Below, piece by piece: positions 1 to 64,000 of a stretch of 64,000 nt of DNA. Under the pieces are notes generated by a model. It had not been told where the DNA came from. It was given only the letters and a program-made list of their open reading frames with translations, and searched no databases. The position numbers and the translations under genes are program-made. The stretch lies in NCBI GenBank assembly GCA_017409265.1, contig JAFQSY010000049.1:62001-126000 (forward strand), written 5' to 3'. Source of the stretch: Clostridia bacterium (GTDB lineage Bacteria > Bacillota > Clostridia > Oscillospirales > Acutalibacteraceae). The first letter of the stretch is position 1, and every line of letters begins with the position of its first letter.

Positions 1-710
1 AATATCTTATTGCAGGAGCAGACTATAACCATATAAAAAATGTTTTAAGAATGAAGGTCGGCGATGAATTTCTCGTAAGCGAAACCGGAATCAGCAATCT
101 TTGCAGAATTGAAAGCTTTGAGGGTGAATGCGTAATCGCCGAAATAACTGAAGAAAAATTTCAAGATACTAATTTGCCTGTTAAAATCTATCTTTTTCAA
201 GGGCTTCCGAAAAGCGATAAAATGGAGCTGATAATTCAAAAGGCTGTTGAACTTGGCGTAGAGGGAATAATTCCCGTTGAAATGAAACGCTGTGTTGTAA
301 GGCTGGAGGACAAAAAGAAAAAAAGCAAAACAGAACGCTGGCAGGCAATCGCCGAAAGTGCTGCAAAGCAGAGTAAAAGAAATTCTGTTCCACAGGTTTT
401 TGATGTTATGACCTATAAACAAGCTCTTGAAATGGCAAAAAGCCTTGATATTTTCATGGTACCTTATGAAAATAAAGACGGAATGACATCAACCAAAGAT
501 GCTCTCAATGAAATTAAAAAAGAAAATTCAGTCGGAATTTTAATAGGTCCCGAGGGTGGTTTTGAAAAAAATGAAATTGATGCAGCTTCTGATGCAGGCG
601 GCAAAACGATCTCTCTCGGCAAACGTATTTTGCGTACCGAAACAGCAGCCATAACAGCTGTCGGAATGTGCATGCTACATGCAGAAATGAATATTAACGG
701 TGAAGAATAA
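1..710 (+). CDS. rsmE: 16S rRNA (uracil1498-N3)-methyltransferase RsmE, 5' end missing
   Basis: SAM-dependent methyltransferase that makes m3U1498 in 16S rRNA of the 30S subunit; SPOUT (knotted) fold. The reading frame is open from base 3, and the residues before the first Met (ADYNHIKNVLRM) match the N-terminal part of RsmE, so the gene begins upstream of the window and the Met at 51 is internal. The family's C-terminal signatures are present: GPEGGF near 548-565 and LGKRILRTETA near 617-650, which form the SAM-binding knot. Its stop overlaps the next start by one base (TAATG), so the two rRNA methyltransferase genes are translationally coupled. In Firmicutes rsmE usually follows prmA, which would lie outside the window. 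Confidence 0.93.
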   Translation, partial: YLIAGADYNHIKNVLRMKVGDEFLVSETGISNLCRIESFEGECVIAEITEEKFQDTNLPVKIYLFQGLPKSDKMELIIQKAVELGVEGIIPVEMKRCVVRLEDKKKKSKTERWQAIAESAAKQSKRNSVPQVFDVMTYKQALEMAKSLDIFMVPYENKDGMTSTKDALNEIKKENSVGILIGPEGGFEKNEIDAASDAGGKTISLGKRILRTETAAITAVGMCMLHAEMNINGEE

Positions 711-2065
711 TGAAAAATCTACCCATTGAATTTTCCGAAAGAATGAAAGCTCTTCTCGGAAATGAATATGATGACTACATAAAAGCTTTGAATGCTCCCC
801 CTGTCAGAGCGTTCAGAGTTAATACTGAAAAAATATCGTCGGAAGATTTTGAAAAAATCAATTCTTTCCCGAGCCAAAAAATTCCGTATGTTGATAACGG
901 ATACTATTTTGAATTTGACAAAATCGGAAATCATCCTTATCATCATGCCGGCATGATTTATGTTCAGGAACCTGCCGCAATGGCGCCTGCTGAATGCATA
1001 GACATTAATCCTGATTGGAAAGTCCTTGATATGTGCGCGGCACCCGGTGGAAAAAGCACACAACTGAAAAACAAACTTTCCAAAAAAGGTATTCTTGTTT
1101 CAAATGAAATTATACCTTCAAGATGCAAGATATTAACGGGAAACATCGAACGTCTCGGACTTCATAACTGCGTTACAACCTGCATGGATACGGCCAGACT
1201 CGCCAAAACATTCCCTAAAACATTTGACCTTATAATGTGCGATGCACCGTGTTCAGGAGAAGGCATGTTTCGCAAAGACGATGTTGCAATAGATGAATGG
1301 AGCAATGAAAACGTTTATAAGTGTGCCGAAAGGCAAGCAGAAATTCTCGATAATGCAGTTTTACTTCTCAAAAACGGCGGATATATTATTTACGCAACCT
1401 GCACCTTTTCTCTTGAAGAAAACGAAATGACAGTTGATAATTTTTTAAAGAAACACCCCGATTTCGAATTAATTCCCGTTAATGAAAAAATAATATACAC
1501 TACTGTTGACGGCATAAAATTTGATGGCTGTGAGTGCGAAAACATTAGCTTTTCAAGACGTTTTTATCCGCATAAAAACAAAGGCGAAGGACAATTCATG
1601 GCTGTTCTTCACAGCAAGCTTGATCCTACTGCAGAATACGGATACTCAAACAACAATAAAACTAAAATCGACAAAACCGTTAAAGAATTTCTTGATGATG
1701 CTCTGAATGAATACGATGAAGAAAAGGTTTTGATGTATAACGGAAATCCTGCTTATTTTACACCTGATTTTAAAATTCCAAAAGGCGCAGCTTTTTCCTG
1801 CGGAGTAACAATCGGAGAAATAAGAAAAAATTACATTCAGCCTCATCATCAGTTTTTTATGGCAATGGGCAAAAACTTCAAAAGAAAAATTAATCTGTCA
1901 CACGATAGTTATGAGATAAAAAAATATCTTCACGGTGAAGAATTTGATACCGAATGCGAAAACGGCTGGGCGGTTGTTACGGTTGAAAACTGCACCGTCG
2001 GCGGAGTTAAGGTCGTAAACGGCAGGGCTAAAAACCATTATCCTAAAGGTTTGCGCACAAAATAA
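710..2065 (+). CDS. rsmF: RsmF/NOL1-NOP2-Sun family rRNA (cytosine-C5)-methyltransferase
   Basis: Methylates a cytosine C5 of ribosomal RNA using SAM. The 451 residues show the NOL1/NOP2/Sun core: MCAAPGGKST (SAM loop, about residue 108), DAPCSGEGMFRKD (motif IV, catalytic-Cys region) and YATCTFSLEENE (motif VI Cys). The extra C-terminal 150 residues, ending NHYPKGLR, match the PUA-like tail of RsmF/YebU-type enzymes rather than the shorter RsmB, which has its own gene at 46395-47729. The exact target base cannot be read from sequence. It starts inside the rsmE stop codon and is followed by a clear terminator, so the two form the end of one operon. Confidence 0.85.
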   Translation: MKNLPIEFSERMKALLGNEYDDYIKALNAPPVRAFRVNTEKISSEDFEKINSFPSQKIPYVDNGYYFEFDKIGNHPYHHAGMIYVQEPAAMAPAECIDINPDWKVLDMCAAPGGKSTQLKNKLSKKGILVSNEIIPSRCKILTGNIERLGLHNCVTTCMDTARLAKTFPKTFDLIMCDAPCSGEGMFRKDDVAIDEWSNENVYKCAERQAEILDNAVLLLKNGGYIIYATCTFSLEENEMTVDNFLKKHPDFELIPVNEKIIYTTVDGIKFDGCECENISFSRRFYPHKNKGEGQFMAVLHSKLDPTAEYGYSNNNKTKIDKTVKEFLDDALNEYDEEKVLMYNGNPAYFTPDFKIPKGAAFSCGVTIGEIRKNYIQPHHQFFMAMGKNFKRKINLSHDSYEIKKYLHGEEFDTECENGWAVVTVENCTVGGVKVVNGRAKNHYPKGLRTK

Positions 2066-2069
2066 GAAT

Positions 2070-2102
2070 GCACCCGAAAATTATAATTCGGGTGCTGTTT
2101 TT
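2070..2102 (+). terminator. Rho-independent terminator of the rsmE-rsmF operon
   Basis: Perfect 9-bp stem GCACCCGAA / TTCGGGTGC (2070-2078 with 2087-2095), 8-nt loop, then TGTTTTT. It sits directly after the rsmF stop. The GDPD gene on the other strand ends at 2101, so the hairpin may also serve it, though its U-tract in that direction is poor. Confidence 0.85.
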
Positions 2103-2934
2103 ATCTGTAATATCTATTTGTTCTTTTCAGATAATCAATAAGCATCATAGTCCAATCAGTCTGAATGAAGTCAAAACCTCTGTCTGCAAGCCATCCCCAG
2201 CCGTAATCTTCGGAAACTGTCATGGCTGTGTCATCGCTGTGACCGCCCGAGAGCTGTTCACGATAATCATAAACAATTGAATTAACCCAGACAAGCTTGC
2301 CGTCAGAATGCATCATATTAATAAAATCCTTATTTGCAAGCAGAGAATCATCTTTTTCAAAAAGAACTTCCGCACCGATATAATTTACATTTCGCTTCAT
2401 AAGCTCTTTGTGCATGGGATGCTTCTCTGCTACAATAGGAATGAACGAAAGCTCGGGGCAAAGATTTTCAAGAACACTCAAAACATTTTCGGATATTTTA
2501 CTTTTTACAAGAATCTGGTCAATCATATTGTGGCGTTTGATTGCCTCATATATTTTCTCAGGATTGTTCCAAAACTTATCAATATTTATATAACATCTCC
2601 CTTTGAACTGCTCAAGAAAATCATCAAAGGATGAAATACCGAATTGAGTTGGAGTATTGTCATAATTGCTATATTTTAATTTTTTAATTCTGTCAAAGGA
2701 CATCATTTTAAGCCATTTAAGTTTGTTGAGATGAGCAAGCTCCATACCGGGATGAAACATGAAAAGCTTTCCATCGCTGCTGCAACTGACATCTGCCTCA
2801 ATCATATCTGCGCCCTGTTTAAGTGCAATCTCATAAGCAGTTAATGTGTTACACGGAATGTTTCCGCCTGATGCGCCTCTGTGAGCAACAACAATTATAT
2901 TCTCCTTTGATTTTTCAAACAAATCAAATGCCAT
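2101..2934 (-). CDS. Glycerophosphodiester phosphodiesterase (GDPD) family protein
   Basis: Hydrolyses glycerophosphodiesters to glycerol 3-phosphate and an alcohol; TIM-barrel fold, no signal peptide, hence probably cytoplasmic. The N-terminus carries the GDPD signature: VAHRGASGG (catalytic His and Arg), then ADMIEADVSCSSDGKLFMFHP, where the usual E-x-D metal ligands and the second catalytic His are visible. The C-terminal WGWLADRGFDFIQTDWT segment is also typical. About 277 residues, a normal bacterial GDPD length. I prefer ATG at 2934 over an upstream GTG at 2943 because AAAGG lies 9 bases before the ATG. A consensus promoter lies at 2964-2992, so the gene is monocistronic. Confidence 0.88.
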   Translation of the reverse strand: MAFDLFEKSKENIIVVAHRGASGGNIPCNTLTAYEIALKQGADMIEADVSCSSDGKLFMFHPGMELAHLNKLKWLKMMSFDRIKKLKYSNYDNTPTQFGISSFDDFLEQFKGRCYINIDKFWNNPEKIYEAIKRHNMIDQILVKSKISENVLSVLENLCPELSFIPIVAEKHPMHKELMKRNVNYIGAEVLFEKDDSLLANKDFINMMHSDGKLVWVNSIVYDYREQLSGGHSDDTAMTVSEDYGWGWLADRGFDFIQTDWTMMLIDYLKRTNRYYR

Positions 2935-2963
2935 ATCAATCACCTTTTATAAAATTTGTTTAG

Positions 2964-2992
2964 ATTATATCATTTATATAATGTTTTTTCAA
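2964..2992 (-). promoter_or_regulatory. Sigma-A-type promoter of the GDPD gene
   Basis: On the minus strand: TTGAAA (2992-2987), 17-bp spacer, TATAAT (2969-2964). The -35 box faces that of the GH3 promoter with only 2 bp between them. Confidence 0.75.
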
Positions 2993-2994
2993 TA

Positions 2995-3023
2995 TTGCAT
3001 TGAATATCTGATTATGATATAAT
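2995..3023 (+). promoter_or_regulatory. Sigma-A-type promoter of the GH3 gene
   Basis: TTGCAT (2995-3000), exactly 17 bp, TATAAT (3018-3023). Transcription would start near 3030, leaving a leader of about 27 nt with a strong GGAGG at 3044-3048 before the ATG at 3057. Confidence 0.8.
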
Positions 3024-3056
3024 TTGCAGGAATCAAATCTTCCGGAGGAAATTCAG

Positions 3057-5312
3057 ATGTTAGAACTACCGATATATAAAAATCCTTTTTATACACCCGA
3101 AGAAAGAGCAGAAGATTTGCTTTCAAGAATGTCTTTGAGAGAGAAAATCGCACAGCTCGATATGAAGTTCGGAAGTAAATACTGCACAGAAACAGAAGAG
3201 GTTGATTCTTGCTCTGTAAAAGAAACAGCAGATTATGATTGGGAAAGACTAAAGACAGATTTTCCCGACGGTCTGGGTTATCTTCACGATAATTATTCTG
3301 TTCCTGCGGTTATGAACAAGCTTCAGAAATTCTTCATTGAAAATTCACGCCTTGGTATTCCTGTTATTTTCACAGGTGAAGCACTTCACGGAATTGCTGG
3401 CACACGCGCAACAATTCTGCCTATTCCCACAGCATGGGCAGCAACATTTGAGCCTGAATATGCATTTAGGGCAGGAAGGGTTATCGCAACCGAAACAAGG
3501 GCTCTCGGCATACACGAAGTGCTTGCTCCGAATCTTGATGTTGCCCGTGACCCAAGATGGGGAAGGACCGAAGAAACTTTTGGTGAAGATACCTGCCTTT
3601 CAAGGAAAATGGCAGTAGGAATTGTCAGCGGTCAGCAAAACGGAGATATCTCTGCAAAGGATTCCGTTATTTCCGAACCGAAGCATTATTGCATTCACGG
3701 TATTCCTGAAGGCGGCGTAAACTGCGGTACGGCAAGAGCAGGATTCAGAGAAATTGAAAGCTGTTATCTTCCCGTTTTTGAAGCCGCAATCAAAGAAGGC
3801 GGCGCTTATAATGTTATGGTCAGTTACAACTCTATTGACGGCGACCTTATGATGACATCAAAGCATTATCTTAAAGATGTTCTTAAAGAAAGATTCGGTC
3901 TTAAAGGCATTTGCCGTTCGGATTGGGGCGGACTCCGCAGAGTACATTATCTTCATAAAATGGCAAAAAATGAAAAGGATGCTATATATCTTTCAAAGAA
4001 AAACGGACTTGACTGCCAGGGCGGTGACGAATATCCAAATAAGCTTTGGGTCGATTCTCTTGAAGAACTTGTTAATGAAGGCAAAATTGATATTGAAAAC
4101 ATCAACGAATCCTGCCGCCGTGTTTTAAAGATTAAATTCATGCTTGGATTATTTGAAAATCCGTATACTGACGAAGCAGAATATAAAAATATTATCAATA
4201 AAAAAGAACATCTCGACACAGCCCTTGAAATTGCTCAAAAATCAATTATCCTTCTTAAAAACGACGGCATTCTTCCTCTTAAAAAGAATAAATATAAAAA
4301 AATTGCACTTATCGGTCCCTCATCAAACAAAGTACGACTTGGAGGATATTCTGCAAAGCCTATCGGAAGAAATCTTAAATCCATTTATGATGTATTAAAA
4401 TCAGAGCTTCCCGATACTGAAATATATCAGTGTGATGGTTGCGGAATCAGCAGCGATGATTTTGAATTTGCACTTGGTGACCAACATCATCTTGAAGGCA
4501 TCAAAGCAGAGAAATACAAGGAGAATCTTGCTGAAGCTGTTGAAATTGCGAAGAAATGCGACCTGATTATTTTCTGCGGCGGTGATGACACTATTTCAAG
4601 CGGTGAAGGCAGAGACAGGTGCGAGCTTACTCTTTGCGGAAATCAAAGTAAGCTTTTAAAAATGCTATCCGAAACATGCAAGCCCATTATTTTTACAATG
4701 ATTCACGGCAAGCCACTTGCAATCAAAGAAGAAAGCGATATTTCATCCGCCGTTCTTTCTTGCTGGTTCGGAGGAGAAAGCGGAGCACAGGCTATATGCG
4801 ATGTTTTACTTGGTAAGGTTAATCCCGGCGGAAAGCTTCCGTTCTCACTCCCCCGCCGCTCAACAATGATTCCTTGCTATTATTCAATGCTTCCAGGTGC
4901 AAGCAACGAATATTATGAAGGAAAAGGCGACGCACTCTATCCATTCGGCTTCGGTTTAAGCTATACAGAATTTAAATATTCCGATTTAAAAATTACTAAA
5001 ACTGGAAAAACTGATGTGAAGGTTAAGGTCAGCATCAAAAACATTGGCAAAATCGCAGGCGATGAAGTTGTTCAAATTTATGTCGAGGACTGTGAAAGCT
5101 CTGTTGTAACACCCAAACTTCTTTTAAAGGATTTCAAGCGCATCAGTCTTAATCCTAACGAAAAGAAAGAACTTGAATTTAACCTTGATTATAATGCATT
5201 CAGACTTATGAATCAGGATTATGAATGGGTTGTTGAGCCCGGTACATTCCGTATCTGTGCCGCTTCATCATCAAAAGATATCAAACTCTGCGGTGAAATA
5301 GATTTAGACTAA
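3057..5312 (+). CDS. Glycoside hydrolase family 3 beta-glycosidase (beta-glucosidase/xylosidase type)
   Basis: Retaining exo-glycosidase that trims beta-linked sugars from oligosaccharides. The 751 residues show the three usual GH3 parts: an N-terminal TIM barrel, an alpha/beta sandwich, and a C-terminal fibronectin-III-like domain (about 640-740). The nucleophile is the Asp of RSDWGG (about residue 289); substrate-binding RDPRWGRTEETFGED and EPKHY are visible upstream. There is no signal peptide, so it acts inside the cell on imported oligosaccharides. ATG 3057 was chosen over an in-frame upstream codon at 3024 because that one would lie inside the -10 region, while 3057 has GGAGG 8 bases before it. 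Exact sugar specificity cannot be told. No transporter lies next to it. Confidence 0.92.
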   Translation: MLELPIYKNPFYTPEERAEDLLSRMSLREKIAQLDMKFGSKYCTETEEVDSCSVKETADYDWERLKTDFPDGLGYLHDNYSVPAVMNKLQKFFIENSRLGIPVIFTGEALHGIAGTRATILPIPTAWAATFEPEYAFRAGRVIATETRALGIHEVLAPNLDVARDPRWGRTEETFGEDTCLSRKMAVGIVSGQQNGDISAKDSVISEPKHYCIHGIPEGGVNCGTARAGFREIESCYLPVFEAAIKEGGAYNVMVSYNSIDGDLMMTSKHYLKDVLKERFGLKGICRSDWGGLRRVHYLHKMAKNEKDAIYLSKKNGLDCQGGDEYPNKLWVDSLEELVNEGKIDIENINESCRRVLKIKFMLGLFENPYTDEAEYKNIINKKEHLDTALEIAQKSIILLKNDGILPLKKNKYKKIALIGPSSNKVRLGGYSAKPIGRNLKSIYDVLKSELPDTEIYQCDGCGISSDDFEFALGDQHHLEGIKAEKYKENLAEAVEIAKKCDLIIFCGGDDTISSGEGRDRCELTLCGNQSKLLKMLSETCKPIIFTMIHGKPLAIKEESDISSAVLSCWFGGESGAQAICDVLLGKVNPGGKLPFSLPRRSTMIPCYYSMLPGASNEYYEGKGDALYPFGFGLSYTEFKYSDLKITKTGKTDVKVKVSIKNIGKIAGDEVVQIYVEDCESSVVTPKLLLKDFKRISLNPNEKKELEFNLDYNAFRLMNQDYEWVVEPGTFRICAASSSKDIKLCGEIDLD

Positions 5313-5318
5313 ATCATA

Positions 5319-5356
5319 AAGCCCTTGAAACTCAAAGGAGAATCAAGGGCTTTTTT
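5319..5356 (+). terminator. Terminator after the GH3 gene (probably bidirectional)
   Basis: 10-bp stem AAGCCCTTGA (5319-5328) / TCAAGGGCTT (5343-5352), then a run of T. It separates GH3 from the convergent reductase gene ending at 5358, and may terminate both. Confidence 0.85.
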
Positions 5357-5357
5357 C

Positions 5358-6563
5358 TTATTTTGCAACGGGAACGTTAATTTCAAGGTCAGTAAGTGGG
5401 AATGAGCAGCAAGGATGAATGCAATTGAACTTGTAGTCTGCAAGACGGCGATATTCAAGATGCTTCGGAACATAAACCTTACCCGAAAGAAGATGAGAAT
5501 GGCAAAAACCGCATTCACCGCTTCGGCATCGCGCAGGAACAGAAATGCCATTCTTTTCCAACGTCTGCATTACAGAATCTGCAGAATTACCTTCAACGGT
5601 ATATGTTTTATCCTGAATTGTAACCTTGATTTTAACTGTATCGGGCACCTGTGAGGGGTAATCAGCCTGTGATGCGGGATTATGAAACTCGCCGAACATT
5701 TCGTGGCGGATGTATTTCTTTTCAAGATTAAGCTTTTCAAGCTCCTTATCAACAAAAGCGTACATCTGCTGAGGTCCGCAAAGGAAAACAGAATATGCTT
5801 CATCAGCAGGTGCATACTTTTTGATAAGTTCTGCAGTAATAAGGCCTTTTTCAGCTTCGTCGGGGATATCGGATTCTTCATCGCTCAAAACATGAACGAC
5901 CTTTAGTTTACTGCATTTCTTTACGAGTTCATTAAGCTCTGCACGGAAAAGAATACTGTCGGTATTTCGACTGCCGTAAAGAAGCGTCATTTCAAAATCT
6001 TCATCGCCATCATTAACAGCGTTTGCCATTGAAACAAAGGGTGTAATGCCGCTGCCGCCGGCAAGACAGATAACCTTTTTCGCATCGCGCAAAGGCTGAT
6101 ATTCAAAATTACCGGAAGGCGCTGAAACCTCAACCTTTGTTCCAACAGTCCATGTATCAAAGATGTAACGCGACATAAGACCGCCTTCAACAAGTTTTAT
6201 TGTAAGAACGTACTTTCCCTCGAGAGAATCCTTTGGTGAAGAAGAAATTGAATAAGCTCTCGTTACGGGCATACCTTCAATTGTTTCAAAAACCGTGAGA
6301 TACTTACCTGCGCCAAAATAAGCAAGTGATTCTGTTGCCTTTTCAGTATCGGGAACAAGGGTATAACTTCTGCAATCCTCGCCCCTTTCAACAACTGATT
6401 CGATTTTGAGATATTGTCTTTTAGGATGAAGCTTTTTTGCAAGACCCATGGCGTTATCGGAAATTTTTGCAAGTTCAGGGCTTGCGGCGTCAAATGCAGC
6501 CTGACGACCGCTGAGAATGGGAAAAAACTTTTTTGCCTTTAAGCCTTTAAGATTTGTTGACAT
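5358..6563 (-). CDS. NAD(P)H:2Fe-2S flavin reductase with C-terminal ferredoxin domain
   Basis: Electron-transfer protein that takes hydride from NAD(P)H onto FAD and passes single electrons through a [2Fe-2S] centre. Order: N-terminal helical extension (about 1-50), FAD-binding FNR-type barrel with RAYSISSSP (about 112-121), NAD-binding Rossmann domain with CLAGGSGITPF and LCGPQQMY, then a plant-type ferredoxin domain with CRSGECGFC (about 345-353) and a last Cys around 383, i.e. the C-x4-C-x2-C-xn-C pattern. The domain order resembles the reductases of HCP and phenylacetyl-CoA oxygenase. Only 1 nt separates it from the upstream flavoenzyme gene, so it is very likely that enzyme's reductase partner. 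Physiological substrate unknown. Confidence 0.8.
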   Translation of the reverse strand: MSTNLKGLKAKKFFPILSGRQAAFDAASPELAKISDNAMGLAKKLHPKRQYLKIESVVERGEDCRSYTLVPDTEKATESLAYFGAGKYLTVFETIEGMPVTRAYSISSSPKDSLEGKYVLTIKLVEGGLMSRYIFDTWTVGTKVEVSAPSGNFEYQPLRDAKKVICLAGGSGITPFVSMANAVNDGDEDFEMTLLYGSRNTDSILFRAELNELVKKCSKLKVVHVLSDEESDIPDEAEKGLITAELIKKYAPADEAYSVFLCGPQQMYAFVDKELEKLNLEKKYIRHEMFGEFHNPASQADYPSQVPDTVKIKVTIQDKTYTVEGNSADSVMQTLEKNGISVPARCRSGECGFCHSHLLSGKVYVPKHLEYRRLADYKFNCIHPCCSFPLTDLEINVPVAK

Positions 6564-6564
6564 A

Positions 6565-8118
6565 TTATTTTCCCTCCTTCATCTTTTTAACAACTATTCC
6601 GCCTGCTTTTTCGCCGGTATAGTAAGCGCAGCCGTAACCGTCGCCACGTTCCTGCGATGCACCGCAGAAAAAGAAATTGTCAAACGGTTGGTCCTTCATA
6701 TACTGAACAGTTCTCGGAAGCATGCTGTCCCATTTTTCAAGCATAAAGCCGTAAGGCGTTCCGAGAGGGGTATTAAGATATCTGGCAAATGTAGGCGGTA
6801 GCGCAATTTCGATTTCTTCAATATAAGGTGTTATGGAAATGTTGAGAGCCTTTTCACAAGTTTCAATCATATCCTTAGCTACCTTTGTTTTAAACTTTTT
6901 ATACTCCTGCGGTTTAATATCCTTCATAACATCGCCAAAGGTCATTGAAGTAAGGAAAAGCTGGCTCGTTCCTTCAGGTGTGCAGTCTGGGATAATTTCA
7001 TTAAGACAATTTATAATACAGTAACCACTGAAATAATTCTGAACAGCTTCATACTGCTTATCAGAATCCGAATCAGGAGCAATGAAAACGGAATAATCAT
7101 GGATTCCAAGCTCTTCCTTGGTTTTGTTCATTCCGAGATAAACGGTTGTAAGAGTACACGCAATCTTTCTTGAATTAATCATCTTAATCTGCTTTTCAGG
7201 AATATCCTTCTTATCGAAAAGATCATTCCACACCATATTGGGTGATGAATTGCATACAAAATATTTACCGTATACTTCTTTTTTACCGTTAATGACAACA
7301 CCTACGGGTTTTCCGTCATTCATAATCACCTTTGTAACTTCCGAATTATACCAGATATCTCCGCCGTTTTCACGGATAACCTTATCAATTGCAAGGCTCA
7401 TCTCATGGCTGCGAAGATGTGGAATGCCCGTGCCGTTTTTTACATAGCTATGAAGAACGCACATATAGTAAAGGAAGTCGAACTTAGAACCGGGAGAACC
7501 CATATAGCACCAATATGTTGAGAAAATATCCTGCGCCTTTTTTGGCATACCGAGGGCATCAAGACCTTCCTTCATGGTATGAGAAACCATTCTCATAATA
7601 TCAGGAACATCCTTGAGACTACCGGGAAGCTTTTTGGGATCATCAAGGCATTCAAAAGCTTTAAACATTCTTTCAGACAGGTCAAAAGCTTTCATACAGC
7701 TATCGTATGAACCCGGAACAAGTTCATCAAGTTTTCTTGCAAAATTTTCAAATCCTACAGGCATGCGCGCATCGACTGTAACAAGAACACCATCTTCATT
7801 AACAAAAGCATCTTCATCGCCCTCTTTCGCGGGAACAACTAGTCTGAATGTTGAATCATGTCTGTACCAATCAACATCCCCGCCCAAACGGTTGAACATA
7901 TCCTCGATCGAGCCAACCTCTTCGGGTGACCCTACGCCTGCAAGCTCATGCAGAGAAGGCTCAAATTCAAATCTTCCTCTGACAAACGAAGAAGCAGAAC
8001 CGCCGGGAATGTTATGCCTTTCAAGAAGAAGAGTTGAAAGACCGGCTTTAGCGCAAGTTGCAGCCGCCGCAAGACCGCCATTACCTGCACCGATAACTAT
8101 TACATCATATATTTTCAT
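6565..8118 (-). CDS. CrtI/phytoene-desaturase-like FAD-dependent oxidoreductase
   Basis: Flavoenzyme of the phytoene desaturase / carotenoid isomerase / retinol saturase superfamily. The N-terminus has the dinucleotide-binding VIGAGNGGLAAAATCAKAG followed by the LLERHNIPGGSASSF segment, and the C-terminus has the second FAD contact (CGASQERGDGYGCAYYTGEKAGG). Length 517, usual for this group. No carotenoid genes (crtB, crtE) are nearby, so a carotenoid role is not supported; members in gut Clostridia probably desaturate, saturate or isomerise other hydrophobic substrates. It is the first gene of a two-gene unit with the 2Fe-2S reductase 1 nt downstream. GGAGGG precedes the ATG. Confidence 0.75.
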   Translation of the reverse strand: MKIYDVIVIGAGNGGLAAAATCAKAGLSTLLLERHNIPGGSASSFVRGRFEFEPSLHELAGVGSPEEVGSIEDMFNRLGGDVDWYRHDSTFRLVVPAKEGDEDAFVNEDGVLVTVDARMPVGFENFARKLDELVPGSYDSCMKAFDLSERMFKAFECLDDPKKLPGSLKDVPDIMRMVSHTMKEGLDALGMPKKAQDIFSTYWCYMGSPGSKFDFLYYMCVLHSYVKNGTGIPHLRSHEMSLAIDKVIRENGGDIWYNSEVTKVIMNDGKPVGVVINGKKEVYGKYFVCNSSPNMVWNDLFDKKDIPEKQIKMINSRKIACTLTTVYLGMNKTKEELGIHDYSVFIAPDSDSDKQYEAVQNYFSGYCIINCLNEIIPDCTPEGTSQLFLTSMTFGDVMKDIKPQEYKKFKTKVAKDMIETCEKALNISITPYIEEIEIALPPTFARYLNTPLGTPYGFMLEKWDSMLPRTVQYMKDQPFDNFFFCGASQERGDGYGCAYYTGEKAGGIVVKKMKEGK

Positions 8119-8161
8119 TAATTACCCTCCATCTCATTTATTATGAAAACTGTATTGTTAA

Positions 8162-8908
8162 TTACCTATTCTCAAATAAAAGTTCAAATCTGAATATCAT
8201 TTCAAGATATTTGGCATAAAAATATTTTAAAATTGAAGTAGCATTATCATCTATAAAAGAATAAAAATCAGCTATAATGCTGTCGCATTTCTCATATGAA
8301 GGGTGAGCATATCCGACTATTTTTGCTCTATCCGATAAAATCGGTCTGACTTTTTCAGTAACATATTCAGAGCCGTTGTAATTCAAATCAGAAGTATTGC
8401 CACCGATGCACCTGACATTTATACCCTTTTTATTAACAATAAATCCGCTTTGAGTCACTATATCAACATGATGAATACCCTCGCTGCCGTCAGTCGCTGT
8501 ATTAAGAAAAATAATATCCCCCTTTTGAGGAACATAATCACTTGTAACGGGATAAAATTCTCCTCTTTTTTCAAACCAATTCTTCATTGAAAGACACGAT
8601 GCTCTTTTCGGAACCGCCGTGCCGAGTGCACCAACCTGATCTGCACACCACGAAATAAAGATTGAACACCATGATGCTGACGTATCAACACCATAATACC
8701 ATGATGTAAATTCATTTATATTGCTGTCATAGTATCCTATTTTGGATCTGGCGATTTCTACGATTTTATCCGTAATTTCTGTAACAAAATCTGTTTCTTC
8801 CGCAACGACTTCAGAATCCGCAAACGATGTTACTGTAACAGTTGAAACAATCATCATTACGGAAAGAAAAACAGAAAAAATCTTAAATAAAAACTTTCTC
8901 TTTTTCAC
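8162..8908 (-). CDS. Secreted CHAP-domain peptidoglycan amidase/peptidase
   Basis: Predicted cell-wall hydrolase exported by the Sec pathway. The N-terminus is a signal peptide (KKRK, then a hydrophobic run ending near SFADSE). The mature part has a CHAP domain with the nucleophile Cys in SWCSIFISWCADQVG (about residue 80) and the His in GIHHVDIV (about 145), typical of NlpC/P60-like cysteine amidases. I place the start at GTG 8908, because AGAGGTG lies just before it; the longer frame upstream has no ribosome site and would hide the signal peptide behind extra residues. 248 residues. It may cleave peptide cross-bridges or amide bonds. It has its own promoter and lies 43 nt before the flavoenzyme gene. 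Confidence 0.8.
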   Translation of the reverse strand: MKKRKFLFKIFSVFLSVMMIVSTVTVTSFADSEVVAEETDFVTEITDKIVEIARSKIGYYDSNINEFTSWYYGVDTSASWCSIFISWCADQVGALGTAVPKRASCLSMKNWFEKRGEFYPVTSDYVPQKGDIIFLNTATDGSEGIHHVDIVTQSGFIVNKKGINVRCIGGNTSDLNYNGSEYVTEKVRPILSDRAKIVGYAHPSYEKCDSIIADFYSFIDDNATSILKYFYAKYLEMIFRFELLFENR

Positions 8909-8925
8909 AAAAACACCTCTTATAA

Positions 8926-8954
8926 ATAATAACACTAAAAATATAAATCTTCAA
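8926..8954 (-). promoter_or_regulatory. Putative promoter of the CHAP gene
   Basis: Minus strand TTGAAG (8954-8949), 17-bp spacer, TATTAT (8931-8926). The predicted start of transcription leaves a leader of only about 10 nt. Confidence 0.5.
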
Positions 8955-8975
8955 TATATTTTACAAAGATATTTA

Positions 8976-9009
8976 AAATAGTAATAGCCCCTCGGCATAA
9001 CCGAGAGGC
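8976..9009 (-). terminator. Terminator after the M28 peptidase gene
   Basis: 9-bp stem with one G-T pair: GCCTCTCGG / CCGAGGGGC (9009-9001 with 8995-8987 on the minus strand), 5-nt loop, followed by a mixed A/T tract rather than a clean U-run. Confidence 0.55.
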
Positions 9010-9023
9010 CGATATGTATACTG

Positions 9024-10265
9024 TTACTGTTTTGCACCTGCATCAAACATTTCAAGCATCTTCACGCTTGCTGCAAAGCAGTTTGCAATACCCTGTTCAT
9101 TCATATTGTCATATGAATCAAGACGAGTGTGATAATATCTTTCAAGCTTATGGTTAAGACCTGTAACACCAGCAGCTCTAAAACCGCCCTGACTGAATGC
9201 GGCTGCATCAACAGCACCACCAAGAGGAGGAATCATACCCTTTTTACAAGGAACTCCGACAGCCTGAGCAGCTTCAAAGAAAAGGTCAGCGCAATCTTTA
9301 TCGGATTTGACTGTTCCATTAAGGTCACGATAGTTTGCCATAAGATATTTGGGGTCATTGATTGTATCATAAGCATAAATAAATGTAGGCACATCCTGAA
9401 ATTCGCCCTTATGAGCCTCAACCCATGCCTTTGAGCCGCGAAGTCCGATTTCTTCAGAACCGGTAAGAATAACACCGATTTCCGTGTTTTCGAGTTCAAT
9501 ACCCTCATCCTTAAGAGCTTTAAGAACAGCAATACCGACATAGCAACCGGTAAGGTTGTCATTTGCACCGTCAACAACCCTGCGGTAATTAACCATGAAA
9601 TAAAGACCAACCATAAACGGAACGAAAAGAAGTCCCCAAAGAGCAGCCTTAACAAGAGGGTCAGACATATCGGGCATTCCGAATGTTATTCCATGCTTAA
9701 CAATATAAACAATTGAAAGCACGAGATAAAAAAGCGCACCAATAACAACGATTATTGCATGACCCTCAAAACCTACACCGCCAAGAGCGTAGTTTACAGG
9801 CCATTCCCATGTTGCATCGGGATGACCGTTAAAAATAATTCTTCTTTTGATTTCACCAGTACATTTTTTAATTGCAGTCACGTTGTGACTTGTCTTTTTT
9901 TTAAAAAGAGGGTCAAGAAGCTTCTTATAAACACCGAACTGAATGAGAACAAGCGCAAAACCTGCAGCAATCAGAGGAATTGAAAAAACAGGAGCAAAGA
10001 AAAACAAAACAACAGCCATAAGGACAAATGTTATTGTGAAATAAATCCATCCGTAGAATGCTCTGGGAGCAACTTCGTATGACTCAACCTTAACATCTTC
10101 GCAGCCGCAATCCTTCTTTAAAACTTCCGCCATATATTCGCAGGACCTTTTTTCGCCCTCCGAACCGGGGTCTCTTTTTCCGCAAGTCTTGATAATATGA
10201 GTGATTTCATCAATCATATATTTCGCAGCTTTGTCTTTTTGGTCAATAATTTTCTTGAAATCCAT
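9024..10265 (-). CDS. Membrane-embedded M28-family metallopeptidase
   Basis: Predicted zinc aminopeptidase. Metal-binding motifs of family M28 are visible in order: GHPD (about residue 147), GANDNLTG (about 235, the bridging-Asp motif), GSEEIGLRGS (about 270, catalytic and ligand Glu) and YYHTRLDS (about 377, last His). Two hydrophobic segments at about 71-115 precede the first ligand. A second hydrophobic pair, at about 168-190 and 205-228, lies between the first and second metal ligands, which is unusual for a soluble peptidase fold. No cleavable signal peptide. Which side of the membrane holds the active site is not clear. Own promoter upstream; monocistronic. Confidence 0.8.
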   Translation of the reverse strand: MDFKKIIDQKDKAAKYMIDEITHIIKTCGKRDPGSEGEKRSCEYMAEVLKKDCGCEDVKVESYEVAPRAFYGWIYFTITFVLMAVVLFFFAPVFSIPLIAAGFALVLIQFGVYKKLLDPLFKKKTSHNVTAIKKCTGEIKRRIIFNGHPDATWEWPVNYALGGVGFEGHAIIVVIGALFYLVLSIVYIVKHGITFGMPDMSDPLVKAALWGLLFVPFMVGLYFMVNYRRVVDGANDNLTGCYVGIAVLKALKDEGIELENTEIGVILTGSEEIGLRGSKAWVEAHKGEFQDVPTFIYAYDTINDPKYLMANYRDLNGTVKSDKDCADLFFEAAQAVGVPCKKGMIPPLGGAVDAAAFSQGGFRAAGVTGLNHKLERYYHTRLDSYDNMNEQGIANCFAASVKMLEMFDAGAKQ

Positions 10266-10298
10266 AACTCTTTTCTCCTTGTATTTATCGTTAACAAT

Positions 10299-10328
10299 AT
10301 CTTAACATTATCATATTCTTTTTGTCAA
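10299..10328 (-). promoter_or_regulatory. Putative promoter of the M28 gene
   Basis: Minus strand TTGACA (10328-10323), 18-bp spacer, TAAGAT (10304-10299). The -35 box is perfect, the -10 is weaker. Confidence 0.5.
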
Positions 10329-10358
10329 CACGATATTTGTAACAGTATTTTTTAAAGC

Positions 10359-12287
10359 TTAACAAAGCTCAACATTATAATTGCTGCTGGAATAATCAGT
10401 AGCGCGTCTGTTTCTACCATACCAGACAACTTCTCTTGCAAACTCATCAAATGAATTAACAACTGACATATCCTTAATTTTAAGACAAACTTTAGATTTT
10501 TTCAATTTCTCATATCCACCAAGGAAGAACTTATTAAAATATGAAAAGAAATCATATTCACAGCAGATTAATACATCAGACACACCGATTTTTTTTATTA
10601 TATCGTACTGATATTTAAACAAAGCTTTAATCTCATCATTAATTTCAAAATTTAATGAACAATACTCTTTCACTTCATTATAAAACAAATCTAAATTCTT
10701 ATATAGCTCCAAAAATATAAGCTCATCAAAGCCCCAAAGCATTTCGCCCAATCCATCGCATGTCGCAACAAGTTCATTTGAACCGTTTATAATTCCGATG
10801 CATAGCGCATTTATTCTTTTGAAAACCTTATTGAGAATTGATCCTGTTTTATTATTTGAAAAGTAAATCAATCCGTTATAAAATTCAGCATAGCTTAATG
10901 AATACTCCAATCTGAAATAAACAGCAATCGCACGAAGCAAACCAAGATTATGAAGGCCTTGAATATAAGAAGCAAAAAGCAATGACTTGGCCCATTCCTG
11001 TTCACTCATTGAATTTGTAGAAGTAACATATTCCGAATATTCGACAATATCGTCATTTTTTTGATTATCATATGAATGAATAAGCTTAAACGGAACACGG
11101 GTACTCTTTATTCCATGCATTTCGCGATAGCTTTTTTGACCCATTTCTGCGTTGGGCAGAAGCTCACACGGATAAATATTGATTGCATAATGCTGTCCGT
11201 TTTCAATAAGAGTATTTACACCATCACAAAATGAATCATATGTTTCGCCCGGAAGTCCAAGAATAAGTTCTGAAAATGTAGAAATATTTAGATCATTATA
11301 TTTCGCCATTAATGCTTTGAATTTTTCCGTTGAAATGTTCTTTCTTCCGACCTTTTTTAAAACTTCCTGATTCATGCTCTGAAAAGACAACGTCTGAGCT
11401 TTATCAAGTCCGTTTTCAAAGAATTTCGTTCCGATATTAAAAACAAAATCAAATCTGTTTTTTGTAAAACAAACTCTAAAGAACTTTGGATATCCATATC
11501 TTTTTTTACATAAAACTACATAATCAGCAATTTCTGCATCTCTGTCAAACAAGCAAAAATTACCATCGGTGCAATAAACAAATTCTATTTTATGATTAAC
11601 AAACCAATCAATTTCCGCATAAACTCTTTCCATAGGAAACTGTCTAACCTTTGATTTTAGCGAACCCCAATCACAGAATGAGCATGAATTGGGACAACCG
11701 CGGTTTGTTTCAAACAAAACAGAAAAAGTAATATTATCATGAATAATATCATCGAATACACCTTCAAGATACGGTGAAGGATAATCAGTTCCCGTTTGCG
11801 GAACGTATTCGGTAGTAACTACTGTTCCGTCACCTTTTCGAAAAGATATATTAGGAATATTTTCCAAGTTACCGCCTGTTGCAAGGCATTCAAGCAAGCC
11901 CTCTGTGGGTTCTTCACCAAAACGATGTGTAAGAAAATCTATAAAACCGTATTTTTCAAGATATTCTCCGTCTGAAGAAACACTATGACCGCCAAAAGTT
12001 ATCAAACAATCAGGAAACGATTTTTTAATTGCAGATGCTACCGCTTTATTATATTCACTATTCCATACAGAGCATGAAAATAAAACCATATACGGATTAT
12101 CAAGCTTCATAATTATGTTTTTAACATTTTCTCTGATATAAAATATTTTTTTAAAGTCATAAGCATTCGCAATAATTTTATTTTTTTGACAATAAGCCTG
12201 AATACAACCTACTGCATACGGAATATATGTGCTCTTTATTTCATTACCATATATATTATTGGCTTGAATAAAATATATATTTTTCAT
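10359..12287 (-). CDS. B12-binding-type radical SAM protein, third copy in operon
   Basis: Radical SAM enzyme, 642 residues. Layout: N-terminal cobalamin-binding-like Rossmann domain (1-150; FGGHSVS near 95), radical SAM barrel with NRGCPNSCSFCDWGS (4Fe-4S Cys at about 199, 203, 206), then a C-terminal domain of about 200 residues shared only with its two neighbours here. In the Rossmann domain the usual GEGE motif is altered to HRFGEEP. No DxHxxG motif, so cobalamin, if bound, is not held His-on. The CDWGS variant after the cluster cysteines is, from memory, seen in radical SAM proteins of surface-polysaccharide loci. Last gene of the operon, 15 nt after the second copy. Reaction unknown. 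Confidence 0.75.
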   Translation of the reverse strand: MKNIYFIQANNIYGNEIKSTYIPYAVGCIQAYCQKNKIIANAYDFKKIFYIRENVKNIIMKLDNPYMVLFSCSVWNSEYNKAVASAIKKSFPDCLITFGGHSVSSDGEYLEKYGFIDFLTHRFGEEPTEGLLECLATGGNLENIPNISFRKGDGTVVTTEYVPQTGTDYPSPYLEGVFDDIIHDNITFSVLFETNRGCPNSCSFCDWGSLKSKVRQFPMERVYAEIDWFVNHKIEFVYCTDGNFCLFDRDAEIADYVVLCKKRYGYPKFFRVCFTKNRFDFVFNIGTKFFENGLDKAQTLSFQSMNQEVLKKVGRKNISTEKFKALMAKYNDLNISTFSELILGLPGETYDSFCDGVNTLIENGQHYAINIYPCELLPNAEMGQKSYREMHGIKSTRVPFKLIHSYDNQKNDDIVEYSEYVTSTNSMSEQEWAKSLLFASYIQGLHNLGLLRAIAVYFRLEYSLSYAEFYNGLIYFSNNKTGSILNKVFKRINALCIGIINGSNELVATCDGLGEMLWGFDELIFLELYKNLDLFYNEVKEYCSLNFEINDEIKALFKYQYDIIKKIGVSDVLICCEYDFFSYFNKFFLGGYEKLKKSKVCLKIKDMSVVNSFDEFAREVVWYGRNRRATDYSSSNYNVELC

Positions 12288-12302
12288 TAATAACCACCCG
12301 GA

Positions 12303-14222
12303 TCAGTAATCAATTCTCAAATTATTCTTATCGTTTATAATTACGGTATCTCCTCTTCTCTTTGCGAAAAGCATTACTTTTCTTGCGTAATCCTTCCAAT
12401 TATATATGGGATCGGGTATCGAAACTTTAATTATATTCCTTCGCTTTTCAAGAGATTTGTATGAAGGTAAAACAGCATGATAAAAATAATCATAAAAATC
12501 ATATTCAAAATCAGCCGAAATATTTTCTTGACCCGGAAGTCTGATAACAAATTTCTGATATTTCACAAGCTGTTCAAATATATCATTATCAATATCAAAC
12601 CCCATTAGGAACGGTTTTATTTCTTTCCAGAAAACTTCATAATTTGAGGCAATTTCCATGAAAACACCTTCTTCTAGAAACCAACCGATCTCTCCGTATT
12701 TTTCATTATAATATGACCATTCGCCGTTTGAAAAATCGTTGCATTCATCACGGATTGAATTAAACAAAGAGTAAAGAAACGTCCCATCCGCTTCAAAAAT
12801 GAAATCAATCAATGATTTATAAAACTGCAGGTAAGAAATATCAAGCTCTTTTCTGACATATATAGCAAAGTATTTCAACAATCCTATATGATGAAAGCAC
12901 TGCAAGCATGTACAGAATAAAATAGATTTTATCATATCACTAAACGGCATATCTTTTGTTTCAACTATAATGTCCGTATATTCAACAATATCTTCTTTCT
13001 GAGGCATGGTTGAATGAAGATAATTAAGAGGAACTCTTGCAGTTCTGATACCATATTTGTCTCTGTATTCCTTTTTCCCCATCAAAGAATTAGGATAAAC
13101 CTGGCAATAATAAACCGTTAAAGCGCTTTGCTGACCAGCCTCGATAAGCTTGCAAAGGCCCTCACAGAAAGAATCATAAGTTTCACCAGGTAAACCAAGA
13201 ATCATTTCGGTATAAGTAGGAATGTTGTTTGCATTATATTTTTCTACAAGGTCTGAAAAAGCTTCCATTGTAAAGTTTTTGCGATTAACATTTTTCAATG
13301 CAACATCACAAACTGTTTGATATGCAAGAGTTGCTGCTTTATTAACCTTATTTTCATAAAAAAGCTTTGAAATTTCAAAAACAATATCATTACTGTTTTT
13401 TGCAAAACAATTATTGAAAATATGAGGATAACCGTTTTGTTTTTTTATCTCAACGACAAATCGTGCAATATCCAAATCTCTTTTTAAAATTCCGAAATTA
13501 CTGTCAGCGCAAAAAATATATTCCACCTTATGTTTACTGCACCATATGATTTCATTTTGAACTTTCTCAAGTGGAAATTGACGAATATCCGTTGTATAAC
13601 ACCAATCACAATATGCACAACTATATGGGCATCCTCTATTAGTTTCGATTACAGCACAAAACTCAACGTTAGGATTTTCTAAAAAAATATCATCAAAAAA
13701 TCCTTCAAGATACGGTGAAAGATAATTCTCAAGGTCTGAATAATTCTTTTTTGATGTCCGATATATTCTGCCGCTTTTTTTGTAAGAAATATTAGGAATA
13801 TCGGAATAATCTTTATCTTCTGTACTGAATTTTTCTAGCAAAGATTTAAAAGGTCTTTCTCCTTCGCCGTAAATCAAAACATCAACAAAAGGCAACTCCG
13901 GAAAAACATCAACATTTTCAGATATGCCATGTCCGCCAAAAATTATCAAACAGTCGGGATATTTTTTGCGAACTGCTTCCGCAAGTTTTTTATTATATTC
14001 AAATGTCCATGTATAACACGAAAAAGCAACAACCGACGGATCTTTTATCTGGTCTAATGTTTTATCAATCGGCTCTCTTTTAAATATAAACTTTGAAACT
14101 TCATATTCGTTACGGATATTTTCAAATTGCCAAGCATAGGCTGCAAGGCATCCCGTTGCATACGGATAATAATATGCCTTTCCGTATGAAAGATTTGGCT
14201 GAATAAAATAAACTTTTTTCAT
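12303..14222 (-). CDS. B12-binding-type radical SAM protein, second copy in operon
   Basis: Paralogue of the genes on both sides (639 residues, same domain order). The N-terminal domain keeps the standard motifs FGGHGIS and IYGEGERPF, the most canonical of the three. The cluster motif is NRGCPYSCAYCDWCY (Cys at about 198, 202, 205), with an extra Cys three residues after the third ligand in place of Gly. GLPGETYDSF, present in all three copies, marks the end of the barrel. The C-terminus carries EYDFYDYF and WKDYARKVMLFAKRR, matching motifs in the sister proteins. Its ATG shares a base with the stop of the GT2 gene (TGATG), so translation is coupled. Substrate unknown. Confidence 0.77.
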   Translation of the reverse strand: MKKVYFIQPNLSYGKAYYYPYATGCLAAYAWQFENIRNEYEVSKFIFKREPIDKTLDQIKDPSVVAFSCYTWTFEYNKKLAEAVRKKYPDCLIIFGGHGISENVDVFPELPFVDVLIYGEGERPFKSLLEKFSTEDKDYSDIPNISYKKSGRIYRTSKKNYSDLENYLSPYLEGFFDDIFLENPNVEFCAVIETNRGCPYSCAYCDWCYTTDIRQFPLEKVQNEIIWCSKHKVEYIFCADSNFGILKRDLDIARFVVEIKKQNGYPHIFNNCFAKNSNDIVFEISKLFYENKVNKAATLAYQTVCDVALKNVNRKNFTMEAFSDLVEKYNANNIPTYTEMILGLPGETYDSFCEGLCKLIEAGQQSALTVYYCQVYPNSLMGKKEYRDKYGIRTARVPLNYLHSTMPQKEDIVEYTDIIVETKDMPFSDMIKSILFCTCLQCFHHIGLLKYFAIYVRKELDISYLQFYKSLIDFIFEADGTFLYSLFNSIRDECNDFSNGEWSYYNEKYGEIGWFLEEGVFMEIASNYEVFWKEIKPFLMGFDIDNDIFEQLVKYQKFVIRLPGQENISADFEYDFYDYFYHAVLPSYKSLEKRRNIIKVSIPDPIYNWKDYARKVMLFAKRRGDTVIINDKNNLRIDY

Positions 14223-14962
14223 CAGTTATTCACACTCACCGTAATATCCTTTTTTTTCATAAATAATATTTTAAAAATAACCAAGTAATACTTAATCAAC
14301 TGAAAAAAACTGCTGTTTGAGGCGCCTTCATTTCTTTTTAAATTTTTGCAAGGTACTTCAATAAAATCACAGCCAAGTTTAAGAGGCTTGAATGTCATTT
14401 CCGGAATCAAATCAAAAGATGCACCTTGCCATTTGATGTTTCTGTAAAGATTGACCGGCGCAATTTGTGTCGGATTTGTATAGTCCGTTAAATCAGAACA
14501 ATAAAGAAAAGCAAACAATTTTTGGGAAATACCGTTAATAAGTTTTCTGATTCTACCGTAACCAACAAATCCATCTTTTTCTAACCATCGACTGACAGTA
14601 ACAATCGACTTCGGATTAGCTTCTGACAAATCTGCCATTTGAGGAAATGAATCTGTATCCATTCCGTCATCAGCAGGCCAGATAATTATATGAGTACCGT
14701 TAACCGCACTTATCCCCTCTTGAATAGCAGTCCCCAGACCATTTTTGCCTTGAATAATGTATCTGCAACTGCAACTTTTGCAAAGATTTTTTACAGTTTT
14801 AAGGCAATCATCTGTTGCATCTTTTGAAAGTACAAACAAATATTCGAAAGCTTTATCATATGAACTTATTTTTCTAAAAGCATTCGTTAACGAGTTGGAT
14901 TCGTTAACGGCACAAAAAACCACAGATAATCTATATTCATTGTTCATATCTGACCGTCTCAA
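14222..14962 (-). CDS. Family 2 glycosyltransferase inside the radical SAM operon
   Basis: Nucleotide-sugar (or lipid-phosphate) glycosyltransferase of the GT-A fold, closest in shape to dolichyl-phosphate-mannose-synthase-like GT2 proteins. Visible parts: LSVVFCAVNESNSL (first strand), KNGLGTAIQEGI, and WPADDGMD (about residue 97) as the metal-binding acidic motif. It lacks a C-terminal membrane anchor. I choose TTG 14962, which overlaps the stop of the upstream gene (TTGA) and has GGAGGTG 5 bases before it; ATG 14947 is 20 bases from that site. Locked between two radical SAM genes by overlaps at both ends, so it surely acts in the same pathway. Donor and acceptor unknown. Confidence 0.78.
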   Translation of the reverse strand: MRRSDMNNEYRLSVVFCAVNESNSLTNAFRKISSYDKAFEYLFVLSKDATDDCLKTVKNLCKSCSCRYIIQGKNGLGTAIQEGISAVNGTHIIIWPADDGMDTDSFPQMADLSEANPKSIVTVSRWLEKDGFVGYGRIRKLINGISQKLFAFLYCSDLTDYTNPTQIAPVNLYRNIKWQGASFDLIPEMTFKPLKLGCDFIEVPCKNLKRNEGASNSSFFQLIKYYLVIFKILFMKKKDITVSVNN

Positions 14963-16881
14963 TCTGTCACCTCCGTAATTTCTGACATAAAAATATTTTT
15001 TCCGCCACGTCTGCCAAACCAAAGAACTTTTTTTGCATACTCGTCCCATGAAGATACCGCATGACTGTCAACAACCCTGTAATAAACATTTCTTTTTAAA
15101 AGCCCTGTTTTTTGATTTAAAACTAAAAATGATGTAAAATATTTATGCCAATCATATTCTCCGCAATAATCATAGATGTTGACATTTACGGATTTTACAA
15201 CAAAATTCTGATATTTAATCAGACTTCTGCGTAAATCATCATCAAAAATGTATTTTTTTAAAAATTCATCCATTTCACCATAAAATATATCTTTATTTGA
15301 AACTATCTTCAAAAAAGCATATTCTTCAAAAGGCCATGCAATGTTTCCAAACATTTCATCGAAAACAACAATCGATCCGCTATGTTCGATAACATCATCG
15401 GTTTTTTTCTTTATTTCATTAAACACATCCGATAAAGTGCTGTTTTTTAGCATAAATTGAAGTAATTCATCATAAAAAACGCTGTATTTAACATCGCACT
15501 CATTATTAAGATAAATTGCAATCAACTGGAGCAACCCTAAATGATGGAAACATAAAACGCATGTCGAAAACATAACCATATCTTTCCACATATCCGTTGT
15601 CATGGAATAAGTAGATGTTACAATTCTTGAAAATTCCTGAACATCATCACCATCGGCAATGCTTCTGTGAGGTTGATTCAAAGGAATTGTGCTGCATTTA
15701 ATTGCAAATTTTTCCATATATTCAGCCTTGCCCATTTCAGCAAGAGGTAGCCATTCACACATATGAACGAAAAGAGAGGTATGCTGACCGTATTCAAGAA
15801 GTTCGTCAATTCCGGTTTTAAAGCTGTCATAAGTTTCCCCAGGCAGACCCAAAATCAAGTCGCTGTATGTCGGTATACCGGCTTCAGAATATTTTCTTAA
15901 TAGGCTTTTATAAAATTCAATATCCATATTTGAACGCCCAATGTTTTTCTGAACTGTTTTTGACATAGACTGAAAAGAAAGCGTTACACCTTTATCCATT
16001 GAATTATCATTAAGTTGCTTTGATATATTAAAAACTCTGTCACTGCTATCCTTGGAATAGGACACCTGGAATTTAACGGGGTATCCGTTCTCGTTTTTGC
16101 ATTGAATTATCTTTTCGGTAATTAATACATCCCTCGGGAACATTCCGAAATTAGCATCGGCAAAACCCAAAAAGTCCATTTTGCGTTTACTTGCCCATTC
16201 AATATCGAAAAAAATACGGGTTAAAGGAAAGAATCTAACTGCGGACTTGATTTTCCCCCAACTGCAATACGAGCATTTGTTAGGGCATCCTCTGTTAGTT
16301 TCAATCAACGGTATAAAATCAATTTCGGGATTTTCATTGCACAATCTGTCAAAAACTCCGCTTTCATAAGGTGATGGAAATTCTTTAACATCAAAAACTT
16401 TAAACGTAGTAGTAAAATTATCTGTTTCATTTAGACGGAAAGAAATATTATTAACAAGCTTTAAATCCGAATTATCAGAATATGCGCGAAGCAAATCTCT
16501 GAAAGGAACTTCGCCCTCAAAATGAATAAGAATGTCAACATATGAAAATTCATCGAGCAAAGAGGGATTTTCCGGAATCTGTGGACCACCAAAAACGATG
16601 ATACATTCAGGATAAAGTTTTTTTATTGCCTTTGCCAATTCTTTATTATATTCAAAATTCCAAATATAATTTGAAAATCCAATTAAAAAAGGCTGTTCAA
16701 GAGAATTGAGAACTTTGTCAATCCTCTCACGCATAAAAATGATTTTTTTTAATTCATAATTCTCTGAAATATCTTCAAATTTCCATGCATATGATGCCAA
16801 GGCTCCTGAGGCATAAGGAAAGTGTAATGATGATGTGTTCATAAAAGTAGGCTGTATCAAATATATATTTTTCTTCATCAT
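14959..16881 (-). CDS. B12-binding-type radical SAM protein, first gene of operon
   Basis: Third paralogue, 640 residues, first gene read from the promoter at 16908-16936. Rossmann domain with FGGPQIPE; the GEGE position reads HFEGEVPF. Cluster motif NRGCPNKCSYCSWGK (Cys at about 198, 202, 205), then GLPGETYDSF. C-terminus with EYDWHKYF and WDEYAKKVLWFGRRG, the shared tail motifs. Two tandem ATGs at 16881 and 16878 follow GGGGGT; the second has the better spacing. Codon use is AT-rich compared with the housekeeping block. Pairwise divergence among the three copies is high, so they are more likely successive or alternative enzymes than recent duplicates. Confidence 0.77.
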   Translation of the reverse strand: MMKKNIYLIQPTFMNTSSLHFPYASGALASYAWKFEDISENYELKKIIFMRERIDKVLNSLEQPFLIGFSNYIWNFEYNKELAKAIKKLYPECIIVFGGPQIPENPSLLDEFSYVDILIHFEGEVPFRDLLRAYSDNSDLKLVNNISFRLNETDNFTTTFKVFDVKEFPSPYESGVFDRLCNENPEIDFIPLIETNRGCPNKCSYCSWGKIKSAVRFFPLTRIFFDIEWASKRKMDFLGFADANFGMFPRDVLITEKIIQCKNENGYPVKFQVSYSKDSSDRVFNISKQLNDNSMDKGVTLSFQSMSKTVQKNIGRSNMDIEFYKSLLRKYSEAGIPTYSDLILGLPGETYDSFKTGIDELLEYGQHTSLFVHMCEWLPLAEMGKAEYMEKFAIKCSTIPLNQPHRSIADGDDVQEFSRIVTSTYSMTTDMWKDMVMFSTCVLCFHHLGLLQLIAIYLNNECDVKYSVFYDELLQFMLKNSTLSDVFNEIKKKTDDVIEHSGSIVVFDEMFGNIAWPFEEYAFLKIVSNKDIFYGEMDEFLKKYIFDDDLRRSLIKYQNFVVKSVNVNIYDYCGEYDWHKYFTSFLVLNQKTGLLKRNVYYRVVDSHAVSSWDEYAKKVLWFGRRGGKNIFMSEITEVTD

Positions 16882-16907
16882 ATATACCCCCTTGCATTTT
16901 TATATTA

Positions 16908-16936
16908 ATTATATCTTTTTATAAATACAAAGTCAA
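16908..16936 (-). promoter_or_regulatory. Sigma-A promoter of the radical SAM/GT2 operon
   Basis: Minus strand TTGACT (16936-16931), exactly 17 bp, TATAAT (16913-16908), about 25 nt before the first start codon. Near-consensus. Confidence 0.8.
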
Positions 16937-16938
16937 GT

Positions 16939-16965
16939 TTAATGAATTATCAGATAATTCATTAA
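16939..16965. promoter_or_regulatory. 27-bp palindrome abutting the -35 box (putative operator)
   Basis: TTAATGAATTATC (16939-16951), one central base, then its exact reverse complement (16953-16965). Only 2 bp separate it from the -35 box of the radical SAM operon, the usual place for a dimeric activator, though a repressor is also possible. The half-sites have no T-tract behind them, so it is not a terminator. Confidence 0.6.
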
Positions 16966-17233
16966 GCATTATGTTCCCATACAAAAAATTTTGTTCTGTT
17001 TTGGACAATATTCATGTATAGGTTGATTCAAGCCCATTCATCTTACAGTCATAACAAAACTGAATCTATCTCAAAAATCAACGATAAAAATAATATCTTG
17101 CCGGCGATGACAAAATTATTTTAATTAAATACACAATTAATAATATAATATAAAAATATAACAAGATTTTTTATCCCGTTGCACTATTGCAGGATTTTCT
17201 CTTGCTTGCAGAAAGGAAGTAAGAACAAGTGTA
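16966..17233. other. AT-rich gene-free stretch before the IS3 remnant
   Basis: No credible gene on either strand. The last part (about 17180-17226) reads ALLQDFLLLAERK followed by a stop, which may be the worn end of an IS3 orfA, and GAAAGGAAG precedes the orfB fragment. Confidence 0.4.
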
Positions 17234-17653
17234 ATGTTTATGGTTATCTATTGTCACAAAGATAAGTATTCAATAATCAAAATGTGCCGATTCTTCAATG
17301 TATCGAGAAGCGGTTACTATGATTATGTCAAAAGAATGGATATACCTGCGAAAGATTTGCCGTTAGCGGAAAAGATAAAAGAACGTCAGGATAAATATAG
17401 CAGAACATACGATTATCGCAGAGTTCATAACACCCTCAATGTCAAGACGCGGAAATCCGTATGACAATGCAATGGCTGAAAACTTTTTCTCAATTCTAAA
17501 AACATAGTGTATTTACAGAACAAAGTTGAAAACTTATGAGGATCTCGCATCCTCATAAACGAATACATACACTTTTACAACAATGAAAGAATCCAATTAA
17601 AAACAAAACAGACTCCGCTTGAAAACGAAGTCAGTATGTCGATTAAAAATTAA
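17234..17653 (+). pseudogene. Degenerate IS3-family transposase (orfB) remnant
   Basis: The first part (to about 17450) reads like the N-terminus of an IS3/IS150 OrfB: KYSIIKMCRFFNVSRSGYYDYV, then SRTYDYRRVH. The catalytic DDE core is missing: the sequence jumps straight to the C-terminal end, GNPYDNAMAENFFSILKT, in another frame. That is followed by an in-frame TAG, then YRTKLKTYEDLAS, a TAA, a further shift, and FYNNERIQLKTKQTPLEN. So there is one large internal deletion plus at least two stops and one frameshift. Non-functional. The ends of the element are not clear; TGTACTGTCCGC near 17680 may belong to one inverted repeat. Confidence 0.8.
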
Positions 17654-17710
17654 TACTTTCTGCCATAGAGCCTTTTTTGTACTGTCCGCACAGTTTAGGG
17701 CGGTTCAAAG

Positions 17711-17869
17711 TGCAATACAGTAGATAATTTTTCTACACAATTCGGAGTTCATCGAAATACAATTAGAAATGATTTACTTGTTATTTCTTGTTTTGCACCT
17801 ATATACACAGTTAAAGGTAAGGGCGGTGGCGTTAGAGTATGTTCATTTAACAATGGATTCAAAAATTGA
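17711..17869 (+). pseudogene. Fragment of a small HTH (DeoR/HTH_11-like) regulator
   Basis: An open stretch without a start codon reads FSTQFGVHRNTIRNDLLVIS then PIYTVKGKGGGVRVCSF and a stop at 17869. This matches the recognition helix and wing of the short HTH_11 regulators common in Clostridia (pattern VSxxTIRxDIxxLS...PIYTVxGxxGGGVRV). The N-terminal helix is absent and the sequence upstream is the IS3 scar, so the gene was probably cut by that element or by the deletion that removed part of it. Confidence 0.6.
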
Positions 17870-17905
17870 ATCGGCAAATGCAATAATAAATTTTTACCCT
17901 ACGAT

Positions 17906-17941
17906 ATAAAAAATCACGGGTTATCGCAACATAACCCGTGA
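17906..17941 (-). terminator. Terminator of the tRNA-Leu gene
   Basis: Perfect 12-bp stem ATCACGGGTTAT / ATAACCCGTGAT (17941-17930 with 17923-17912 on the minus strand), 6-nt loop, followed by TTTTTTATA. It lies 10 nt beyond the 3' end of the tRNA. Confidence 0.85.
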
Positions 17942-17951
17942 TTAAATAAGG

Positions 17952-18036
17952 TGGTGCCGATGGTGGGACTCGAACCCACACGGGTATTCCCAAAGCATTT
18001 TGAGTGCTTCACGTCTGCCAATTCCATCACATCGGC
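17952..18036 (-). tRNA. tRNA-Leu, anticodon CAA
   Basis: 85 nt including an encoded CCA. Acceptor arm GCCGATG / CATCGGC, D-arm region with GGAATTGGCAGAC, anticodon stem AAGCA/TGCTT around loop CTCAAAA (anticodon CAA, reads UUG), a long variable arm as in class II tRNAs, and GGGTTCGAGTCCC as T arm. Discriminator base A, as needed for leucyl-tRNA synthetase. Confidence 0.93.
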
Positions 18037-18158
18037 GTATTTCAGACTCTGACTTCACAAAATCTACCAAAAGTAAAAAGGGGTCGATTTCGGGGATCGA
18101 ATCAAAAATAGCAAAATATTGAGTTTTGAAAGTGCTGATATATCAACGGTTTTGAGCT

Positions 18159-18178
18159 TTCGTAAAATATTTTACGAA
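18159..18178. repeat. 20-bp perfect palindrome beside the tRNA fragment
   Basis: TTCGTAAAATATTTTACGAA, self-complementary over all 20 bases, 4 bp from the point where the tRNA-Leu fragment loses similarity. Could be a recombinase or regulator site; no gene claims it. Confidence 0.6.
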
Positions 18179-18182
18179 GTAG

Positions 18183-18222
18183 ATTTTGAGTCCGACACGT
18201 CTGCCAATTCCATCACACCGGC
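18183..18222 (-). pseudogene. 5'-half fragment of a second tRNA-Leu(CAA)
   Basis: Read on the minus strand, 18222-18183 gives GCCGGTGTGATGG then AATTGGCAGACGTGTCGGACT and CAAAATC: acceptor 5' strand, D arm, and an anticodon stem and loop with CAA, closely like the intact gene 150 bp away. Similarity stops two bases into the 3' strand of the anticodon stem. No matching variable arm or T arm follows. The acceptor (GCCGGTG) differs from the intact gene's GCCGATG, so it was a separate gene. Confidence 0.7.
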
Positions 18223-18284
18223 AAATCAGCTTTCTTATTATATCCTAACGGAACTCAAAAATCAAGTGTTATATCAAAAAAGTT

Positions 18285-18824
18285 TTATTGCTTTGATTTT
18301 TTGAAAAGAAAAACAGAAATAACAATCAGAGCAGCCGGAACAACAATCATCAGCAAAGGAGTTATCCAGTCAAAAGGTGTTGATGCAATAAAAATACTCG
18401 TAGGTCCGTCAGCACCGCCAATAATTGCAACATCACGTGCAGGAGAAATCATAAATATCAATGTATAAACCGACACTGAAATAATAAATAAGGCAATTAT
18501 AATAAGACTTACAGAAACAAGTCTTAACGTAATTCTGCGGCTTCTTGAATTTCTCTCTGCCATCATTGCATTTAAATTTTCAAGCTTTTGCGATATCTCG
18601 GCAAGCTCGGATTTTGTATCTATGATTTCAACCGTTTCACCGAGAAGGCTGCTGACAGAAACCTCAAAAACTCCAGCAATTTTAATCAGCATTTCGGAAT
18701 CGGGAACTGACAGATTCTGCTCCCATTTTGAAACAGTCTGTCTGACAACGTTGACCTTTTCCGCAAGTTCTTCCTGCGACATACCTTTTTCTTTTCTCAT
18801 GTTTTTAATGTTTTCACTTAACAT
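18285..18824 (-). CDS. XRE-family regulator with two membrane helices and a GGADGPTSIF motif
   Basis: Residues 1-60 form a Cro/C1-type HTH (NMRKEKGMSQEELAEKVNV, then RQTVSKWEQNLSVPD). A short coiled region (about 70-95) leads to a membrane helix (about 102-126), the segment AIIGGADGPTSIFIAS (133-148), and a second helix (about 150-173) with a KKSKQ tail. So it is a membrane-anchored DNA-binding protein with a small external loop. The GGADGPTSIF segment resembles the conserved motif of the beta subunit of Na+-pumping decarboxylases. ATG 18824 has GGAGG at good spacing. An inverted repeat TGCCG-TTG-CGGCA at 18860-18872 upstream might be its own operator. Target genes unknown. Confidence 0.8.
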   Translation of the reverse strand: MLSENIKNMRKEKGMSQEELAEKVNVVRQTVSKWEQNLSVPDSEMLIKIAGVFEVSVSSLLGETVEIIDTKSELAEISQKLENLNAMMAERNSRSRRITLRLVSVSLIIIALFIISVSVYTLIFMISPARDVAIIGGADGPTSIFIASTPFDWITPLLMIVVPAALIVISVFLFKKSKQ

Positions 18825-18903
18825 ATTCATTCCTCCCTGCCGAAAATATATCATAAATCTGCCGTTGCGGCAAGCAACAAAAATTAACATTGATTATATC
18901 GGC

Positions 18904-18938
18904 AAAAAACGGCGCTTCTGATTACGAAACGCCGTTTT
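18904..18938 (-). terminator. Terminator of guaB
   Basis: Perfect 9-bp stem AAAACGGCG / CGCCGTTTT (18938-18930 with 18914-18906 on the minus strand), followed by TT. Confidence 0.85.
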
Positions 18939-18955
18939 ATTGTTATATTATATAT

Positions 18956-20464
18956 TTATCTGCCAGAAGTTGCGGTGGTTTTAAGAGTAACATCATGATA
19001 ACCGCCTTCAACAATGCTTGTTGCGGAAACAACAGTAAGCTTTGCATTCTTCTGAAGGTCGGGAATAGTAAGCACACCGCAGTTGCACATTGTTGACTTA
19101 ACCTTATAAAGGCTCTTTGCAACGTTATCGCTGAGAGGACCTGCATAAGTTACATATGAGTCAACGCCTTCTTCAAAGCTAAGCTTTGCTTTGCCGCCAA
19201 GGTCATATCTCTGCCAGTTTCTTGCTCTGTTGGAACCTTCACCCCAATATTCCTTTACATATGCACCATTAACCATGAGCTTGTTTGTGGGGCTTTCGTC
19301 GAAACGTGCAAAATATCTGCCAAGCATGAGGAAATCAGCTCCCATTGCAAGAGCGAGAGTCATATGATAGTCATGAACGATACCGCCGTCAGAACAGATG
19401 GGAACATAAATGCCTGTTTCAGCATAATATTCATCTCTTGCTGCTGCAACTTCGATAAGAGCAGTAGCCTGGCCTCTGCCGATACCCTTTGTTTCTCTTG
19501 TGATACAGATTGAACCGCCGCCGATACCGACCTTAACAAAGTCTGCACCTGCTTTTGCAAGGAAAAGAAATCCTTCACGGTCAACAACATTACCTGCGCC
19601 GACCTTTACCTTGTCGCCGTACTTTTCACGGATAAAAGCAAGAGTCTGTTCCTGCCAAACTGTATATCCCTCTGATGAGTCGATGCAAAGAACATCTGCA
19701 CCTGCTTCAACAAGAGCAGGAACACGCTTTTCATAGTCAAGGGTGTTGATACCTGCGCCTACGATATAGCTCTTATTTGCATCAAGAAGCTCCTGGGGAT
19801 TATCCTTATGCTGTGAATAGTCCTTACGGAATACAAAATAAAGAAGATTGCCGTTTTTATCAACAATGGGAAGAGAATTGAGCTTATGCTCCCAAATTAT
19901 ATCGTTTGCTTCCTTAAGAGTTGTGTTTTCCGGAGCGGTGATGAGTTTTTCCAAAGGAGTCATAAATGCTGAAACGGGTGTTTCAAGCTCCATTCTGCTG
20001 ACTCTGTAATCCCTGCTTGTAACAACGCCGAGAAGCTTGCCGTTGGGACCGCCGTTATCGGTAACTGCCATGGTGCTGTGACCTGTAAGCTCAATGAGAT
20101 CAAGAACCTCTGCAAGGGTTGATTCAGGCTTAAGATTTGAATCGCTTACAACAAAGCCTGCTTTATAGCTCTTAACTCTTGCTACCATAGCCGCTTCATC
20201 TTCAACAGACTGTGAACCGTAGATAAATGAAACGCCGCCTTCCTTTGCGAGAGCAATCGCCATTGTATCGTTCGAAACAGACTGCATAATTGCAGAAACA
20301 AGAGGAATATTGAGGCTGAGTGGACATTCCTCTTCACCTTTTCTGAATTTAACGAGAGGTGTTTTAAGATTTACGTTTGCAGGGATACATTCCCTCGAAG
20401 TATAGCCCGGAATAAGAAGATATTCGCTGAATGTTCTTGAGGGCTCCTGACAATAAATGGCCAT
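18956..20464 (-). CDS. guaB: IMP dehydrogenase, divergent (Tritrichomonas-like) type
   Basis: Oxidises IMP to XMP with NAD+, the committed step to GMP. 502 residues: split TIM barrel with an inserted pair of CBS domains (about 95-215). The catalytic Cys lies in [20 protein letters not shown] (about residue 319), and the mobile flap with the Arg-Tyr dyad is [19 protein letters not shown]. The loop and flap differ from the usual bacterial GIGPGSICTTR form and, from memory, match the protozoan Tritrichomonas foetus enzyme nearly word for word. ATG 20464 has AAAGGAGTG before it; an upstream GTG at 20473 is less likely. Single gene between a strong promoter and a strong terminator. Confidence 0.93.
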
Positions 20465-20487
20465 CGTTATCACTCCTTTTGGAAATT

Positions 20488-20508
20488 AGGCTGCCGGAAA
20501 GTCAGCCT
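20488..20508 (-). promoter_or_regulatory. Leader hairpin before guaB
   Basis: 6-bp stem AGGCTG / CAGCCT around a 9-nt loop, just before the guaB ribosome site. It does not match a purine riboswitch that I recognise; it could stabilise the mRNA or modulate translation. Confidence 0.35.
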
Positions 20509-20522
20509 TGAATATAAAGTAT

Positions 20523-20551
20523 ATTTTATAACAAAATTTTCAAAATGTAAA
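20523..20551 (-). promoter_or_regulatory. Promoter of guaB
   Basis: Minus strand TTTACA (20551-20546), 17-bp spacer, TAAAAT (20528-20523). Confidence 0.6.
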
Positions 20552-20577
20552 TACACAATTAGAACATAAATCAGAAG

Positions 20578-21111
20578 TTATCTGCAAAATTCTTGTATAT
20601 AGTTGCCGATACATTTCTCAATTATTTCAATTGCCTTATCTTTGTTCTGAATTTCATCAACTACCGTTTCTTTATCCTCAAGATTTTTGTAGACGGTGAA
20701 AAAGTGAGTCATTTCATCAAAAACATGTTTTGGAAGCTCGCTGATATCTTTATAAGAATTGTAATTGGGATCGTTGAACGGAATTGATATTATCTTTTCA
20801 TCAAGTTTTCCGCTGTCCTTCATGGTAATAACTCCAATCGGATAGCATCGTACGAGGGTCATGGGGTCAATTTTTTCACTGCAAATAACAACAACATCAA
20901 GCGGATCTCCGTCATCGCCGTAGGTTCTCGGAATAAATCCGTAGTTTGCGGGGTAATGAGTTGAGGTGTAAAGAATGCGGTCAAGCATAAGCACGCCCGT
21001 TTCCTTATCAAGTTCATATTTCTTTTTGCTGCCCTTTGTTATTTCGATAACCGCCATAAAATCTTCAGAGGTTATTCTTTTGGGGCTTATATCATGCCAT
21101 ATATTTCCCAT
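20578..21111 (-). CDS. ppa: Inorganic pyrophosphatase, family I
   Basis: Hydrolyses PPi to two phosphates in the cytoplasm, pulling biosynthetic reactions forward. The 177 residues have the family I signature in YGDDGDPLDVVV (metal-binding aspartates, about 64-75) plus the upstream NYGFIPRT. Length agrees with bacterial family I enzymes, in contrast to the family II (DHH) enzymes of many Bacilli. ATG 21111 is preceded by AAGGAGA. It lies 11 nt downstream of the Gfo/Idh/MocA gene and may be cotranscribed with it. Confidence 0.92.
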   Translation of the reverse strand: MGNIWHDISPKRITSEDFMAVIEITKGSKKKYELDKETGVLMLDRILYTSTHYPANYGFIPRTYGDDGDPLDVVVICSEKIDPMTLVRCYPIGVITMKDSGKLDEKIISIPFNDPNYNSYKDISELPKHVFDEMTHFFTVYKNLEDKETVVDEIQNKDKAIEIIEKCIGNYIQEFCR

Positions 21112-21122
21112 GTTACTTCTCC

Positions 21123-22163
21123 TTAATCAAAATAGACTGTTTTTCCTGTTTTTGCAGACTCATAAACCGCATTAACGATCCTGACACTCTTTATTGCTTC
21201 CATTGGAACGATTGAAGGGTCTCTGTCTTCAAGAACAGCATTAATCATATCCTCAACAACATAACTGTGTCCGATGCAAAGAGTAGGATCAAGTGCGGCT
21301 GCAGCACCGTTGCCTGCATATTTTTTGAGCATTTCCTCTTCTTCAGTTTCCGATGCATCCGTAAATTTCCAAAGCTTGAGCTTATCCTGGTCAGCCTCCA
21401 TTGAGCCTTCGCTGCCGTAAATTCTGATATCGGTGCTTATTCCTGGATAAGCGCAGGTTGTGCTGATAAAAGTCGCAACAGCACCTGACTTGAACTTTAT
21501 AAGTGATGCCGTAAAATCTTCAGTTTCAATTTTATGATTATAAATCGCCATCTGCGATGTGACACTTTCAACATCACTGTTCATCATCCACTGCATAAGG
21601 TCAACTGTATGAACAGCCTGATTCATAAGAGAACCGCCTCCGTCCATCTCCCAGGTTCCTCTCCAACCGCCGTTATCATAATATTCCTGGGTTCTGTGCC
21701 ATTTAACGGCAAAATCGCCAAAAAGGACCTTTCCTATTCTGCCGCTGATTACAGCATCATGCATTGGGGTCATATCGGGATTATATCTGTTCTGATGAAC
21801 AACACCGGCTTTCATGCCTGTTTTCAGCCTTGCTTTTTCAATTTTTAAAGCGGCTTCAACGGTTATATCAATAGGCTTTTCAACAAGAACATGCTTGCCT
21901 GCATTCATTGCTTTAACGGCGAAATCTGCATGCATACCGCTCGGAACAGCAATACTGACAGCTTCAACATCGGGATTTTTGAGCATTTCATCATAATTTG
22001 TAAAAGTTAATGTTTCAGGATAAAGCTCTTTGATTTTATCGAGTTTTTCCTGTTTCAAATCGCAAACCGCAACAAGATTTGCTTTATTTGATTTTGCAGC
22101 TGCTTCTGCATGACGCATTCCTACGCCAAGACCAACAACTGCATAACCAACTTTTCTATCCAT
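21123..22163 (-). CDS. Gfo/Idh/MocA-family NAD(P)-dependent oxidoreductase
   Basis: Sugar or cyclitol dehydrogenase. N-terminal Rossmann fold with YAVVGLGVGMRHAEA (1-20), the strand/turn VAVCDLKQEK, and the hallmark EKPID (about 96, catalytic Lys in the family), then the alpha/beta substrate domain with GGGSLMNQAVHTVDLMQWM, whose His is the typical catalytic residue. 346 residues. The start at ATG 22163 follows TTGGAGGAA; the reading frame continues far upstream but that part overlaps the TPM gene. Substrate not predictable; no sugar operon surrounds it. Confidence 0.85.
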   Translation of the reverse strand: MDRKVGYAVVGLGVGMRHAEAAAKSNKANLVAVCDLKQEKLDKIKELYPETLTFTNYDEMLKNPDVEAVSIAVPSGMHADFAVKAMNAGKHVLVEKPIDITVEAALKIEKARLKTGMKAGVVHQNRYNPDMTPMHDAVISGRIGKVLFGDFAVKWHRTQEYYDNGGWRGTWEMDGGGSLMNQAVHTVDLMQWMMNSDVESVTSQMAIYNHKIETEDFTASLIKFKSGAVATFISTTCAYPGISTDIRIYGSEGSMEADQDKLKLWKFTDASETEEEEMLKKYAGNGAAAALDPTLCIGHSYVVEDMINAVLEDRDPSIVPMEAIKSVRIVNAVYESAKTGKTVYFD

Positions 22164-22179
22164 TTTATATTCCTCCAAA

Positions 22180-23061
22180 TCAGAATTTTCTGCTTCCTCC
22201 GCCATGGCTGAAGCCGCCCGATGAATGGTGCGATCCACCGCCGCCGGAAAAACCGCCTCTGCCGCCGTGTCGGTGATTATTATTTCTCGGAACACGTGTG
22301 GTAATAACGTTTCTGCTGATAACCGTATCATTTGAGCCTGTAAGATTCAAAACGGTGTCATCAGCATCAAACTCATCGCCCTTACCCATGTTTTTATATC
22401 TGCTTTTAACAGCAAAAACAGTAATTGCCGCAATAACAAGAGAGATAACAAGACATATCACAACATCTGATAAATTCAATGATTTTTTTTGCGGCTGATA
22501 ATAAACATCACCATAATTACTATTATAATTATAATCATTATTATAATAATTACTGTCATAGTTATCTTCGTAATAGTAATCATCTTCCTCATAAGACGAT
22601 AAAGCACATTCGGCAGCCGCATCAACCATTAGTACAATGCAATCGCAGTAAAAGCCATCAACAAGCTCATTATATCCGCTGTCAATAATATAATCAATCG
22701 AATTTTCATAAACAGAAATGCAGTCACCCATCGTTGAAATACAAACTTCACGGTTATCCATATCAATCAAAAAAAGAATCCCGTTTTGTGACCATCCTTG
22801 CTCAACAACAAGAGAATCATAATAATCATCTGCATATTCCTGCGAAGTTTTGTTTTTAGCATCTTCTGTTGTTACAACAGCAATTGAATATCCCGTATCA
22901 GCTGTAAACTGATAAATCGAAAAACCAATGGTTTCTTCTTCAGATTCAGAAAAAAGATTAGCAATATCATCAATCAGCAAAACCTGCTGTGCTGATGCAG
23001 AAACAGATAACAAGGAAAAAATTAACAGCGATACAGTTATCACGGATAACAGCTTTTTCAT
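22180..23061 (-). CDS. TPM-domain membrane protein
   Basis: Signal peptide (1-24, cut near SASA-QQ), then a TPM (TLP18.3/Psb32/MOLO-1) domain (about 26-150) with DDIANLFSESEEE and GILFLIDMDNREV, an acidic Tyr/Asn-rich low-complexity linker (about 158-190), a membrane helix (about 200-220), and a Gly/His/Ser-rich tail (about 265-293). The TPM domain is outside the membrane and the glycine-rich tail inside. Related proteins carry such tails after the helix. Its start shares a base with the stop of the zinc-ribbon gene (TGATG), and the two are commonly paired. Function in bacteria is not settled. Confidence 0.8.
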   Translation of the reverse strand: MKKLLSVITVSLLIFSLLSVSASAQQVLLIDDIANLFSESEEETIGFSIYQFTADTGYSIAVVTTEDAKNKTSQEYADDYYDSLVVEQGWSQNGILFLIDMDNREVCISTMGDCISVYENSIDYIIDSGYNELVDGFYCDCIVLMVDAAAECALSSYEEDDYYYEDNYDSNYYNNDYNYNSNYGDVYYQPQKKSLNLSDVVICLVISLVIAAITVFAVKSRYKNMGKGDEFDADDTVLNLTGSNDTVISRNVITTRVPRNNNHRHGGRGGFSGGGGSHHSSGGFSHGGGSRKF

Positions 23062-24113
23062 CAGAACAGCACCTCCGTAAGAACAGTTAATATCACGGTT
23101 GCGACAGCAGTTACTGCTGCAAAAAGCCCTGCAAGCTTTTTACTGCAAACGGGCATTTCTCCGTAAACCTTGCCGGTCTGTCCGTTAAGAGCATATATAT
23201 AATTTTTATCTTTATGTTTATAATTCAGAACCCAGACGGGAAGAAGATTATAGCTCCAGCGCATTTCTCCGATTCTAATACTACTATCCTTTAAAGAAAC
23301 ATTAGGATATTCAACCGACCCGAGAAGTCTGTCACGGGAAAATGCTTTTATTTTCTCGGACACAGAATTTTCAAGTTCAGATTTTTCGGTATCTCTTTTT
23401 TCTGCAAAAAAACCCGACAGATATGACATGGAAAAAGGAACAAAATCCGCACTGTTAAACGGGCAGACATATTTGAGCAAATCTCTGTCTTTACTTTTAA
23501 GCGCTGCTTCAGGCATGTTTCGGATTGAAATATTTCCTTGTCTGAAATGCCCTCTCAAGGTTGTTTCTGTGTGGCGCATATCACCGACCATCCATGTTCT
23601 GACCTGCTTTGAAGTAGCGTTGATATTTCCGTCAGATTCTCCGTCAATATACCAATAAGGGAAATACACACCTTTTATCTCTTCAAGCCTTGATTCATAA
23701 ATAAAGTCCTTGGGCAAAAACTTCTTTTTCGTGCAAAGCTCCTTAAATTTTTTTATTGCTTCATCCTTATCAATTTTGAACGGAATAATATTATCCGGTT
23801 TAAAATTACCGCTTAACTTTCCCGAAAGGACAACGGGATTAGAGCAATAATAACAGGAGGTTGCCGCCGTTGTTTCATCGGTTACAATTTCAGCACCGCA
23901 GCTGGGGCATATATAAAGAAGTGCATTATCAAAATCTGCATTTTCCGCCTGTTTCGCCTTGTCAGCATCAAGATTTTCATCCTTTACAAAAAAATCCTGC
24001 TCCTTGAAAACAGAATCACAGTATTCACATATAAAATCCTGCTTTTCGGGGTCAAAAATCAGACCGCCGCCGCAATTCGGGCATTTATACTGAACAGCAT
24101 CCAACACTATCAC
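23061..24113 (-). CDS. Zinc-ribbon membrane-anchored protein paired with TPM protein
   Basis: Two zinc ribbons at the N-terminus: CPNCGG...CEYC (about 10-34) and CPSCGAE...CYYC (about 69-92). A middle region of mixed alpha/beta structure follows with YFPYWYIDGE (about 171-180), and the protein ends in a single hydrophobic helix (about 328-348). The architecture recalls proteins annotated as TFIIB-type zinc-ribbon or PriA-like zinc-ribbon proteins, which sit next to TPM proteins in Clostridia. It is coupled by overlap to the TPM gene downstream. Probably a membrane-envelope stress or trafficking component, but this is inference only. Confidence 0.65.
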   Translation of the reverse strand: MIVLDAVQYKCPNCGGGLIFDPEKQDFICEYCDSVFKEQDFFVKDENLDADKAKQAENADFDNALLYICPSCGAEIVTDETTAATSCYYCSNPVVLSGKLSGNFKPDNIIPFKIDKDEAIKKFKELCTKKKFLPKDFIYESRLEEIKGVYFPYWYIDGESDGNINATSKQVRTWMVGDMRHTETTLRGHFRQGNISIRNMPEAALKSKDRDLLKYVCPFNSADFVPFSMSYLSGFFAEKRDTEKSELENSVSEKIKAFSRDRLLGSVEYPNVSLKDSSIRIGEMRWSYNLLPVWVLNYKHKDKNYIYALNGQTGKVYGEMPVCSKKLAGLFAAVTAVATVILTVLTEVLF

Positions 24114-24124
24114 CTCTCAAAAAA

Positions 24125-24161
24125 TAAAACAGACCGTAGGGTTAATTTCCGCTGCGGTCTG
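24125..24161 (-). terminator. Terminator of the pdxY-thyA-folA operon
   Basis: 10-bp stem with one G-T pair, CAGACCGCAG / CTACGGTCTG (24161-24152 with 24139-24130 on the minus strand), followed by TTTTATTTTTT. Confidence 0.85.
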
Positions 24162-24185
24162 ACCGACGACGGACACAGCTCCGCC

Positions 24186-24674
24186 TTAAATCTTTTTATA
24201 TGTCACAAATTTAAATTCAGTTCCGTTATGCTCCATGGCTTCGCTTTCACTCTTAACTACCCAATCCGATTCAACATCAAGATTGGGAAAGAATTTATCT
24301 GCTGTTTTTCCGGTATCAACTTTAGTTACATAAGCAGTATCGCAATAAGGCAAAAGCTGCTGATAAACCGATGAACCGCCGATAACATAAACCGTATCGC
24401 TGTCGTATCTCTCAAGCTGTTCAAAAAGCTCTTCAATTGAATGACAAACTATTACATCCGGCGCACTCCAGCTCTCATCTCTTGTTATAACTATATTTAC
24501 TCTGTTGGGAAGAGCTTTGGGTCCCGGAAAAGTCATAAAGGTTGCTCTGCCCATAACAACAACATTTCCGGTTGTTGTCTCTTTAAAAAATTTCATATCT
24601 GCAGGAATATGGTTAAGAAGCTTGTCACCGATTCCGATTCCCCAATTGTTATCAACATTAACAATAGCTTTCAT
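24186..24674 (-). CDS. folA: Dihydrofolate reductase
   Basis: Reduces dihydrofolate to tetrahydrofolate with NADPH, regenerating the cofactor used up by ThyA. 162 residues with the family's N-terminal NNWGIGIGDKLLNHIPADMKFF (acidic substrate-binding residue in PADMKFF), VVMGRATFMTF, and YVIGGSSVYQQLL near the C-terminus. It is 24 nt downstream of thyA, the classic thymidylate cycle pair. Confidence 0.93.
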   Translation of the reverse strand: MKAIVNVDNNWGIGIGDKLLNHIPADMKFFKETTTGNVVVMGRATFMTFPGPKALPNRVNIVITRDESWSAPDVIVCHSIEELFEQLERYDSDTVYVIGGSSVYQQLLPYCDTAYVTKVDTGKTADKFFPNLDVESDWVVKSESEAMEHNGTEFKFVTYKKI

Positions 24675-24698
24675 TTTTGATTTACCTCTTTAAACTAA

Positions 24699-25529
24699 TC
24701 AGATTGCAACGGGAATTTTCTCGCTGAAATCATGAAATTTATAATTTTCAAGTGAAAAATGGTTCTTGGTGAAATCGTAGAAATCAGTTATGCTCTTATC
24801 CATAACAAAATCAGGAGCATCATAAGGCTCACGGCTGATTAATTCCTCAACAATTGGAATATGACGGTCATAAATATGCGCATCGGCAATAACATGAACA
24901 AATTCACCAACCTCAAGTCCGCTGACATGTGCAAACATATGAACAAGAGCCGCATACTGTGCAACATTCCAAGCATTAGCAGCAAGCATATCCTGCGAGC
25001 GCTGATTGAGAATTGCATTGAGCTTATTACCCGAGGTATTGAAAGTCATACTGTAAGCACAAGGATAAAGTGCCATTTCGCTCAAATCCTGATGAACATA
25101 AATATTGGTTAAAATTCTTCTGCTCTGTGGGTTATGTTTAAGGTCATAAAGAACTCTGTCAACCTGATCCATTTCGCCTTCTCTGTAATTATGCTTAACA
25201 CCGAGCTGATAGCCGTATGCTTTTCCGATTGAGCCGTTTTCATCAGCCCATTGATCCCATACATGGCTGCCTAAATCTGCAATATTATTTGACTTTTTCT
25301 GCCATATCCAAAGTATTTCGTCAACAGCACTTTTAATAAAGGTTTTTCTGATTGTCTGCGCAGGAAATTCCTTGCTTAAATCATATCTGTTAACAACACC
25401 GAATTTTTTTACGGTGTGAGCAGGCGCACCATCCTCCCATCTGGGGCGAACATCAAGCTCGGTATCCCAAAAACCGTTTTTTAAAATATCTTTACATGTG
25501 TCAATAAAAACTTTATCAGCGAAGCTCAT
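24699..25529 (-). CDS. thyA: Thymidylate synthase ThyA
   Basis: Converts dUMP to dTMP with 5,10-methylene-tetrahydrofolate. Nucleophile Cys in ALYPCAYSMTF (about residue 157), phosphate-binding QSRRILTNIY, and the nucleotide pocket LNQRSQDMLAANAWNVAQYA. The SQDMLAA variant replaces the more common SCDVFLG; this is known in a subset of bacterial ThyA proteins. 276 residues. Its start overlaps the end of the upstream kinase gene by 14 nt, so it is translated from the same message. Confidence 0.93.
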   Translation of the reverse strand: MSFADKVFIDTCKDILKNGFWDTELDVRPRWEDGAPAHTVKKFGVVNRYDLSKEFPAQTIRKTFIKSAVDEILWIWQKKSNNIADLGSHVWDQWADENGSIGKAYGYQLGVKHNYREGEMDQVDRVLYDLKHNPQSRRILTNIYVHQDLSEMALYPCAYSMTFNTSGNKLNAILNQRSQDMLAANAWNVAQYAALVHMFAHVSGLEVGEFVHVIADAHIYDRHIPIVEELISREPYDAPDFVMDKSITDFYDFTKNHFSLENYKFHDFSEKIPVAI

Positions 25530-26379
25530 GATTACCCTCCAAGCATTTTATATAATTTCCGAGGCCTTGCTCAAAACAAACACCGAGACGTGTGTCAGTC
25601 CCTGCGTCATGTGTTCTTTTAATGGCAGCGCAGGTAAACTCAAGCGCTATCTCCGCACTTTCATATATTGTTTTCCCTTTTAAAAAAGCACCGGTCAGCG
25701 CAGAAGCAAATAAATCACCCGTACCGTAATATATACCCGGATATTTCTCCGAAAAACGGTAAAAAACTTCATCGCTGTTTTTGCAGCAAACTGCACAGCC
25801 GATTTTATCATGGTCAAAGGAAACGCCAGTTAATACAACCATTGAAGGTCCGAGAGAAAGGAGTCTGCGGGTTATACAGTCAATATATTCTTTAGTATAC
25901 GGAGGTTCAACATATTTTTCTCCAAGAAGAAAAGCAGCTTCAGTTAGATTCGGGACAATAATATCAGCCTTTCTGCAAAGAGAAGTCATTTCCCGGGCAA
26001 AAGAGTCATCAAAGGTTGTATACATTTTCCCGCCATCAGCCATTGCAGGGTCAACAATAACAACCGTATTATCGGATTTAAATTCATCAATAAATCTGCA
26101 TACAATATCAACCTGCTCGGTTGAACCGAGAAATCCGCTATAAATTCCGTCAAATTTAACTCCGAGCGATTTCCAATGACTGAAAAAAGGAATCAAATCA
26201 TCTGTTAAATCACGGTAAGTAAAATTGCTGATATTGCCCGTATGTGTAGAAAGAACAGCCGTAGGCATAACTGCCGTTTCAATTCCTGCGGCTGAAATGA
26301 CGGGAATTGCAGCCGTCAGCGAGCACTTGCCGATTCCCGAGATATCATGGATTGCGGCAACGCGCTTTTGTCCGTTCAC
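25516..26379 (-). CDS. Pyridoxamine/pyridoxal kinase (PdxY/PdxK-like)
   Basis: Ribokinase-fold kinase that phosphorylates pyridoxal or pyridoxamine for the B6 salvage route. N-terminal VAAIHDISGIGKCSLTAAIP, VDPAMADGGKMY (middle), IIVPNLTEAAFL (ATP-side Asn/Glu), and GTGDLFASALTGAFL (about 218-232), holding the catalytic Asp and anion hole. I choose GTG 26379, 7 nt after AAAGGAAG; the frame further upstream overlaps the promoter. Linking B6 salvage to folate/thymidylate makes sense through PLP-dependent serine hydroxymethyltransferase, which supplies methylene-THF, but that gene is not in the window. Confidence 0.83.
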   Translation of the reverse strand: MNGQKRVAAIHDISGIGKCSLTAAIPVISAAGIETAVMPTAVLSTHTGNISNFTYRDLTDDLIPFFSHWKSLGVKFDGIYSGFLGSTEQVDIVCRFIDEFKSDNTVVIVDPAMADGGKMYTTFDDSFAREMTSLCRKADIIVPNLTEAAFLLGEKYVEPPYTKEYIDCITRRLLSLGPSMVVLTGVSFDHDKIGCAVCCKNSDEVFYRFSEKYPGIYYGTGDLFASALTGAFLKGKTIYESAEIALEFTCAAIKRTHDAGTDTRLGVCFEQGLGNYIKCLEGNHELR

Positions 26380-26409
26380 TGCTGCACTTCCTTTCGTTTT
26401 ATTTTGAAT

Positions 26410-26438
26410 ATTATACCTCAACTATATATTTTTTTCAA
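26410..26438 (-). promoter_or_regulatory. Promoter of the pdxY-thyA-folA operon
   Basis: Minus strand TTGAAA (26438-26433), 17-bp spacer, perfect TATAAT (26415-26410). Confidence 0.78.
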
Positions 26439-26496
26439 CCTTATACTTATAAATTTTTAAAATCGAAGTTATTTGAAAATATTACACAAAAAGCTC

Positions 26497-26525
26497 TTTA
26501 CACATGCTTCAAAAAATGTTAATAT
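26497..26525 (+). promoter_or_regulatory. Promoter of the ceramidase-like gene
   Basis: TTTACA (26497-26502), 17 bp, TAATAT (26520-26525); AGAAGGAG follows before the ATG. Confidence 0.6.
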
Positions 26526-26569
26526 AGTACTGCTAAATTTTCGCAATTTAATCAGAAGGAGAAATCACC

Positions 26570-28354
26570 ATGAAAAAAATCGGCATGAAAATTGTCAGCA
26601 TTATTCTTGCTATGTCGCTCCTTATCGGCGGTACCTCCGCAATGGGCACTGCTTCGGCAGCGGACATCGGCAAAACGTTTGAAAGAGCAGGCCTTACAAT
26701 TGTTGAAGTTATCTTCACCACTCTTGTTGGCGGTCTTAACTTAATAGTTCCCGACAGCAAAGAATTTGTCCAGGTAAAGGACAGAGTTATTGAAAACTTC
26801 TATGAAGGTACGGAAAAGTGGAATAAAGAAGCAAAAGCTGATGCACAGTGGAAGCTCGGTCACGCAAAGGCATCTCTTATTCCCGACGACCTTAAAGAAG
26901 CTGTTGCAAACGGAACAAAGTCGGGTTACTATCTCGGCGGTTTCATCGACCCCAACAACGGTATGGTTAATGAGATTGAAGAGATCATTGATGATATGCA
27001 GATAAGAGTCATTGCAGTTGAAGACGGCTCGGGCAGAGGCGTTGCTCTCTTTGCAAACATCGACTGCATCGGTTTCTCTAATGGCGATATCAAGGAAATC
27101 CGCAAACGTGTTGAAGCTATGGATCTCGGCGTTGAGTTCAACAGCATCAACGTTTCATCAACACATACACACAGCTGCATCGATACTCAGGGTCTTTGGA
27201 CAAATCTTTTCGCTAAACTGTTCAAAAATCTCGCTCTCTCCTATATTCCTTTCGTTGACAAAGAAAGAGGAGCAAATGCTGAATATATGGAGTTTGTTTA
27301 TAAAACAGCTGCAGAAACAATGAAAAATGCTGTTAACGACATGCGTCCCGGCACAATGACATATGCTGTCAAGGAAATCGGAGACGAAGAAAACTCATAT
27401 TTCAACAACAAAAACAGAAGCCAGTCAACATCACTTATGAAGGATCTTTCAAGATTCATCTTTACTCCCGATGACGGCACAAAACCCACAATGATTGTTA
27501 ACATCGCTGCTCATCCCGACGTCGCAGGTCTTCCTGTTAATGATGAAGACAACGGCAGAGACCTTTCAGGCGACTATATTTATTATCTCGGCGAAAAAAT
27601 TGAAGAAAAAGGCTATAACTTCATGTTCTTCAACGGCGCTATCGCAGGTATCTACGAAGGCAGAGGTCCTGCAAGCGACGGTGTTCCCACAGAACGCAGA
27701 TACGAAGAAACTCTCCGTTACGGTCATGAAATTGCAAACATGGCTCTCAACCTCACAAATTCAGTTGAAGAGATTGAAGCTAACATGACAGACGCCGAAA
27801 AGGCAAAGATGGAAGAAGAAAAGGCAATCGGCGGCGACAATTATACTCTCTGGTATAAAGATTGGAAGCCCGTTAAAGAAACAGTTCTTGAGCCCAACCT
27901 CAACATTATCATTAAGGAAGTAAAGATTAAGGTTACCAATCCTCTTATCCAGCTTGTAGGCAAACTTAATCTTGTTAACTACACAGTTTGCAAGGAAGGC
28001 TTTAATTACTATATCTTTGCAGAAATCGGTTACATGGAAATGGGCGACGTTAAGGTTGCATTCATGCCCGGCGAAATCGTTCAGGATCTTATCTGCGGCG
28101 GCGGCTCACTTACCGCTGACGGTTCATTTACAGGTAAAGAATTTGAAGAAAAGACAATCTATCAGCTCTTCGGAGAAGATACAATATGCTTTGGTCTCAT
28201 GAATGATGCAATCGGTTATGTTGTTCCTGATAATGACTATTCAATGTCACTTCTCGGCGATCACTATCAGGAAATGATTTCTCTCGGTAAATATGCAGGC
28301 TCTTCAATAATGAAGGGATTTGCAAAAATCGCAAGAGAAATCAAATACAAATAA
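26570..28354 (+). CDS. Secreted neutral/alkaline ceramidase-like protein
   Basis: 594 residues with a signal peptide (1-31, cut near SASA-AD). The middle has NVSSTHTHSCIDTQG (about 187-201), close to the STHTHSG metal/catalytic motif of neutral ceramidases, preceded by VALFANIDCIGFSNGDI and followed by VNIAAHPDVAG (about 303-313), where a His could complete the zinc site. That suggests an exported amidase acting on lipids such as ceramides or other N-acyl compounds. In the usual family a Gly or Pro follows STHTHS; here it is Cys. Other possibilities are a general metal-dependent hydrolase of that fold. Monogenic, with promoter and terminator. Function is inferred from one strong motif and the overall layout. 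Confidence 0.55.
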   Translation: MKKIGMKIVSIILAMSLLIGGTSAMGTASAADIGKTFERAGLTIVEVIFTTLVGGLNLIVPDSKEFVQVKDRVIENFYEGTEKWNKEAKADAQWKLGHAKASLIPDDLKEAVANGTKSGYYLGGFIDPNNGMVNEIEEIIDDMQIRVIAVEDGSGRGVALFANIDCIGFSNGDIKEIRKRVEAMDLGVEFNSINVSSTHTHSCIDTQGLWTNLFAKLFKNLALSYIPFVDKERGANAEYMEFVYKTAAETMKNAVNDMRPGTMTYAVKEIGDEENSYFNNKNRSQSTSLMKDLSRFIFTPDDGTKPTMIVNIAAHPDVAGLPVNDEDNGRDLSGDYIYYLGEKIEEKGYNFMFFNGAIAGIYEGRGPASDGVPTERRYEETLRYGHEIANMALNLTNSVEEIEANMTDAEKAKMEEEKAIGGDNYTLWYKDWKPVKETVLEPNLNIIIKEVKIKVTNPLIQLVGKLNLVNYTVCKEGFNYYIFAEIGYMEMGDVKVAFMPGEIVQDLICGGGSLTADGSFTGKEFEEKTIYQLFGEDTICFGLMNDAIGYVVPDNDYSMSLLGDHYQEMISLGKYAGSSIMKGFAKIAREIKYK

Positions 28355-28368
28355 TCATAAAATGAATT

Positions 28369-28405
28369 CCCGGCTGTTTCAATTTTGAAGCAGTCGGGTC
28401 TTTTC
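28369..28405 (+). terminator. Terminator between the ceramidase-like gene and azlC
   Basis: 12-bp stem with two G-T pairs, CCCGGCTGTTTC (28369-28380) / GAAGCAGTCGGG (28387-28398), then TCTTTTCC. The azlC ribosome site follows directly, so partial readthrough may feed azlCD. Confidence 0.7.
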
Positions 28406-28429
28406 CTGCAACGAAAGGAAGTTCGCAAA

Positions 28430-29140
28430 TTGAAATCACCTTTTACTAAAGGTCTGTCGCACGGCATTCCGATTGCTCTCGGATATTTTTCTGTTTCCTT
28501 TGGCTTCGGAATAATGGCCGTCAAATCAGGTCTTACGGCAATAAACGCAATTATAATATCATTAACCAACCTTACTTCTGCAGGTCAGGCTGCGGGGGTC
28601 GGAATCATTGCAGCAGGCGGAGCTTTTCTTGAAATGGCTGCAACACAGTTTGTTATCAATCTCCGTTATTCTCTCATGGGGCTCTCGCTCTCCCAAAAGC
28701 TTGATAAATCCTTCTCGACATTTCACAGAATGATTGCTTCATTTGGAATAACCGATGAAATTTTTGCGGTTGCATCATCGCAAAATGAAAAGCTTGTTCC
28801 GTCATATATGTACGGTCTTATCTCAATTTCTGCTCTCGGATGGACCGGCGGAACAGCCGTTGGTGCAATAGCAGGCAGTGCTCTTCCGGCAACGCTGACA
28901 GCAGCCATGGGTATTCTTCTTTACGGAATGTTCATCGCAATTATTGTTCCTGCAGCAAGAAGCAGCCGAAAAGATCTGATTGTTATCTGCCTTGCAGCAC
29001 TTTTCAGCATGATATTCAAATATCTGCTTCCGAGCGTATCGTTCGGATTTTCAATAATATTAAGCTCTGTTGCGGCAGCTGTTATCGGAGCTCTGCTTTT
29101 CCCGATAAACATTGCGGAAACGGAGGAAGGCAAAAAATGA
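28430..29140 (+). CDS. azlC: AzlC-family branched-chain amino acid exporter, large subunit
   Basis: Integral membrane protein of the LIV-E exporter family; with AzlD it exports branched-chain amino acids (and analogues such as azaleucine). Six or more hydrophobic segments; family-typical GLSHGIPIALGYFSVSFGFG at the N-terminus and ATQFVINLRYSLMGLSLS (about 68-85). Starts at TTG 28430, 7 nt after AAGGAAG; no ATG fits. 236 residues. The stop overlaps the azlD start (ATGA). Confidence 0.9.
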   Translation: MKSPFTKGLSHGIPIALGYFSVSFGFGIMAVKSGLTAINAIIISLTNLTSAGQAAGVGIIAAGGAFLEMAATQFVINLRYSLMGLSLSQKLDKSFSTFHRMIASFGITDEIFAVASSQNEKLVPSYMYGLISISALGWTGGTAVGAIAGSALPATLTAAMGILLYGMFIAIIVPAARSSRKDLIVICLAALFSMIFKYLLPSVSFGFSIILSSVAAAVIGALLFPINIAETEEGKK

Positions 29141-29436
29141 CAATGTTAATTTACATTTCAATCATGGCAGGTGTTACATACCTCATCAGAATGATACCGT
29201 TTACGCTTTTCAGGAAGAAAATCAAATCACGGTTCATTCAAAGCGTTCTTTATTATATTCCTTATGCGGTTTTGAGTGCCATGACCTTTCCTGCAATTTT
29301 TTATTCAACCGACAGCACGGTTACGGCTGCGGTAGGTACGGTTATTGCTGTTATCCTCGCTTACTTTAAGCTTCCGCTAACTGTTGTTGCGCTTGCAGCA
29401 TGTGTTGCATCGCTTATCACGGGATTCTTCATATAA
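29137..29436 (+). CDS. azlD: AzlD-family branched-chain amino acid exporter, small subunit
   Basis: 99-residue membrane protein with three or four helices, GVTYLIRMIPFTLFRKKI at the N-terminus (the typical YLxRxxPF of AzlD) and YIPYAVLSAMTFPAIF. Partner of AzlC, whose stop it overlaps by 4 nt. GGAGGA at 29122 is its ribosome site, inside azlC. Confidence 0.9.
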   Translation: MTMLIYISIMAGVTYLIRMIPFTLFRKKIKSRFIQSVLYYIPYAVLSAMTFPAIFYSTDSTVTAAVGTVIAVILAYFKLPLTVVALAACVASLITGFFI

Positions 29437-29440
29437 GAAA

Positions 29441-29470
29441 AAAGCTCGGCAATGAAGCCGAGCTTTTGCT
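29441..29470. terminator. Bidirectional terminator between azlD and the epimerase gene
   Basis: Perfect 10-bp stem AAAGCTCGGC / GCCGAGCTTT (29441-29450 with 29457-29466), A-rich before and T-rich after, so it works for both convergent genes. Confidence 0.85.
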
Positions 29471-29471
29471 A

Positions 29472-30461
29472 TTAATCATCGTTTTCTTTAAGCCACCGTA
29501 TTGTATCTTTGAGCGATTCTTCAAGAGAACGCGGAGAATATCCAAGTTCTTTTTCTGCTTTTTCATATGTAAAATTGCAGCTTTCACAAATCTTACGGAT
29601 TGCATACTCATTAACAACAGGAGGAAGCTTTGCAACCTTGAAGATTTTTTCAAAAATAGGAATAATTGTATCAACATGTTTCTTCTTGATAACTACCTTC
29701 GGATGCTTTTTTTCGCAAACATTTGCGAGTGTACCCATAAATCCGTCAAGAGTATATGCCTTACCGCAAAGAAAATAGCATTCACCGTTTCTTCCTTTTT
29801 CAACAGCAGCAACCATGCCTTTAGCAACATCACGAACATCAACAAAATTATAGCCGCCAAAATCAAACGTAAGTGAGAAAAATCCTTTTGAATAAAGATT
29901 AATAACAGTAATCATACTTGATGTTCTGTTGTTATCATAGGGACCGATACATGCGCTGGGGTGAACAACGCAAACCTTCAGGTTTTCATCGGCATTATCA
30001 AGCACATATCGGGTTGCAACAGCCTTTGATTTTGCATAAGCACCTTCAAGTCTGTCGGGATCAAAAACATCAGTTTCACTAATGATATCCATAGAATCAT
30101 CAACATAGACTGCATCAACCGAAGAAACATATATGAGGTTCTTAACACCTGTTTTCTTGCAAGCTTCAACTACATTCTTTGTTCCCTCAACATTAACAGC
30201 CCAGACCTGCTTATCCTTTGTCCCGCTGATATCAACAACACCGGCAACATGGTATACGGTTTCTGCACCTTCAAAAGCTTTTTCAAGAATATCATAGTCA
30301 CAGATATCACCCATTACCTTTTCACATTCAATGCCATCAAAAACGGGGCTGTCAGAGCGAAGAAGCAAACGGATTTTTTCTCCTTTGTCTGCCAATTCTC
30401 TGACCAAAGCAAATCCGACATGGCCTTTACCGCCTGTTACAACGCTGACTCCGCCGCCCAT
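29472..30461 (-). CDS. NAD-dependent epimerase/dehydratase (extended SDR)
   Basis: Extended short-chain dehydrogenase. Nucleotide-binding TGGKGHVGFALVRELADKG at the N-terminus (TGxxGxxG form), the strand end VYHVAGVVDISG (about 72-83), Ser of YVSSVDAVY, and YAKSKA (about 142-147) as catalytic Tyr-x3-Lys. 329 residues; the fold resembles dihydroflavonol-4-reductase and 3-beta-hydroxysteroid-dehydrogenase-like SDRs. GTG/ATG choices upstream are rejected because GGGGGT precedes ATG 30461 with good spacing. No sugar-nucleotide genes adjoin it, so the substrate is open. Confidence 0.82.
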   Translation of the reverse strand: MGGGVSVVTGGKGHVGFALVRELADKGEKIRLLLRSDSPVFDGIECEKVMGDICDYDILEKAFEGAETVYHVAGVVDISGTKDKQVWAVNVEGTKNVVEACKKTGVKNLIYVSSVDAVYVDDSMDIISETDVFDPDRLEGAYAKSKAVATRYVLDNADENLKVCVVHPSACIGPYDNNRTSSMITVINLYSKGFFSLTFDFGGYNFVDVRDVAKGMVAAVEKGRNGECYFLCGKAYTLDGFMGTLANVCEKKHPKVVIKKKHVDTIIPIFEKIFKVAKLPPVVNEYAIRKICESCNFTYEKAEKELGYSPRSLEESLKDTIRWLKENDD

Positions 30462-30479
30462 TAATAGACCCCCATTCAC

Positions 30480-30668
30480 AATAACTAAAATTATACAAAA
30501 TCAGTAAATTTTGTTTTCATACTTATGTTATCACAAATAAAAGAACAAATCAATAAAATATGCAACATTAACCACTAAACAAAAAACATATATTGTGTTA
30601 TTTTTTTACATTTTGCAAACATTTATCATGTATTATTGGATGATTTGATTTGCAAAAAAAATAAAACA
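30480..30668. other. AT-rich gap between epimerase and proS leader
   Basis: No gene seen. Very AT-rich; TATAAT on the minus strand near 30490 may be the epimerase -10 box, without a convincing -35. Confidence 0.3.
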
Positions 30669-30697
30669 TTGACATTCATAAATTTTTATTGTAGAAT
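30669..30697 (+). promoter_or_regulatory. Promoter of the proS T-box leader
   Basis: Perfect TTGACA (30669-30674), 17 bp, TAGAAT (30692-30697). Transcription would begin near 30704. Confidence 0.78.
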
Positions 30698-30721
30698 ACT
30701 AAACGATATTTAAATGCATTG

Positions 30722-30946
30722 ACAAGAAAAAGTAAGCATTAATGATTTTTCAGAGAAAGAGCGGCAGGTGAAAGCTCTTATTCCTTATTGCTGAACCCAT
30801 CTTTGAGCAGCATGCCGAAACAAAGTAAGCATCGCCGGATTTCCGCCGTTACCGGATTATGAGAGCAGATTATTAATCTGAACTCGGGTGGTACCGCAGA
30901 CTATTATTGTTTGTCCCGAGCCTTTGGGCTTCGGGACATTTTTTAT
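30722..30946 (+). ncRNA. T-box riboswitch controlling proS (tRNA-Pro sensing)
   Basis: Leader that reads tRNA charging. Visible elements: Stem I start CAGAGAAAGAG with GGTGAAAGCTCTT; the specifier segment TGAACCCATCTTTGAG, where CCC at 30796-30798 follows GAA and encodes proline; the T-box GGGTGGTACCGC (30886-30897), whose TGGT pairs with uncharged tRNA acceptor ends; and a terminator hairpin TGTCCCGA / TCGGGACA (30912-30919 with 30931-30938) followed by T6. Uncharged tRNA-Pro would favour the antiterminator and switch on proS. Specifier assignment is by pattern, not by folding. Confidence 0.9.
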
Positions 30947-30961
30947 TGGAGGTAAAAATTA

Positions 30962-32677
30962 ATGAAAATCGACAAACTTGCAGGCGAACGTTTTAAAGAA
31001 AAGCCTTCTGATTGCGTCATTGACAGCCATGCACTTATGCTCAGAGGCGGCTACATGAAAGGCGTTGCAAACGGAATTTATTCATCCTTCATGCCGTTGA
31101 GAAGAATCACACGAAAAATTGAAAACATCATCCGAGAAGAAATGGACGCCATTGACGGTCAGGAAGTACAGTTTCCCGTTGTTATGCCTGCATCTCTCTG
31201 GGCAGAATCAGGCAGATACGAAAGCATCGGAAGCGAGCTTATGCGTTTCAAGGACAGAAACGACGCTCCCATGGTTCTTGGTATGACTCATGAAGAAGCT
31301 GCTGTTCAGCTTGTCAGAGAATATGCCAATAGTTATACAAAATATCCCTTCATGATTTATCAAGTACAAACCAAGTTCCGTGATGAAGCACGTCCCAGAG
31401 GCGGTCTTATCAGAGTCCGTGAATTTACTATGAAAGATGCATATTCTTTCCATACCTCGCAGGAGGATCTTGAAAGATATTACGACATCTGCTACAAGGC
31501 ATATGAGCGCATTTTTGCAAGAGCAGGCATTCCCGAGGTTATCACCGTTGCATCGGATTCGGGCATGATGGGTGGCAGTATTTCCCATGAATATATGCTT
31601 CTTTCTCCCATCGGCGAAGATTCAATCGCAGTTTGCTCAGAATGCGATTACAGAGCTAACATGGAAGCTGCTGAAAGCATAATTGAAAACAAAATTGAAG
31701 GTGAATCAAACGAACTTGAGCTTGTTTACACACCGGATATCCATACAATTGACGACATTTGCAACTTCCTTAAAACTCCTCTTGAGGAATCCTGTAAAGC
31801 TGTTGTATACCAAAAGAACATGACCGACGAATATGTTGTTATTTTCGTCAGAGGAGACCTTGATATAAACGAAACAAAACTTACAAACTATCTTGGTGAA
31901 GCTGTTCATCCCGCTGTAATCACAGATGAATGCGGACTTTTCGCAGGTTTCATCGGTCCTTACAAACTTGATAACGAAAAGTTTACTGTCCTTTATGATA
32001 AGTCACTCGAAAACACACACAATCTTTCATGCGGAGCAAACCAGCTTGACCACCACTACAAAGGTCTTAAAATCAGCAGAGATATCGGCGAAGTTGAATA
32101 CATCGACCTTGCAAAAATCAAGGAAGGCGGCATCTGCCCCAAGTGCGGCAAGCCTGCAATCAGTATCTCAAGAGGTATCGAAGTCGGCAATATCTTCCAG
32201 CTTGGCACAAAATACACAAAATCAATGGGCATGCAATATCTTGACAGTGAAGGCAACCTTCAGTATCCCATCATGGGCTGCTACGGCATCGGTGTCGGCA
32301 GACTTGCTGCATCGGTTTGTGAAGCACATCATGACGAATACGGTCCGATTTGGCCCATGTCAATCGCACCCTGGCATGTTCAGATTTGCTGCTTAAGAGC
32401 AGATGATGATGAATGCAGAGGCGTTTCGGATAACCTTTATCAGAAGATGCTCGACAACAGAATGGAAGTTATTTATGACGACAGAAACATCAGACCCGGC
32501 GCAATGTTCTCCGATGCTGACCTTCTCGGTGTTCCCGTCAGAGTTATCGTAAGCCCCAGAAATCTTAAAGACGGTGTTTGCGAAATTGTTACAAGAGATA
32601 AAGAAATAAGCCTTAAGGTTGAGCTTGATAAGGTTCTCGAAACCGTTAAGGGCATAATTGCAGACAGACTTAAATAA
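30962..32677 (+). CDS. proS: Prolyl-tRNA synthetase
   Basis: Charges tRNA-Pro with proline in the cytoplasm. Class II aminoacyl-tRNA synthetase of the bacterial type, 571 residues, with an editing (YbaK-like) domain inserted in the middle (about 225-385, with CGANQLDHHYKG near its end). Class II motif 2 lies in FRDEARPRGGLIRVREFTMKDAY, split here as FRDEARPRGG then RVREFTMKDAYSFH, and motif 3 in CYGIGVGRL. The C-terminal anticodon-binding domain begins near 470. GGAGG lies 9 nt before the ATG. Expression is set by the T-box just upstream, and a terminator follows. Confidence 0.96.
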   Translation: MKIDKLAGERFKEKPSDCVIDSHALMLRGGYMKGVANGIYSSFMPLRRITRKIENIIREEMDAIDGQEVQFPVVMPASLWAESGRYESIGSELMRFKDRNDAPMVLGMTHEEAAVQLVREYANSYTKYPFMIYQVQTKFRDEARPRGGLIRVREFTMKDAYSFHTSQEDLERYYDICYKAYERIFARAGIPEVITVASDSGMMGGSISHEYMLLSPIGEDSIAVCSECDYRANMEAAESIIENKIEGESNELELVYTPDIHTIDDICNFLKTPLEESCKAVVYQKNMTDEYVVIFVRGDLDINETKLTNYLGEAVHPAVITDECGLFAGFIGPYKLDNEKFTVLYDKSLENTHNLSCGANQLDHHYKGLKISRDIGEVEYIDLAKIKEGGICPKCGKPAISISRGIEVGNIFQLGTKYTKSMGMQYLDSEGNLQYPIMGCYGIGVGRLAASVCEAHHDEYGPIWPMSIAPWHVQICCLRADDDECRGVSDNLYQKMLDNRMEVIYDDRNIRPGAMFSDADLLGVPVRVIVSPRNLKDGVCEIVTRDKEISLKVELDKVLETVKGIIADRLK

Positions 32678-32682
32678 TTATC

Positions 32683-32720
32683 AGCACGGTACCGCTTTTT
32701 TCATCGGTGCCGTGCTTTTG
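32683..32720 (+). terminator. Terminator of proS
   Basis: 12-bp stem with one G-T pair, AGCACGGTACCG (32683-32694) / CGGTGCCGTGCT (32705-32716), then TTTT. Confidence 0.85.
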
Positions 32721-32747
32721 GTTATTTTTAATTAAATTCGGTATAAT
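32718..32747 (+). promoter_or_regulatory. Putative promoter of the MBOAT/DHHW operon
   Basis: TTGGTT (32718-32723), 18 bp, perfect TATAAT (32742-32747). The -35 box overlaps the T-tract of the proS terminator. Confidence 0.5.
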
Positions 32748-32837
32748 TTGTTATAAAGCTGTTACCGATTAAATATTGATTTATTATTTAGTATATTATA
32801 GAATATCATTAATAAAATTTATCGGAGAAAATAGATT

Positions 32838-34235
32838 ATGGTTTTTTCTGAACCCATATTTATGTTTATGTTCTTACCTGTAACACTGCTGATTTATTAT
32901 GCAGTTCCTTTCAGGTTTAAAAATGCAGTTTTATTTTTTTCAGGTCTTCTTTTCTATTCTTGGGGTGAACCCGTCTATGTACTGATAATGGTTTTGTCAA
33001 CTCTTATTGACTATATTGCAGGAAGAGTCATGGATAAGTGTGATGCCAACCCGACAGTCAGAAAATCGGCACTTATCGTTTCGGTGGTTATGAATCTGAC
33101 TTTACTCGGCATATTCAAATACAGCGGACTGGTTGTTGATTCGTTTAACTCTGTTTTTAATCTTTCGTTAAGAAATCCCAATCTTCCTCTGCCTGTCGGT
33201 ATCAGTTTTTTCACGTTTCAGTCAATGTCTTATACAATTGATTTATACCGCAAAAATATCAGCGTTCAGAAAAGCTTTGTTGATTTTGCTGCATTCGTAA
33301 CAATGTTCCCGCAGATCGTTGCAGGTCCGATAGTCCGTTACGAAGATGTTTCAAGAGAACTTGAAATCAGAAAAATTGATATTGATGCAATAAGCAAAGG
33401 AATATCCGTTTTTATCTGCGGTCTGTGCAAAAAGGTCCTGATTGCAAACTCTGTCGGCGAGCTTTGGACAACTGTTAAAGAAACAGATTATTATGATTTA
33501 CCTGCCACAACCGCATGGCTTGGAATAATTGCATTTACCCTTCAGATATACTTTGATTTTTCAGGTTACAGCGACATGGCAATCGGACTTGGAAAAATGC
33601 TTGGCTTTAATTTCCCGCAAAACTTCGATTATCCTTACAATTCAAAAACAGTCAGCGAATTCTGGCGCAGATGGCATATGACTCTCGGCGGATGGTTTAA
33701 AAGCTATGTATATTTCCCTCTCGGCGGAAGCAGAAACGGAAAAGCAAAAACAATACGCAATCTGCTAATTGTCTGGTTTTTAACGGGTCTTTGGCACGGT
33801 GCAAGCTGGAATTTTGTTATATGGGGCGTATATTACGGTATTCTGCTTATACTTGAAAAATTCGTTTTTGCATCGGTTATCAAGAATCTGCCGTCAATAG
33901 TGACACGAATATATACCATTCTTGCAGTAATTATCGGCTGGGTAATTTTCGAGATATACTCCCCGGCTGCAGAGCTTGAATTTATAGGCTCATTGTTTGG
34001 TGCATCAGGAATTTTCTTCAACACCACAACACTCAATATACTTCAAAATTATTCCTTAATTTTGATTATTGCAGCCATAACTTCAACAGGTCTTCCGCTG
34101 AAAATGTGGAACAGAATAACTGAAAATCGTAATCTCGACGGTTTATGTTTAACCGGAGAAGCAGCAGGAATGGCAGCTTGCATAGCATATCTTGTTGACG
34201 CATCGTATAATCCGTTTTTATATTTTAATTTTTAG
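32838..34235 (+). CDS. MBOAT-family membrane O-acyltransferase (AlgI-like)
   Basis: Polytopic membrane protein, 465 residues, that passes acyl (often acetyl) groups across the membrane to extracellular glycans. The MBOAT core is clear: PLPVGISFFTFQSMSYTIDLY (about 115), FWRRWHMTLGGWFKSYVYFP with the invariant motif near residue 275, and LTGLWHGASWNFVIWG (about 315), which has the catalytic His. It is followed 9 nt later by a DHHW/AlgJ-like gene, the usual partner that completes transfer. Acceptor glycan unknown; no polymer genes adjoin. Confidence 0.9.
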   Translation: MVFSEPIFMFMFLPVTLLIYYAVPFRFKNAVLFFSGLLFYSWGEPVYVLIMVLSTLIDYIAGRVMDKCDANPTVRKSALIVSVVMNLTLLGIFKYSGLVVDSFNSVFNLSLRNPNLPLPVGISFFTFQSMSYTIDLYRKNISVQKSFVDFAAFVTMFPQIVAGPIVRYEDVSRELEIRKIDIDAISKGISVFICGLCKKVLIANSVGELWTTVKETDYYDLPATTAWLGIIAFTLQIYFDFSGYSDMAIGLGKMLGFNFPQNFDYPYNSKTVSEFWRRWHMTLGGWFKSYVYFPLGGSRNGKAKTIRNLLIVWFLTGLWHGASWNFVIWGVYYGILLILEKFVFASVIKNLPSIVTRIYTILAVIIGWVIFEIYSPAAELEFIGSLFGASGIFFNTTTLNILQNYSLILIIAAITSTGLPLKMWNRITENRNLDGLCLTGEAAGMAACIAYLVDASYNPFLYFNF

Positions 34236-34244
34236 GAGAAAGCA

Positions 34245-35363
34245 ATGAAAACAAAGGTTATCAGAATTACCGTATTTTTTGTTGTTATTTTAATAATTCC
34301 CATTTTCACTTTATTCGGAGAAAAAGAAACGGTCAGTTACAACGAAAATAAAATTCTTGCAGAATTTCCTGAATTAAGCCTTGAAAACTGGAAAAGCCGT
34401 TCCTTTATGAATGGCATGTCAGATTATTTTTCCGACCATTTTATTTTAAGAGAAAGCTTTATCAAGGTGAAAAATTCAATTGAAAAAGCACTCGGTAAAA
34501 CAGAAATAAACGGTGTTATTGAAAATGACGGATATCTTATTCAAACATTCAAGGGTATTAATTACACTTTAACTGACAGAAATATTGCATCGCTCAACAA
34601 GCTAAAGGCAAAAAATCCGGATACTCCTTTTTATTTTATGCCTATTGTAACGGCGCAGGAAAAATTCAAAGAAAAACTGCCTTCATATCTTGACGTAACA
34701 AGCGAATCGGAGTATACTGAATACTGTTTTGAAAAACTGAACGGGATTGAAAAAATTGATGTTTCCCGGGAAATATGTAGCATTGACTATGCCTTTTACC
34801 GTACCGACCATCATTGGACAACCGATGCTGCATATGAAGCATATTTAAAGCTTTCGGATACCCTCGGAATTGTTCCCTTTTCAAAGAATACCATTCAGAT
34901 TTCAACTGTTTCTGATAATTTCAAAGGCACTTTATATTCAAAAACACTCAACGAAAAAATCAAGCCCGATATAATAAAAGTATACAAATCAGATACGAAT
35001 TTCAGGCTTATAATTAAAGATAAAGAATACAACGGACTTTATTTTAATGAATTTCTTAATGAAAAAGATAAGTATTCCTATTTTCTTTCGGGCAATCACG
35101 GAATCTGCACCGTAAAAAACGACGATAGCGAAGTCAAAAAAAAGCTTTTAATTATTAAAGACAGCTATGCAAACTGTATCATCCCTTTTATTGCAGAGCA
35201 TTTTTCGGAAATAACAGTTGTTGACCCGAGATACTGTTCACATACACAAATCAAGGAAATCAATCCTTCTGAATATAACGCAACACTCATTCTTTTTAAT
35301 GTTTCGGGATTTTCATCGGAACAGAACTTTCCGATTATTGAATTTATGGGAGAAAAACAATGA
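34245..35363 (+). CDS. DHHW/AlgJ-like SGNH-type acyl-transfer partner
   Basis: Membrane-anchored extracytoplasmic protein (N-terminal helix about 6-24, 372 residues). It carries YRTDHHWTTDAAYEAY (about residue 184), the DHHW motif with Asp-His of AlgJ/AlgX/DHHW proteins, and LLIIKDSYANCIIPF (about 306), where the Ser takes the place of the usual GDSF-type nucleophile. These residues form a Ser-His-Asp triad in relatives that take acyl groups from the MBOAT partner and place them on polysaccharide. It ends just before a terminator. Confidence 0.82.
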   Translation: MKTKVIRITVFFVVILIIPIFTLFGEKETVSYNENKILAEFPELSLENWKSRSFMNGMSDYFSDHFILRESFIKVKNSIEKALGKTEINGVIENDGYLIQTFKGINYTLTDRNIASLNKLKAKNPDTPFYFMPIVTAQEKFKEKLPSYLDVTSESEYTEYCFEKLNGIEKIDVSREICSIDYAFYRTDHHWTTDAAYEAYLKLSDTLGIVPFSKNTIQISTVSDNFKGTLYSKTLNEKIKPDIIKVYKSDTNFRLIIKDKEYNGLYFNEFLNEKDKYSYFLSGNHGICTVKNDDSEVKKKLLIIKDSYANCIIPFIAEHFSEITVVDPRYCSHTQIKEINPSEYNATLILFNVSGFSSEQNFPIIEFMGEKQ

Positions 35364-35450
35364 TCAGCCTTTTTGTAAAATCAGATATCATTTCAACCTG
35401 CTGCGCTCAGAGTGCAACAGGTTTTACTCCCGTTTTTGTTTTATTATTTA

Positions 35451-35483
35451 ACCGTCATCTTTTTTGATGGCGGTATTTTTTTT
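35451..35483 (+). terminator. Terminator of the MBOAT/DHHW operon
   Basis: 9-bp stem with one G-T pair, ACCGTCATC (35451-35459) / GATGGCGGT (35466-35474), then A and T8. A weaker hairpin, AACCTG...CAGGTT, lies at about 35395-35422. Confidence 0.88.
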
Positions 35484-35515
35484 GCAAAAAATTACAACTT
35501 TTTTTAAATAAGGGA

Positions 35516-35544
35516 TTTAAAAATATAAATTTATATGTTATAAT
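35516..35544 (+). promoter_or_regulatory. Promoter of argF-carB-dapF
   Basis: TTTAAA (35516-35521), 17 bp, TATAAT (35539-35544). A second TATAAT at 35553-35558 could act as an alternative -10. I see no clear ARG-box. Confidence 0.55.
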
Positions 35545-35592
35545 TTATTGAATATAATCTGATTTAGTTAATAATTGTTTTTGGAGGCATAT

Positions 35593-36498
35593 ATGAAGCA
35601 TTTACTCAAGCTTATGGATTTGAGCACCAATGAAATCAACGAGATTCTTAATCTTGCCGATCAGCTCAAATACGAAAAGAAAAACGGAATTGAACACCAC
35701 CATCTTAAAGGCAAAACCCTCGGTATGATTTTTGCAAAATCATCCACCAGAACAAGAGTTTCTTTTGAGGTTGGCATGTATGACCTCGGCGGTATGGCTC
35801 TTTTCCTCAGCTCACATGATATTCAGCTTGGCAGAGGAGAGCCTGTAAATGATACAGCACGAGTTCTGTCGGGTTATCTCGACGGAATCATGATAAGAAC
35901 CTTTGACCAGAGTGACGTTGAAACTCTTGCCGAGTACGGTTCAATCCCCATCATCAACGGTCTTACCGATTACTGTCATCCGTGCCAAGTGCTTGCAGAC
36001 CTCATGACAATCCGTGAGTTCAAGGGCGGTATCAAAGGCAACAAGCTTTGCTATATCGGCGACGGAAATAACATGGCAAACTCTCTCATCGTCGGCGGTA
36101 TCAAAATGGGAATGTCAGTCAGCATTGCATGCCCCGAAAACTATAAGCCTGACGCTGAAATTATGAAGTGGGCTGCTGAAAACGGCGATTTCACATGCAC
36201 ACCTGATATCCTTGAAGCTGCCAAAGGTGCAGATGTTCTTTACACCGATGTCTGGGCATCAATGGGACAGGAAAGTGAAGCCGAAGAAAGAAAGAAGATT
36301 TTCGAAGGCTATCAGATAAATGACAGCGTTATGGCTGTTGCAAATCCCGATGCAATGGTTCTTCACTGTCTCCCCGCTCACCGTGAAGAGGAAATCACCA
36401 ATAAGGTGTTTGAAGAACATGCAAAGGAAATTTTCGAAGAAGCAGAAAACAGACTTCACGCTCAGAAAGCAGTTCTCGTTAAGCTTCTCAAGGATTAA
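35593..36498 (+). CDS. argF: Ornithine carbamoyltransferase
   Basis: Transfers the carbamoyl group from carbamoyl phosphate to ornithine, making citrulline for arginine synthesis. 301 residues with the carbamoyl-phosphate site KSSTRTRVSFE (about 48-58), HPCQ (about 129), the ornithine-binding DVWASMGQE (about 222) and HCLPAHR (about 259-265); the last two tell it from aspartate carbamoyltransferase. ATG 35593 follows GGAGG with 6 bp spacing. It is 21 nt upstream of the carB-dapF fusion, whose product supplies its substrate. It could run backwards for citrulline use, but no arcC is next to it. Confidence 0.93.
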   Translation: MKHLLKLMDLSTNEINEILNLADQLKYEKKNGIEHHHLKGKTLGMIFAKSSTRTRVSFEVGMYDLGGMALFLSSHDIQLGRGEPVNDTARVLSGYLDGIMIRTFDQSDVETLAEYGSIPIINGLTDYCHPCQVLADLMTIREFKGGIKGNKLCYIGDGNNMANSLIVGGIKMGMSVSIACPENYKPDAEIMKWAAENGDFTCTPDILEAAKGADVLYTDVWASMGQESEAEERKKIFEGYQINDSVMAVANPDAMVLHCLPAHREEEITNKVFEEHAKEIFEEAENRLHAQKAVLVKLLKD

Positions 36499-36519
36499 TC
36501 AATACAAGGGGGTATTAAA

Positions 36520-39500
36520 ATGCCAATCAATAAAGATATTAAAAAAGTCATGGTTATCGGTTCCGGTCCCATCGTTATCGGACAGGCTGCCGAATTTGAC
36601 TATGCGGGAACCCAGGCATGTCGAGTTCTCAAAGATGCCGGTCTTGACGTTGTTCTTGTAAACTCAAACCCGGCAACAATCATGACCGATAAAGCTCTTG
36701 CGGATGAGATTTATCTTGAGCCGCTTACTGCTGAAACAGTTAAGAGAATCATTGAAAAAGAAAAGCCCGACAGCCTTCTTGCTGGTCTCGGCGGTCAGAC
36801 AGGTCTGACAATCGCTATGCAGCTGAGCAAAGACGGCTATCTTGACAGAATGGGTGTTAAGCTTCTCGGAACAAATGCCGAAGCCATTGATAAGGCAGAA
36901 GACAGAAAAATGTTCAGAGATACCATGGAATCAATAAATCAGCCTGTTATTCCCTCTGAAATTGCAAACGATGTTGATACTGCTCTTGAAATTGCAGAAA
37001 AAATCGGATATCCTATCATCATCCGCCCTGCATTCACCCTCGGCGGTGGCGGCGGTGGCGTTGCAAACAACGCAGAAGAGCTTGCAGTCATTGCCAAAAC
37101 AGGTCTTGACCTTTCCCCAATCACCCAGGTACTTGTTGAAAAATACATCTTTGGCTGGAAGGAAATTGAGTTTGAGACCATGCGTGACAGTGCAGGCAAC
37201 TGCATCGCAGTCTGCAGCATGGAAAACTTTGACCCCGTAGGCATTCATACAGGCGACAGTATTGTTGCCGCTCCCGCTCTTTCACTTACAGACGAAGAAT
37301 TCCAGATGCTCCGTAAAGCATCTCTTGATATTGTTGATGCACTCGGCATCATCGGCGGCTGTAACTGTCAGTTCGCTCTCGATCCCAACAGCATGGACTA
37401 CGCTGTTATCGAAGTTAATCCCAGAGTTTCACGTTCATCTGCTCTTGCAAGTAAAGCAACAGGCTACCCCATTGCAAAGGTAACTGCAATGCTTGCTCTC
37501 GGCATTACTCTTGATGAAATCAAGAACGAAGAAACAGGTCTTAACTGCGAAAAGTTTGAACCCGATGTTAAATACATCGTTGTTAAGCTTCCCAAGTGGC
37601 CTTTCGACAAATTCGTTAATGCAAGCCGTCAGCTCGGTACTCAGATGAAAGCAACCGGCGAGGTTATGTCCATCGGTCCTACATTTGAAAATGCAATCAT
37701 GAAGGCTGTAAGAGGCGCTGAAATTTCACTCGATACTCTCAACTCCGCTCCCAAAACAAAAGCTCCCCTTATAGACAGACTTAAAAACACTGATGACATG
37801 CGTCTCTTCTCTGTTTTTGAAGCAATCAAGAGCGGTATGTCAATTGAAGAAATTCACGATATTACAAAGATTACCGAATGGTTCCTTCTTAAGCTCAAGA
37901 ATCTTGCCGATTACGAAAAGGCAATTGAAAATGGCAACATGACCGTTGAGCTTTATAATCAGGGTAAACTTTACGGCTATACAGATGCTGCTCTTAAGCG
38001 TCTTTCGGGCGTCAGCGAACTGCCTGCACACAAGGAAGCATCATATAAGATTGTTGACACTTGCTCATCTAATTTCCCTGTCGCCGCTCCGTATTTCTAC
38101 TCTGTGTATGACGAGGAATGCGAAGCACGTCCCTTCCTTGAAAAAAGCGATAAGGAAAGAATCATCGTTCTCGGTTCGGGTCCCATCAGAATCGGTCAAG
38201 GTATTGAATTTGACTATTCATCGGTTCACTGTGTATGGACACTTAAAGAACTCGGCTATGAGGTTGCTATTATCAACAACAACCCAGAAACCGTTTCAAC
38301 AGACTATGACACTGCAGACAGACTCTATTTCGAGCCTCTTACTCCTGAAGATGTTATGAACATCATCAAGGTTGAGAAGCCCATTGGCGTTGTTGTTGCA
38401 TTCGGCGGTCAGACAGCTATCAAACTTACAAAGTTCCTTGACGAAAACGGAATTACAATCCTCGGCACCTCGGCTGATGGTATTGATACAGCAGAAGACA
38501 GAGAACGCTTTGATGCACTGCTTGAAAAGTTTGCAATCCGCAGACCCAAGGGCATGGGTGTTATGACAAAGCAGGAGGCTCTCAATGCTGCAAACACTCT
38601 CGGATATCCCGTTCTTCTCCGTCCCTCATATGTTATCGGCGGTCAAAATATGACAATTGCCCATGAGGATGCAGATGTTGAACGTTACATGGACATCATC
38701 CTTTCAGGCGAAATTGAAAACCCCGTTCTTGTTGATAAATACATGATGGGTACTGAACTTGAGGTTGACGTTATCTCTGATGGCAAGGATGTTCTTATCC
38801 CCGGTATTATGGAACACGTTGAGCGTGCAGGTGTTCACAGCGGCGACTCCATCGCTGTTTATCCGCCCTATAATCTCAACGATAAAATGCGCGAGAATAT
38901 TTGTGATGTTTCCGAAAAACTTGCTCTTTCTCTCGGCACAAAGGGTCTTGTTAACATTCAGTATCTGATTTATCACAACCAGCTTTATGTTATTGAAGTT
39001 AACCCCAGAGCATCAAGAACTATTCCCTATATCAGCAAGGTTACGGGTGTTCCGATGGTTGACATTGCTTCAAAGGTTATGGTTGGTCAGTCACTCAAAG
39101 ATCTCGGCTACGGTACAGGTCTTTATAAGACTCCCCCCTATTATACAGTTAAGGTTCCCGTATTCTCATTTGAAAAGCTTTCGGATGTTAACTCAATCCT
39201 CGGTCCTGAAATGAAGTCAACAGGTGAAGTTCTCGGTATCGGTAAAACTACTGCAGAGGCTCTTTATAAAGGTCTTACATCAGCAGGCTTCAAAATTCAG
39301 CTTCCCACAGCAGAAAAGAACATCGGCATTCTTTTGAGTGTTGACAGTCATGATATGCTTGACGCCGTTTCGCTTGCAAAGAAGCTTGATGACCTCAAGA
39401 TTAATATTTATGCAACAAAAGAAACAGCTGATGCTATTTCACAGCTTGGCATTGATGTTGAATATGTTAACAGCAGATATGATGATAACTCTGAAATCTA

Positions 39501-40560
39501 CAAGCTTCTTGAAAGCGGCAAGATAGACTATGTCGTTTATACGGGCGCTCTTCAGGATTCAACAATGGGCGATTACATTGCTCTTCACAGACGTGCAATC
39601 CAGCTTTCAATTGCCTGCATCACTTCTCTTGATACTGCAAACGCACTTGCGGACATCATTGCAAGCCGCTTTAATCAGCAGAATACAGAGCTTGTTGACA
39701 TCAACAATATGCGCTCCGAAAGACAGACTCTTAACTTTGTTAAGATGGATGCATCAGGCAATGACCACATTGTTATAGAAAACTTTGACAATTCAATCAC
39801 CTGCCCTGAAAGCCTCTGCGTAAGCCTTTGCGATAGAAATCACGGAGTCGGCAGCGATGGCGTTGTTCTTGTTGAAAAGTCAGATGTTGCACAGGTTAAG
39901 ATGAGAGTATTCAATCTTGACGGCAGCGAAGGCAGAATGGGCGGAAACGCAATGCGTTCGGTTGCAAAGTACGTTTATGACAAAGGCTATGTCGATACCG
40001 AAACAGTAACCATCGAAACAGCAAGCGGCGTTAAGAGCGTTGAGCTTTACACAATGAACGGCAAGGTAAGCTCTGTCTGTGCTAACATGGGCAAGGCAGA
40101 CCTTGAAAATGCCGTTACCAGCACTATCGACACAAACAAATTCATTGATTACCCTGTATCCATCAACGGTGAAGAACAGAGAATAACCTGCGTTTCAATG
40201 GGCAACCCCCACTGTGTAATCTTTGTTCCCAGAGTTGACACAATCGAGATTGAGAAGGTCGGCCCTAAGTTTGAAAAGGCTGATATTTTCGCTCACAGAG
40301 TAAACACCGAATTTGTAAGAGTTGTTAATGAAACCACACTCAAAATGAGAGTCTGGGAACGCGGCAACGGTGAAACTCTTGCCTGCGGCACAGGTGCATG
40401 CGCAGCAGTTGTTGCAGCAGTTGAAAACGGTTTCTGCAAGAAGAATACCGATATCACCGTTAAGGTACGCGGCGGTGACCTCATTGTTAATTATAGTGAT
40501 GAAGGAGTTTACCTCACAGGCTCAACTAAGCTTGTTTTTGAAGGCTCACTTGAATATTAA
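36520..40560 (+). CDS. carB: Fusion of carbamoyl-phosphate synthase large subunit with a DapF-like domain
   Basis: A single frame of 1346 residues. Residues 1-1060 are a full CarB: two ATP-grasp halves (starting VMVIGSGPIVIGQAAEFDYA and IIVLGSGPIRIGQGIEFDYS), and the C-terminal allosteric MGS-like domain (about 935-1060). After a short linker, residues 1071-1346 are a full diaminopimelate epimerase (LNFVKMDASGNDHIV, then ETLACGTGACAAVVAA near 1285-1300). No stop, frameshift or ribosome site lies at the join; ATG 39709 inside it lacks a Shine-Dalgarno. The epimerase's second catalytic Cys is present (about C1289), but the first is Gly (G1141, in EGRMGGNAMRSV). CarA is not adjacent. Strongly likely to make carbamoyl phosphate; epimerase activity is doubtful. 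Confidence 0.9.
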   Translation: MPINKDIKKVMVIGSGPIVIGQAAEFDYAGTQACRVLKDAGLDVVLVNSNPATIMTDKALADEIYLEPLTAETVKRIIEKEKPDSLLAGLGGQTGLTIAMQLSKDGYLDRMGVKLLGTNAEAIDKAEDRKMFRDTMESINQPVIPSEIANDVDTALEIAEKIGYPIIIRPAFTLGGGGGGVANNAEELAVIAKTGLDLSPITQVLVEKYIFGWKEIEFETMRDSAGNCIAVCSMENFDPVGIHTGDSIVAAPALSLTDEEFQMLRKASLDIVDALGIIGGCNCQFALDPNSMDYAVIEVNPRVSRSSALASKATGYPIAKVTAMLALGITLDEIKNEETGLNCEKFEPDVKYIVVKLPKWPFDKFVNASRQLGTQMKATGEVMSIGPTFENAIMKAVRGAEISLDTLNSAPKTKAPLIDRLKNTDDMRLFSVFEAIKSGMSIEEIHDITKITEWFLLKLKNLADYEKAIENGNMTVELYNQGKLYGYTDAALKRLSGVSELPAHKEASYKIVDTCSSNFPVAAPYFYSVYDEECEARPFLEKSDKERIIVLGSGPIRIGQGIEFDYSSVHCVWTLKELGYEVAIINNNPETVSTDYDTADRLYFEPLTPEDVMNIIKVEKPIGVVVAFGGQTAIKLTKFLDENGITILGTSADGIDTAEDRERFDALLEKFAIRRPKGMGVMTKQEALNAANTLGYPVLLRPSYVIGGQNMTIAHEDADVERYMDIILSGEIENPVLVDKYMMGTELEVDVISDGKDVLIPGIMEHVERAGVHSGDSIAVYPPYNLNDKMRENICDVSEKLALSLGTKGLVNIQYLIYHNQLYVIEVNPRASRTIPYISKVTGVPMVDIASKVMVGQSLKDLGYGTGLYKTPPYYTVKVPVFSFEKLSDVNSILGPEMKSTGEVLGIGKTTAEALYKGLTSAGFKIQLPTAEKNIGILLSVDSHDMLDAVSLAKKLDDLKINIYATKETADAISQLGIDVEYVNSRYDDNSEIYKLLESGKIDYVVYTGALQDSTMGDYIALHRRAIQLSIACITSLDTANALADIIASRFNQQNTELVDINNMRSERQTLNFVKMDASGNDHIVIENFDNSITCPESLCVSLCDRNHGVGSDGVVLVEKSDVAQVKMRVFNLDGSEGRMGGNAMRSVAKYVYDKGYVDTETVTIETASGVKSVELYTMNGKVSSVCANMGKADLENAVTSTIDTNKFIDYPVSINGEEQRITCVSMGNPHCVIFVPRVDTIEIEKVGPKFEKADIFAHRVNTEFVRVVNETTLKMRVWERGNGETLACGTGACAAVVAAVENGFCKKNTDITVKVRGGDLIVNYSDEGVYLTGSTKLVFEGSLEY

Positions 40561-40566
40561 AAAATT

Positions 40567-40598
40567 ATCGGCAGTTCAAATGAACTGCCGATTTTTTA
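40567..40598. terminator. Terminator after carB-dapF overlapping the end of the ECF gene
   Basis: Perfect 12-bp stem ATCGGCAGTTCA (40567-40578) / TGAACTGCCGAT (40581-40592), 2-nt spacer, then T-run. The opposite-strand ECF stop codon (40576-40578) and its last codons lie within the hairpin. Confidence 0.88.
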
Positions 40599-41115
40599 TA
40601 AAAATTCTTTTTTCAAATACCATTATAATTAACGGTACAACTATCAAATGACAGATAATTCCGGGAAGAGCCGTTGTAAAGGCTCCGGAAACAAACATTG
40701 AAACACTGAATTCAGATCCGCTTAAACCCGCCATGATGTATCGGGCAATTCCCCATACCATACGCCCGCCAAGCATCGAAATAATTAATCCGATATAAAT
40801 ATAAACAGGTTTCTTCGGAAGAACCTTATATAAAACACCGCAGATTAATCCGTATGCAGCAAGCTCAAACGACATCCCAACAGCTGCAGGATACATTACA
40901 GGCTTCGAAAAGATTATGCTTCTCATCAGCGGAGCAACAAAACCGATTGATGCTCCGTATTGCCATCCGCAGATAAACCCGCAAAGGAAAACGGGAATAT
41001 GCATTGGAGAAAGAGCGTTTCCGATTTGAGGTATTCCACCGGTAATAACAGGCAATACCATGCACAGCGCAAGGAACATTGCCGAAAAGGTTAAATTTTT
41101 AACTGTCCTTGACAT
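40576..41115 (-). CDS. ECF transporter S component
   Basis: Small polytopic membrane protein (179 residues, about five or six helices) that binds a vitamin or similar small molecule and docks onto an energy-coupling factor (EcfAAT) module encoded elsewhere. ALSPMHIPVFLCGFICGWQYG (about 36-56, quoted in part) fits the S-component family with PMHxPVxLCG. The substrate cannot be told; no riboswitch is seen ahead of it. It is the last gene of the minus-strand block, 28 nt after spoVM, and ends inside the carB-dapF terminator. Confidence 0.75.
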   Translation of the reverse strand: MSRTVKNLTFSAMFLALCMVLPVITGGIPQIGNALSPMHIPVFLCGFICGWQYGASIGFVAPLMRSIIFSKPVMYPAAVGMSFELAAYGLICGVLYKVLPKKPVYIYIGLIISMLGGRMVWGIARYIMAGLSGSEFSVSMFVSGAFTTALPGIICHLIVVPLIIMVFEKRIFIKNRQFI

Positions 41116-41143
41116 TTAACATTCAGCCTTTCAATTAAAAAGT

Positions 41144-41233
41144 TTATGTTACATTTTCCTGTTTTTTTATTCCAAACACCATTCTCAATATGCCTCGCAG
41201 CGCTTTAGGACTGCGAATAACAACGATTTTCAT
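41144..41233 (-). CDS. spoVM: Stage V sporulation protein M (SpoVM), 29 residues
   Basis: Tiny amphipathic helix that marks the convex outer forespore membrane and recruits the SpoIVA coat platform. Reads MKIVVIRSPKALRGILRMVF then GIKKQENVT. The pattern of charged and hydrophobic residues, the internal Pro at about position 9, and the FG-I-KK tail match clostridial SpoVM, and Bacillus SpoVM (26 residues) has the same design. AGGGAGG lies 6-8 nt before the ATG. In Bacillus subtilis spoVM also lies just downstream of prpC-prkC-rsgA, so the position supports the call. Confidence 0.85.
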   Translation of the reverse strand: MKIVVIRSPKALRGILRMVFGIKKQENVT

Positions 41234-41247
41234 CCGTGTCCTCCCTT

Positions 41248-41391
41248 TCAGTAAAATCTGCAAAGACTCAGACCGGCAAGAATCATAACTGCAGCAATTA
41301 TCAGAATTGCCAAAGTGTATGGAAAAAGCGCCGCAACAATCATTCCGACTGCAAACGCAATTAAAACAGACCCTTTAGATACATATCTCAA
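41248..41391 (-). CDS. Small hydrophobic protein upstream of spoVM
   Basis: 47 residues from TTG 41391: a basic start, then SVLIAFAVGMIVAALFPY and TLAILIIAAVMILAGLSL, i.e. one long or two short membrane helices, and a CRFY end. The frame upstream is closed by TAATGA, with no ATG, so the TTG (a GGTGA motif lies just before it) is the only credible start. It sits between rsgA and spoVM. Small hydrophobic proteins of this kind are common next to spoVM in Clostridia; I know no function. Moderately sure it is a gene because the hydrophobic pattern and tight spacing to spoVM (14 nt) are unlikely by chance. Confidence 0.55.
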   Translation of the reverse strand: MRYVSKGSVLIAFAVGMIVAALFPYTLAILIIAAVMILAGLSLCRFY

Positions 41392-41460
41392 AAAATCACC
41401 GCCCGAAGATACAGCTTGAGCCTTTGCTCATTACAGTATAATCAGCGGTGAAGTTTTTCG

Positions 41461-42351
41461 TTACTTCTTTTTAAGCTCCCATTCTTTGATGTTTTTTGCT
41501 TGCTCTATCATTGAACAGTAGCTCTCATGTCGGCTTTTAGGAATATCCCCCTCTTCAACAGCCTGAACAATTCTGCATCCTTTATCTTTTATATGCAAAC
41601 ATGTTGAAAACTTGCACTTGCCGATATAATCTTCAAATTCCTTGAAAGCATAAGGCAAGTCTTCCTTCAGAATAAGTTCTGTTTCATCAGCATCAAAAGA
41701 AGAGAATCCGGGAGTATCCGCAACATATCCGCCTTCAACCTTAAAAAGCTCGCTGTGGCGGGTTGTATGGCGGCCTCTGCCGAGCTTGTCGCTTATCTCA
41801 CCTGTCTTTAATGATAATTCGGGGTCAATTACATTAAGCAATGAAGATTTTCCGACACCCGAATTGCCACAGAATGCGCTTATATGATTTTTAAGCTCTG
41901 CTTTTACAGAGTCAACGCCTTCACCCGTTACACATGAAACCGAAAAAGCCTTGATTCCCGCTTTCTTATAAATATCAATATATTCATCAGCATTTTCAAG
42001 GTCATTCTTCGTAAAAATTACAACGGGTTCAATTCCTTTATTTACAGCAAGAGCGGTCAATCTGTCAATTATCAGAAGAACCGGTTTAGGCTCACAGACG
42101 GATGAAACGATAAACAGTCTGTCAACATTGGCAACCGGAGGTCTTTGAAGAAGAGATGACCTCTCATATATTTCATCAATTGTATTTTCGGCGTTATCAT
42201 TAACGCTGATTGAAACACGGTCACCTGCAAGCGGCTTTATTCCGGATTTTCGAAATACCCCCCTTGCCTTGCATTCATATATCTCACCGGCGGCTTCAAC
42301 ATAGTAGAAGCCGCCGATTCCTTTTATTATAATTCCGTCAAGTTTCGGCAT
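41461..42351 (-). CDS. rsgA: Ribosome small-subunit-dependent GTPase RsgA
   Basis: Circularly permuted GTPase that checks late 30S maturation. OB-fold N-terminus (about 1-70), then GTPase motifs in the permuted order G4 TKND (about 115), G1 GNSGVGKSSLLN (about 160), G2 RGRHTTRHSE and G3 DTPGFSSF (about 205), and a C-terminal zinc domain with CKFSTCLHIKDKGC. 296 residues, normal length. Its start is 4 nt after the prkC stop. Confidence 0.95.
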   Translation of the reverse strand: MPKLDGIIIKGIGGFYYVEAAGEIYECKARGVFRKSGIKPLAGDRVSISVNDNAENTIDEIYERSSLLQRPPVANVDRLFIVSSVCEPKPVLLIIDRLTALAVNKGIEPVVIFTKNDLENADEYIDIYKKAGIKAFSVSCVTGEGVDSVKAELKNHISAFCGNSGVGKSSLLNVIDPELSLKTGEISDKLGRGRHTTRHSELFKVEGGYVADTPGFSSFDADETELILKEDLPYAFKEFEDYIGKCKFSTCLHIKDKGCRIVQAVEEGDIPKSRHESYCSMIEQAKNIKEWELKKK

Positions 42352-42355
42352 TTAA

Positions 42356-44578
42356 TCAAATTCCGTCCTTCTGTCCTATAACAAGAGTAATTTCAGTATT
42401 TATATCATAAGTCTGTGTTATACCCATAATACCCGATGAGGTTGCGGAAGGTGTCTGTGAAAGAACGACACCGTTATCTGCATCTGTATATACGGTCTGA
42501 TAAGCAATATGAATATTGTTAACATTAAATCCGCTTGATCTTAACTGACTGATTGCCTGATTCATCGACATTCCGACAACAGAAGGCATCTGTCTGCGAA
42601 CACCCTGCATGGATGACTGTGTATAAGTTCCCTTTGTGACAACAGCAGGATTCTTTGTAAAATCAATGATACATGTATAATATTCTTTGTTATCAATATA
42701 AATCTTCACCGATGCATTTTCACCACTGCCTTCGATTTGGAAGGGATAAATGCTGCCATCAAGAAGCAAAGATTTACTCATGACCGACTCATTATTGACA
42801 AAAACCTCAAAACTGCCTCTTGAGCCTGATGAGGGAAGATTCATTTCAATTGTTGCAATGCTGGAAGCAGGAATACCGTTGCTGACTACGATTGCAACCT
42901 TGCTGTTAGGCATTACCTTTTCGCCTGCTTCAGGTGACTGGCTGATAATAGTACCTGCAGGCTCACTGCTGTTCTCTTCTTTAATGGTGGGATCCATTGT
43001 AAGCTGACCGGATTCAAGAAGCAGACGTGCAGTTTCAATATCCAAACCGACATTAGCAATTTGGGGAACTTCAATCAAATCCTCGCTGCTTGCATAGAAA
43101 ACAATGATTACAGAGCCGCTGTCAACCTCATCGCCTGCTTCGGGATCCGTTTTAATAACATTTCCAAAATCCTCCGTAAGACTTAACATAGGTGTAAGCT
43201 TAACGGTGAGGCCTTTATTTTTAAGAGTCTGAACTGCAAGCTCATGTCCGTAACCAACAACATCGGGAATAACAACTTTCTGTTCATTCTGAATGATTGC
43301 AAGCTGAATCACATTGTTATCTTTGGTAACCTTCTGACCGTTGTCAGGCTCCTGATCAAATACCGTTCCGTTTGCATACGCGCTGTTTGAAATAGTGCTT
43401 ATCTCAAATCGGAAATCGGAATATTCACTGTTATCCTTAATATCTGTTTCATAGTTATAACCGACAAATTTCGGAACAACAAGGGTGTTGCCTCTGAAAA
43501 CATCTGTAAAGAAATACATAAAAGCAAATGCAACAAGAGAAATTACCAAAAGACCGATAACCGCACCGATTGCAATTAATCCGCCCTTACCCTTCTTTGA
43601 ATCCTCTTCCGCATCATCATATTCCTCATAAACAGGAGACTGCGGAGCAACAGGTGTTTTAATAGCAGGCTGTGCTGGTACAGACGGCTTTTTGGAAACA
43701 AACTTTGTAGGATCTGTATCCACAAAATAATCACGCTGGAATCGAATGGTAGGATTTCTCTTAAACTCCTCAATATCAAGTAGCATTTCAGCTGCAGACT
43801 GATATCTGTCTTTTGTATTCTTCTGCATTGCGTGCATGACAATCTGCTCAAGACCGACCGGAATACTGCTGTTGATTTCTCTGGGTCGTTTGGGATCGCT
43901 CTGAAGCTGCATAAGAGCAACAGATACAGAGTTATCTGACTGGAAGGGAAGCTGACCTGTCAGCATCTCATACATAACAACACCAACAGAATATATATCT
44001 GCTCTGTCATCGGTTGTATCACCTCTCGCCTGCTCGGGGCTGATGTAATGAACAGAGCCAATTGCGCTGTCTGTCATTGTTTTAGTATCGCTGTAACTGA
44101 ATCTTGCGATTCCGAAATCAGTAACTTTAATATTACCGTTTGAAAGCAGCATTATGTTCTGGGGCTTGATATCTCTGTGAACAATACCCTTATCATGTGC
44201 ATGCTGCAAAGCACGGAGAATCTGAATTGTGAAATGAACGGTTTCTTTTATTCCGAGTCTGCCCTGCTGCTCGATATATTCCTTAAGAGTTATACCCTCA
44301 ACATGCTCCATGACAATATACTGAAGTCTGTCGCCGTAGCTGACGTTAAAAACCTTAACAATGTTCGGATGCGAAAGAACAGCAATTGCTTTTGATTCAT
44401 TCTTGAACCTGCGGCGGAACTCTTCATTTGCAAGATATTCATCCTTGAGAATTTTGACAGCAACGGTTCTGTCATCAATATTATCATAAGCCTTATAGAC
44501 AACAGCCATACCGCCTACGCCGATAACTTCCTGGATTTCATATCGTCCGTCAAGTCTTTTGCCGGTGTAATTATCCAT
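42356..44578 (-). CDS. prkC: PASTA-domain Ser/Thr protein kinase (PrkC/Stk1)
   Basis: Membrane kinase sensing peptidoglycan fragments (muropeptides), controlling cell wall metabolism and spore germination. Cytoplasmic kinase domain (1-270) with GVGGMAVVYKA (P loop), HRDIKPQN (about 131), DFGIARFS and SPEQARGD; membrane helix (about 331-355); then outside PASTA repeats: three in tandem (about 365-572), an extra beta-rich insert of about 85 residues, and a fourth PASTA (about 655-740). The cognate phosphatase gene lies 40 nt upstream and rsgA follows, the classical Firmicutes order. 740 residues. Confidence 0.95.
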   Translation of the reverse strand: MDNYTGKRLDGRYEIQEVIGVGGMAVVYKAYDNIDDRTVAVKILKDEYLANEEFRRRFKNESKAIAVLSHPNIVKVFNVSYGDRLQYIVMEHVEGITLKEYIEQQGRLGIKETVHFTIQILRALQHAHDKGIVHRDIKPQNIMLLSNGNIKVTDFGIARFSYSDTKTMTDSAIGSVHYISPEQARGDTTDDRADIYSVGVVMYEMLTGQLPFQSDNSVSVALMQLQSDPKRPREINSSIPVGLEQIVMHAMQKNTKDRYQSAAEMLLDIEEFKRNPTIRFQRDYFVDTDPTKFVSKKPSVPAQPAIKTPVAPQSPVYEEYDDAEEDSKKGKGGLIAIGAVIGLLVISLVAFAFMYFFTDVFRGNTLVVPKFVGYNYETDIKDNSEYSDFRFEISTISNSAYANGTVFDQEPDNGQKVTKDNNVIQLAIIQNEQKVVIPDVVGYGHELAVQTLKNKGLTVKLTPMLSLTEDFGNVIKTDPEAGDEVDSGSVIIVFYASSEDLIEVPQIANVGLDIETARLLLESGQLTMDPTIKEENSSEPAGTIISQSPEAGEKVMPNSKVAIVVSNGIPASSIATIEMNLPSSGSRGSFEVFVNNESVMSKSLLLDGSIYPFQIEGSGENASVKIYIDNKEYYTCIIDFTKNPAVVTKGTYTQSSMQGVRRQMPSVVGMSMNQAISQLRSSGFNVNNIHIAYQTVYTDADNGVVLSQTPSATSSGIMGITQTYDINTEITLVIGQKDGI

Positions 44579-44618
44579 ATATAAACAATCCTTTCAAAAT
44601 TACAAGTCAAATTAATGA

Positions 44619-45347
44619 TTAATATGCAACAGCAACAACGGTTATATTGTCACCGCCACCGTTTTGATTTGCAAGATTAACAAGTCTGTCAGCATATTTA
44701 TAATAGCAGCCGTCGCTTGTAAGTCTTAATATATCATCGGGTTTTGAATAATTTGTCAAACCGTCGGAACAAAGGATCAATATTTCACCATCATCGAACA
44801 TTTCCTGACAAAAATCAGTTTTAATTTCGTCATCAACACCCAAAGCCCTTGTAATTATATGCTTGCTGGGATGATCGGTAGCTTCTTCTGCAGTAATTTC
44901 GCCGTTTTCAATCATCCTTTGAACAATAGAATGGTCACGGGTGAGCTGAATAAGCTTTTCATCAGAAATCTTATAAGCACGGCTGTCGCCTGCATGAGCA
45001 ATATAAACGTAAGAATTTGCAATAATCACAGCAACCGCGGTAGTACCCATACCCTCATAGCTTTCATCAGTTTTTGAAAGATTATAGATATGTTTATTTG
45101 CATTTTCAATTGCAGATATAAGCAGACTTTTAATTGAAAGGTCACTCATATCGCTTAAAAATCTTTCGGCAATTCTTTCTTTAATCAACCTAACCGCCTC
45201 GGAGCTTGCAAGAGCACCTTCAGCCGCACCGCCCATACCGTCACAAACAATGGCAAGCACAGCTCCGCCTTCAAGCTCACATGCTGTATATGAATCCTGA
45301 TTGTTATCTCGGACAACGCCCTTGTCTGTTCTTGCAGCAATTTTCAT
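44619..45347 (-). CDS. stp: PP2C-family Ser/Thr phosphatase (Stp/PrpC)
   Basis: Metal-dependent (Mn/Mg) phosphatase that reverses PrkC phosphorylation. PPM motifs: RDNNQDSYTA (1), VCDGMGGAAEG (2, metal-binding Asp/Gly), YIAHAGDSRAYKI (5/6), ILCSDGLTNY (8) and GGGDNITVVAV (11). 242 residues, the short bacterial PP2C type. The frame stays open upstream, but ATG 45347, just after GGGAG and one base after the rlmN stop, is the natural start. Coupled to rlmN and prkC. Confidence 0.94.
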   Translation of the reverse strand: MKIAARTDKGVVRDNNQDSYTACELEGGAVLAIVCDGMGGAAEGALASSEAVRLIKERIAERFLSDMSDLSIKSLLISAIENANKHIYNLSKTDESYEGMGTTAVAVIIANSYVYIAHAGDSRAYKISDEKLIQLTRDHSIVQRMIENGEITAEEATDHPSKHIITRALGVDDEIKTDFCQEMFDDGEILILCSDGLTNYSKPDDILRLTSDGCYYKYADRLVNLANQNGGGDNITVVAVAY

Positions 45348-45348
45348 A

Positions 45349-46398
45349 CTATTCAACTCCCTTCTTTCGGTTACTGTTTTCCTTTTGTCTGAGCTGACCG
45401 CACGAAGCATCAATATCTGAACCGAGCTTTCTTCGGACAGTTGCATTTATTCCGCTCTTACCGAGAATTTCAACAAATCGCTCAACTCTCTCATGGCTGC
45501 TCGGTTTAAACGGGCTTTCAGCGACCTCATTGACCGGAATAAGATTTACATGACAAAGCATCCCTTTAAGCTTTGATGCAAGCAATACTGCGCATTCATC
45601 GGAATCATTAACACCTGCAAGCATCGCATATTCAAACGAAATGCGTCTTGAGGTTTCCGATGCATACTTTCGACAAATGCGCAAAAGCTCATCAACGGAA
45701 TACTTTTTATTTATCGGCATTATCCTGCTGCGGAGCTCATCGCTCGGCGCATGCAGGGAAATTGATAACGTAAGCTGCAAATGCTTATCAAGCATTTCGC
45801 TGATTTTCGGAACAATTCCGCAGGTTGAAAGGGAAATATTTCTCATTGAAATATTGAGTCCTTTTTCATCTGTTATAAGTGTCAAAAATCTCATAACATT
45901 ATCGTAATTATCAAGCGGCTCACCCATACCCATAAGAACAATATGAGAAATTCTTTCTCCAAGGTCTTTTTGCGCTATATAAAGCTGCGAAAGAATTTCA
46001 CCGGGCAAAAGGCTTCTTTTAAAGCCGCCAAGGGTTGATGCACAAAACGCACAGCCCATTTTACAGCCCACCTGCGAGGAAACGCAGATTGTGTAGCCGT
46101 ATTTATATTTCATAACAACACTTTCAACAAAGTCGCCGTCATGCAATTCAAAAAGATATTTAACCGTATTGTCAAGCTTCGAAACCTGCTTTCTGGCTAT
46201 CTTGCAGGTATATAAAGGAAACATTTCGGAAAGCTCCTCGCGCAGGCTTTTGGGCAGGTTTGACATTTCGTCATAATCGGATACAAGATGTCGGTGGAGC
46301 CACTCATAAACTTGCTTTGCGCGGAATTTCTGTATGTTTAAAGCTGAAAATTCTGCCGAAAGCTCCTCAAAAGTCATTGAAAGAATATCTCGGCTCAT
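45349..46398 (-). CDS. rlmN: 23S rRNA (adenine2503-C2)-methyltransferase RlmN
   Basis: Radical SAM enzyme methylating C2 of A2503 in 23S rRNA and A37 in some tRNAs. Cluster motif QVGCKMGCAFCASTLGG (C-x3-C-x2-C, about 116-122), the SAM-contact MGMGEPLDNYDNV (about 172), and the mechanistic Cys near the C-terminus (DIDASCGQLR, about 335). 349 residues. Its start overlaps rsmB by 4 nt. Confidence 0.96.
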   Translation of the reverse strand: MSRDILSMTFEELSAEFSALNIQKFRAKQVYEWLHRHLVSDYDEMSNLPKSLREELSEMFPLYTCKIARKQVSKLDNTVKYLFELHDGDFVESVVMKYKYGYTICVSSQVGCKMGCAFCASTLGGFKRSLLPGEILSQLYIAQKDLGERISHIVLMGMGEPLDNYDNVMRFLTLITDEKGLNISMRNISLSTCGIVPKISEMLDKHLQLTLSISLHAPSDELRSRIMPINKKYSVDELLRICRKYASETSRRISFEYAMLAGVNDSDECAVLLASKLKGMLCHVNLIPVNEVAESPFKPSSHERVERFVEILGKSGINATVRRKLGSDIDASCGQLRQKENSNRKKGVE

Positions 46399-47729
46399 CT
46401 GTTACCTCCATCTTTACAAAAAGCGGCAACAAAGAATCCGTCTGTTGAGTGAATATGAGGCATAAGAGTAAGGTATTTATCTTTATCACTGTATCTTGGA
46501 AGATTGGGCATTATTTTAACCGCTGAAAATTCGGGGTGCTCTGCAAGAAATCTGTCACACACCTCGGAATTTTCTTTGGGATTCAGCGTACAGGTTGAAT
46601 AAACCAAACGACCGCCGTCCTTAAGATATCTCGCAGAATTACATAATATACGATACTGCAATTCAGGTAAATTGTCAATATCATTACGGCTCTTGAAGCG
46701 TATTTCAGGCTTTCTTCTGATGATGCCAAGACCCGAACACGGAACATCGCACAGAACTCTGTCGGCAACTCCGTAGTTCTCGTTAAAAATAGATGCATCC
46801 GAAAGATAAGCAAAAACATTCTGAAGCCCGAGTCTGTTTGCTCCGTTCTTTATGAGGTCAACTCTTGACTGGTAAACATCAAAAGCTCTTAATATGCCTT
46901 TGTTATCCATTGTCTGGGCAATTGTGAATGCCTTTCCGCCGGGAGCAGAGCACATATCAAAAACGGTTTCACCTGCTTTTGCGTCAAGAGCTTTGCAGCA
47001 AATCTGCGATGCAAGATCCTGCGCATGGAAAAGACCTTCCCTATAAGCTTCAAGCTCTTCTACAGAGCCCGTATTACTTAAAATCAAGGCATCCTTTGCA
47101 ATATCTGTCTTTTCAGAAATAACACCCTCCTCCGCAAGCTTCCAGACAAGCTCGTCGGTAGAGGTTTTTACGGTGTTTACACGGATTACGACATTTGGAG
47201 CTTCAAGTGCCTTTTCGGCAAGAGCAACCGCATTTTCAAATCCGTAAGCATCAATCCAAAGTGAAAGAATCCATTCGGGGCAGGAATATTTAATCGAAAG
47301 AAAATCAGGGTCTTTCTCATCACCGTCGGGAAGTCTTAATCCGTTATCTGAAACTCGGCGAAGAACTGCATTGACAAGCGAAGCAGCAAAGGAAGATTTA
47401 TTAACCTTCGCAAGATTCACGCTTTCATTAACAGCAGCTCTTGAGGGAACCTTATCCATAAACAAAAGCTGATATGTACCCATTCTCAGAATGGTGTGAA
47501 GCTCGGGCTTCAGCTTTCTGACGGGCTGATTGAGATAAAGACTTAAGTTATAATCAATCAACATCAGTCTGTCAAGAGTTCCGTAAACAAGATTGCAGAC
47601 AAAAGCTCTGTCACGCTCATCAAGCTCATGATTTTCTTTTAAAAGTGAGTCAACCGCAAGATTTGAATACGCTCCGTCACGGTGTACTTTAAGAAGCGCT
47701 TCAAACGCTACCTGCCTCGCACTTTTCAT
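46395..47729 (-). CDS. rsmB: 16S rRNA (cytosine967-C5)-methyltransferase RsmB
   Basis: Methylates C967 of 16S rRNA. N-terminal NusB-like RNA-binding helical domain (1-130), then the NOL1/NOP2/Sun catalytic core: DMCSAPGGKAFTIAQ (SAM loop, about 255), CDVPCSGLGIIRRKPEIR with catalytic Cys (about 325), and STCTLNPKENSEV (about 383). 444 residues. Placed between fmt/zinc protease and rlmN as in most Firmicutes. Confidence 0.95.
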   Translation of the reverse strand: MKSARQVAFEALLKVHRDGAYSNLAVDSLLKENHELDERDRAFVCNLVYGTLDRLMLIDYNLSLYLNQPVRKLKPELHTILRMGTYQLLFMDKVPSRAAVNESVNLAKVNKSSFAASLVNAVLRRVSDNGLRLPDGDEKDPDFLSIKYSCPEWILSLWIDAYGFENAVALAEKALEAPNVVIRVNTVKTSTDELVWKLAEEGVISEKTDIAKDALILSNTGSVEELEAYREGLFHAQDLASQICCKALDAKAGETVFDMCSAPGGKAFTIAQTMDNKGILRAFDVYQSRVDLIKNGANRLGLQNVFAYLSDASIFNENYGVADRVLCDVPCSGLGIIRRKPEIRFKSRNDIDNLPELQYRILCNSARYLKDGGRLVYSTCTLNPKENSEVCDRFLAEHPEFSAVKIMPNLPRYSDKDKYLTLMPHIHSTDGFFVAAFCKDGGNR

Positions 47730-47757
47730 ATTTCAGCATCCTTTCGGGGAAATTAAA

Positions 47758-48450
47758 TCAGTTTCTTCTGTTGTTGAATCTTAAAACAAGTCTTAACAGG
47801 TTTGCAAGAGCAACAATCATTGATGCAACATAAGTCATTGCGGCGGCTTTAAGAACTTTTTTTGCACCGTCGGTTTCATCCTGAACAAGCAGACCTCTTT
47901 CTTCGATAACATTAATCGCACGTCGGCTTGCATTAAATTCAACAGGAAGAGTCACAACCTGGAAAAGAGCAATTGCCGAATAGAGCAAAAGTCCGACAGT
48001 AATAAGAGGTTCAAAGCCAAAGAAATAACCTGCAATCGCAAGAGGTATGCCGAGAGTTGAACCGATATTGCAAACGGGAATAAGTGAATTTCTTATTTTT
48101 ATAGGCTTATAATCCTCTGCGTGTTGTGCGGCATGGCCTGCCTCATGGCACGCAATACCGACAGCTGCTATACTTGAACTGCCATAAACTCCCTCGGAAA
48201 GGCGGATAACCTTCGATTTAGGGTCATAATGGTCGGTAAGCTTACCCGAAACCTGCTCAATTCTAACATCGTTAATTCCATAGAATGTAAGAATTGCCTG
48301 TGCGGCATAAGCACCTGTTATTCTTCTTGAGTTTTCAACCTTTGAAAATTTGTTATAAGTTGATTTAACTTTAAACTGTGCCCACACAGCAAGAAGCATA
48401 GCGGGAATAACAAGGATAATGTAATAATAATCATAAAAGAAAAAAGGCAT
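47758..48450 (-). CDS. Membrane zinc metallopeptidase (YugP-like)
   Basis: 230-residue membrane protein with a hydrophobic N-terminus, the zinc motif ACHEAGHAAQHAE (about 105-117), then three hydrophobic segments (about 128-230) with ligand Glu probably in PVEFNASRRA. This matches the family of neutral zinc metallopeptidases (YugP type), often found between fmt and rsmB in Clostridia. ATG 48450 follows GAAAGGAG; an upstream in-frame codon at 48468 lies too close to it. Role not known; possibly membrane protein turnover. Confidence 0.85.
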   Translation of the reverse strand: MPFFFYDYYYIILVIPAMLLAVWAQFKVKSTYNKFSKVENSRRITGAYAAQAILTFYGINDVRIEQVSGKLTDHYDPKSKVIRLSEGVYGSSSIAAVGIACHEAGHAAQHAEDYKPIKIRNSLIPVCNIGSTLGIPLAIAGYFFGFEPLITVGLLLYSAIALFQVVTLPVEFNASRRAINVIEERGLLVQDETDGAKKVLKAAAMTYVASMIVALANLLRLVLRFNNRRN

Positions 48451-48470
48451 AATCTGAACTCCTTTCACAT

Positions 48471-49397
48471 TTATTCAAACATTTCACCTTTTTCAATCGG
48501 ATTTCCTCTCATAAAATCAGCGGCAGACATTGCTTTTTTACCTTCTGCCTGCAAATTCAATATCTCAATGCAGTTCATATCGCCGCAACAAACAACAAGA
48601 CGTTTACCTGTTTCGACAACCTGACCTGCGGCTGTTCCTTTTTCGGGAGCAAGAATACTTTGATGAATTTTAACCGTTTTATCGTTAAGTTTTGAATTTG
48701 CCGACGGCCACGGTGAAAGTCCTCTTATTTTATTATGAACTTCCGCTGCACTCAAATTCCAGTCAATAGGTGACAATTCTTTTGAAAGCATCGGAGCATA
48801 GGTAAATTCTTCATGATTCTGTTTTTGGGGTTTAAGTTCATCCTTGAGAAGTAAATCAATTGTTTCTTCAAGAACAGATGCACCGAGTTTTGAAAGAGAA
48901 TCGTGAAGCTCACCTGCATTCATGTTTTCGCCGATTTCAATTTCACGCATTATGAGTATATCACCTGTATCAAGACCCTCGTCCATCTGCATAGAGGTAA
49001 CACCTGTTTTATCAAATCCGTTTATGATTGACCATTGAATCGGCGCGGCACCTCGGAGCTTCGGTAAAAGAGATGCGTGAATATTGATGCATCCATATTT
49101 TGGATATTCAAGAATTTCTTTGGGAAGAATCTTTCCGTATGCAACAACGATAACAAGCTCGGGATTTGCCTCTTTGAGCATCTCAAGAGCTGTCCCATCC
49201 CTCATTTTGGTCGGCTGGTAAACCTTTATTCCGTTTTCCATAGCAAGAACCTTGACAGGCGGCGGGGTTAAAATCATCTTCCTGCCCTGCGGCTTATCAG
49301 GTTGTGTAAAAACGCCCGTCACCTCATATCCGCAGTCTATAAGTTTCTGTAAACAGGGAACTGCAAAATCGGGAGTTCCCATAAATACTACTCTCAT
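48471..49397 (-). CDS. fmt: Methionyl-tRNA formyltransferase
   Basis: Formylates initiator Met-tRNA with 10-formyl-THF. N-terminal [16 protein letters not shown], catalytic segment [20 protein letters not shown] (Asn-His, about 108-127), LDTGDIL, and a C-terminal OB domain. 308 residues. Overlaps def upstream by 4 nt; the two act at opposite ends of formyl-Met handling. Confidence 0.96.
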
Positions 49398-49849
49398 TCG
49401 GAAAGCTCCTTTTTAATAACCTTTTGAGTAAAAACAATTCCGTCAAGATGGTCAATTTCATGGCAGAAGCAGCGTGCTTTTAGTCCCTCTCCTTTATAAA
49501 TGCACCATTTTCCGTTTCTGTCCTGAGCCTTGACTCTGACAACAGCAGGTCTGCAGGTAACACCGGATTCACCCGGAAGAGAAAGACAACCTTCCTCTTC
49601 AAACTGTTCACCCTCGCTGCTTGTTATCTCGGGATTGATAAGTTCAATATATCCGTCGCCGCAGTCAATAACGACAACTCTTCTTAAAATGCCGACCTGA
49701 ACAGCAGCAAGACCTACTCCGTTTGCATGATACATAGTTTCTTTCATGTCATCGAGAAGCTGCCAGAGACGTGCATCAAATTTTTCTACCTGACGTGATT
49801 TTTTTGTCAAAATCGGGTCGCCGATTTTGACGATATTTCTGATTGCCAT
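49394..49849 (-). CDS. def: Peptide deformylase
   Basis: Removes the N-formyl group from new proteins. Motifs [10 protein letters not shown] (about 45), EGCLSLPGE (Cys metal ligand, about 91) and CHEIDHLDG (HExxH, about 132). 151 residues. Start ATG 49849 follows GAAAGGA; a codon upstream at 49867 is inside that region and rejected. Confidence 0.96.
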
Positions 49850-49881
49850 AAATGTCAATCCTTTCAAATGCGTTAGTCTTT

Positions 49882-52323
49882 TTATGTGTTTTCCGGGTTT
49901 ATATCTGCATAAACCGTTACTTTTGAGAAACGCGAATCCTTGCCTGTTTCAACAAGCAGTTTAGAAATCATTTCTCTGAAACGTGCCGTATTGCGGCACT
50001 TAATTATAAGGCGGTGCCTGAATTTTTCGTTGACTTTTGCCACTTTTGCAGGCATCGGACCAAGAACAATAATCTTTTCACCTTTAAATTCGCCGTTTGA
50101 ATACTTCTTCAATAAATCAAGAGTTTCTCTCGCCGCAAATTTTACGATAGTTTCGTCCTCTCCCGTTATACCGATAACACATAAATCGCAATAGGGCGGA
50201 TAAACAAGCGCCTTGCGAAGTCTGATTTCGGTTTTAAAAAAAGCGTCATAGTCCTGCTTTGCGGCAAGGCGGATTATTTCATTTTCGGGAGTTAAGGTCT
50301 GAATAATCGCCGTACCTTTATATTCGCCTCTTCCCGAACGTCCGACAACCTGAGTCAGAAGTGAAAAGGTCTTTTCAAGGCTGCGAAAATCATCATTATA
50401 AAGCTGCTGGTCAACAGAAACAACTCCGACAAGCGTTACGTTTGGAAAATTAAGTCCCTTTGCAACCATCTGAGTGCCTATCATTATATCGTATTCACCT
50501 TTTGCGAAGCTATCCAGAAGCTTTTCATGTGAATTCTTGCCTGATGTTGAATCCGTATCCATTCTTACGGTTTTAGCATCGGGTAAAAGATGTTTTAAAT
50601 CTTCTTCGATTTTTTGAGTACCGAAGCCCGAATATCTTACGGAATTTTCACCGCATTCGGGGCAGACACTTGAAAACGGAACGGAATGACCGCAGTAATG
50701 ACACATCAGCCTATTATTAGCAGTATGATATGTCATTGAAATACTGCAATGGGGGCAGCATATAACGCTTCCGCATGAATTGCATGCTGCAAAAGTATGG
50801 AAACCGCGTCTGTTGATAAGTAAAATTGACTGTCTGCCGTTTTCAAAGTTATTTTTCAGGCTTTCAAAAAGAGTCCGGCTTATTGCTTTGCTAGCCTGCG
50901 CTTTTTCGGCTGTTCTCATATCAACGGTTATAACTTCGGGTAAAACTGCATTTCCGTATCTTTTTGAAAGTGTGCAAAGATTATATTTTCCGCTCTGCGC
51001 TGCAGCATAGCTTTCAACACTCGGTGTCGCAGATGCAAGCAAGAGAAGACATTTATTATATGCCGCTCTGTATTTTGCAACATCAATCGCATTATATCTC
51101 GGCGTCTGCTCGGATTTATATGTATGCTCCTGCTCCTCATCAATAATGATAAGTCCTATATTCTCAACAGGCGCAAACACAGCGCTTCGTGTACCGATTA
51201 TTATTTTTGCTTCGCCGTTTCTAACTCTTTTCCACTGTTCAAGCCGCTCTCTGATTGAAAGTGCGCTGTGAAATACTGCGATATTTCCGCCGTATCTTTT
51301 GCAGAACAACGCAAGGGTCTGCGGAGTAAGCCCGATTTCGGGGACCATCACTATAACTGATTTTCCCGAATCGACAACCTTATCAATAACGCTCATATAA
51401 ACAGAGGTTTTTCCGCTTCCCGTAACGCCATAAAGGAGCGATACAGATGCCTTATCTTCACCCGCAAGTGCAGAAAGGGTTTTAAAAGCTTCGCTTTGCT
51501 CTTCAGTCAGCGATATCTGCGTTCTTTCGCCTTTTTTATTTGCAAAATCGGGAAGCTTTATAACTTCCTGCTCATAGTATTCGGCAAAACCGTTTTTTAC
51601 AAGGGTATCTGCAACCGCAGGAGTAAGACCGGTAAAATAGCAAAGTTCTTTTACAGAAGCGATTCCGATGTCTTCAAGGACTTCTACCATCTGCTTTTGC
51701 TTTTGAGTAAGCTTTTTATTAGGATTATCACAAGGTAAAAGGCGCATCATTTTAACAGATAAATCACCGAGATTACGGACTGCATCATAACTGCAGAAAA
51801 GCAATTTTTTCTTTGCCATTTCCGAAAGCACGGTTGGCTCATTTTTCATGCCGAGCGCATTGAAAATTCTATCAGATTTAACATAAATTCCGCGCTGAAT
51901 AAGATAATAAAATATTTGCTTTTCAGGTTCTACAAGTGAATCTGCAACTTCAGGCTCTATTTCGGAATTTGCCGCATAAGATACAACCATCTTATGGTTG
52001 ATACCCGTCGGCAGCATTGCCTTTGCGGCTTCATAAAGAGTACAAAACGTTCTATCTTTAATCCACTCTGCAAGCGAAAGCAATTCACCGTTTAAAATCG
52101 GTTTTTCATCAAGCACTTCAGCAATTTTTTTGAGTTTCTTGCCTTCCGAATATTCGGTTACATCAAATATTATACCAATACACTTTTTGTTTTTTATACC
52201 AAACGGAACGGTTACTCTGCACCCCTTTTTCGCAGCAGATTCAAGCTCTGCGGGAATGATATAGTCAAACGCTTTATCAAAGGTAAAAGTTGCGGCTTCA
52301 ACCGCTACCTTTGCATATTTCAT
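49882..52323 (-). CDS. priA: Primosomal replication helicase PriA
   Basis: 3'-to-5' helicase that reloads the replication machinery at stalled forks. N-terminal DNA-binding domain (1-200), helicase core with Walker [13 protein letters not shown] (about 298), DEEQEHTY (Walker B, about 390), and the zinc-binding Cys array [14 protein letters not shown] / CHYCG / CPECG (about 515-560). [10 protein letters not shown] marks motif VI. 813 residues, slightly long but normal for Clostridia. Confidence 0.95.
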
Positions 52324-52358
52324 TTGATTTCACTCCCCTGCTTAAAGTTAAAAACTAA

Positions 52359-52568
52359 TCAGATGTTTCTGATTTCTTCGGGCTCAACGATAACATATTC
52401 GCCCTTAATTATTTCGTCAATTGCAACGCTGACAGGCTTTTCTGTCATGATAATTTTGTTTTCTTCAGCATGCTCTGAAATTTCTCTTGCTCTTTTTGCT
52501 GTTGCAGTAACAAGAGAATAGCGGCTGAGATGGTTTTTGAGAACTCCTCTTAAATCAGGATTAAACAT
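52359..52568 (-). CDS. rpoZ: RNA polymerase omega subunit
   Basis: Small RNA polymerase assembly chaperone, 69 residues. The SRYSLVTATAKRAREISEHA segment is the conserved core that clamps beta-prime. Overlaps gmk by 8 nt, the usual gmk-rpoZ pair. Confidence 0.93.
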   Translation of the reverse strand: MFNPDLRGVLKNHLSRYSLVTATAKRAREISEHAEENKIIMTEKPVSVAIDEIIKGEYVIVEPEEIRNI

Positions 52569-53169
52569 TGTTGATTACCTCACTTAACAATTTTTTATTT
52601 CTTAATGTTTTGAGCCTTTCGGCATTAATTATCATTTCGATACCTGCAACTGCATTTTCAACGGTATCGTTGACAACCATATAATCATATTCGGATGCTC
52701 TGCGCATTTCCTCACGTGCAATAACAAGACGATGATTGAGGGTTTCTTCATCCTCGCTGTTTCTGCCTCGGAGACGTTCTTCAAGTGTTCTCATTGAAGG
52801 CGGCATTAGGAAAATACTGATTACATTGGGATAGAGCTTCCTGATTTTCTCTGCGCCCTGAACTTCAATTTTCAGGATAACAGCCTTGCCGTCGGCAAGC
52901 ATTTCATCAACAGGTGCTTTGGGTGTTCCGTAAAAATTGCCTGCATATTCCGCAAACTCCAACACCTTATCTTCTGAAATTTTTCTTTTAAAATACTCTC
53001 TGTCAACAAAATAATAATGAAAACCGTCAATTTCACCCTGCCTTTTTTCACGGGTTGTCATCGAAACCGAAATTTTGATATCATCGCGGTTTTCAACAAG
53101 TTTGTTGAGAACAGTATCCTTTCCGGAGCCTGAAGGGCCTGAAAGAATGATAAGTATTCCGTTACCCAT
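52561..53169 (-). CDS. gmk: Guanylate kinase
   Basis: Phosphorylates GMP to GDP with ATP; it links to guaB's product line. P loop LSGPSGSGKDTV (about 8-19), and the GMP-binding SVSMTTREKRQGEIDGFHYY (about 35-54, Ser/Arg/Tyr contacts). 202 residues. One base separates its start from remA's stop. Confidence 0.96.
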   Translation of the reverse strand: MGNGILIILSGPSGSGKDTVLNKLVENRDDIKISVSMTTREKRQGEIDGFHYYFVDREYFKRKISEDKVLEFAEYAGNFYGTPKAPVDEMLADGKAVILKIEVQGAEKIRKLYPNVISIFLMPPSMRTLEERLRGRNSEDEETLNHRLVIAREEMRRASEYDYMVVNDTVENAVAGIEMIINAERLKTLRNKKLLSEVINNV

Positions 53170-53439
53170 TTATTCATCATCCTCCTCTTCATCAAGCTCG
53201 TCCATATCGTCATTGAGTCTGTTGGCAACGGTTTCGCTCTGAAGATAGGTTAAGATAACATGGTCGCTGTCGGTAATAATAACCGCTCTGGTACGTCTGC
53301 CGTGGGTAGCGTCAATAAGAGTTCCCTTTTCCTTGCACTCCTGAATAATTCTTTTAATCGGAGCGGATTCAGGGCTGACAATCGCAACAAGACGGCTTGC
53401 ATTAACCATATTACCGAAGCCGATGTTTATAAGCTTCAT
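53170..53439 (-). CDS. remA: RemA-family regulator (DUF370)
   Basis: 89-residue oligomeric DNA-binding regulator first known as extracellular matrix regulator A of Bacillus. [20 protein letters not shown] at the start and [18 protein letters not shown] in the middle are family hallmarks; the tail is acidic ([10 protein letters not shown]), a lineage extension. Ribosome site GGAGG before ATG. Between yicC and gmk, the usual Firmicutes place. Confidence 0.9.
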
Positions 53440-53452
53440 TGCACTTCCTCCG

Positions 53453-54331
53453 TTATTCTATATTCTGAATCTGTTCGCGGATTTTTTCGATTTCCGCCTT
53501 TATTGCAACAACTCTGCGTGCAATTTCGACATCCTGTGCCTTTGAGCCGATGGTATTAGCCTCTCTGTTGAGCTCCTGAACAAGAAAATCCATCTTTTTG
53601 CCTACTGCGTCGCTCTGCTCAAGGAAAGAACGGAGCTGTGAGATGTGACTGCGGAGTCTGACAGTTTCTTCAGCAACTGCGATTTTGTCTGCAAATATTG
53701 CAGCCTCAGTCAAAATTCTTTGTTCTTCAATATGTGTATCACCGAGAAGCTCTCTGAGTCTGCCGAGAAGTTTTTCATTATATTCGGCAACTGTTTCAGG
53801 AGAACGAACCTCGATATATTCAACATTGCTGATAATTTCATCAAGCCTTGAAAGCACATCCGCCTTAAGTCTTGCACCTTCACGCTCACGCATTGCAACA
53901 AAGCCTTCAAGAGCAGCCTGTGAAACAACGCTGACTGCATTCCAGATTTTATCCTCATCAGCAGCCTGTTTGCGAACCATGAAAATATCGCTCACTCTTG
54001 AAATATCGGAAACCTTGATGTTATTTTCAAGACCGTAGGTTTCTGCAAGCTCTTTATAAGCATCAAGATAGCCCTTGACGAGGGAATGGTTGAGGCTAAT
54101 AACGGTATCGGGTTCTTCAACCGCTTCAATCTGAACATAGCACTCCATCTTTCCTCTTGTAAGCTTGCCGTTGAAAAAGCTTTTTAATTTTTCATCAAGA
54201 AAGCCGTAGTTTCTGGGAAGCTTTGAGGAAAACTCGAAATATCTGTGATTAACACTTTTGATTTCAACTGTTATATTCATACCGTCTACAAGCTGCTGGG
54301 CTCTGCCGTAGCCGGTCATACTTTTTATCAT
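53453..54331 (-). CDS. yicC: YicC-family endoribonuclease
   Basis: 292-residue endoribonuclease of the YicC/YloC family. [11 protein letters not shown] at the start and [22 protein letters not shown] (about 28-49, quoted in parts elsewhere) are signatures; the C-terminal [20 protein letters not shown] (about 247-266) is the second conserved block. First gene of the yicC-remA-gmk-rpoZ string. Confidence 0.93.
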
Positions 54332-54346
54332 CGGTTACATCTCCTA

Positions 54347-54682
54347 TTAATAAGGTTTTTCGTGTGAACATGAGCAGCCCGAAGTTAAAGCCTCGGGGAT
54401 TTCAACACTCGGTTCATTATCACCCGAAAAACCGAGTCTTTTGAAAGCGGCACACATATGCTCGCTTTTTATTTTTGCAATATATGCATTTCTGTTTGCA
54501 GCAAAATTCATCGCCGCTCTTGCAAGTCCTTCGATAATAATATCGTCAGAACAGCTTACCGTTTCAAACTTCATATCAAATCCGCTGACGGTAAAGGTGC
54601 AGAATCCGAGTTCCTTTTCGTTTTCAAGAGCTTTCATTACATAAATTCCGCCGTCATCATACGGAATGAATTTTATCATCAT
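54347..54682 (-). CDS. Small GNAT-like protein of unknown role
   Basis: 111 residues. IIIEGLARAAMNFAANRNAY (about 48-67) followed by AFKRLGF (about 80-86) recalls the last helix and strand of small GNAT acetyltransferase-like proteins of Clostridia. The usual acetyl-CoA loop (Q/R-x-x-G-x-G/A) is not seen, so it may not bind CoA. The tail has CSCSH, a possible metal site. The start overlaps the rluB stop (ATGA). Unknown function; the fold guess is weak. Confidence 0.6.
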   Translation of the reverse strand: MMIKFIPYDDGGIYVMKALENEKELGFCTFTVSGFDMKFETVSCSDDIIIEGLARAAMNFAANRNAYIAKIKSEHMCAAFKRLGFSGDNEPSVEIPEALTSGCSCSHEKPY

Positions 54683-55425
54683 AAATCACCGCCGTTCTTC
54701 ATTCCTGCGGCTTTGAAAAGACTTTCAACTTCAGCAGGCATAAGGTCACGCCATTCGCCGGTCTGAAGCATACCGAGCTTTACGGGACCAACTGCAATTC
54801 TTCGAAGCCTTGCAACCTCAAGATTCAGCGCCTCGCACATTTTACGAATCTGTCTGTTTCTGCCCTCATACAAAACAATTTCAAGAACTGCTCTGCCTTC
54901 TTCTTTTGAGAGAACATGAACATCAGCGGGCGCGGTCATTCTGCCGTCGATTTCAATTCCCGATGCAAGAATATCAACCTGCTCAGCTGTTACACCGGGT
55001 CGGACTGTTACTCGGTAAGTTTTGGGCACATGCTTTGAGGGGTGCATCATTGCGTTTGCAAATGCACCGTCATTGGTCATTATCAAAGCACCCTCTGACA
55101 CTCTGTCAAGCCTGCCGACCGGATAAATCCTCTCCTTAACATCTGATACAAGCTCAAGCACACATTTTCTTCCTAAATCGTCATCAGTTGTTGTGACATA
55201 GCCTCTGGGCTTATTGAGAAGAATATAGCGAAGGCTATTTTCTTTTCTGATTTTTTTGCCTTTGACAACAACAGTATCTTTTTTCGGGTCAATGCTGTCA
55301 CCTATTTGAGCAACCGAGCCGTTGACCTTAACCATACCGTTTCTTATCATTTCTTCAGCTTTGCGTCTTGAAGCGACACCCGCCTCCGAAAGAAACTTCT
55401 GAAGCCTGATTTTATTATCGGCCAA
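54679..55425 (-). CDS. rluB: 23S rRNA/rRNA pseudouridine synthase, RluB/RsuA family
   Basis: Isomerises a uridine of rRNA to pseudouridine. N-terminal S4 RNA-binding domain (5-60; RLQKFLSEAGVASRRKAEEM) and the catalytic domain with GRLDRVSEGALIMTNDG (catalytic Asp about residue 103) and EGRNRQIRKMCEAL. The form GRLDxxSEG replaces the common GRLDxxTEG. 248 residues. TTG 55425 directly follows the dac stop and uses GAGGTG inside the dac end, so translation is coupled. Confidence 0.92.
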   Translation of the reverse strand: MADNKIRLQKFLSEAGVASRRKAEEMIRNGMVKVNGSVAQIGDSIDPKKDTVVVKGKKIRKENSLRYILLNKPRGYVTTTDDDLGRKCVLELVSDVKERIYPVGRLDRVSEGALIMTNDGAFANAMMHPSKHVPKTYRVTVRPGVTAEQVDILASGIEIDGRMTAPADVHVLSKEEGRAVLEIVLYEGRNRQIRKMCEALNLEVARLRRIAVGPVKLGMLQTGEWRDLMPAEVESLFKAAGMKNGGDL

Positions 55426-56577
55426 TTATTTCACCTCTGAAATATTTAAAAAATCTTTAATTTTCCGAAAGAATTTTTCGAGAAAACCTTTTGTCTGTTC
55501 CTGTTCATGTTCGGTAACAGGCTTTAAAAACACCGCATCAGCTGTTAATAAAGGTACTTTATCTACAATACCTTTTTCAGAAATAAACACAGCTTCACCG
55601 ACAGCGGAATCTTTTTTAATCGGAGCATATTCAAACGGTTTAAGCATAATCCTGCATTTACAATCTTCACCCTCAAGCCATTCGGGACAGTATGCAAGCT
55701 TTATCGAAACCGAAGACTCATCGCCACCTGCAACATTCAATCTTACATCACTTAAGTCACAGCCGAGATTGATACCCTTTAATTTTGAAAAACCGTATTC
55801 AAACATTGAAATATGGTCATTCCAATCATCGGAGGCATTAAGAGTTACCGCAACAAGCGTTACACCGTTTCTTTCAGCCGCACTCACAAGGCATCTGCCG
55901 CTTTTCTTTGTAAAGCCTGTCTTAATTCCTATCGTATCGGAATACTTCCACAAAAGCCTGTTATGGTTTGTTAAAGTACGTGCATACGGAGGGTTGCCGT
56001 ATGTAAGCTTTGCCTTTTTTTGAGAACAAATAAAGGCAAATTCGGGATTTTCAATACATTCACATGCAAGCAGTGCCATATCATAAGCGGTTGAATAGTG
56101 GTTTTTATCATCAAGACCTGATGCAGTTACGAAATTTGTATTCTTCATGCCGATTTCAGCTGCACGGGCATTCATGAGCTTTGCAAAGCCTTCCTGCCCT
56201 CCGCCGAGAACATGAGCTACGGTATTTGCAGCATCATTGCCAGACTGAAGAAGCATTCCGTAAACCAATTCTTCCATTGAAACGCTGTCACCCGCAACAA
56301 GGCCCATTGATGTTCCCTCAACAGACACCATCTCATTTGTAACAGTAATCTCTTTATCAGGAATGGAGGCTTCAAGCGCAATAAGCGAGGTCATGATTTT
56401 GGTCGTACTCGCCATTGAAAGCTGTTTTTCTGCATTTTTCGAAAACAGAATCTCGCCGTTATCGGCACACATCAGAATTGCACTTTGCGCCGAAACGCCG
56501 ATATTTGCAAATGCCGTTAAATCAAACGATACAACAGCTGTCAAAACAACAAACAAAGCAATTATTCTCTTTTTCAA
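55426..56577 (-). CDS. D-alanyl-D-alanine carboxypeptidase (DacB/DacF type, PBP5-like)
   Basis: Secreted penicillin-binding protein trimming the terminal D-Ala of peptidoglycan. Signal peptide (1-24), then motifs SMASTTKIM (S-x-x-K, about 55), SGNDAAN (S-x-N, about 117) and KTGFTKKSGRC (KTG, about 220). After the catalytic domain comes the PBP5 C-terminal domain (about 270-350) and an amphipathic tail for membrane binding. 383 residues. Located beside gerW and scpAB as with the sporulation dacB in Bacillus, so a role in cortex formation is plausible. Confidence 0.9.
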   Translation of the reverse strand: MKKRIIALFVVLTAVVSFDLTAFANIGVSAQSAILMCADNGEILFSKNAEKQLSMASTTKIMTSLIALEASIPDKEITVTNEMVSVEGTSMGLVAGDSVSMEELVYGMLLQSGNDAANTVAHVLGGGQEGFAKLMNARAAEIGMKNTNFVTASGLDDKNHYSTAYDMALLACECIENPEFAFICSQKKAKLTYGNPPYARTLTNHNRLLWKYSDTIGIKTGFTKKSGRCLVSAAERNGVTLVAVTLNASDDWNDHISMFEYGFSKLKGINLGCDLSDVRLNVAGGDESSVSIKLAYCPEWLEGEDCKCRIMLKPFEYAPIKKDSAVGEAVFISEKGIVDKVPLLTADAVFLKPVTEHEQEQTKGFLEKFFRKIKDFLNISEVK

Positions 56578-56645
56578 TCATCTCATCCTCACATATTTTG
56601 AATAATAAAATATATGCGGAGAGACGGAATTAATAATACAAATTA

Positions 56646-57077
56646 TCAGACGGTCGTTTCGCCTGAAGCCATGTAGTCGTTGATTGCGTTATCAACGGTG
56701 TTATCCTTATTCTTGAGCTGGCTGATAACATCTGTTGCCTTATCAACGATATCGGGAACCATGCCGATAACTCTTTCAACAGAGCCTTCCGCTGCATTGA
56801 TATACTTAACTGAAACACTTCCGTTATTAACAACAAGGAATGCAACGGGTGAGATTGTAATTCCGGCTCCGCCGCCGCCACCAAAAAGCTCCTGATTGCT
56901 CTTTGAGGGGAAATCTGTTCCGCCGGATGCAAATCCGTAAGTAACCTTTGAAACAGGAATTATCTGAAGTGTTTCGCTGATTTTGATAGGATCACCGATA
57001 ATTGTGCTGACATCGACAAGATCCTTTATCTTTTCAATTGATGTACCGAGGATTCCTGATGCTGACTGTTCTTTCAT
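56646..57077 (-). CDS. gerW: GerW/YtfJ-family sporulation protein
   Basis: 143 residues. The family features are visible: GDPIKISETLQIIPVSKVTY (about 28-47), FGGGGGAGITISPVAFLVV (about 65-83, glycine run then hydrophobic strand). Members localise to the forespore and are needed for spore germination of some types. Lies downstream of the DUF2953 gene, an arrangement shared by many Clostridia; its promoter would be under sporulation control, but I cannot read a sigma-G or -F box with confidence. Confidence 0.88.
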   Translation of the reverse strand: MKEQSASGILGTSIEKIKDLVDVSTIIGDPIKISETLQIIPVSKVTYGFASGGTDFPSKSNQELFGGGGGAGITISPVAFLVVNNGSVSVKYINAAEGSVERVIGMVPDIVDKATDVISQLKNKDNTVDNAINDYMASGETTV

Positions 57078-57095
57078 TTTGTTTTCCGCCTTTCT

Positions 57096-57800
57096 TTATT
57101 TTGAATTAGAATTATTTATAACCTGCTTTTCCACTTCAGGCTTCGGAGCCTTGCTGTGCTTAAGCAGCTTTATAACCACCTTGAACAGAAGTTCAAATGC
57201 AACGATTATTACGGCATTGATAAGCTTTATCGGTCTTACCGAAGCTTTTGTATGCAGCCTTGCACTGCTTTTGCCGTAAATGAAATCGGGGTTGATTTCA
57301 AGATTATATTTTTTAACTCGCATCGTGCTGACAATAAGACCCATTGCAGGGAACGCAGCCGAGCAGGTTTCACCGTATTTTATTGCTGTTTCTGCCGAAT
57401 CGCCTTTGCCGACAGTCATGGATATGTAAAGCTCTTCAAAGAGGAATGCTCTGCCGATACGCTTAAACATTCCGCCGACAGCCTTTGCCGCATCCTTCAA
57501 AAGCTGGACAACACCCGCAACGCCTCTGTTACGATAAAAACGGACAAACATGTTATCCTGCTTTTTCTTTTTAGGCTCTTTTATTATTTCACTTTGTTCC
57601 TTTGGCTTTTCTTTTTTCGGTTTCTTATCTTTCTTGGGCTTTTCTTCTTTTTCATGCGAAGGAAGAACTTTGAATTTCAGAAAAAGCCAGCCTACGGAAA
57701 GTTCAACATCGTCTTCATAATGAACCGTGATAACAACTTTTACCGAAAGCAGAAGAATAAAGAAAGCTATGATTCCGAGAATTATATAAAGCGCTGTCAA
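57096..57800 (-). CDS. DUF2953 membrane-anchored protein
   Basis: 234 residues: N-terminal membrane helix (3-22), a charged Lys/Glu/Pro-rich linker (about 50-85, KPKKDKKPKKEKPKEQSE), then a domain with EELYISMTVGKGDSAETAIK (about 123-142) and a second hydrophobic stretch (about 190-215). DUF2953 proteins pair with GerW in sporulating Firmicutes. No known biochemical role. Confidence 0.8.
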   Translation of the reverse strand: MTALYIILGIIAFFILLLSVKVVITVHYEDDVELSVGWLFLKFKVLPSHEKEEKPKKDKKPKKEKPKEQSEIIKEPKKKKQDNMFVRFYRNRGVAGVVQLLKDAAKAVGGMFKRIGRAFLFEELYISMTVGKGDSAETAIKYGETCSAAFPAMGLIVSTMRVKKYNLEINPDFIYGKSSARLHTKASVRPIKLINAVIIVAFELLFKVVIKLLKHSKAPKPEVEKQVINNSNSK

Positions 57801-57812
57801 ACTATCGCCTCC

Positions 57813-58406
57813 TTATTCTTCGGACGGGAAGAAGCTTCTTATCTGCTCGCCCTGTTCGTTGTCAATCTCATCGTCAGGCTCCTGACCGATTTCGGGCTTT
57901 TCAGGAAGTTCGGGTAAATCTGCAAGAGATGACAGGCAGAAGCAGCGCAAAAAATCGGGAGTTGTACCGTAAAGAAGAGGTCTGCCCGGAAGGTCGAGCC
58001 TTCCTTTTTCTTCGAGCAAACCCTTTTGACAAAGAGTTGCAACAACGCCCGAGCAGTCAACGCCTCTTATCTGCTCGATATACGCCTTCGTTACAGGCTG
58101 ATTATAAGCTACAACCGCCAAAACCTCAAATGCAGCGGGTGAAAGCGGTGTGTTCTTCTTTATGTCGAGAACGTTTCTGACCTGCTGTGCATATTCAACA
58201 CGTGAACAAAGCTGATATTTGCTGCCGAGACGCAGCAGACATATTCCGCTCTGACGCTCATCAAGACTCATTGAAAGCTCCCAGAGAGCACCTGTCACAA
58301 CATCAGCATCAAGCTCAAGTGCCTGCGCAATTCTTGAAACTTCAACAGGTTCGCCGGAAGCAAACAGAATTGCTTCGCATGCTGCACGAATTTGTTCATT
58401 CGTCAA
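57813..58406 (-). CDS. scpB: Segregation and condensation protein B
   Basis: Winged-helix partner of the SMC condensin. 197 residues with two tandem winged-helix domains; AVVAYNQPVTKAYIEQIRGV (about 91-110) and LLEEKGRLDLPGRPLLYGTT (about 135) are family signatures. Its start overlaps the scpA end by 11 nt. Confidence 0.94.
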   Translation of the reverse strand: MTNEQIRAACEAILFASGEPVEVSRIAQALELDADVVTGALWELSMSLDERQSGICLLRLGSKYQLCSRVEYAQQVRNVLDIKKNTPLSPAAFEVLAVVAYNQPVTKAYIEQIRGVDCSGVVATLCQKGLLEEKGRLDLPGRPLLYGTTPDFLRCFCLSSLADLPELPEKPEIGQEPDDEIDNEQGEQIRSFFPSEE

Positions 58407-59127
58407 TTTCTATACTCTCCTCTCCGCCTTCAAGCAAGGTTATTTCGGTGTTATCTCCGTCACCGTCAATCTGTATTCTTTTTGCCTTTGCCATAGCAAG
58501 CAAAGCAAGGAAGGTTGCAACCATTTCGGAGCGTGACTCCGACTCTTCAAAGAAAGAAATAAATCTGTGTTTTTTCTTGCTTTTGAACTTGTCGATTATA
58601 AACCCGATTCTCGATGAAACAGAAACAATTTTATGGGCTACAATTCCTCTGAATGCCTCAATCGGCGGCGGAAGTCTTCGCTTGCCTTTGCCGACTGCGG
58701 CGAGATATGCTTTAAAAATTTCAAAAGGCTCATGGATTCTTGTGTAGGTCATATCAACCTCAATCTCTTCGGGAGGTCTTGCATAAAACTCAAAGCCCTT
58801 TGCCTGATTTTGAAGCTTGCCTGCAACCATTTTGCAATCCTGATATTCGGTAAGCTCGCCGCGAAGCTCTTCAACAAGCTTTTCCGCTTCTTCATGAACA
58901 GGAAGAAGCGACACGGTTTTTATATAAAGCAATCTTGCCGCCATTTCGAGAAATTCACTTGAAACCTCAAGATTATCATCCTGCATTTGGCGGACATAAT
59001 CAAGATACTGCTCAATTATTTCCATTATGGGAACATCATTGATACTGACTTTCTTTTTTGCGATAAGCTGGAGAAGCAAATCCATCGGTCCTTCAAAGAC
59101 CTCCAGCTTATATTGTAGTTTTTCCAA
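58396..59127 (-). CDS. scpA: Segregation and condensation protein A
   Basis: Kleisin that bridges the SMC heads. N-terminal LEVFEGPMDLLLQLIAKKKV (8-27) and the helix EFLEMAARLLYIKTVSLLP (about 63-81) are conserved; the C-terminal winged helix (about 190-243) binds the SMC cap. 243 residues. Confidence 0.95.
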   Translation of the reverse strand: MEKLQYKLEVFEGPMDLLLQLIAKKKVSINDVPIMEIIEQYLDYVRQMQDDNLEVSSEFLEMAARLLYIKTVSLLPVHEEAEKLVEELRGELTEYQDCKMVAGKLQNQAKGFEFYARPPEEIEVDMTYTRIHEPFEIFKAYLAAVGKGKRRLPPPIEAFRGIVAHKIVSVSSRIGFIIDKFKSKKKHRFISFFEESESRSEMVATFLALLAMAKAKRIQIDGDGDNTEITLLEGGEESIEIDE

Positions 59128-59149
59128 GGAATTAACCCCTTTCGGTCAA

Positions 59150-59827
59150 TCAGATAAACGGTAAAAAAGGGAGTCTTGCGATGTAAGAAAGAAGCGTTAC
59201 AACAAGACCCGAAACAAAATTCAGCGGCCTGTCAAGAACTCCGAAAACTATGAGCGCAAATATGCCGAGAATAATATAGCGCTCATATTGCATGATTTTG
59301 AAATAATATTTCTGCGGAATGAGAAGATTTGCTATTCTTGAACCGTCAAGCGGAGGAATGGGAATAAGATTAAACACAGCAAGGCTGACATTAATCTGCG
59401 CCGCAAATGTGAAGAATATCATCGAAACCTGCGCAACAATCGCGCCGTTTGTTGAATAAATAAGCGAGCAACCGTTTGAAAGAATCATAAAAAACAGCGC
59501 CATGATAAGATTTGAAAGCGGACCTGCAAGAGCTGTAATAGCCATGCCTGCCTTCGGATTTTTAAATCTTCTCGGATTCACGGGTACGGGCTTTGCATAA
59601 CCGAAGCCGACAAGAAAAATCATAACCGCACCCATGATGTCGATATGAGCAAGAGGTGCAAGCGTAAGCCTGCCCTTAAGCCTCGGAGTATCATCACCGA
59701 GCTTTGTTGCAACCAACGCATGGGCATATTCATGGATTGGCAGAGTACAAAAAACAACAAAAACTCTTGCCAGAAGATTCATTAAAACATCAATTGAAAA
59801 TCCGTTTCTCAATAAATCAAAAATCAT
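59150..59827 (-). CDS. M50-family site-2 intramembrane metalloprotease (rhomboid-independent)
   Basis: Polytopic zinc protease of 225 residues. Active-site HEYAHALVATKLGDDTPRLK (HExxH, about 30-49), and the second ligand motif NLIPIPPLDGSRI (about 165-177, Asp). About six hydrophobic segments. The usual partner position in Clostridia is next to scpA. Start ATG 59827 follows AGAAAGGAA and is one base after the prmC stop. Substrate unknown. Confidence 0.85.
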   Translation of the reverse strand: MIFDLLRNGFSIDVLMNLLARVFVVFCTLPIHEYAHALVATKLGDDTPRLKGRLTLAPLAHIDIMGAVMIFLVGFGYAKPVPVNPRRFKNPKAGMAITALAGPLSNLIMALFFMILSNGCSLIYSTNGAIVAQVSMIFFTFAAQINVSLAVFNLIPIPPLDGSRIANLLIPQKYYFKIMQYERYIILGIFALIVFGVLDRPLNFVSGLVVTLLSYIARLPFLPFI

Positions 59828-59828
59828 T

Positions 59829-60674
59829 TTATTTCCTTTCTGTGTGACCGATAACAACTCTTTTTATTCCGTTAAAATCGGTTACCGAACATGTTCTGCA
59901 GCAAACTGATGAAAAAATATCCTCAATTATGTCCGTCTGACCCTCTCCGCATTCAACGGCAACAGCACCTTTGCAAAACGGAAGCCATTTCTCACCGATT
60001 ACCCGATAAAAATCCAAACCGTCATTTCCTCCGTCAAGTGCCATTGAAGGCTCATGAAGCACTTCCGCTTGAAGTGTGGGAATTTCTGCACTCTCAATAT
60101 AAGGCGGATTCGAAAGAATCAAATCGGGTTTCGGTATATTAAAGCTTTCAAATCCGTCAAAGATATCGCCTTTGATTGCATTAACATTGCCGCAACCGAA
60201 ATTCTTAAGATTTTTTTGAAGGTAACGGAAAGCCTCTTCCGATTTTTCAAGAAGATATACTTTTGAACCGGAAAGATTCCTTGCAACGGTCAGTCCGATA
60301 CAACCTGAACCAGAACACAAATCTAAAACAATCGGTGATTTTTTATCTTTAAGATAATCCAAAGCAAAATCAACAAGTATTTCTGTTTCAGGTCTCGGAA
60401 TAAGAACACCCTCACCTACATAAAAGCTCTCGCCGTAAAAATCCCATGAACCTATTACATACTGAACAGGCGTGCCTCTTGCTCTTAGGGTAATCATTTC
60501 GATATATTTTACTTCCTTTTCAGAATCAGCAGTTTCATCGGAATTAAAAACCAGATACTCTCTTCCGCATTCAAAAGCAGCTTCAAAAATCCAGTGAGCT
60601 TCGTTAGCGTAATTATTAATTTCGTACTTTTTTAAAAGAGATTTTCCTTTTTCCAAAAGCTGTGAAACTGTCAT
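59829..60674 (-). CDS. prmC: Release factor glutamine methyltransferase PrmC
   Basis: Methylates the GGQ glutamine of RF1 and RF2 with SAM. Catalytic NPPYIE (about 182-187), SAM-binding LDLCSGSGCIGLTVARN (about 118-134), N-terminal helical domain (1-80). 281 residues. Start shares a base with the DUF1385 stop (TAATG). Confidence 0.94.
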   Translation of the reverse strand: MTVSQLLEKGKSLLKKYEINNYANEAHWIFEAAFECGREYLVFNSDETADSEKEVKYIEMITLRARGTPVQYVIGSWDFYGESFYVGEGVLIPRPETEILVDFALDYLKDKKSPIVLDLCSGSGCIGLTVARNLSGSKVYLLEKSEEAFRYLQKNLKNFGCGNVNAIKGDIFDGFESFNIPKPDLILSNPPYIESAEIPTLQAEVLHEPSMALDGGNDGLDFYRVIGEKWLPFCKGAVAVECGEGQTDIIEDIFSSVCCRTCSVTDFNGIKRVVIGHTERK

Positions 60675-61660
60675 TATGCATTCTCCGAATCAGGCTCTGT
60701 TTTTTCAGGAACGTCTCCGCTCAAGCAAGCATTCATAGCTTCAATTGCAACTTCAATTATTGCATCATCGGGCTCTGCGGTGGTTATTCTCTGCATGAGC
60801 AGACCCGGAGCAGAAAGAAGCTTTGTAAGCTTATTGGGATACTTGCCTGCAAGCTGAATGAATTCAAAGCCAACGCCCATTATAACAGGCATAATCAAAA
60901 TTTTAACTGCAATCCATACTGCTCTGATTTCAGTAAGCACAGGAAAGATAACTGAAACAACTGATGAGATAAGAATGCTTAAAAGAATTGTTACGAAAAT
61001 AAAGCTTGTTCCGCATCTGGGATGATAGCGGAGCTCTTTTTTTATATTTTCAACAGTAAGCTCATTTCCGTGTTCGAAGCAGAAAATTGTTTTATGCTCT
61101 GCGCCGTGATACATATAAACTCTGTGAATTTCTTTCATCTTTGAAACAAGATACATATAAATCACGAAAATAATTACTCTGATAACACCCTCAAAGATAG
61201 CTCTTAATGCAGAGATTTCTCCGCCCGCAAGCTTGTCGTTGATAAGGTCAAACACAAAACTCGGAAGCCACATAAAAAGAAGAAACGCAAGCCCGAAGCC
61301 GAGAACAGCAGAAACAGCTCCGATAACTGCCATCATTTTAGGTCCGAAATGGTTCGAAATCCATTTATCAAGCTTTGATTCGCTCTCCTCTTCCATATCA
61401 ATAGATGTTTTCTCCGCTGATTCCATAATCAGCTTATATCCGAAAACCATAGACTCAATAAACGAAACAACGCCGCGGATAACGGGAATATTGAAGAATT
61501 TGAATTTCTTTCTTACCGAAACAAAATCCTTCATCTGTGTTTCGATTGTTCCGTCAGGCAGGCGGAGTGACATTGCCGTGCCCTTGGGACCTCTCATCAT
61601 TATTCCTTCCATAAGCGCCTGTCCGCCTACGGCTACATAGTTATTCTTCTTTGAGCTCAT
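60674..61660 (-). CDS. DUF1385 membrane protein (YqhQ-like)
   Basis: Polytopic protein, 328 residues. Begins VAVGGQALMEGIMMRGPKG (about 8-26), a hallmark of the DUF1385/YqhQ family, with MYHGAEHKTIFCFEHG (about 205-220) as second conserved block (the HxEHK pattern suggests metal binding). The family is often next to prmC and prfA in Firmicutes. Start ATG 61660 lies within the end of the histidine kinase gene. Function not known. Confidence 0.85.
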   Translation of the reverse strand: MSSKKNNYVAVGGQALMEGIMMRGPKGTAMSLRLPDGTIETQMKDFVSVRKKFKFFNIPVIRGVVSFIESMVFGYKLIMESAEKTSIDMEEESESKLDKWISNHFGPKMMAVIGAVSAVLGFGLAFLLFMWLPSFVFDLINDKLAGGEISALRAIFEGVIRVIIFVIYMYLVSKMKEIHRVYMYHGAEHKTIFCFEHGNELTVENIKKELRYHPRCGTSFIFVTILLSILISSVVSVIFPVLTEIRAVWIAVKILIMPVIMGVGFEFIQLAGKYPNKLTKLLSAPGLLMQRITTAEPDDAIIEVAIEAMNACLSGDVPEKTEPDSENA

Positions 61661-63119
61661 CTGTCTTTGTGTCTCCTTCCTTGTCAGATGATGATGTTCG
61701 TTCGACGCGCTCAACGGGAATTGTTATCTTAACCGTTGTTCCTGCGCCGAGGACGCTTTCAATATCAAGTTCACCGTTATGAAGCTTTATTATTTCGTCA
61801 GCAACGGCAAGACCAATGCCTGAACCTCTGACGGTAGTATTTGCTTTAAAAAATTTTTCTTTGATATGCGGTAAATCTTCGGGTGAAATTCCGGCACCTG
61901 TATCTTTAACAGAAACAACAAGAGTTGCGGGATTCGGCTTTTCAGCGATAACATTGATTTTTCCGCCGTGAGGAGTATATTTTATCGCATTGTCAAGAAT
62001 ATTGATAAATACCTGCTTGATTCTTGCGGCATCTCCTGTTGCTGGTGCAGGCGCTCTGGGAGCATTATATTCCAAATCAATGCCCTCGCGCATCGAGCGC
62101 TCTTTGAATGCAAAGACAACTTCGTCAAGCTCTGCAAGCACATCAATCTTTTCGTTTTTGAGCTGCATTCTTCCGCTGCTCATTCTCGAGAAGTCAAGAA
62201 GTTCTTCAACCATATCGTTAAGTCTTGATGCCTCGCTGATAATAACACCCATGCCCCTTTCGGTCATTGCAGGATCAGTATCACCAATCTGAAGAAGCGT
62301 TTCACCCCAGCCTTTAATTGCTGTCAACGGAGTTCTTAATTCATGAGAAACAGTTGAAATAAAATCATTTTTCAGTCTGTCGGTTGCGGAAAGTTTGGTT
62401 GCCATATCATTAATCGTTGCGCACAAATCACCAATTTCATCATTGTACGGATAGTGGTCAATTCGCGCCTCAAGGTCTCCGCCTGCAATCTTCTTTGCGG
62501 TTGCGTCAATAGCCTTTACGGGATTTACAATTGAACGGGTGAAAAAGCTGCCCGAAATCATAACCAGAGAAAAAAGCGCAACGCATGCGGAAATAACGAG
62601 AATGCAAATTCTCACAAGCTGTTCATCAACAGCTTCCATTGAAACCATAAACCTGATTGCACCGCCATGAACACCGTTGGGATAATTATAAATGCAGGTT
62701 GAAGCCATTATTTTTTCTCCCGACGGGAGCTTGCCGATCCATTTTGCGCTTTCCTCTCCGTTAACAAGAGCCTGCACATAATCAGGCATTTCAACCTCGC
62801 CTTTTATTTCAAATCCGCTTGACGAAAGAACAATATTGCCATTGCTGTCAATAAGCCAAACAGCCATTGTTTCTTTATCAGGGAAGGTTTCAACAAACTT
62901 TCTGCCTGCGGTTTCAAAACCCTTCTCGGAAGTATCGCCGTAAAGATTCAGGGTAGAAGCAATTTCTTCCGACGAATATGAATCAAGTGTCATGCTTGCA
63001 GCGCTGTAATAATAACTGCGCAGCGAAAAAAGAAGAGCAACCGAAACCGAAACAAGAATAATAACAACTATAGAAGCTACGTTGAGAAACCATCGCTTTG
63101 TTATTCCGACAAATTTCAA
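61641..63119 (-). CDS. HAMP-domain sensor histidine kinase
   Basis: Two-component sensor. TM helix 1 (about 9-37), extracytoplasmic sensor (about 38-172), TM helix 2 (about 173-195), HAMP (about 196-248), HisKA with SHELRTPLTAIKGWGE (phospho-His about 259), and HATPase with DNAIKYTPHGG (N box), DTGAGIS (G1) and GSGIGLAVADE (G2). 492 residues. 32 nt downstream of the response regulator gene. Architecture resembles the WalK/ResE/PhoR kinases of Firmicutes; signal unknown, but the location beside envelope genes hints at cell wall sensing. Confidence 0.93.
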   Translation of the reverse strand: MKFVGITKRWFLNVASIVVIILVSVSVALLFSLRSYYYSAASMTLDSYSSEEIASTLNLYGDTSEKGFETAGRKFVETFPDKETMAVWLIDSNGNIVLSSSGFEIKGEVEMPDYVQALVNGEESAKWIGKLPSGEKIMASTCIYNYPNGVHGGAIRFMVSMEAVDEQLVRICILVISACVALFSLVMISGSFFTRSIVNPVKAIDATAKKIAGGDLEARIDHYPYNDEIGDLCATINDMATKLSATDRLKNDFISTVSHELRTPLTAIKGWGETLLQIGDTDPAMTERGMGVIISEASRLNDMVEELLDFSRMSSGRMQLKNEKIDVLAELDEVVFAFKERSMREGIDLEYNAPRAPAPATGDAARIKQVFINILDNAIKYTPHGGKINVIAEKPNPATLVVSVKDTGAGISPEDLPHIKEKFFKANTTVRGSGIGLAVADEIIKLHNGELDIESVLGAGTTVKITIPVERVERTSSSDKEGDTKTDELKEE

Positions 63120-63151
63120 GGCTGCACCTCCTTCGCTGCAAATTTAAAAAT

Positions 63152-63850
63152 CTATACTATCCACTTATAACCGACGCCCCATATTGTTGTTAAATGCTTG
63201 GGAACTGACGGCTCTTCTTCAATCTTCATTCTCAAACGTCTGATGTTGACATCAACGATTTTTTCTTCACCGAAATATTCATTACCCCAGACCTTATTGA
63301 GAATATCCGTTCTGCTCAATGCAGCGCCCGGATTCATAAAGAAATATTCCATCATCTGAAACTCAACCTGTGTAAGTTCAATATATTCGTCATTTTTGGT
63401 AAGAGTTCTGTTTCTTATATTGAGCTTGAAGTCACCGAGTTCGATTACATCAACTGTATTGGGCTTTGTGCCCTTGCTCATGGCTACGCGTCTGTAAATA
63501 GCATCGACTCTTGCAACAAGCTCTGTCGGCGAAAACGGCTTTGTTACATAGTCATCAGCACCGGTCATAAGACCTGTTATCTTATCCATTTCCTGCGTTT
63601 TGGCGGTAAGCATTATAATTCCGATGTTGTGGCTCTTTGTTCTCAGTTGCCTGCAAACCTCAAGCCCGTCAACATTAGGCATCATAACATCAAGAACCGC
63701 AACGTCAATATCGCCGTCATTCGCTTCATAAAGCTCGAGCGCTCTTGCGCCGTCCTCCGCTTCAATGATTTCATAGCCTGCGCGGCGAAGATTTATTATT
63801 ATAAATTCTCTTATTGCCGCCTCATCTTCGGCAATCAAAACTCGTTTCAT
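63152..63850 (-). CDS. OmpR/PhoB-family response regulator
   Basis: 232-residue regulator. Receiver domain with AEDEA at the start, VLDVMMPNVDG (phospho-Asp about residue 53) and VTKPFSPTEL (conserved Lys, about 103-112), followed by a winged-helix DNA-binding domain (about 140-232) with LTQVEFQMMEYFFMNPG and VDVNIRRLRMKIE. Start ATG 63850 follows AAGGAG; an upstream codon is rejected. Partner of the histidine kinase. Confidence 0.93.
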   Translation of the reverse strand: MKRVLIAEDEAAIREFIIINLRRAGYEIIEAEDGARALELYEANDGDIDVAVLDVMMPNVDGLEVCRQLRTKSHNIGIIMLTAKTQEMDKITGLMTGADDYVTKPFSPTELVARVDAIYRRVAMSKGTKPNTVDVIELGDFKLNIRNRTLTKNDEYIELTQVEFQMMEYFFMNPGAALSRTDILNKVWGNEYFGEEKIVDVNIRRLRMKIEEEPSVPKHLTTIWGVGYKWIV

Positions 63851-63864
63851 CTTTTTTCTCCTTA

Positions 63865-64000
63865 TCAAGGAATTTTGGTGACCTTCGAAGAAATATACTT
63901 TTCATCAATTCCCGCTTTCTGACCGTTGGGAGTAATATAAACACAAACTGTTGAATCTTTCTTTTCGATAATCGGAATATACGCCCTGAAGGTTTCGGTG
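63865..64000 (-). CDS. C-terminal end of an unidentified protein
   Basis: Minus-strand frame running into the window edge. The last 44 residues read TETFRAYIPIIEKKDSTVCV then YITPNGQKAGIDEKYISSKV and TKIP, stop at 63865. The alternating hydrophobic pattern suggests beta-strands. No family recognised; it ends 14 nt before the response regulator start and might be cotranscribed. Confidence 0.55.
   Translation of the reverse strand, partial: TETFRAYIPIIEKKDSTVCVYITPNGQKAGIDEKYISSKVTKIP

Follow-up and report, generated by a model that had tools for sequence, protein, structure and literature searches.

The window, i.e. the whole 64,000 nt stretch of DNA that was analysed, contains a gene in which carB is fused to dapF (36520..40560, forward strand, as are all the features described here), reading as one open frame of 1346 amino acids. 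Its first 1050 residues (36520..39669) are the large subunit of carbamoyl phosphate synthetase (CPS), matched in an NCBIfam search by NF003671 over residues 1-1050 (1405.9 bits) and by TIGR01369 over residues 4-1045 (1364.9 bits; cut-off 1027), i.e. CarB at full length. This part includes the MGS-like allosteric domain of CarB (residues 949-1035, 39364..39624; PF02142, 43.3 bits). A junction that is stop-free in the frame (39670..39732) leads into a DapF fold (residues 1072-1346, 39733..40557), to which TIGR00652 is matched over 1072-1345 (262.9 bits; cut-off 114.65; positions 2-269 of the 270 in the model). Pfam domain calls agree with NCBIfam on both halves, and the single frame and its boundaries are as given in a preliminary description of this DNA. 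The gene argF, encoding an ornithine carbamoyltransferase of 307 amino acids from a TTG start (35575..36498; TIGR00658, 426.3 bits, cut-off 280.85), ends 21 nt before the start of the fused gene. The unit ends at a terminator-like hairpin of 11 pairs followed by a T run (40567..40592), one of 11 such sites in the region, compared with 5.7 in shuffled sequences.

The CarB-DapF fusion is found in many gut bacteria. Of 99 related genomes 48 carry it, joined at a similar point (five of these fusions, in G002, G008, G013, G036 and G087, end at contig edges), and a sample of 196 genomes from the class has it in 31, of which one (G287) is listed with a single contig. In the class sample G109 (match 1-318) was counted as a fusion, whereas G121, with a match over 1-141 and a frame of 1145 aa, was excluded. 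The fusion is also present in Ruminococcus sp. FC2018. Of the named loci, the best 80 of at least 574 confirmed stretches, 47 are fused, but as they were chosen by their likeness to the fusion this is not a frequency. Our literature search, judged from titles and the openings of abstracts, found no report of such a fusion. The preliminary description knew of none either; the arrangement is nevertheless not isolated but common in the order. Since it recurs with a similar junction in so many genomes, a sequencing indel that hides a frameshift and a local assembly joint, both named at the outset as readings that would undo the fusion, are ruled out. The third such reading was internal initiation at the ATG at 39709, and this is without support. 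A scan for Shine-Dalgarno motifs found no match there, a weak negative since the same scan also fails upstream of the start codon of the gene itself, although inspection of the sequence shows AAGGGGG there, a motif absent from the scan's list. Among fused rows more widely, a Shine-Dalgarno-like match precedes an internal ATG in 5 of 23 rows with an intact DapF active site and 1 of 71 without (in a fixed 40-residue stretch, which misses the junction in a few rows, e.g. L136, L142, L154 and L158), so that internal starts may be relevant in some lineages of the former kind.

The DapF half of the window protein carries the motif MGGNAMRS in place of the usual MCGNGIRC, a point overlooked in the preliminary description. 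In the alignment Gly1141 (39940..39942) stands where E. coli DapF has Cys73, the first of its catalytic cysteines, while the second, Cys217, is retained as Cys1289 (40384..40386). We term a fused domain live if it has both catalytic cysteines, and dead if it does not. By this definition 23 of 94 fused domains are live and 71 are dead (139 of the 141 rows of the alignment and tree are distinct). All 47 standalone DapFs have both cysteines, and position 73 is cysteine in every one of these and in all 23 live fusions. By contrast, in the dead fusions this position is occupied by Ala (39), Gly (24), Ser (4), Phe (2), Thr (1) or Cys (1), and the single domain with cysteine at 73 lacks Cys217. Two-cysteine epimerization of diaminopimelate (DAP) should thus have been lost in the window domain. 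The complete diaminopimelate epimerase of the preliminary description therefore stands as a fold but not as a catalyst, and our initial hypothesis of an ordinary bifunctional enzyme was dropped for the window lineage on the basis of this table of cysteines.

Most genomes that carry a dead fusion have other routes to meso-DAP. In 38 of 42 there is either a further intact DapF or Ddh (21 with a standalone DapF, 17 more with Ddh); the four with neither are G026 (84% complete), G032 (75%), G065 (90%) and G087 (97%). The search for standalone DapFs used a profile within the genus and only a single protein query in the other relatives. It found none in any of the six genomes with a live fusion. Two of these six, G061 (99% complete) and G085 (97%), also lack Ddh, so that the live fusion is the sole meso-DAP route found. 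The window's own assembly has Ddh on contig C17 and a separate dapF, whose existence had been left as a question, on contig C39, although this contig may have been transferred or be foreign to the genome. A live bifunctional protein, taken as one with both cysteines in a genome with no other DapF, is thus not what the window holds, and the second catalytic activity with channelling that had been proposed is unsupported in this lineage. The existence of live fusions, and the four dead-fusion genomes in which no other route was found, would be consistent with a window protein that still makes meso-DAP despite its glycine, but set against the invariant cysteine of standalone DapFs and the alternative routes in 38 of 42 genomes, the window's own included, we consider this very unlikely.

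While catalysis has probably gone, most of the pocket has not. The residues Asn64, Asn157, Asn190, Glu208 and Arg209, described for Anabaena DapF as holding the distal, amino acid end of the substrate (PMC12039745), are all present in the window protein. Conservation was calculated over 41 dead rows (L036-L081 plus the window), none of which was found via peptide patterns; loci L097-L176 were recovered using the patterns GNPH[CA]V[VI]F and ACGTGACA, so that their Asn157/His159 and Cys217-Thr219 are biased. In the unbiased rows Asn64 is conserved in 100% and the other four residues each in 97.6%, while Asn11 is conserved in 95% and Cys217 in 93% (38/41); the mean over all columns is 70%. We note that pure binding would not need Cys217. 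The dead set also shows relaxed conservation at 12 positions other than 73 that are conserved in live and standalone DapFs. Positions 1078, 1083 and 1085 are among these and lie close to the Asn11 motif at the N-terminus, so the proximal side of the pocket may be altered and its ligand may be something other than DAP. Some dead domains have lost more, G095 most of the pocket, and G065 and G088 both Cys217 and Asn75.

The dead domain is under strong purifying selection. The median dN/dS in 45 pairs from 10 genomes is 0.067 for the dead DapF domain, 0.053 for CarB and 0.094 for its MGS part, values that are rough as synonymous distances are near 1. Even as rough figures these argue against a neutral relic that is carried along harmlessly, as does the conservation of the pocket; the loss of the catalytic cysteine and the supply of meso-DAP from elsewhere in 38 of 42 genomes would be expected of such a relic, which we nonetheless regard as extremely improbable. 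The window domain is what we had taken to define a pseudoenzyme, a catalytic residue being lost with the fold and pocket under selection.

Purifying selection would also be seen if the dead domain were a scaffold, acting through protein contacts such as CPS dimerization or the docking of ArgF or another partner, and not through a small ligand. ArgF, which uses carbamoyl phosphate, is encoded next door, and for E. coli DapF a contact-based regulation of RppH that does not depend on catalysis has been described (PMC4227774). For a scaffold, however, a pocket would be dispensable, yet the five distal residues are 98-100% conserved, and we think this explanation unlikely. The retention of Cys217 together with most of the pocket could instead indicate a one-cysteine enzyme, carrying out one-base proton exchange, elimination or isomerization on DAP or another amino acid. 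One-base chemistry is known in related folds, in PhzF and in proline-racemase-like dehydratases. But the residue at 73 varies by lineage (Ala, Gly, Ser, Phe or Thr), unlike a single new catalytic residue, and in the DapF-like racemase PddB a change of either cysteine is described as nearly abolishing activity (PMC8225329), making such an enzyme quite improbable. Given the loss of Cys73 with most of the pocket retained, the window DapF looks like an enzyme turned sensor. Of the options offered in the preliminary description, the one with the best support for this lineage is a DapF fold reused in an accessory or sensory role.

The fused gene is directly preceded by argF in the window and at 10 related loci. 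At checkable loci argF lies upstream of 38 of 58 dead fusions vs none of 17 live ones (it is absent within 3.5 kb upstream in the remaining 20 dead fusions), and dapL lies downstream of none of 59 dead vs 12 of 21 live fusions; rows near contig ends were omitted from both counts (13 dead and 6 live for argF, 12 dead and 2 live for dapL). Unfused carB and dapF are neighbours in these Clostridia, in clusters such as carA-carB-dapF-dapL. The unfused dapF on C39 of the window's assembly does not group as sister to the fused domains in the tree, so it shows the arrangement and not the ancestor. The fused DapF group has modest support (SH-aLRT 81) and only two live/dead changes are forced by the starred branches. 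Correlated change of the dead state with argF, dapL or Lys993 of CarB (see below) could be assessed in just 1-4 well-supported independent pairs, which gives no power, and these links rest on few events.

Lys993 of E. coli CarB is described as needed for the binding of UMP (PMC6245113). In the window its place is taken by Ser985 (39472..39474, by alignment). Lysine is present in all 22 live fusions, all 6 unfused CarBs (three of which are near-identical) and 26 of 68 dead fusions, and in none of the 12 members of the window clade; three dead rows and one live row were too short to be included, and four gaps were scored as lost. Lys993 is without difference in most independent live/dead pairings, so its loss marks the argF-linked clade and not the dead state as such. 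The residues Glu783, His788, Asp791, Thr977 and Thr1042 are retained in the window CarB. We take Glu783, His788, Asp791 and Glu892 to be the ornithine ligands. Loss of the ornithine site was considered and rejected, as Val or Ala stands in place of Glu892 whether or not the CarB is fused, which makes the position uninformative. There is no carA next to the window CarB, and C39 is the sole contig of its assembly on which carA was found. None of 11 window-clade genomes has a carA above cut-off, and three further genomes carry carA on a near-identical cluster, which could be missing from the other bins. Over the first 408 residues there is no clear sign of a decayed CarA interface, with three clade-specific changes in 181 N-terminal sites that are otherwise at least 95% conserved, compared with one in the carA-bearing sister G032 and none in a control clade.

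We lean towards the following interpretation, which is drawn from sequence comparison. The fusion is real and probably old, and neighbouring carB and dapF genes of an operon would have been joined by loss of the intervening stop. The first product would have been a CarB-DapF active in both halves, and certain lineages still have it as the only DapF found. In the window lineage the fused gene lies beside argF and the epimerase half, with Gly for Cys73, would have become a pseudoenzyme, most probably one that binds a ligand and regulates the argF-linked CPS to which it is attached. Its most likely job would be to adjust the synthesis of carbamoyl phosphate in response to a bound amino acid, for which DAP or a near analogue is the simplest candidate, from directly behind CarB's own allosteric domain. 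The CarB so regulated would be one without the lysine on which UMP binding depends. A bolder version, which we view as unlikely, is a DAP-gated CPS without its glutaminase, in which the pseudo-epimerase has replaced nucleotide feedback and carbamoyl phosphate for arginine is set by DAP, an intermediate of cell wall and lysine synthesis, and by free ammonia; pyrimidine supply would then also be set by these where the fusion is the sole CarB.

If the ligand is DAP, cell wall and lysine metabolism would be tied to the supply of arginine and pyrimidines. Adjacent genes, a fusion with both activities and a pseudoenzyme whose pocket is conserved occur together on one tree, and this natural series is a direct test bed for the origin of regulatory domains from enzymes. 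Profile-based annotation names the dead-fusion proteins diaminopimelate epimerases, and since TIGR00652 exceeds its cut-off on a dead domain, meso-DAP synthesis may be wrongly attributed to such a domain in metabolic models built for gut Clostridia.

The window CarB is colinear with the CarB family (TIGR01369) and with the E. coli enzyme (1bxr; 995 bits) over its full length, from which it differs in its C-terminal DapF fold, the lack of an adjoining carA and the loss of Lys993 in its clade. It is also matched by mitochondrial CPS I (PDB 5dot; 772.6 bits), which is described as running on ammonia and as being switched by NAG at its C-terminal allosteric domain (PMC6022934). Unlike the window protein CPS I has no DapF domain, and use of ammonia by the window protein is a mere possibility suggested by the missing carA. 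Oomycetes resemble the present case in having fused lysine-pathway enzymes (PMC2705460), although in the excerpt of that source the lysine fusion is of a reductase and an aminotransferase, CPS is listed alone and DAP epimerase was not found. The window domain aligns with the whole fold of DapF (TIGR00652; PDB 2otn, 9mro and 1bwz) and shares its substrate-binding residues, but has glycine for the first catalytic cysteine and is fused to CarB. The nearest functional parallel is E. coli DapF with both C73 and C217 changed to Ala, which is described as devoid of epimerase activity while still binding and stimulating RppH (PMC4227774), so that a DapF without its catalytic cysteines still regulates another enzyme. 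That was a laboratory mutant, a separate protein acting by contact; in the window lineage the loss is natural, and the putative target is attached.

The gene at 36520-40560 (+) is a single open frame of 1346 codons joining CarB and DapF, as the preliminary description had claimed. NCBIfam profiles place CarB at residues 1-1050 and DapF at residues 1072-1345, both beyond the curated cut-offs, and the Pfam order is two CPSase_L_D1 and two CPSase_L_D2 stretches, the oligomerisation domain, an MGS-like domain and then two DAP_epimerase stretches. The CarB part is colinear in alignment with E. coli 1bxr (995 bits), and solved DapFs align across the length of the DapF part, the best being 2otn (E 4.8e-63). 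argF ends 21 nt upstream of the gene. There is a terminator-like hairpin of 11 pairs at 40567-40592, and a promoter-like site at 35516-35544, 5′ of argF, although shuffled sequences contain such sites just as often as this region does. Most simply, the transcription unit is argF-carB::dapF. The window also contains a T-box leader at 30710-30921 (+) (128.4 bits), shortly 5′ of a 571-aa ORF at 30962, and a tRNA gene at 17955-18036 (-) (Rfam, 51.8 bits).

The DapF domain had been described as complete. It is indeed matched over its whole length, but the first catalytic cysteine is replaced by Gly1141, the second being retained as Cys1289. In the excerpted text of the two sources, the catalytic pair is C73 and C217 in E. 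coli DapF, where the double Ala mutant is without epimerase activity (PMC4227774), and Cys75 and Cys224 in the Anabaena enzyme (PMC12039745). Among 141 DapF rows compared, both cysteines are present in 47 of 47 standalone DapFs, in 23 fused rows (live) and not in the other 71 fused rows (dead). Residue 73 (E. coli numbering) of the dead rows is Ala in 39, Gly in 24, Ser in 4, Phe in 2 and Thr in 1, and one row has Cys73 without Cys217. One branch of the tree (SH-aLRT 81) parts standalone from fused rows. At least six switches between live and dead are needed, two of them forced by well-supported branches, and a single clade (97) holds 51 dead rows including that of the window.

Further fusions in relatives, for which the preliminary description had recommended a search, are common. 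Using the CarB tail plus DapF as query, and counting a single open frame through both, we find the fusion in 48 of 99 relatives (our count; five are cut by contig ends). It is also present in 31 of 196 genomes drawn from across the class (likewise our count); the window's own assembly (G000) and G078 belong to both samples. The 48 genomes are spread over 14 of 26 family codes, with 23 coming from the window's genus (45 genomes). One genome (G031) has a broken copy besides its counted one, and one of the 31 class genomes (G287, listed with 1 contig) has a separate DapF in addition to the fusion. G040 carries two differing fused genes, both dead (L078 on G040:C122 and L036 on G040:C31); these could be two strains sharing one bin. 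Among the 80 best-matching named loci, taken from 574 confirmed stretches, 47 are fusions, mostly from Clostridia, Oscillospiraceae and Ruminococcus MAGs, and also from Ruminococcus sp. FC2018 (L114). The label is Gracilibacteraceae for two (L142, L154) and Treponema or Spirochaetaceae for four (L133, L136, L137, L158). The latter four are all dead, L133 clustering in the tree with the live fusion of G085, and may reflect transfer or mis-binning.

Where there is enough flanking sequence, argF lies upstream of 38 of the 58 dead fusions and of none of the 17 live ones; dapL lies downstream of 12 of the 21 live fusions and of none of the 59 dead ones. All six live fusions among the 99 relatives follow carA, with purF-carA preceding in four and dapL downstream in three. 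Unfused arrangements include carA-carB-dapF-dapL-nadE-lysA (L035), carA-carB-dapF-dapL (L084, L193) and carA-carB-nadE-dapF-dapL (L169). The fusion is likely to have originated by loss of the stop between adjoining carB and dapF. (The names argF, carA, carB and dapF have profile support; purF, pyrG, nadE, dapL and lysA are from our reading of the sequences and BLAST between loci.) In L151:4859-6828 carA is followed directly by dapF, pyrG, nadE and dapL, carB being missing between carA and dapF. In five of the 23 live fusions (L040, L043, L044, L131, L135) a Shine-Dalgarno-like match precedes an internal ATG where the DapF part begins, and initiation there could yield free DapF too.

No standalone DapF was found in the six live-fusion genomes among the 99 relatives. 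Ddh, an alternative route to meso-DAP, is present in three (G067, G081, G091) and was not found in G055 (79% complete), G061 (99%) or G085 (97%); in G061 and G085 the fusion is the sole meso-DAP route found. Among the 42 dead-fusion genomes, a standalone two-cysteine DapF is present in 21 and Ddh in a further 17 (the match in G088 being weak, at 70 bits); neither was found in four (G026, 84%; G032, 75%; G065, 90%; G087, 97%). In the assembly to which the window belongs, Ddh is encoded on contig C17, and the separate dapF that the preliminary description had suggested seeking is on contig C39.

argF stands immediately 5′ of carB::dapF in the window, as it does at 10 related loci, and no carA intervenes. 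No carA scored over cut-off in 11 window-clade genomes (G005, G013, G019, G021, G027, G031, G033, G036, G039, G041, G044), of which three are 93-97% complete, or in G008, which lies outside the clade; the pyrG of L035 has no match in the same 11. The fused gene is the only CarB found in the eight carA-less genomes where it is complete. Ten of these 11 genomes have pyrB over cut-off and nine have argG, with fragments in the others. A carA-bearing cluster, (guaA)-pyrG-purF-carA-carB-dapF-dapL-nadE-lysA as read, is present in three species (L035, G000:C39:1-12721; L082, G010:C8; L083, G007:C1) with 98.5-99.2% identity across 11 kb, compared with only 83-85% between the window locus and its counterparts in G010 and G007. 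Past its end lie ORFs that we read as integrase-like. The cluster is either a recently transferred island or MAG cross-contamination. Such a cluster may drop out in binning, so true absence of carA is unproven. The missing carA and pyrG matches reflect either genuine auxotrophy for nucleotides or a shared cluster that was systematically lost from the bins. The E. coli CPS large subunit reportedly makes carbamoyl phosphate from NH3 in vivo (so the title of a 1987 paper by Rubino).

Judged from their sequences, the dead domains keep the substrate pocket. Among the 41 dead rows whose discovery did not rely on peptide patterns, conservation is 100% at Asn64, Gly218 and Thr219, 97.6% at Asn157, Asn190, Glu208 and Arg209, 95% at Asn11 and 93% at Cys217, against an all-column mean of 70%. 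Asn64, Asn157, Asn190, Glu208 and Arg209 correspond to Asn66, Asn164, Asn197, Glu215 and Arg216 of Anabaena DapF, which bind the ligand at its distal amino-acid end (PMC12039745, in excerpt). Against retention of the pocket, the dead set is relaxed at 12 other positions that live and standalone DapFs conserve, some of these being close to the proximal side (1078, 1083, 1085); most of the pocket is gone in G095, and Cys217 and Asn75 in G065 and G088. The DapF part has a median dN/dS of 0.067, compared with 0.053 for CarB and 0.094 for CarB's MGS part (10 window-clade genomes, 45 pairs; our Nei-Gojobori script), values that are rough because synonymous distances are near 1. Loss of Cys73 would make two-base epimerisation impossible. 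The kept pocket probably still binds an amino acid, most simply DAP, and binding would be relayed to CarB via the neighbouring allosteric domain. The main rival is that the dead domain is a scaffold.

UMP binding by E. coli CPS needs Lys993, according to an excerpt of PMC6245113. Lys is present there in 22 of 22 live fusions, 6 of 6 unfused CarBs and 26 of 68 dead fusions (four of the other 42 being gaps), and in 0 of 12 window-clade rows (Ser in six, Gly in six). Thr1042 is kept in 96 of 96 rows and Thr977 in 95. Loss of Lys993 fits a CPS released from pyrimidine feedback. The trait requires only about four changes on the tree, and most independent live/dead pairs have the same state, so the loss marks the argF-linked clade and not the dead state as such.

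A literature search by titles and the starts of abstracts found no publication that deals with CarB fused to DapF or with a DapF domain that is inactive; most subscription papers lay outside its reach, so this is not proof of absence from print. What is new is a domain architecture, with a pseudoenzyme transition, made from known families; the kind of system is not new.
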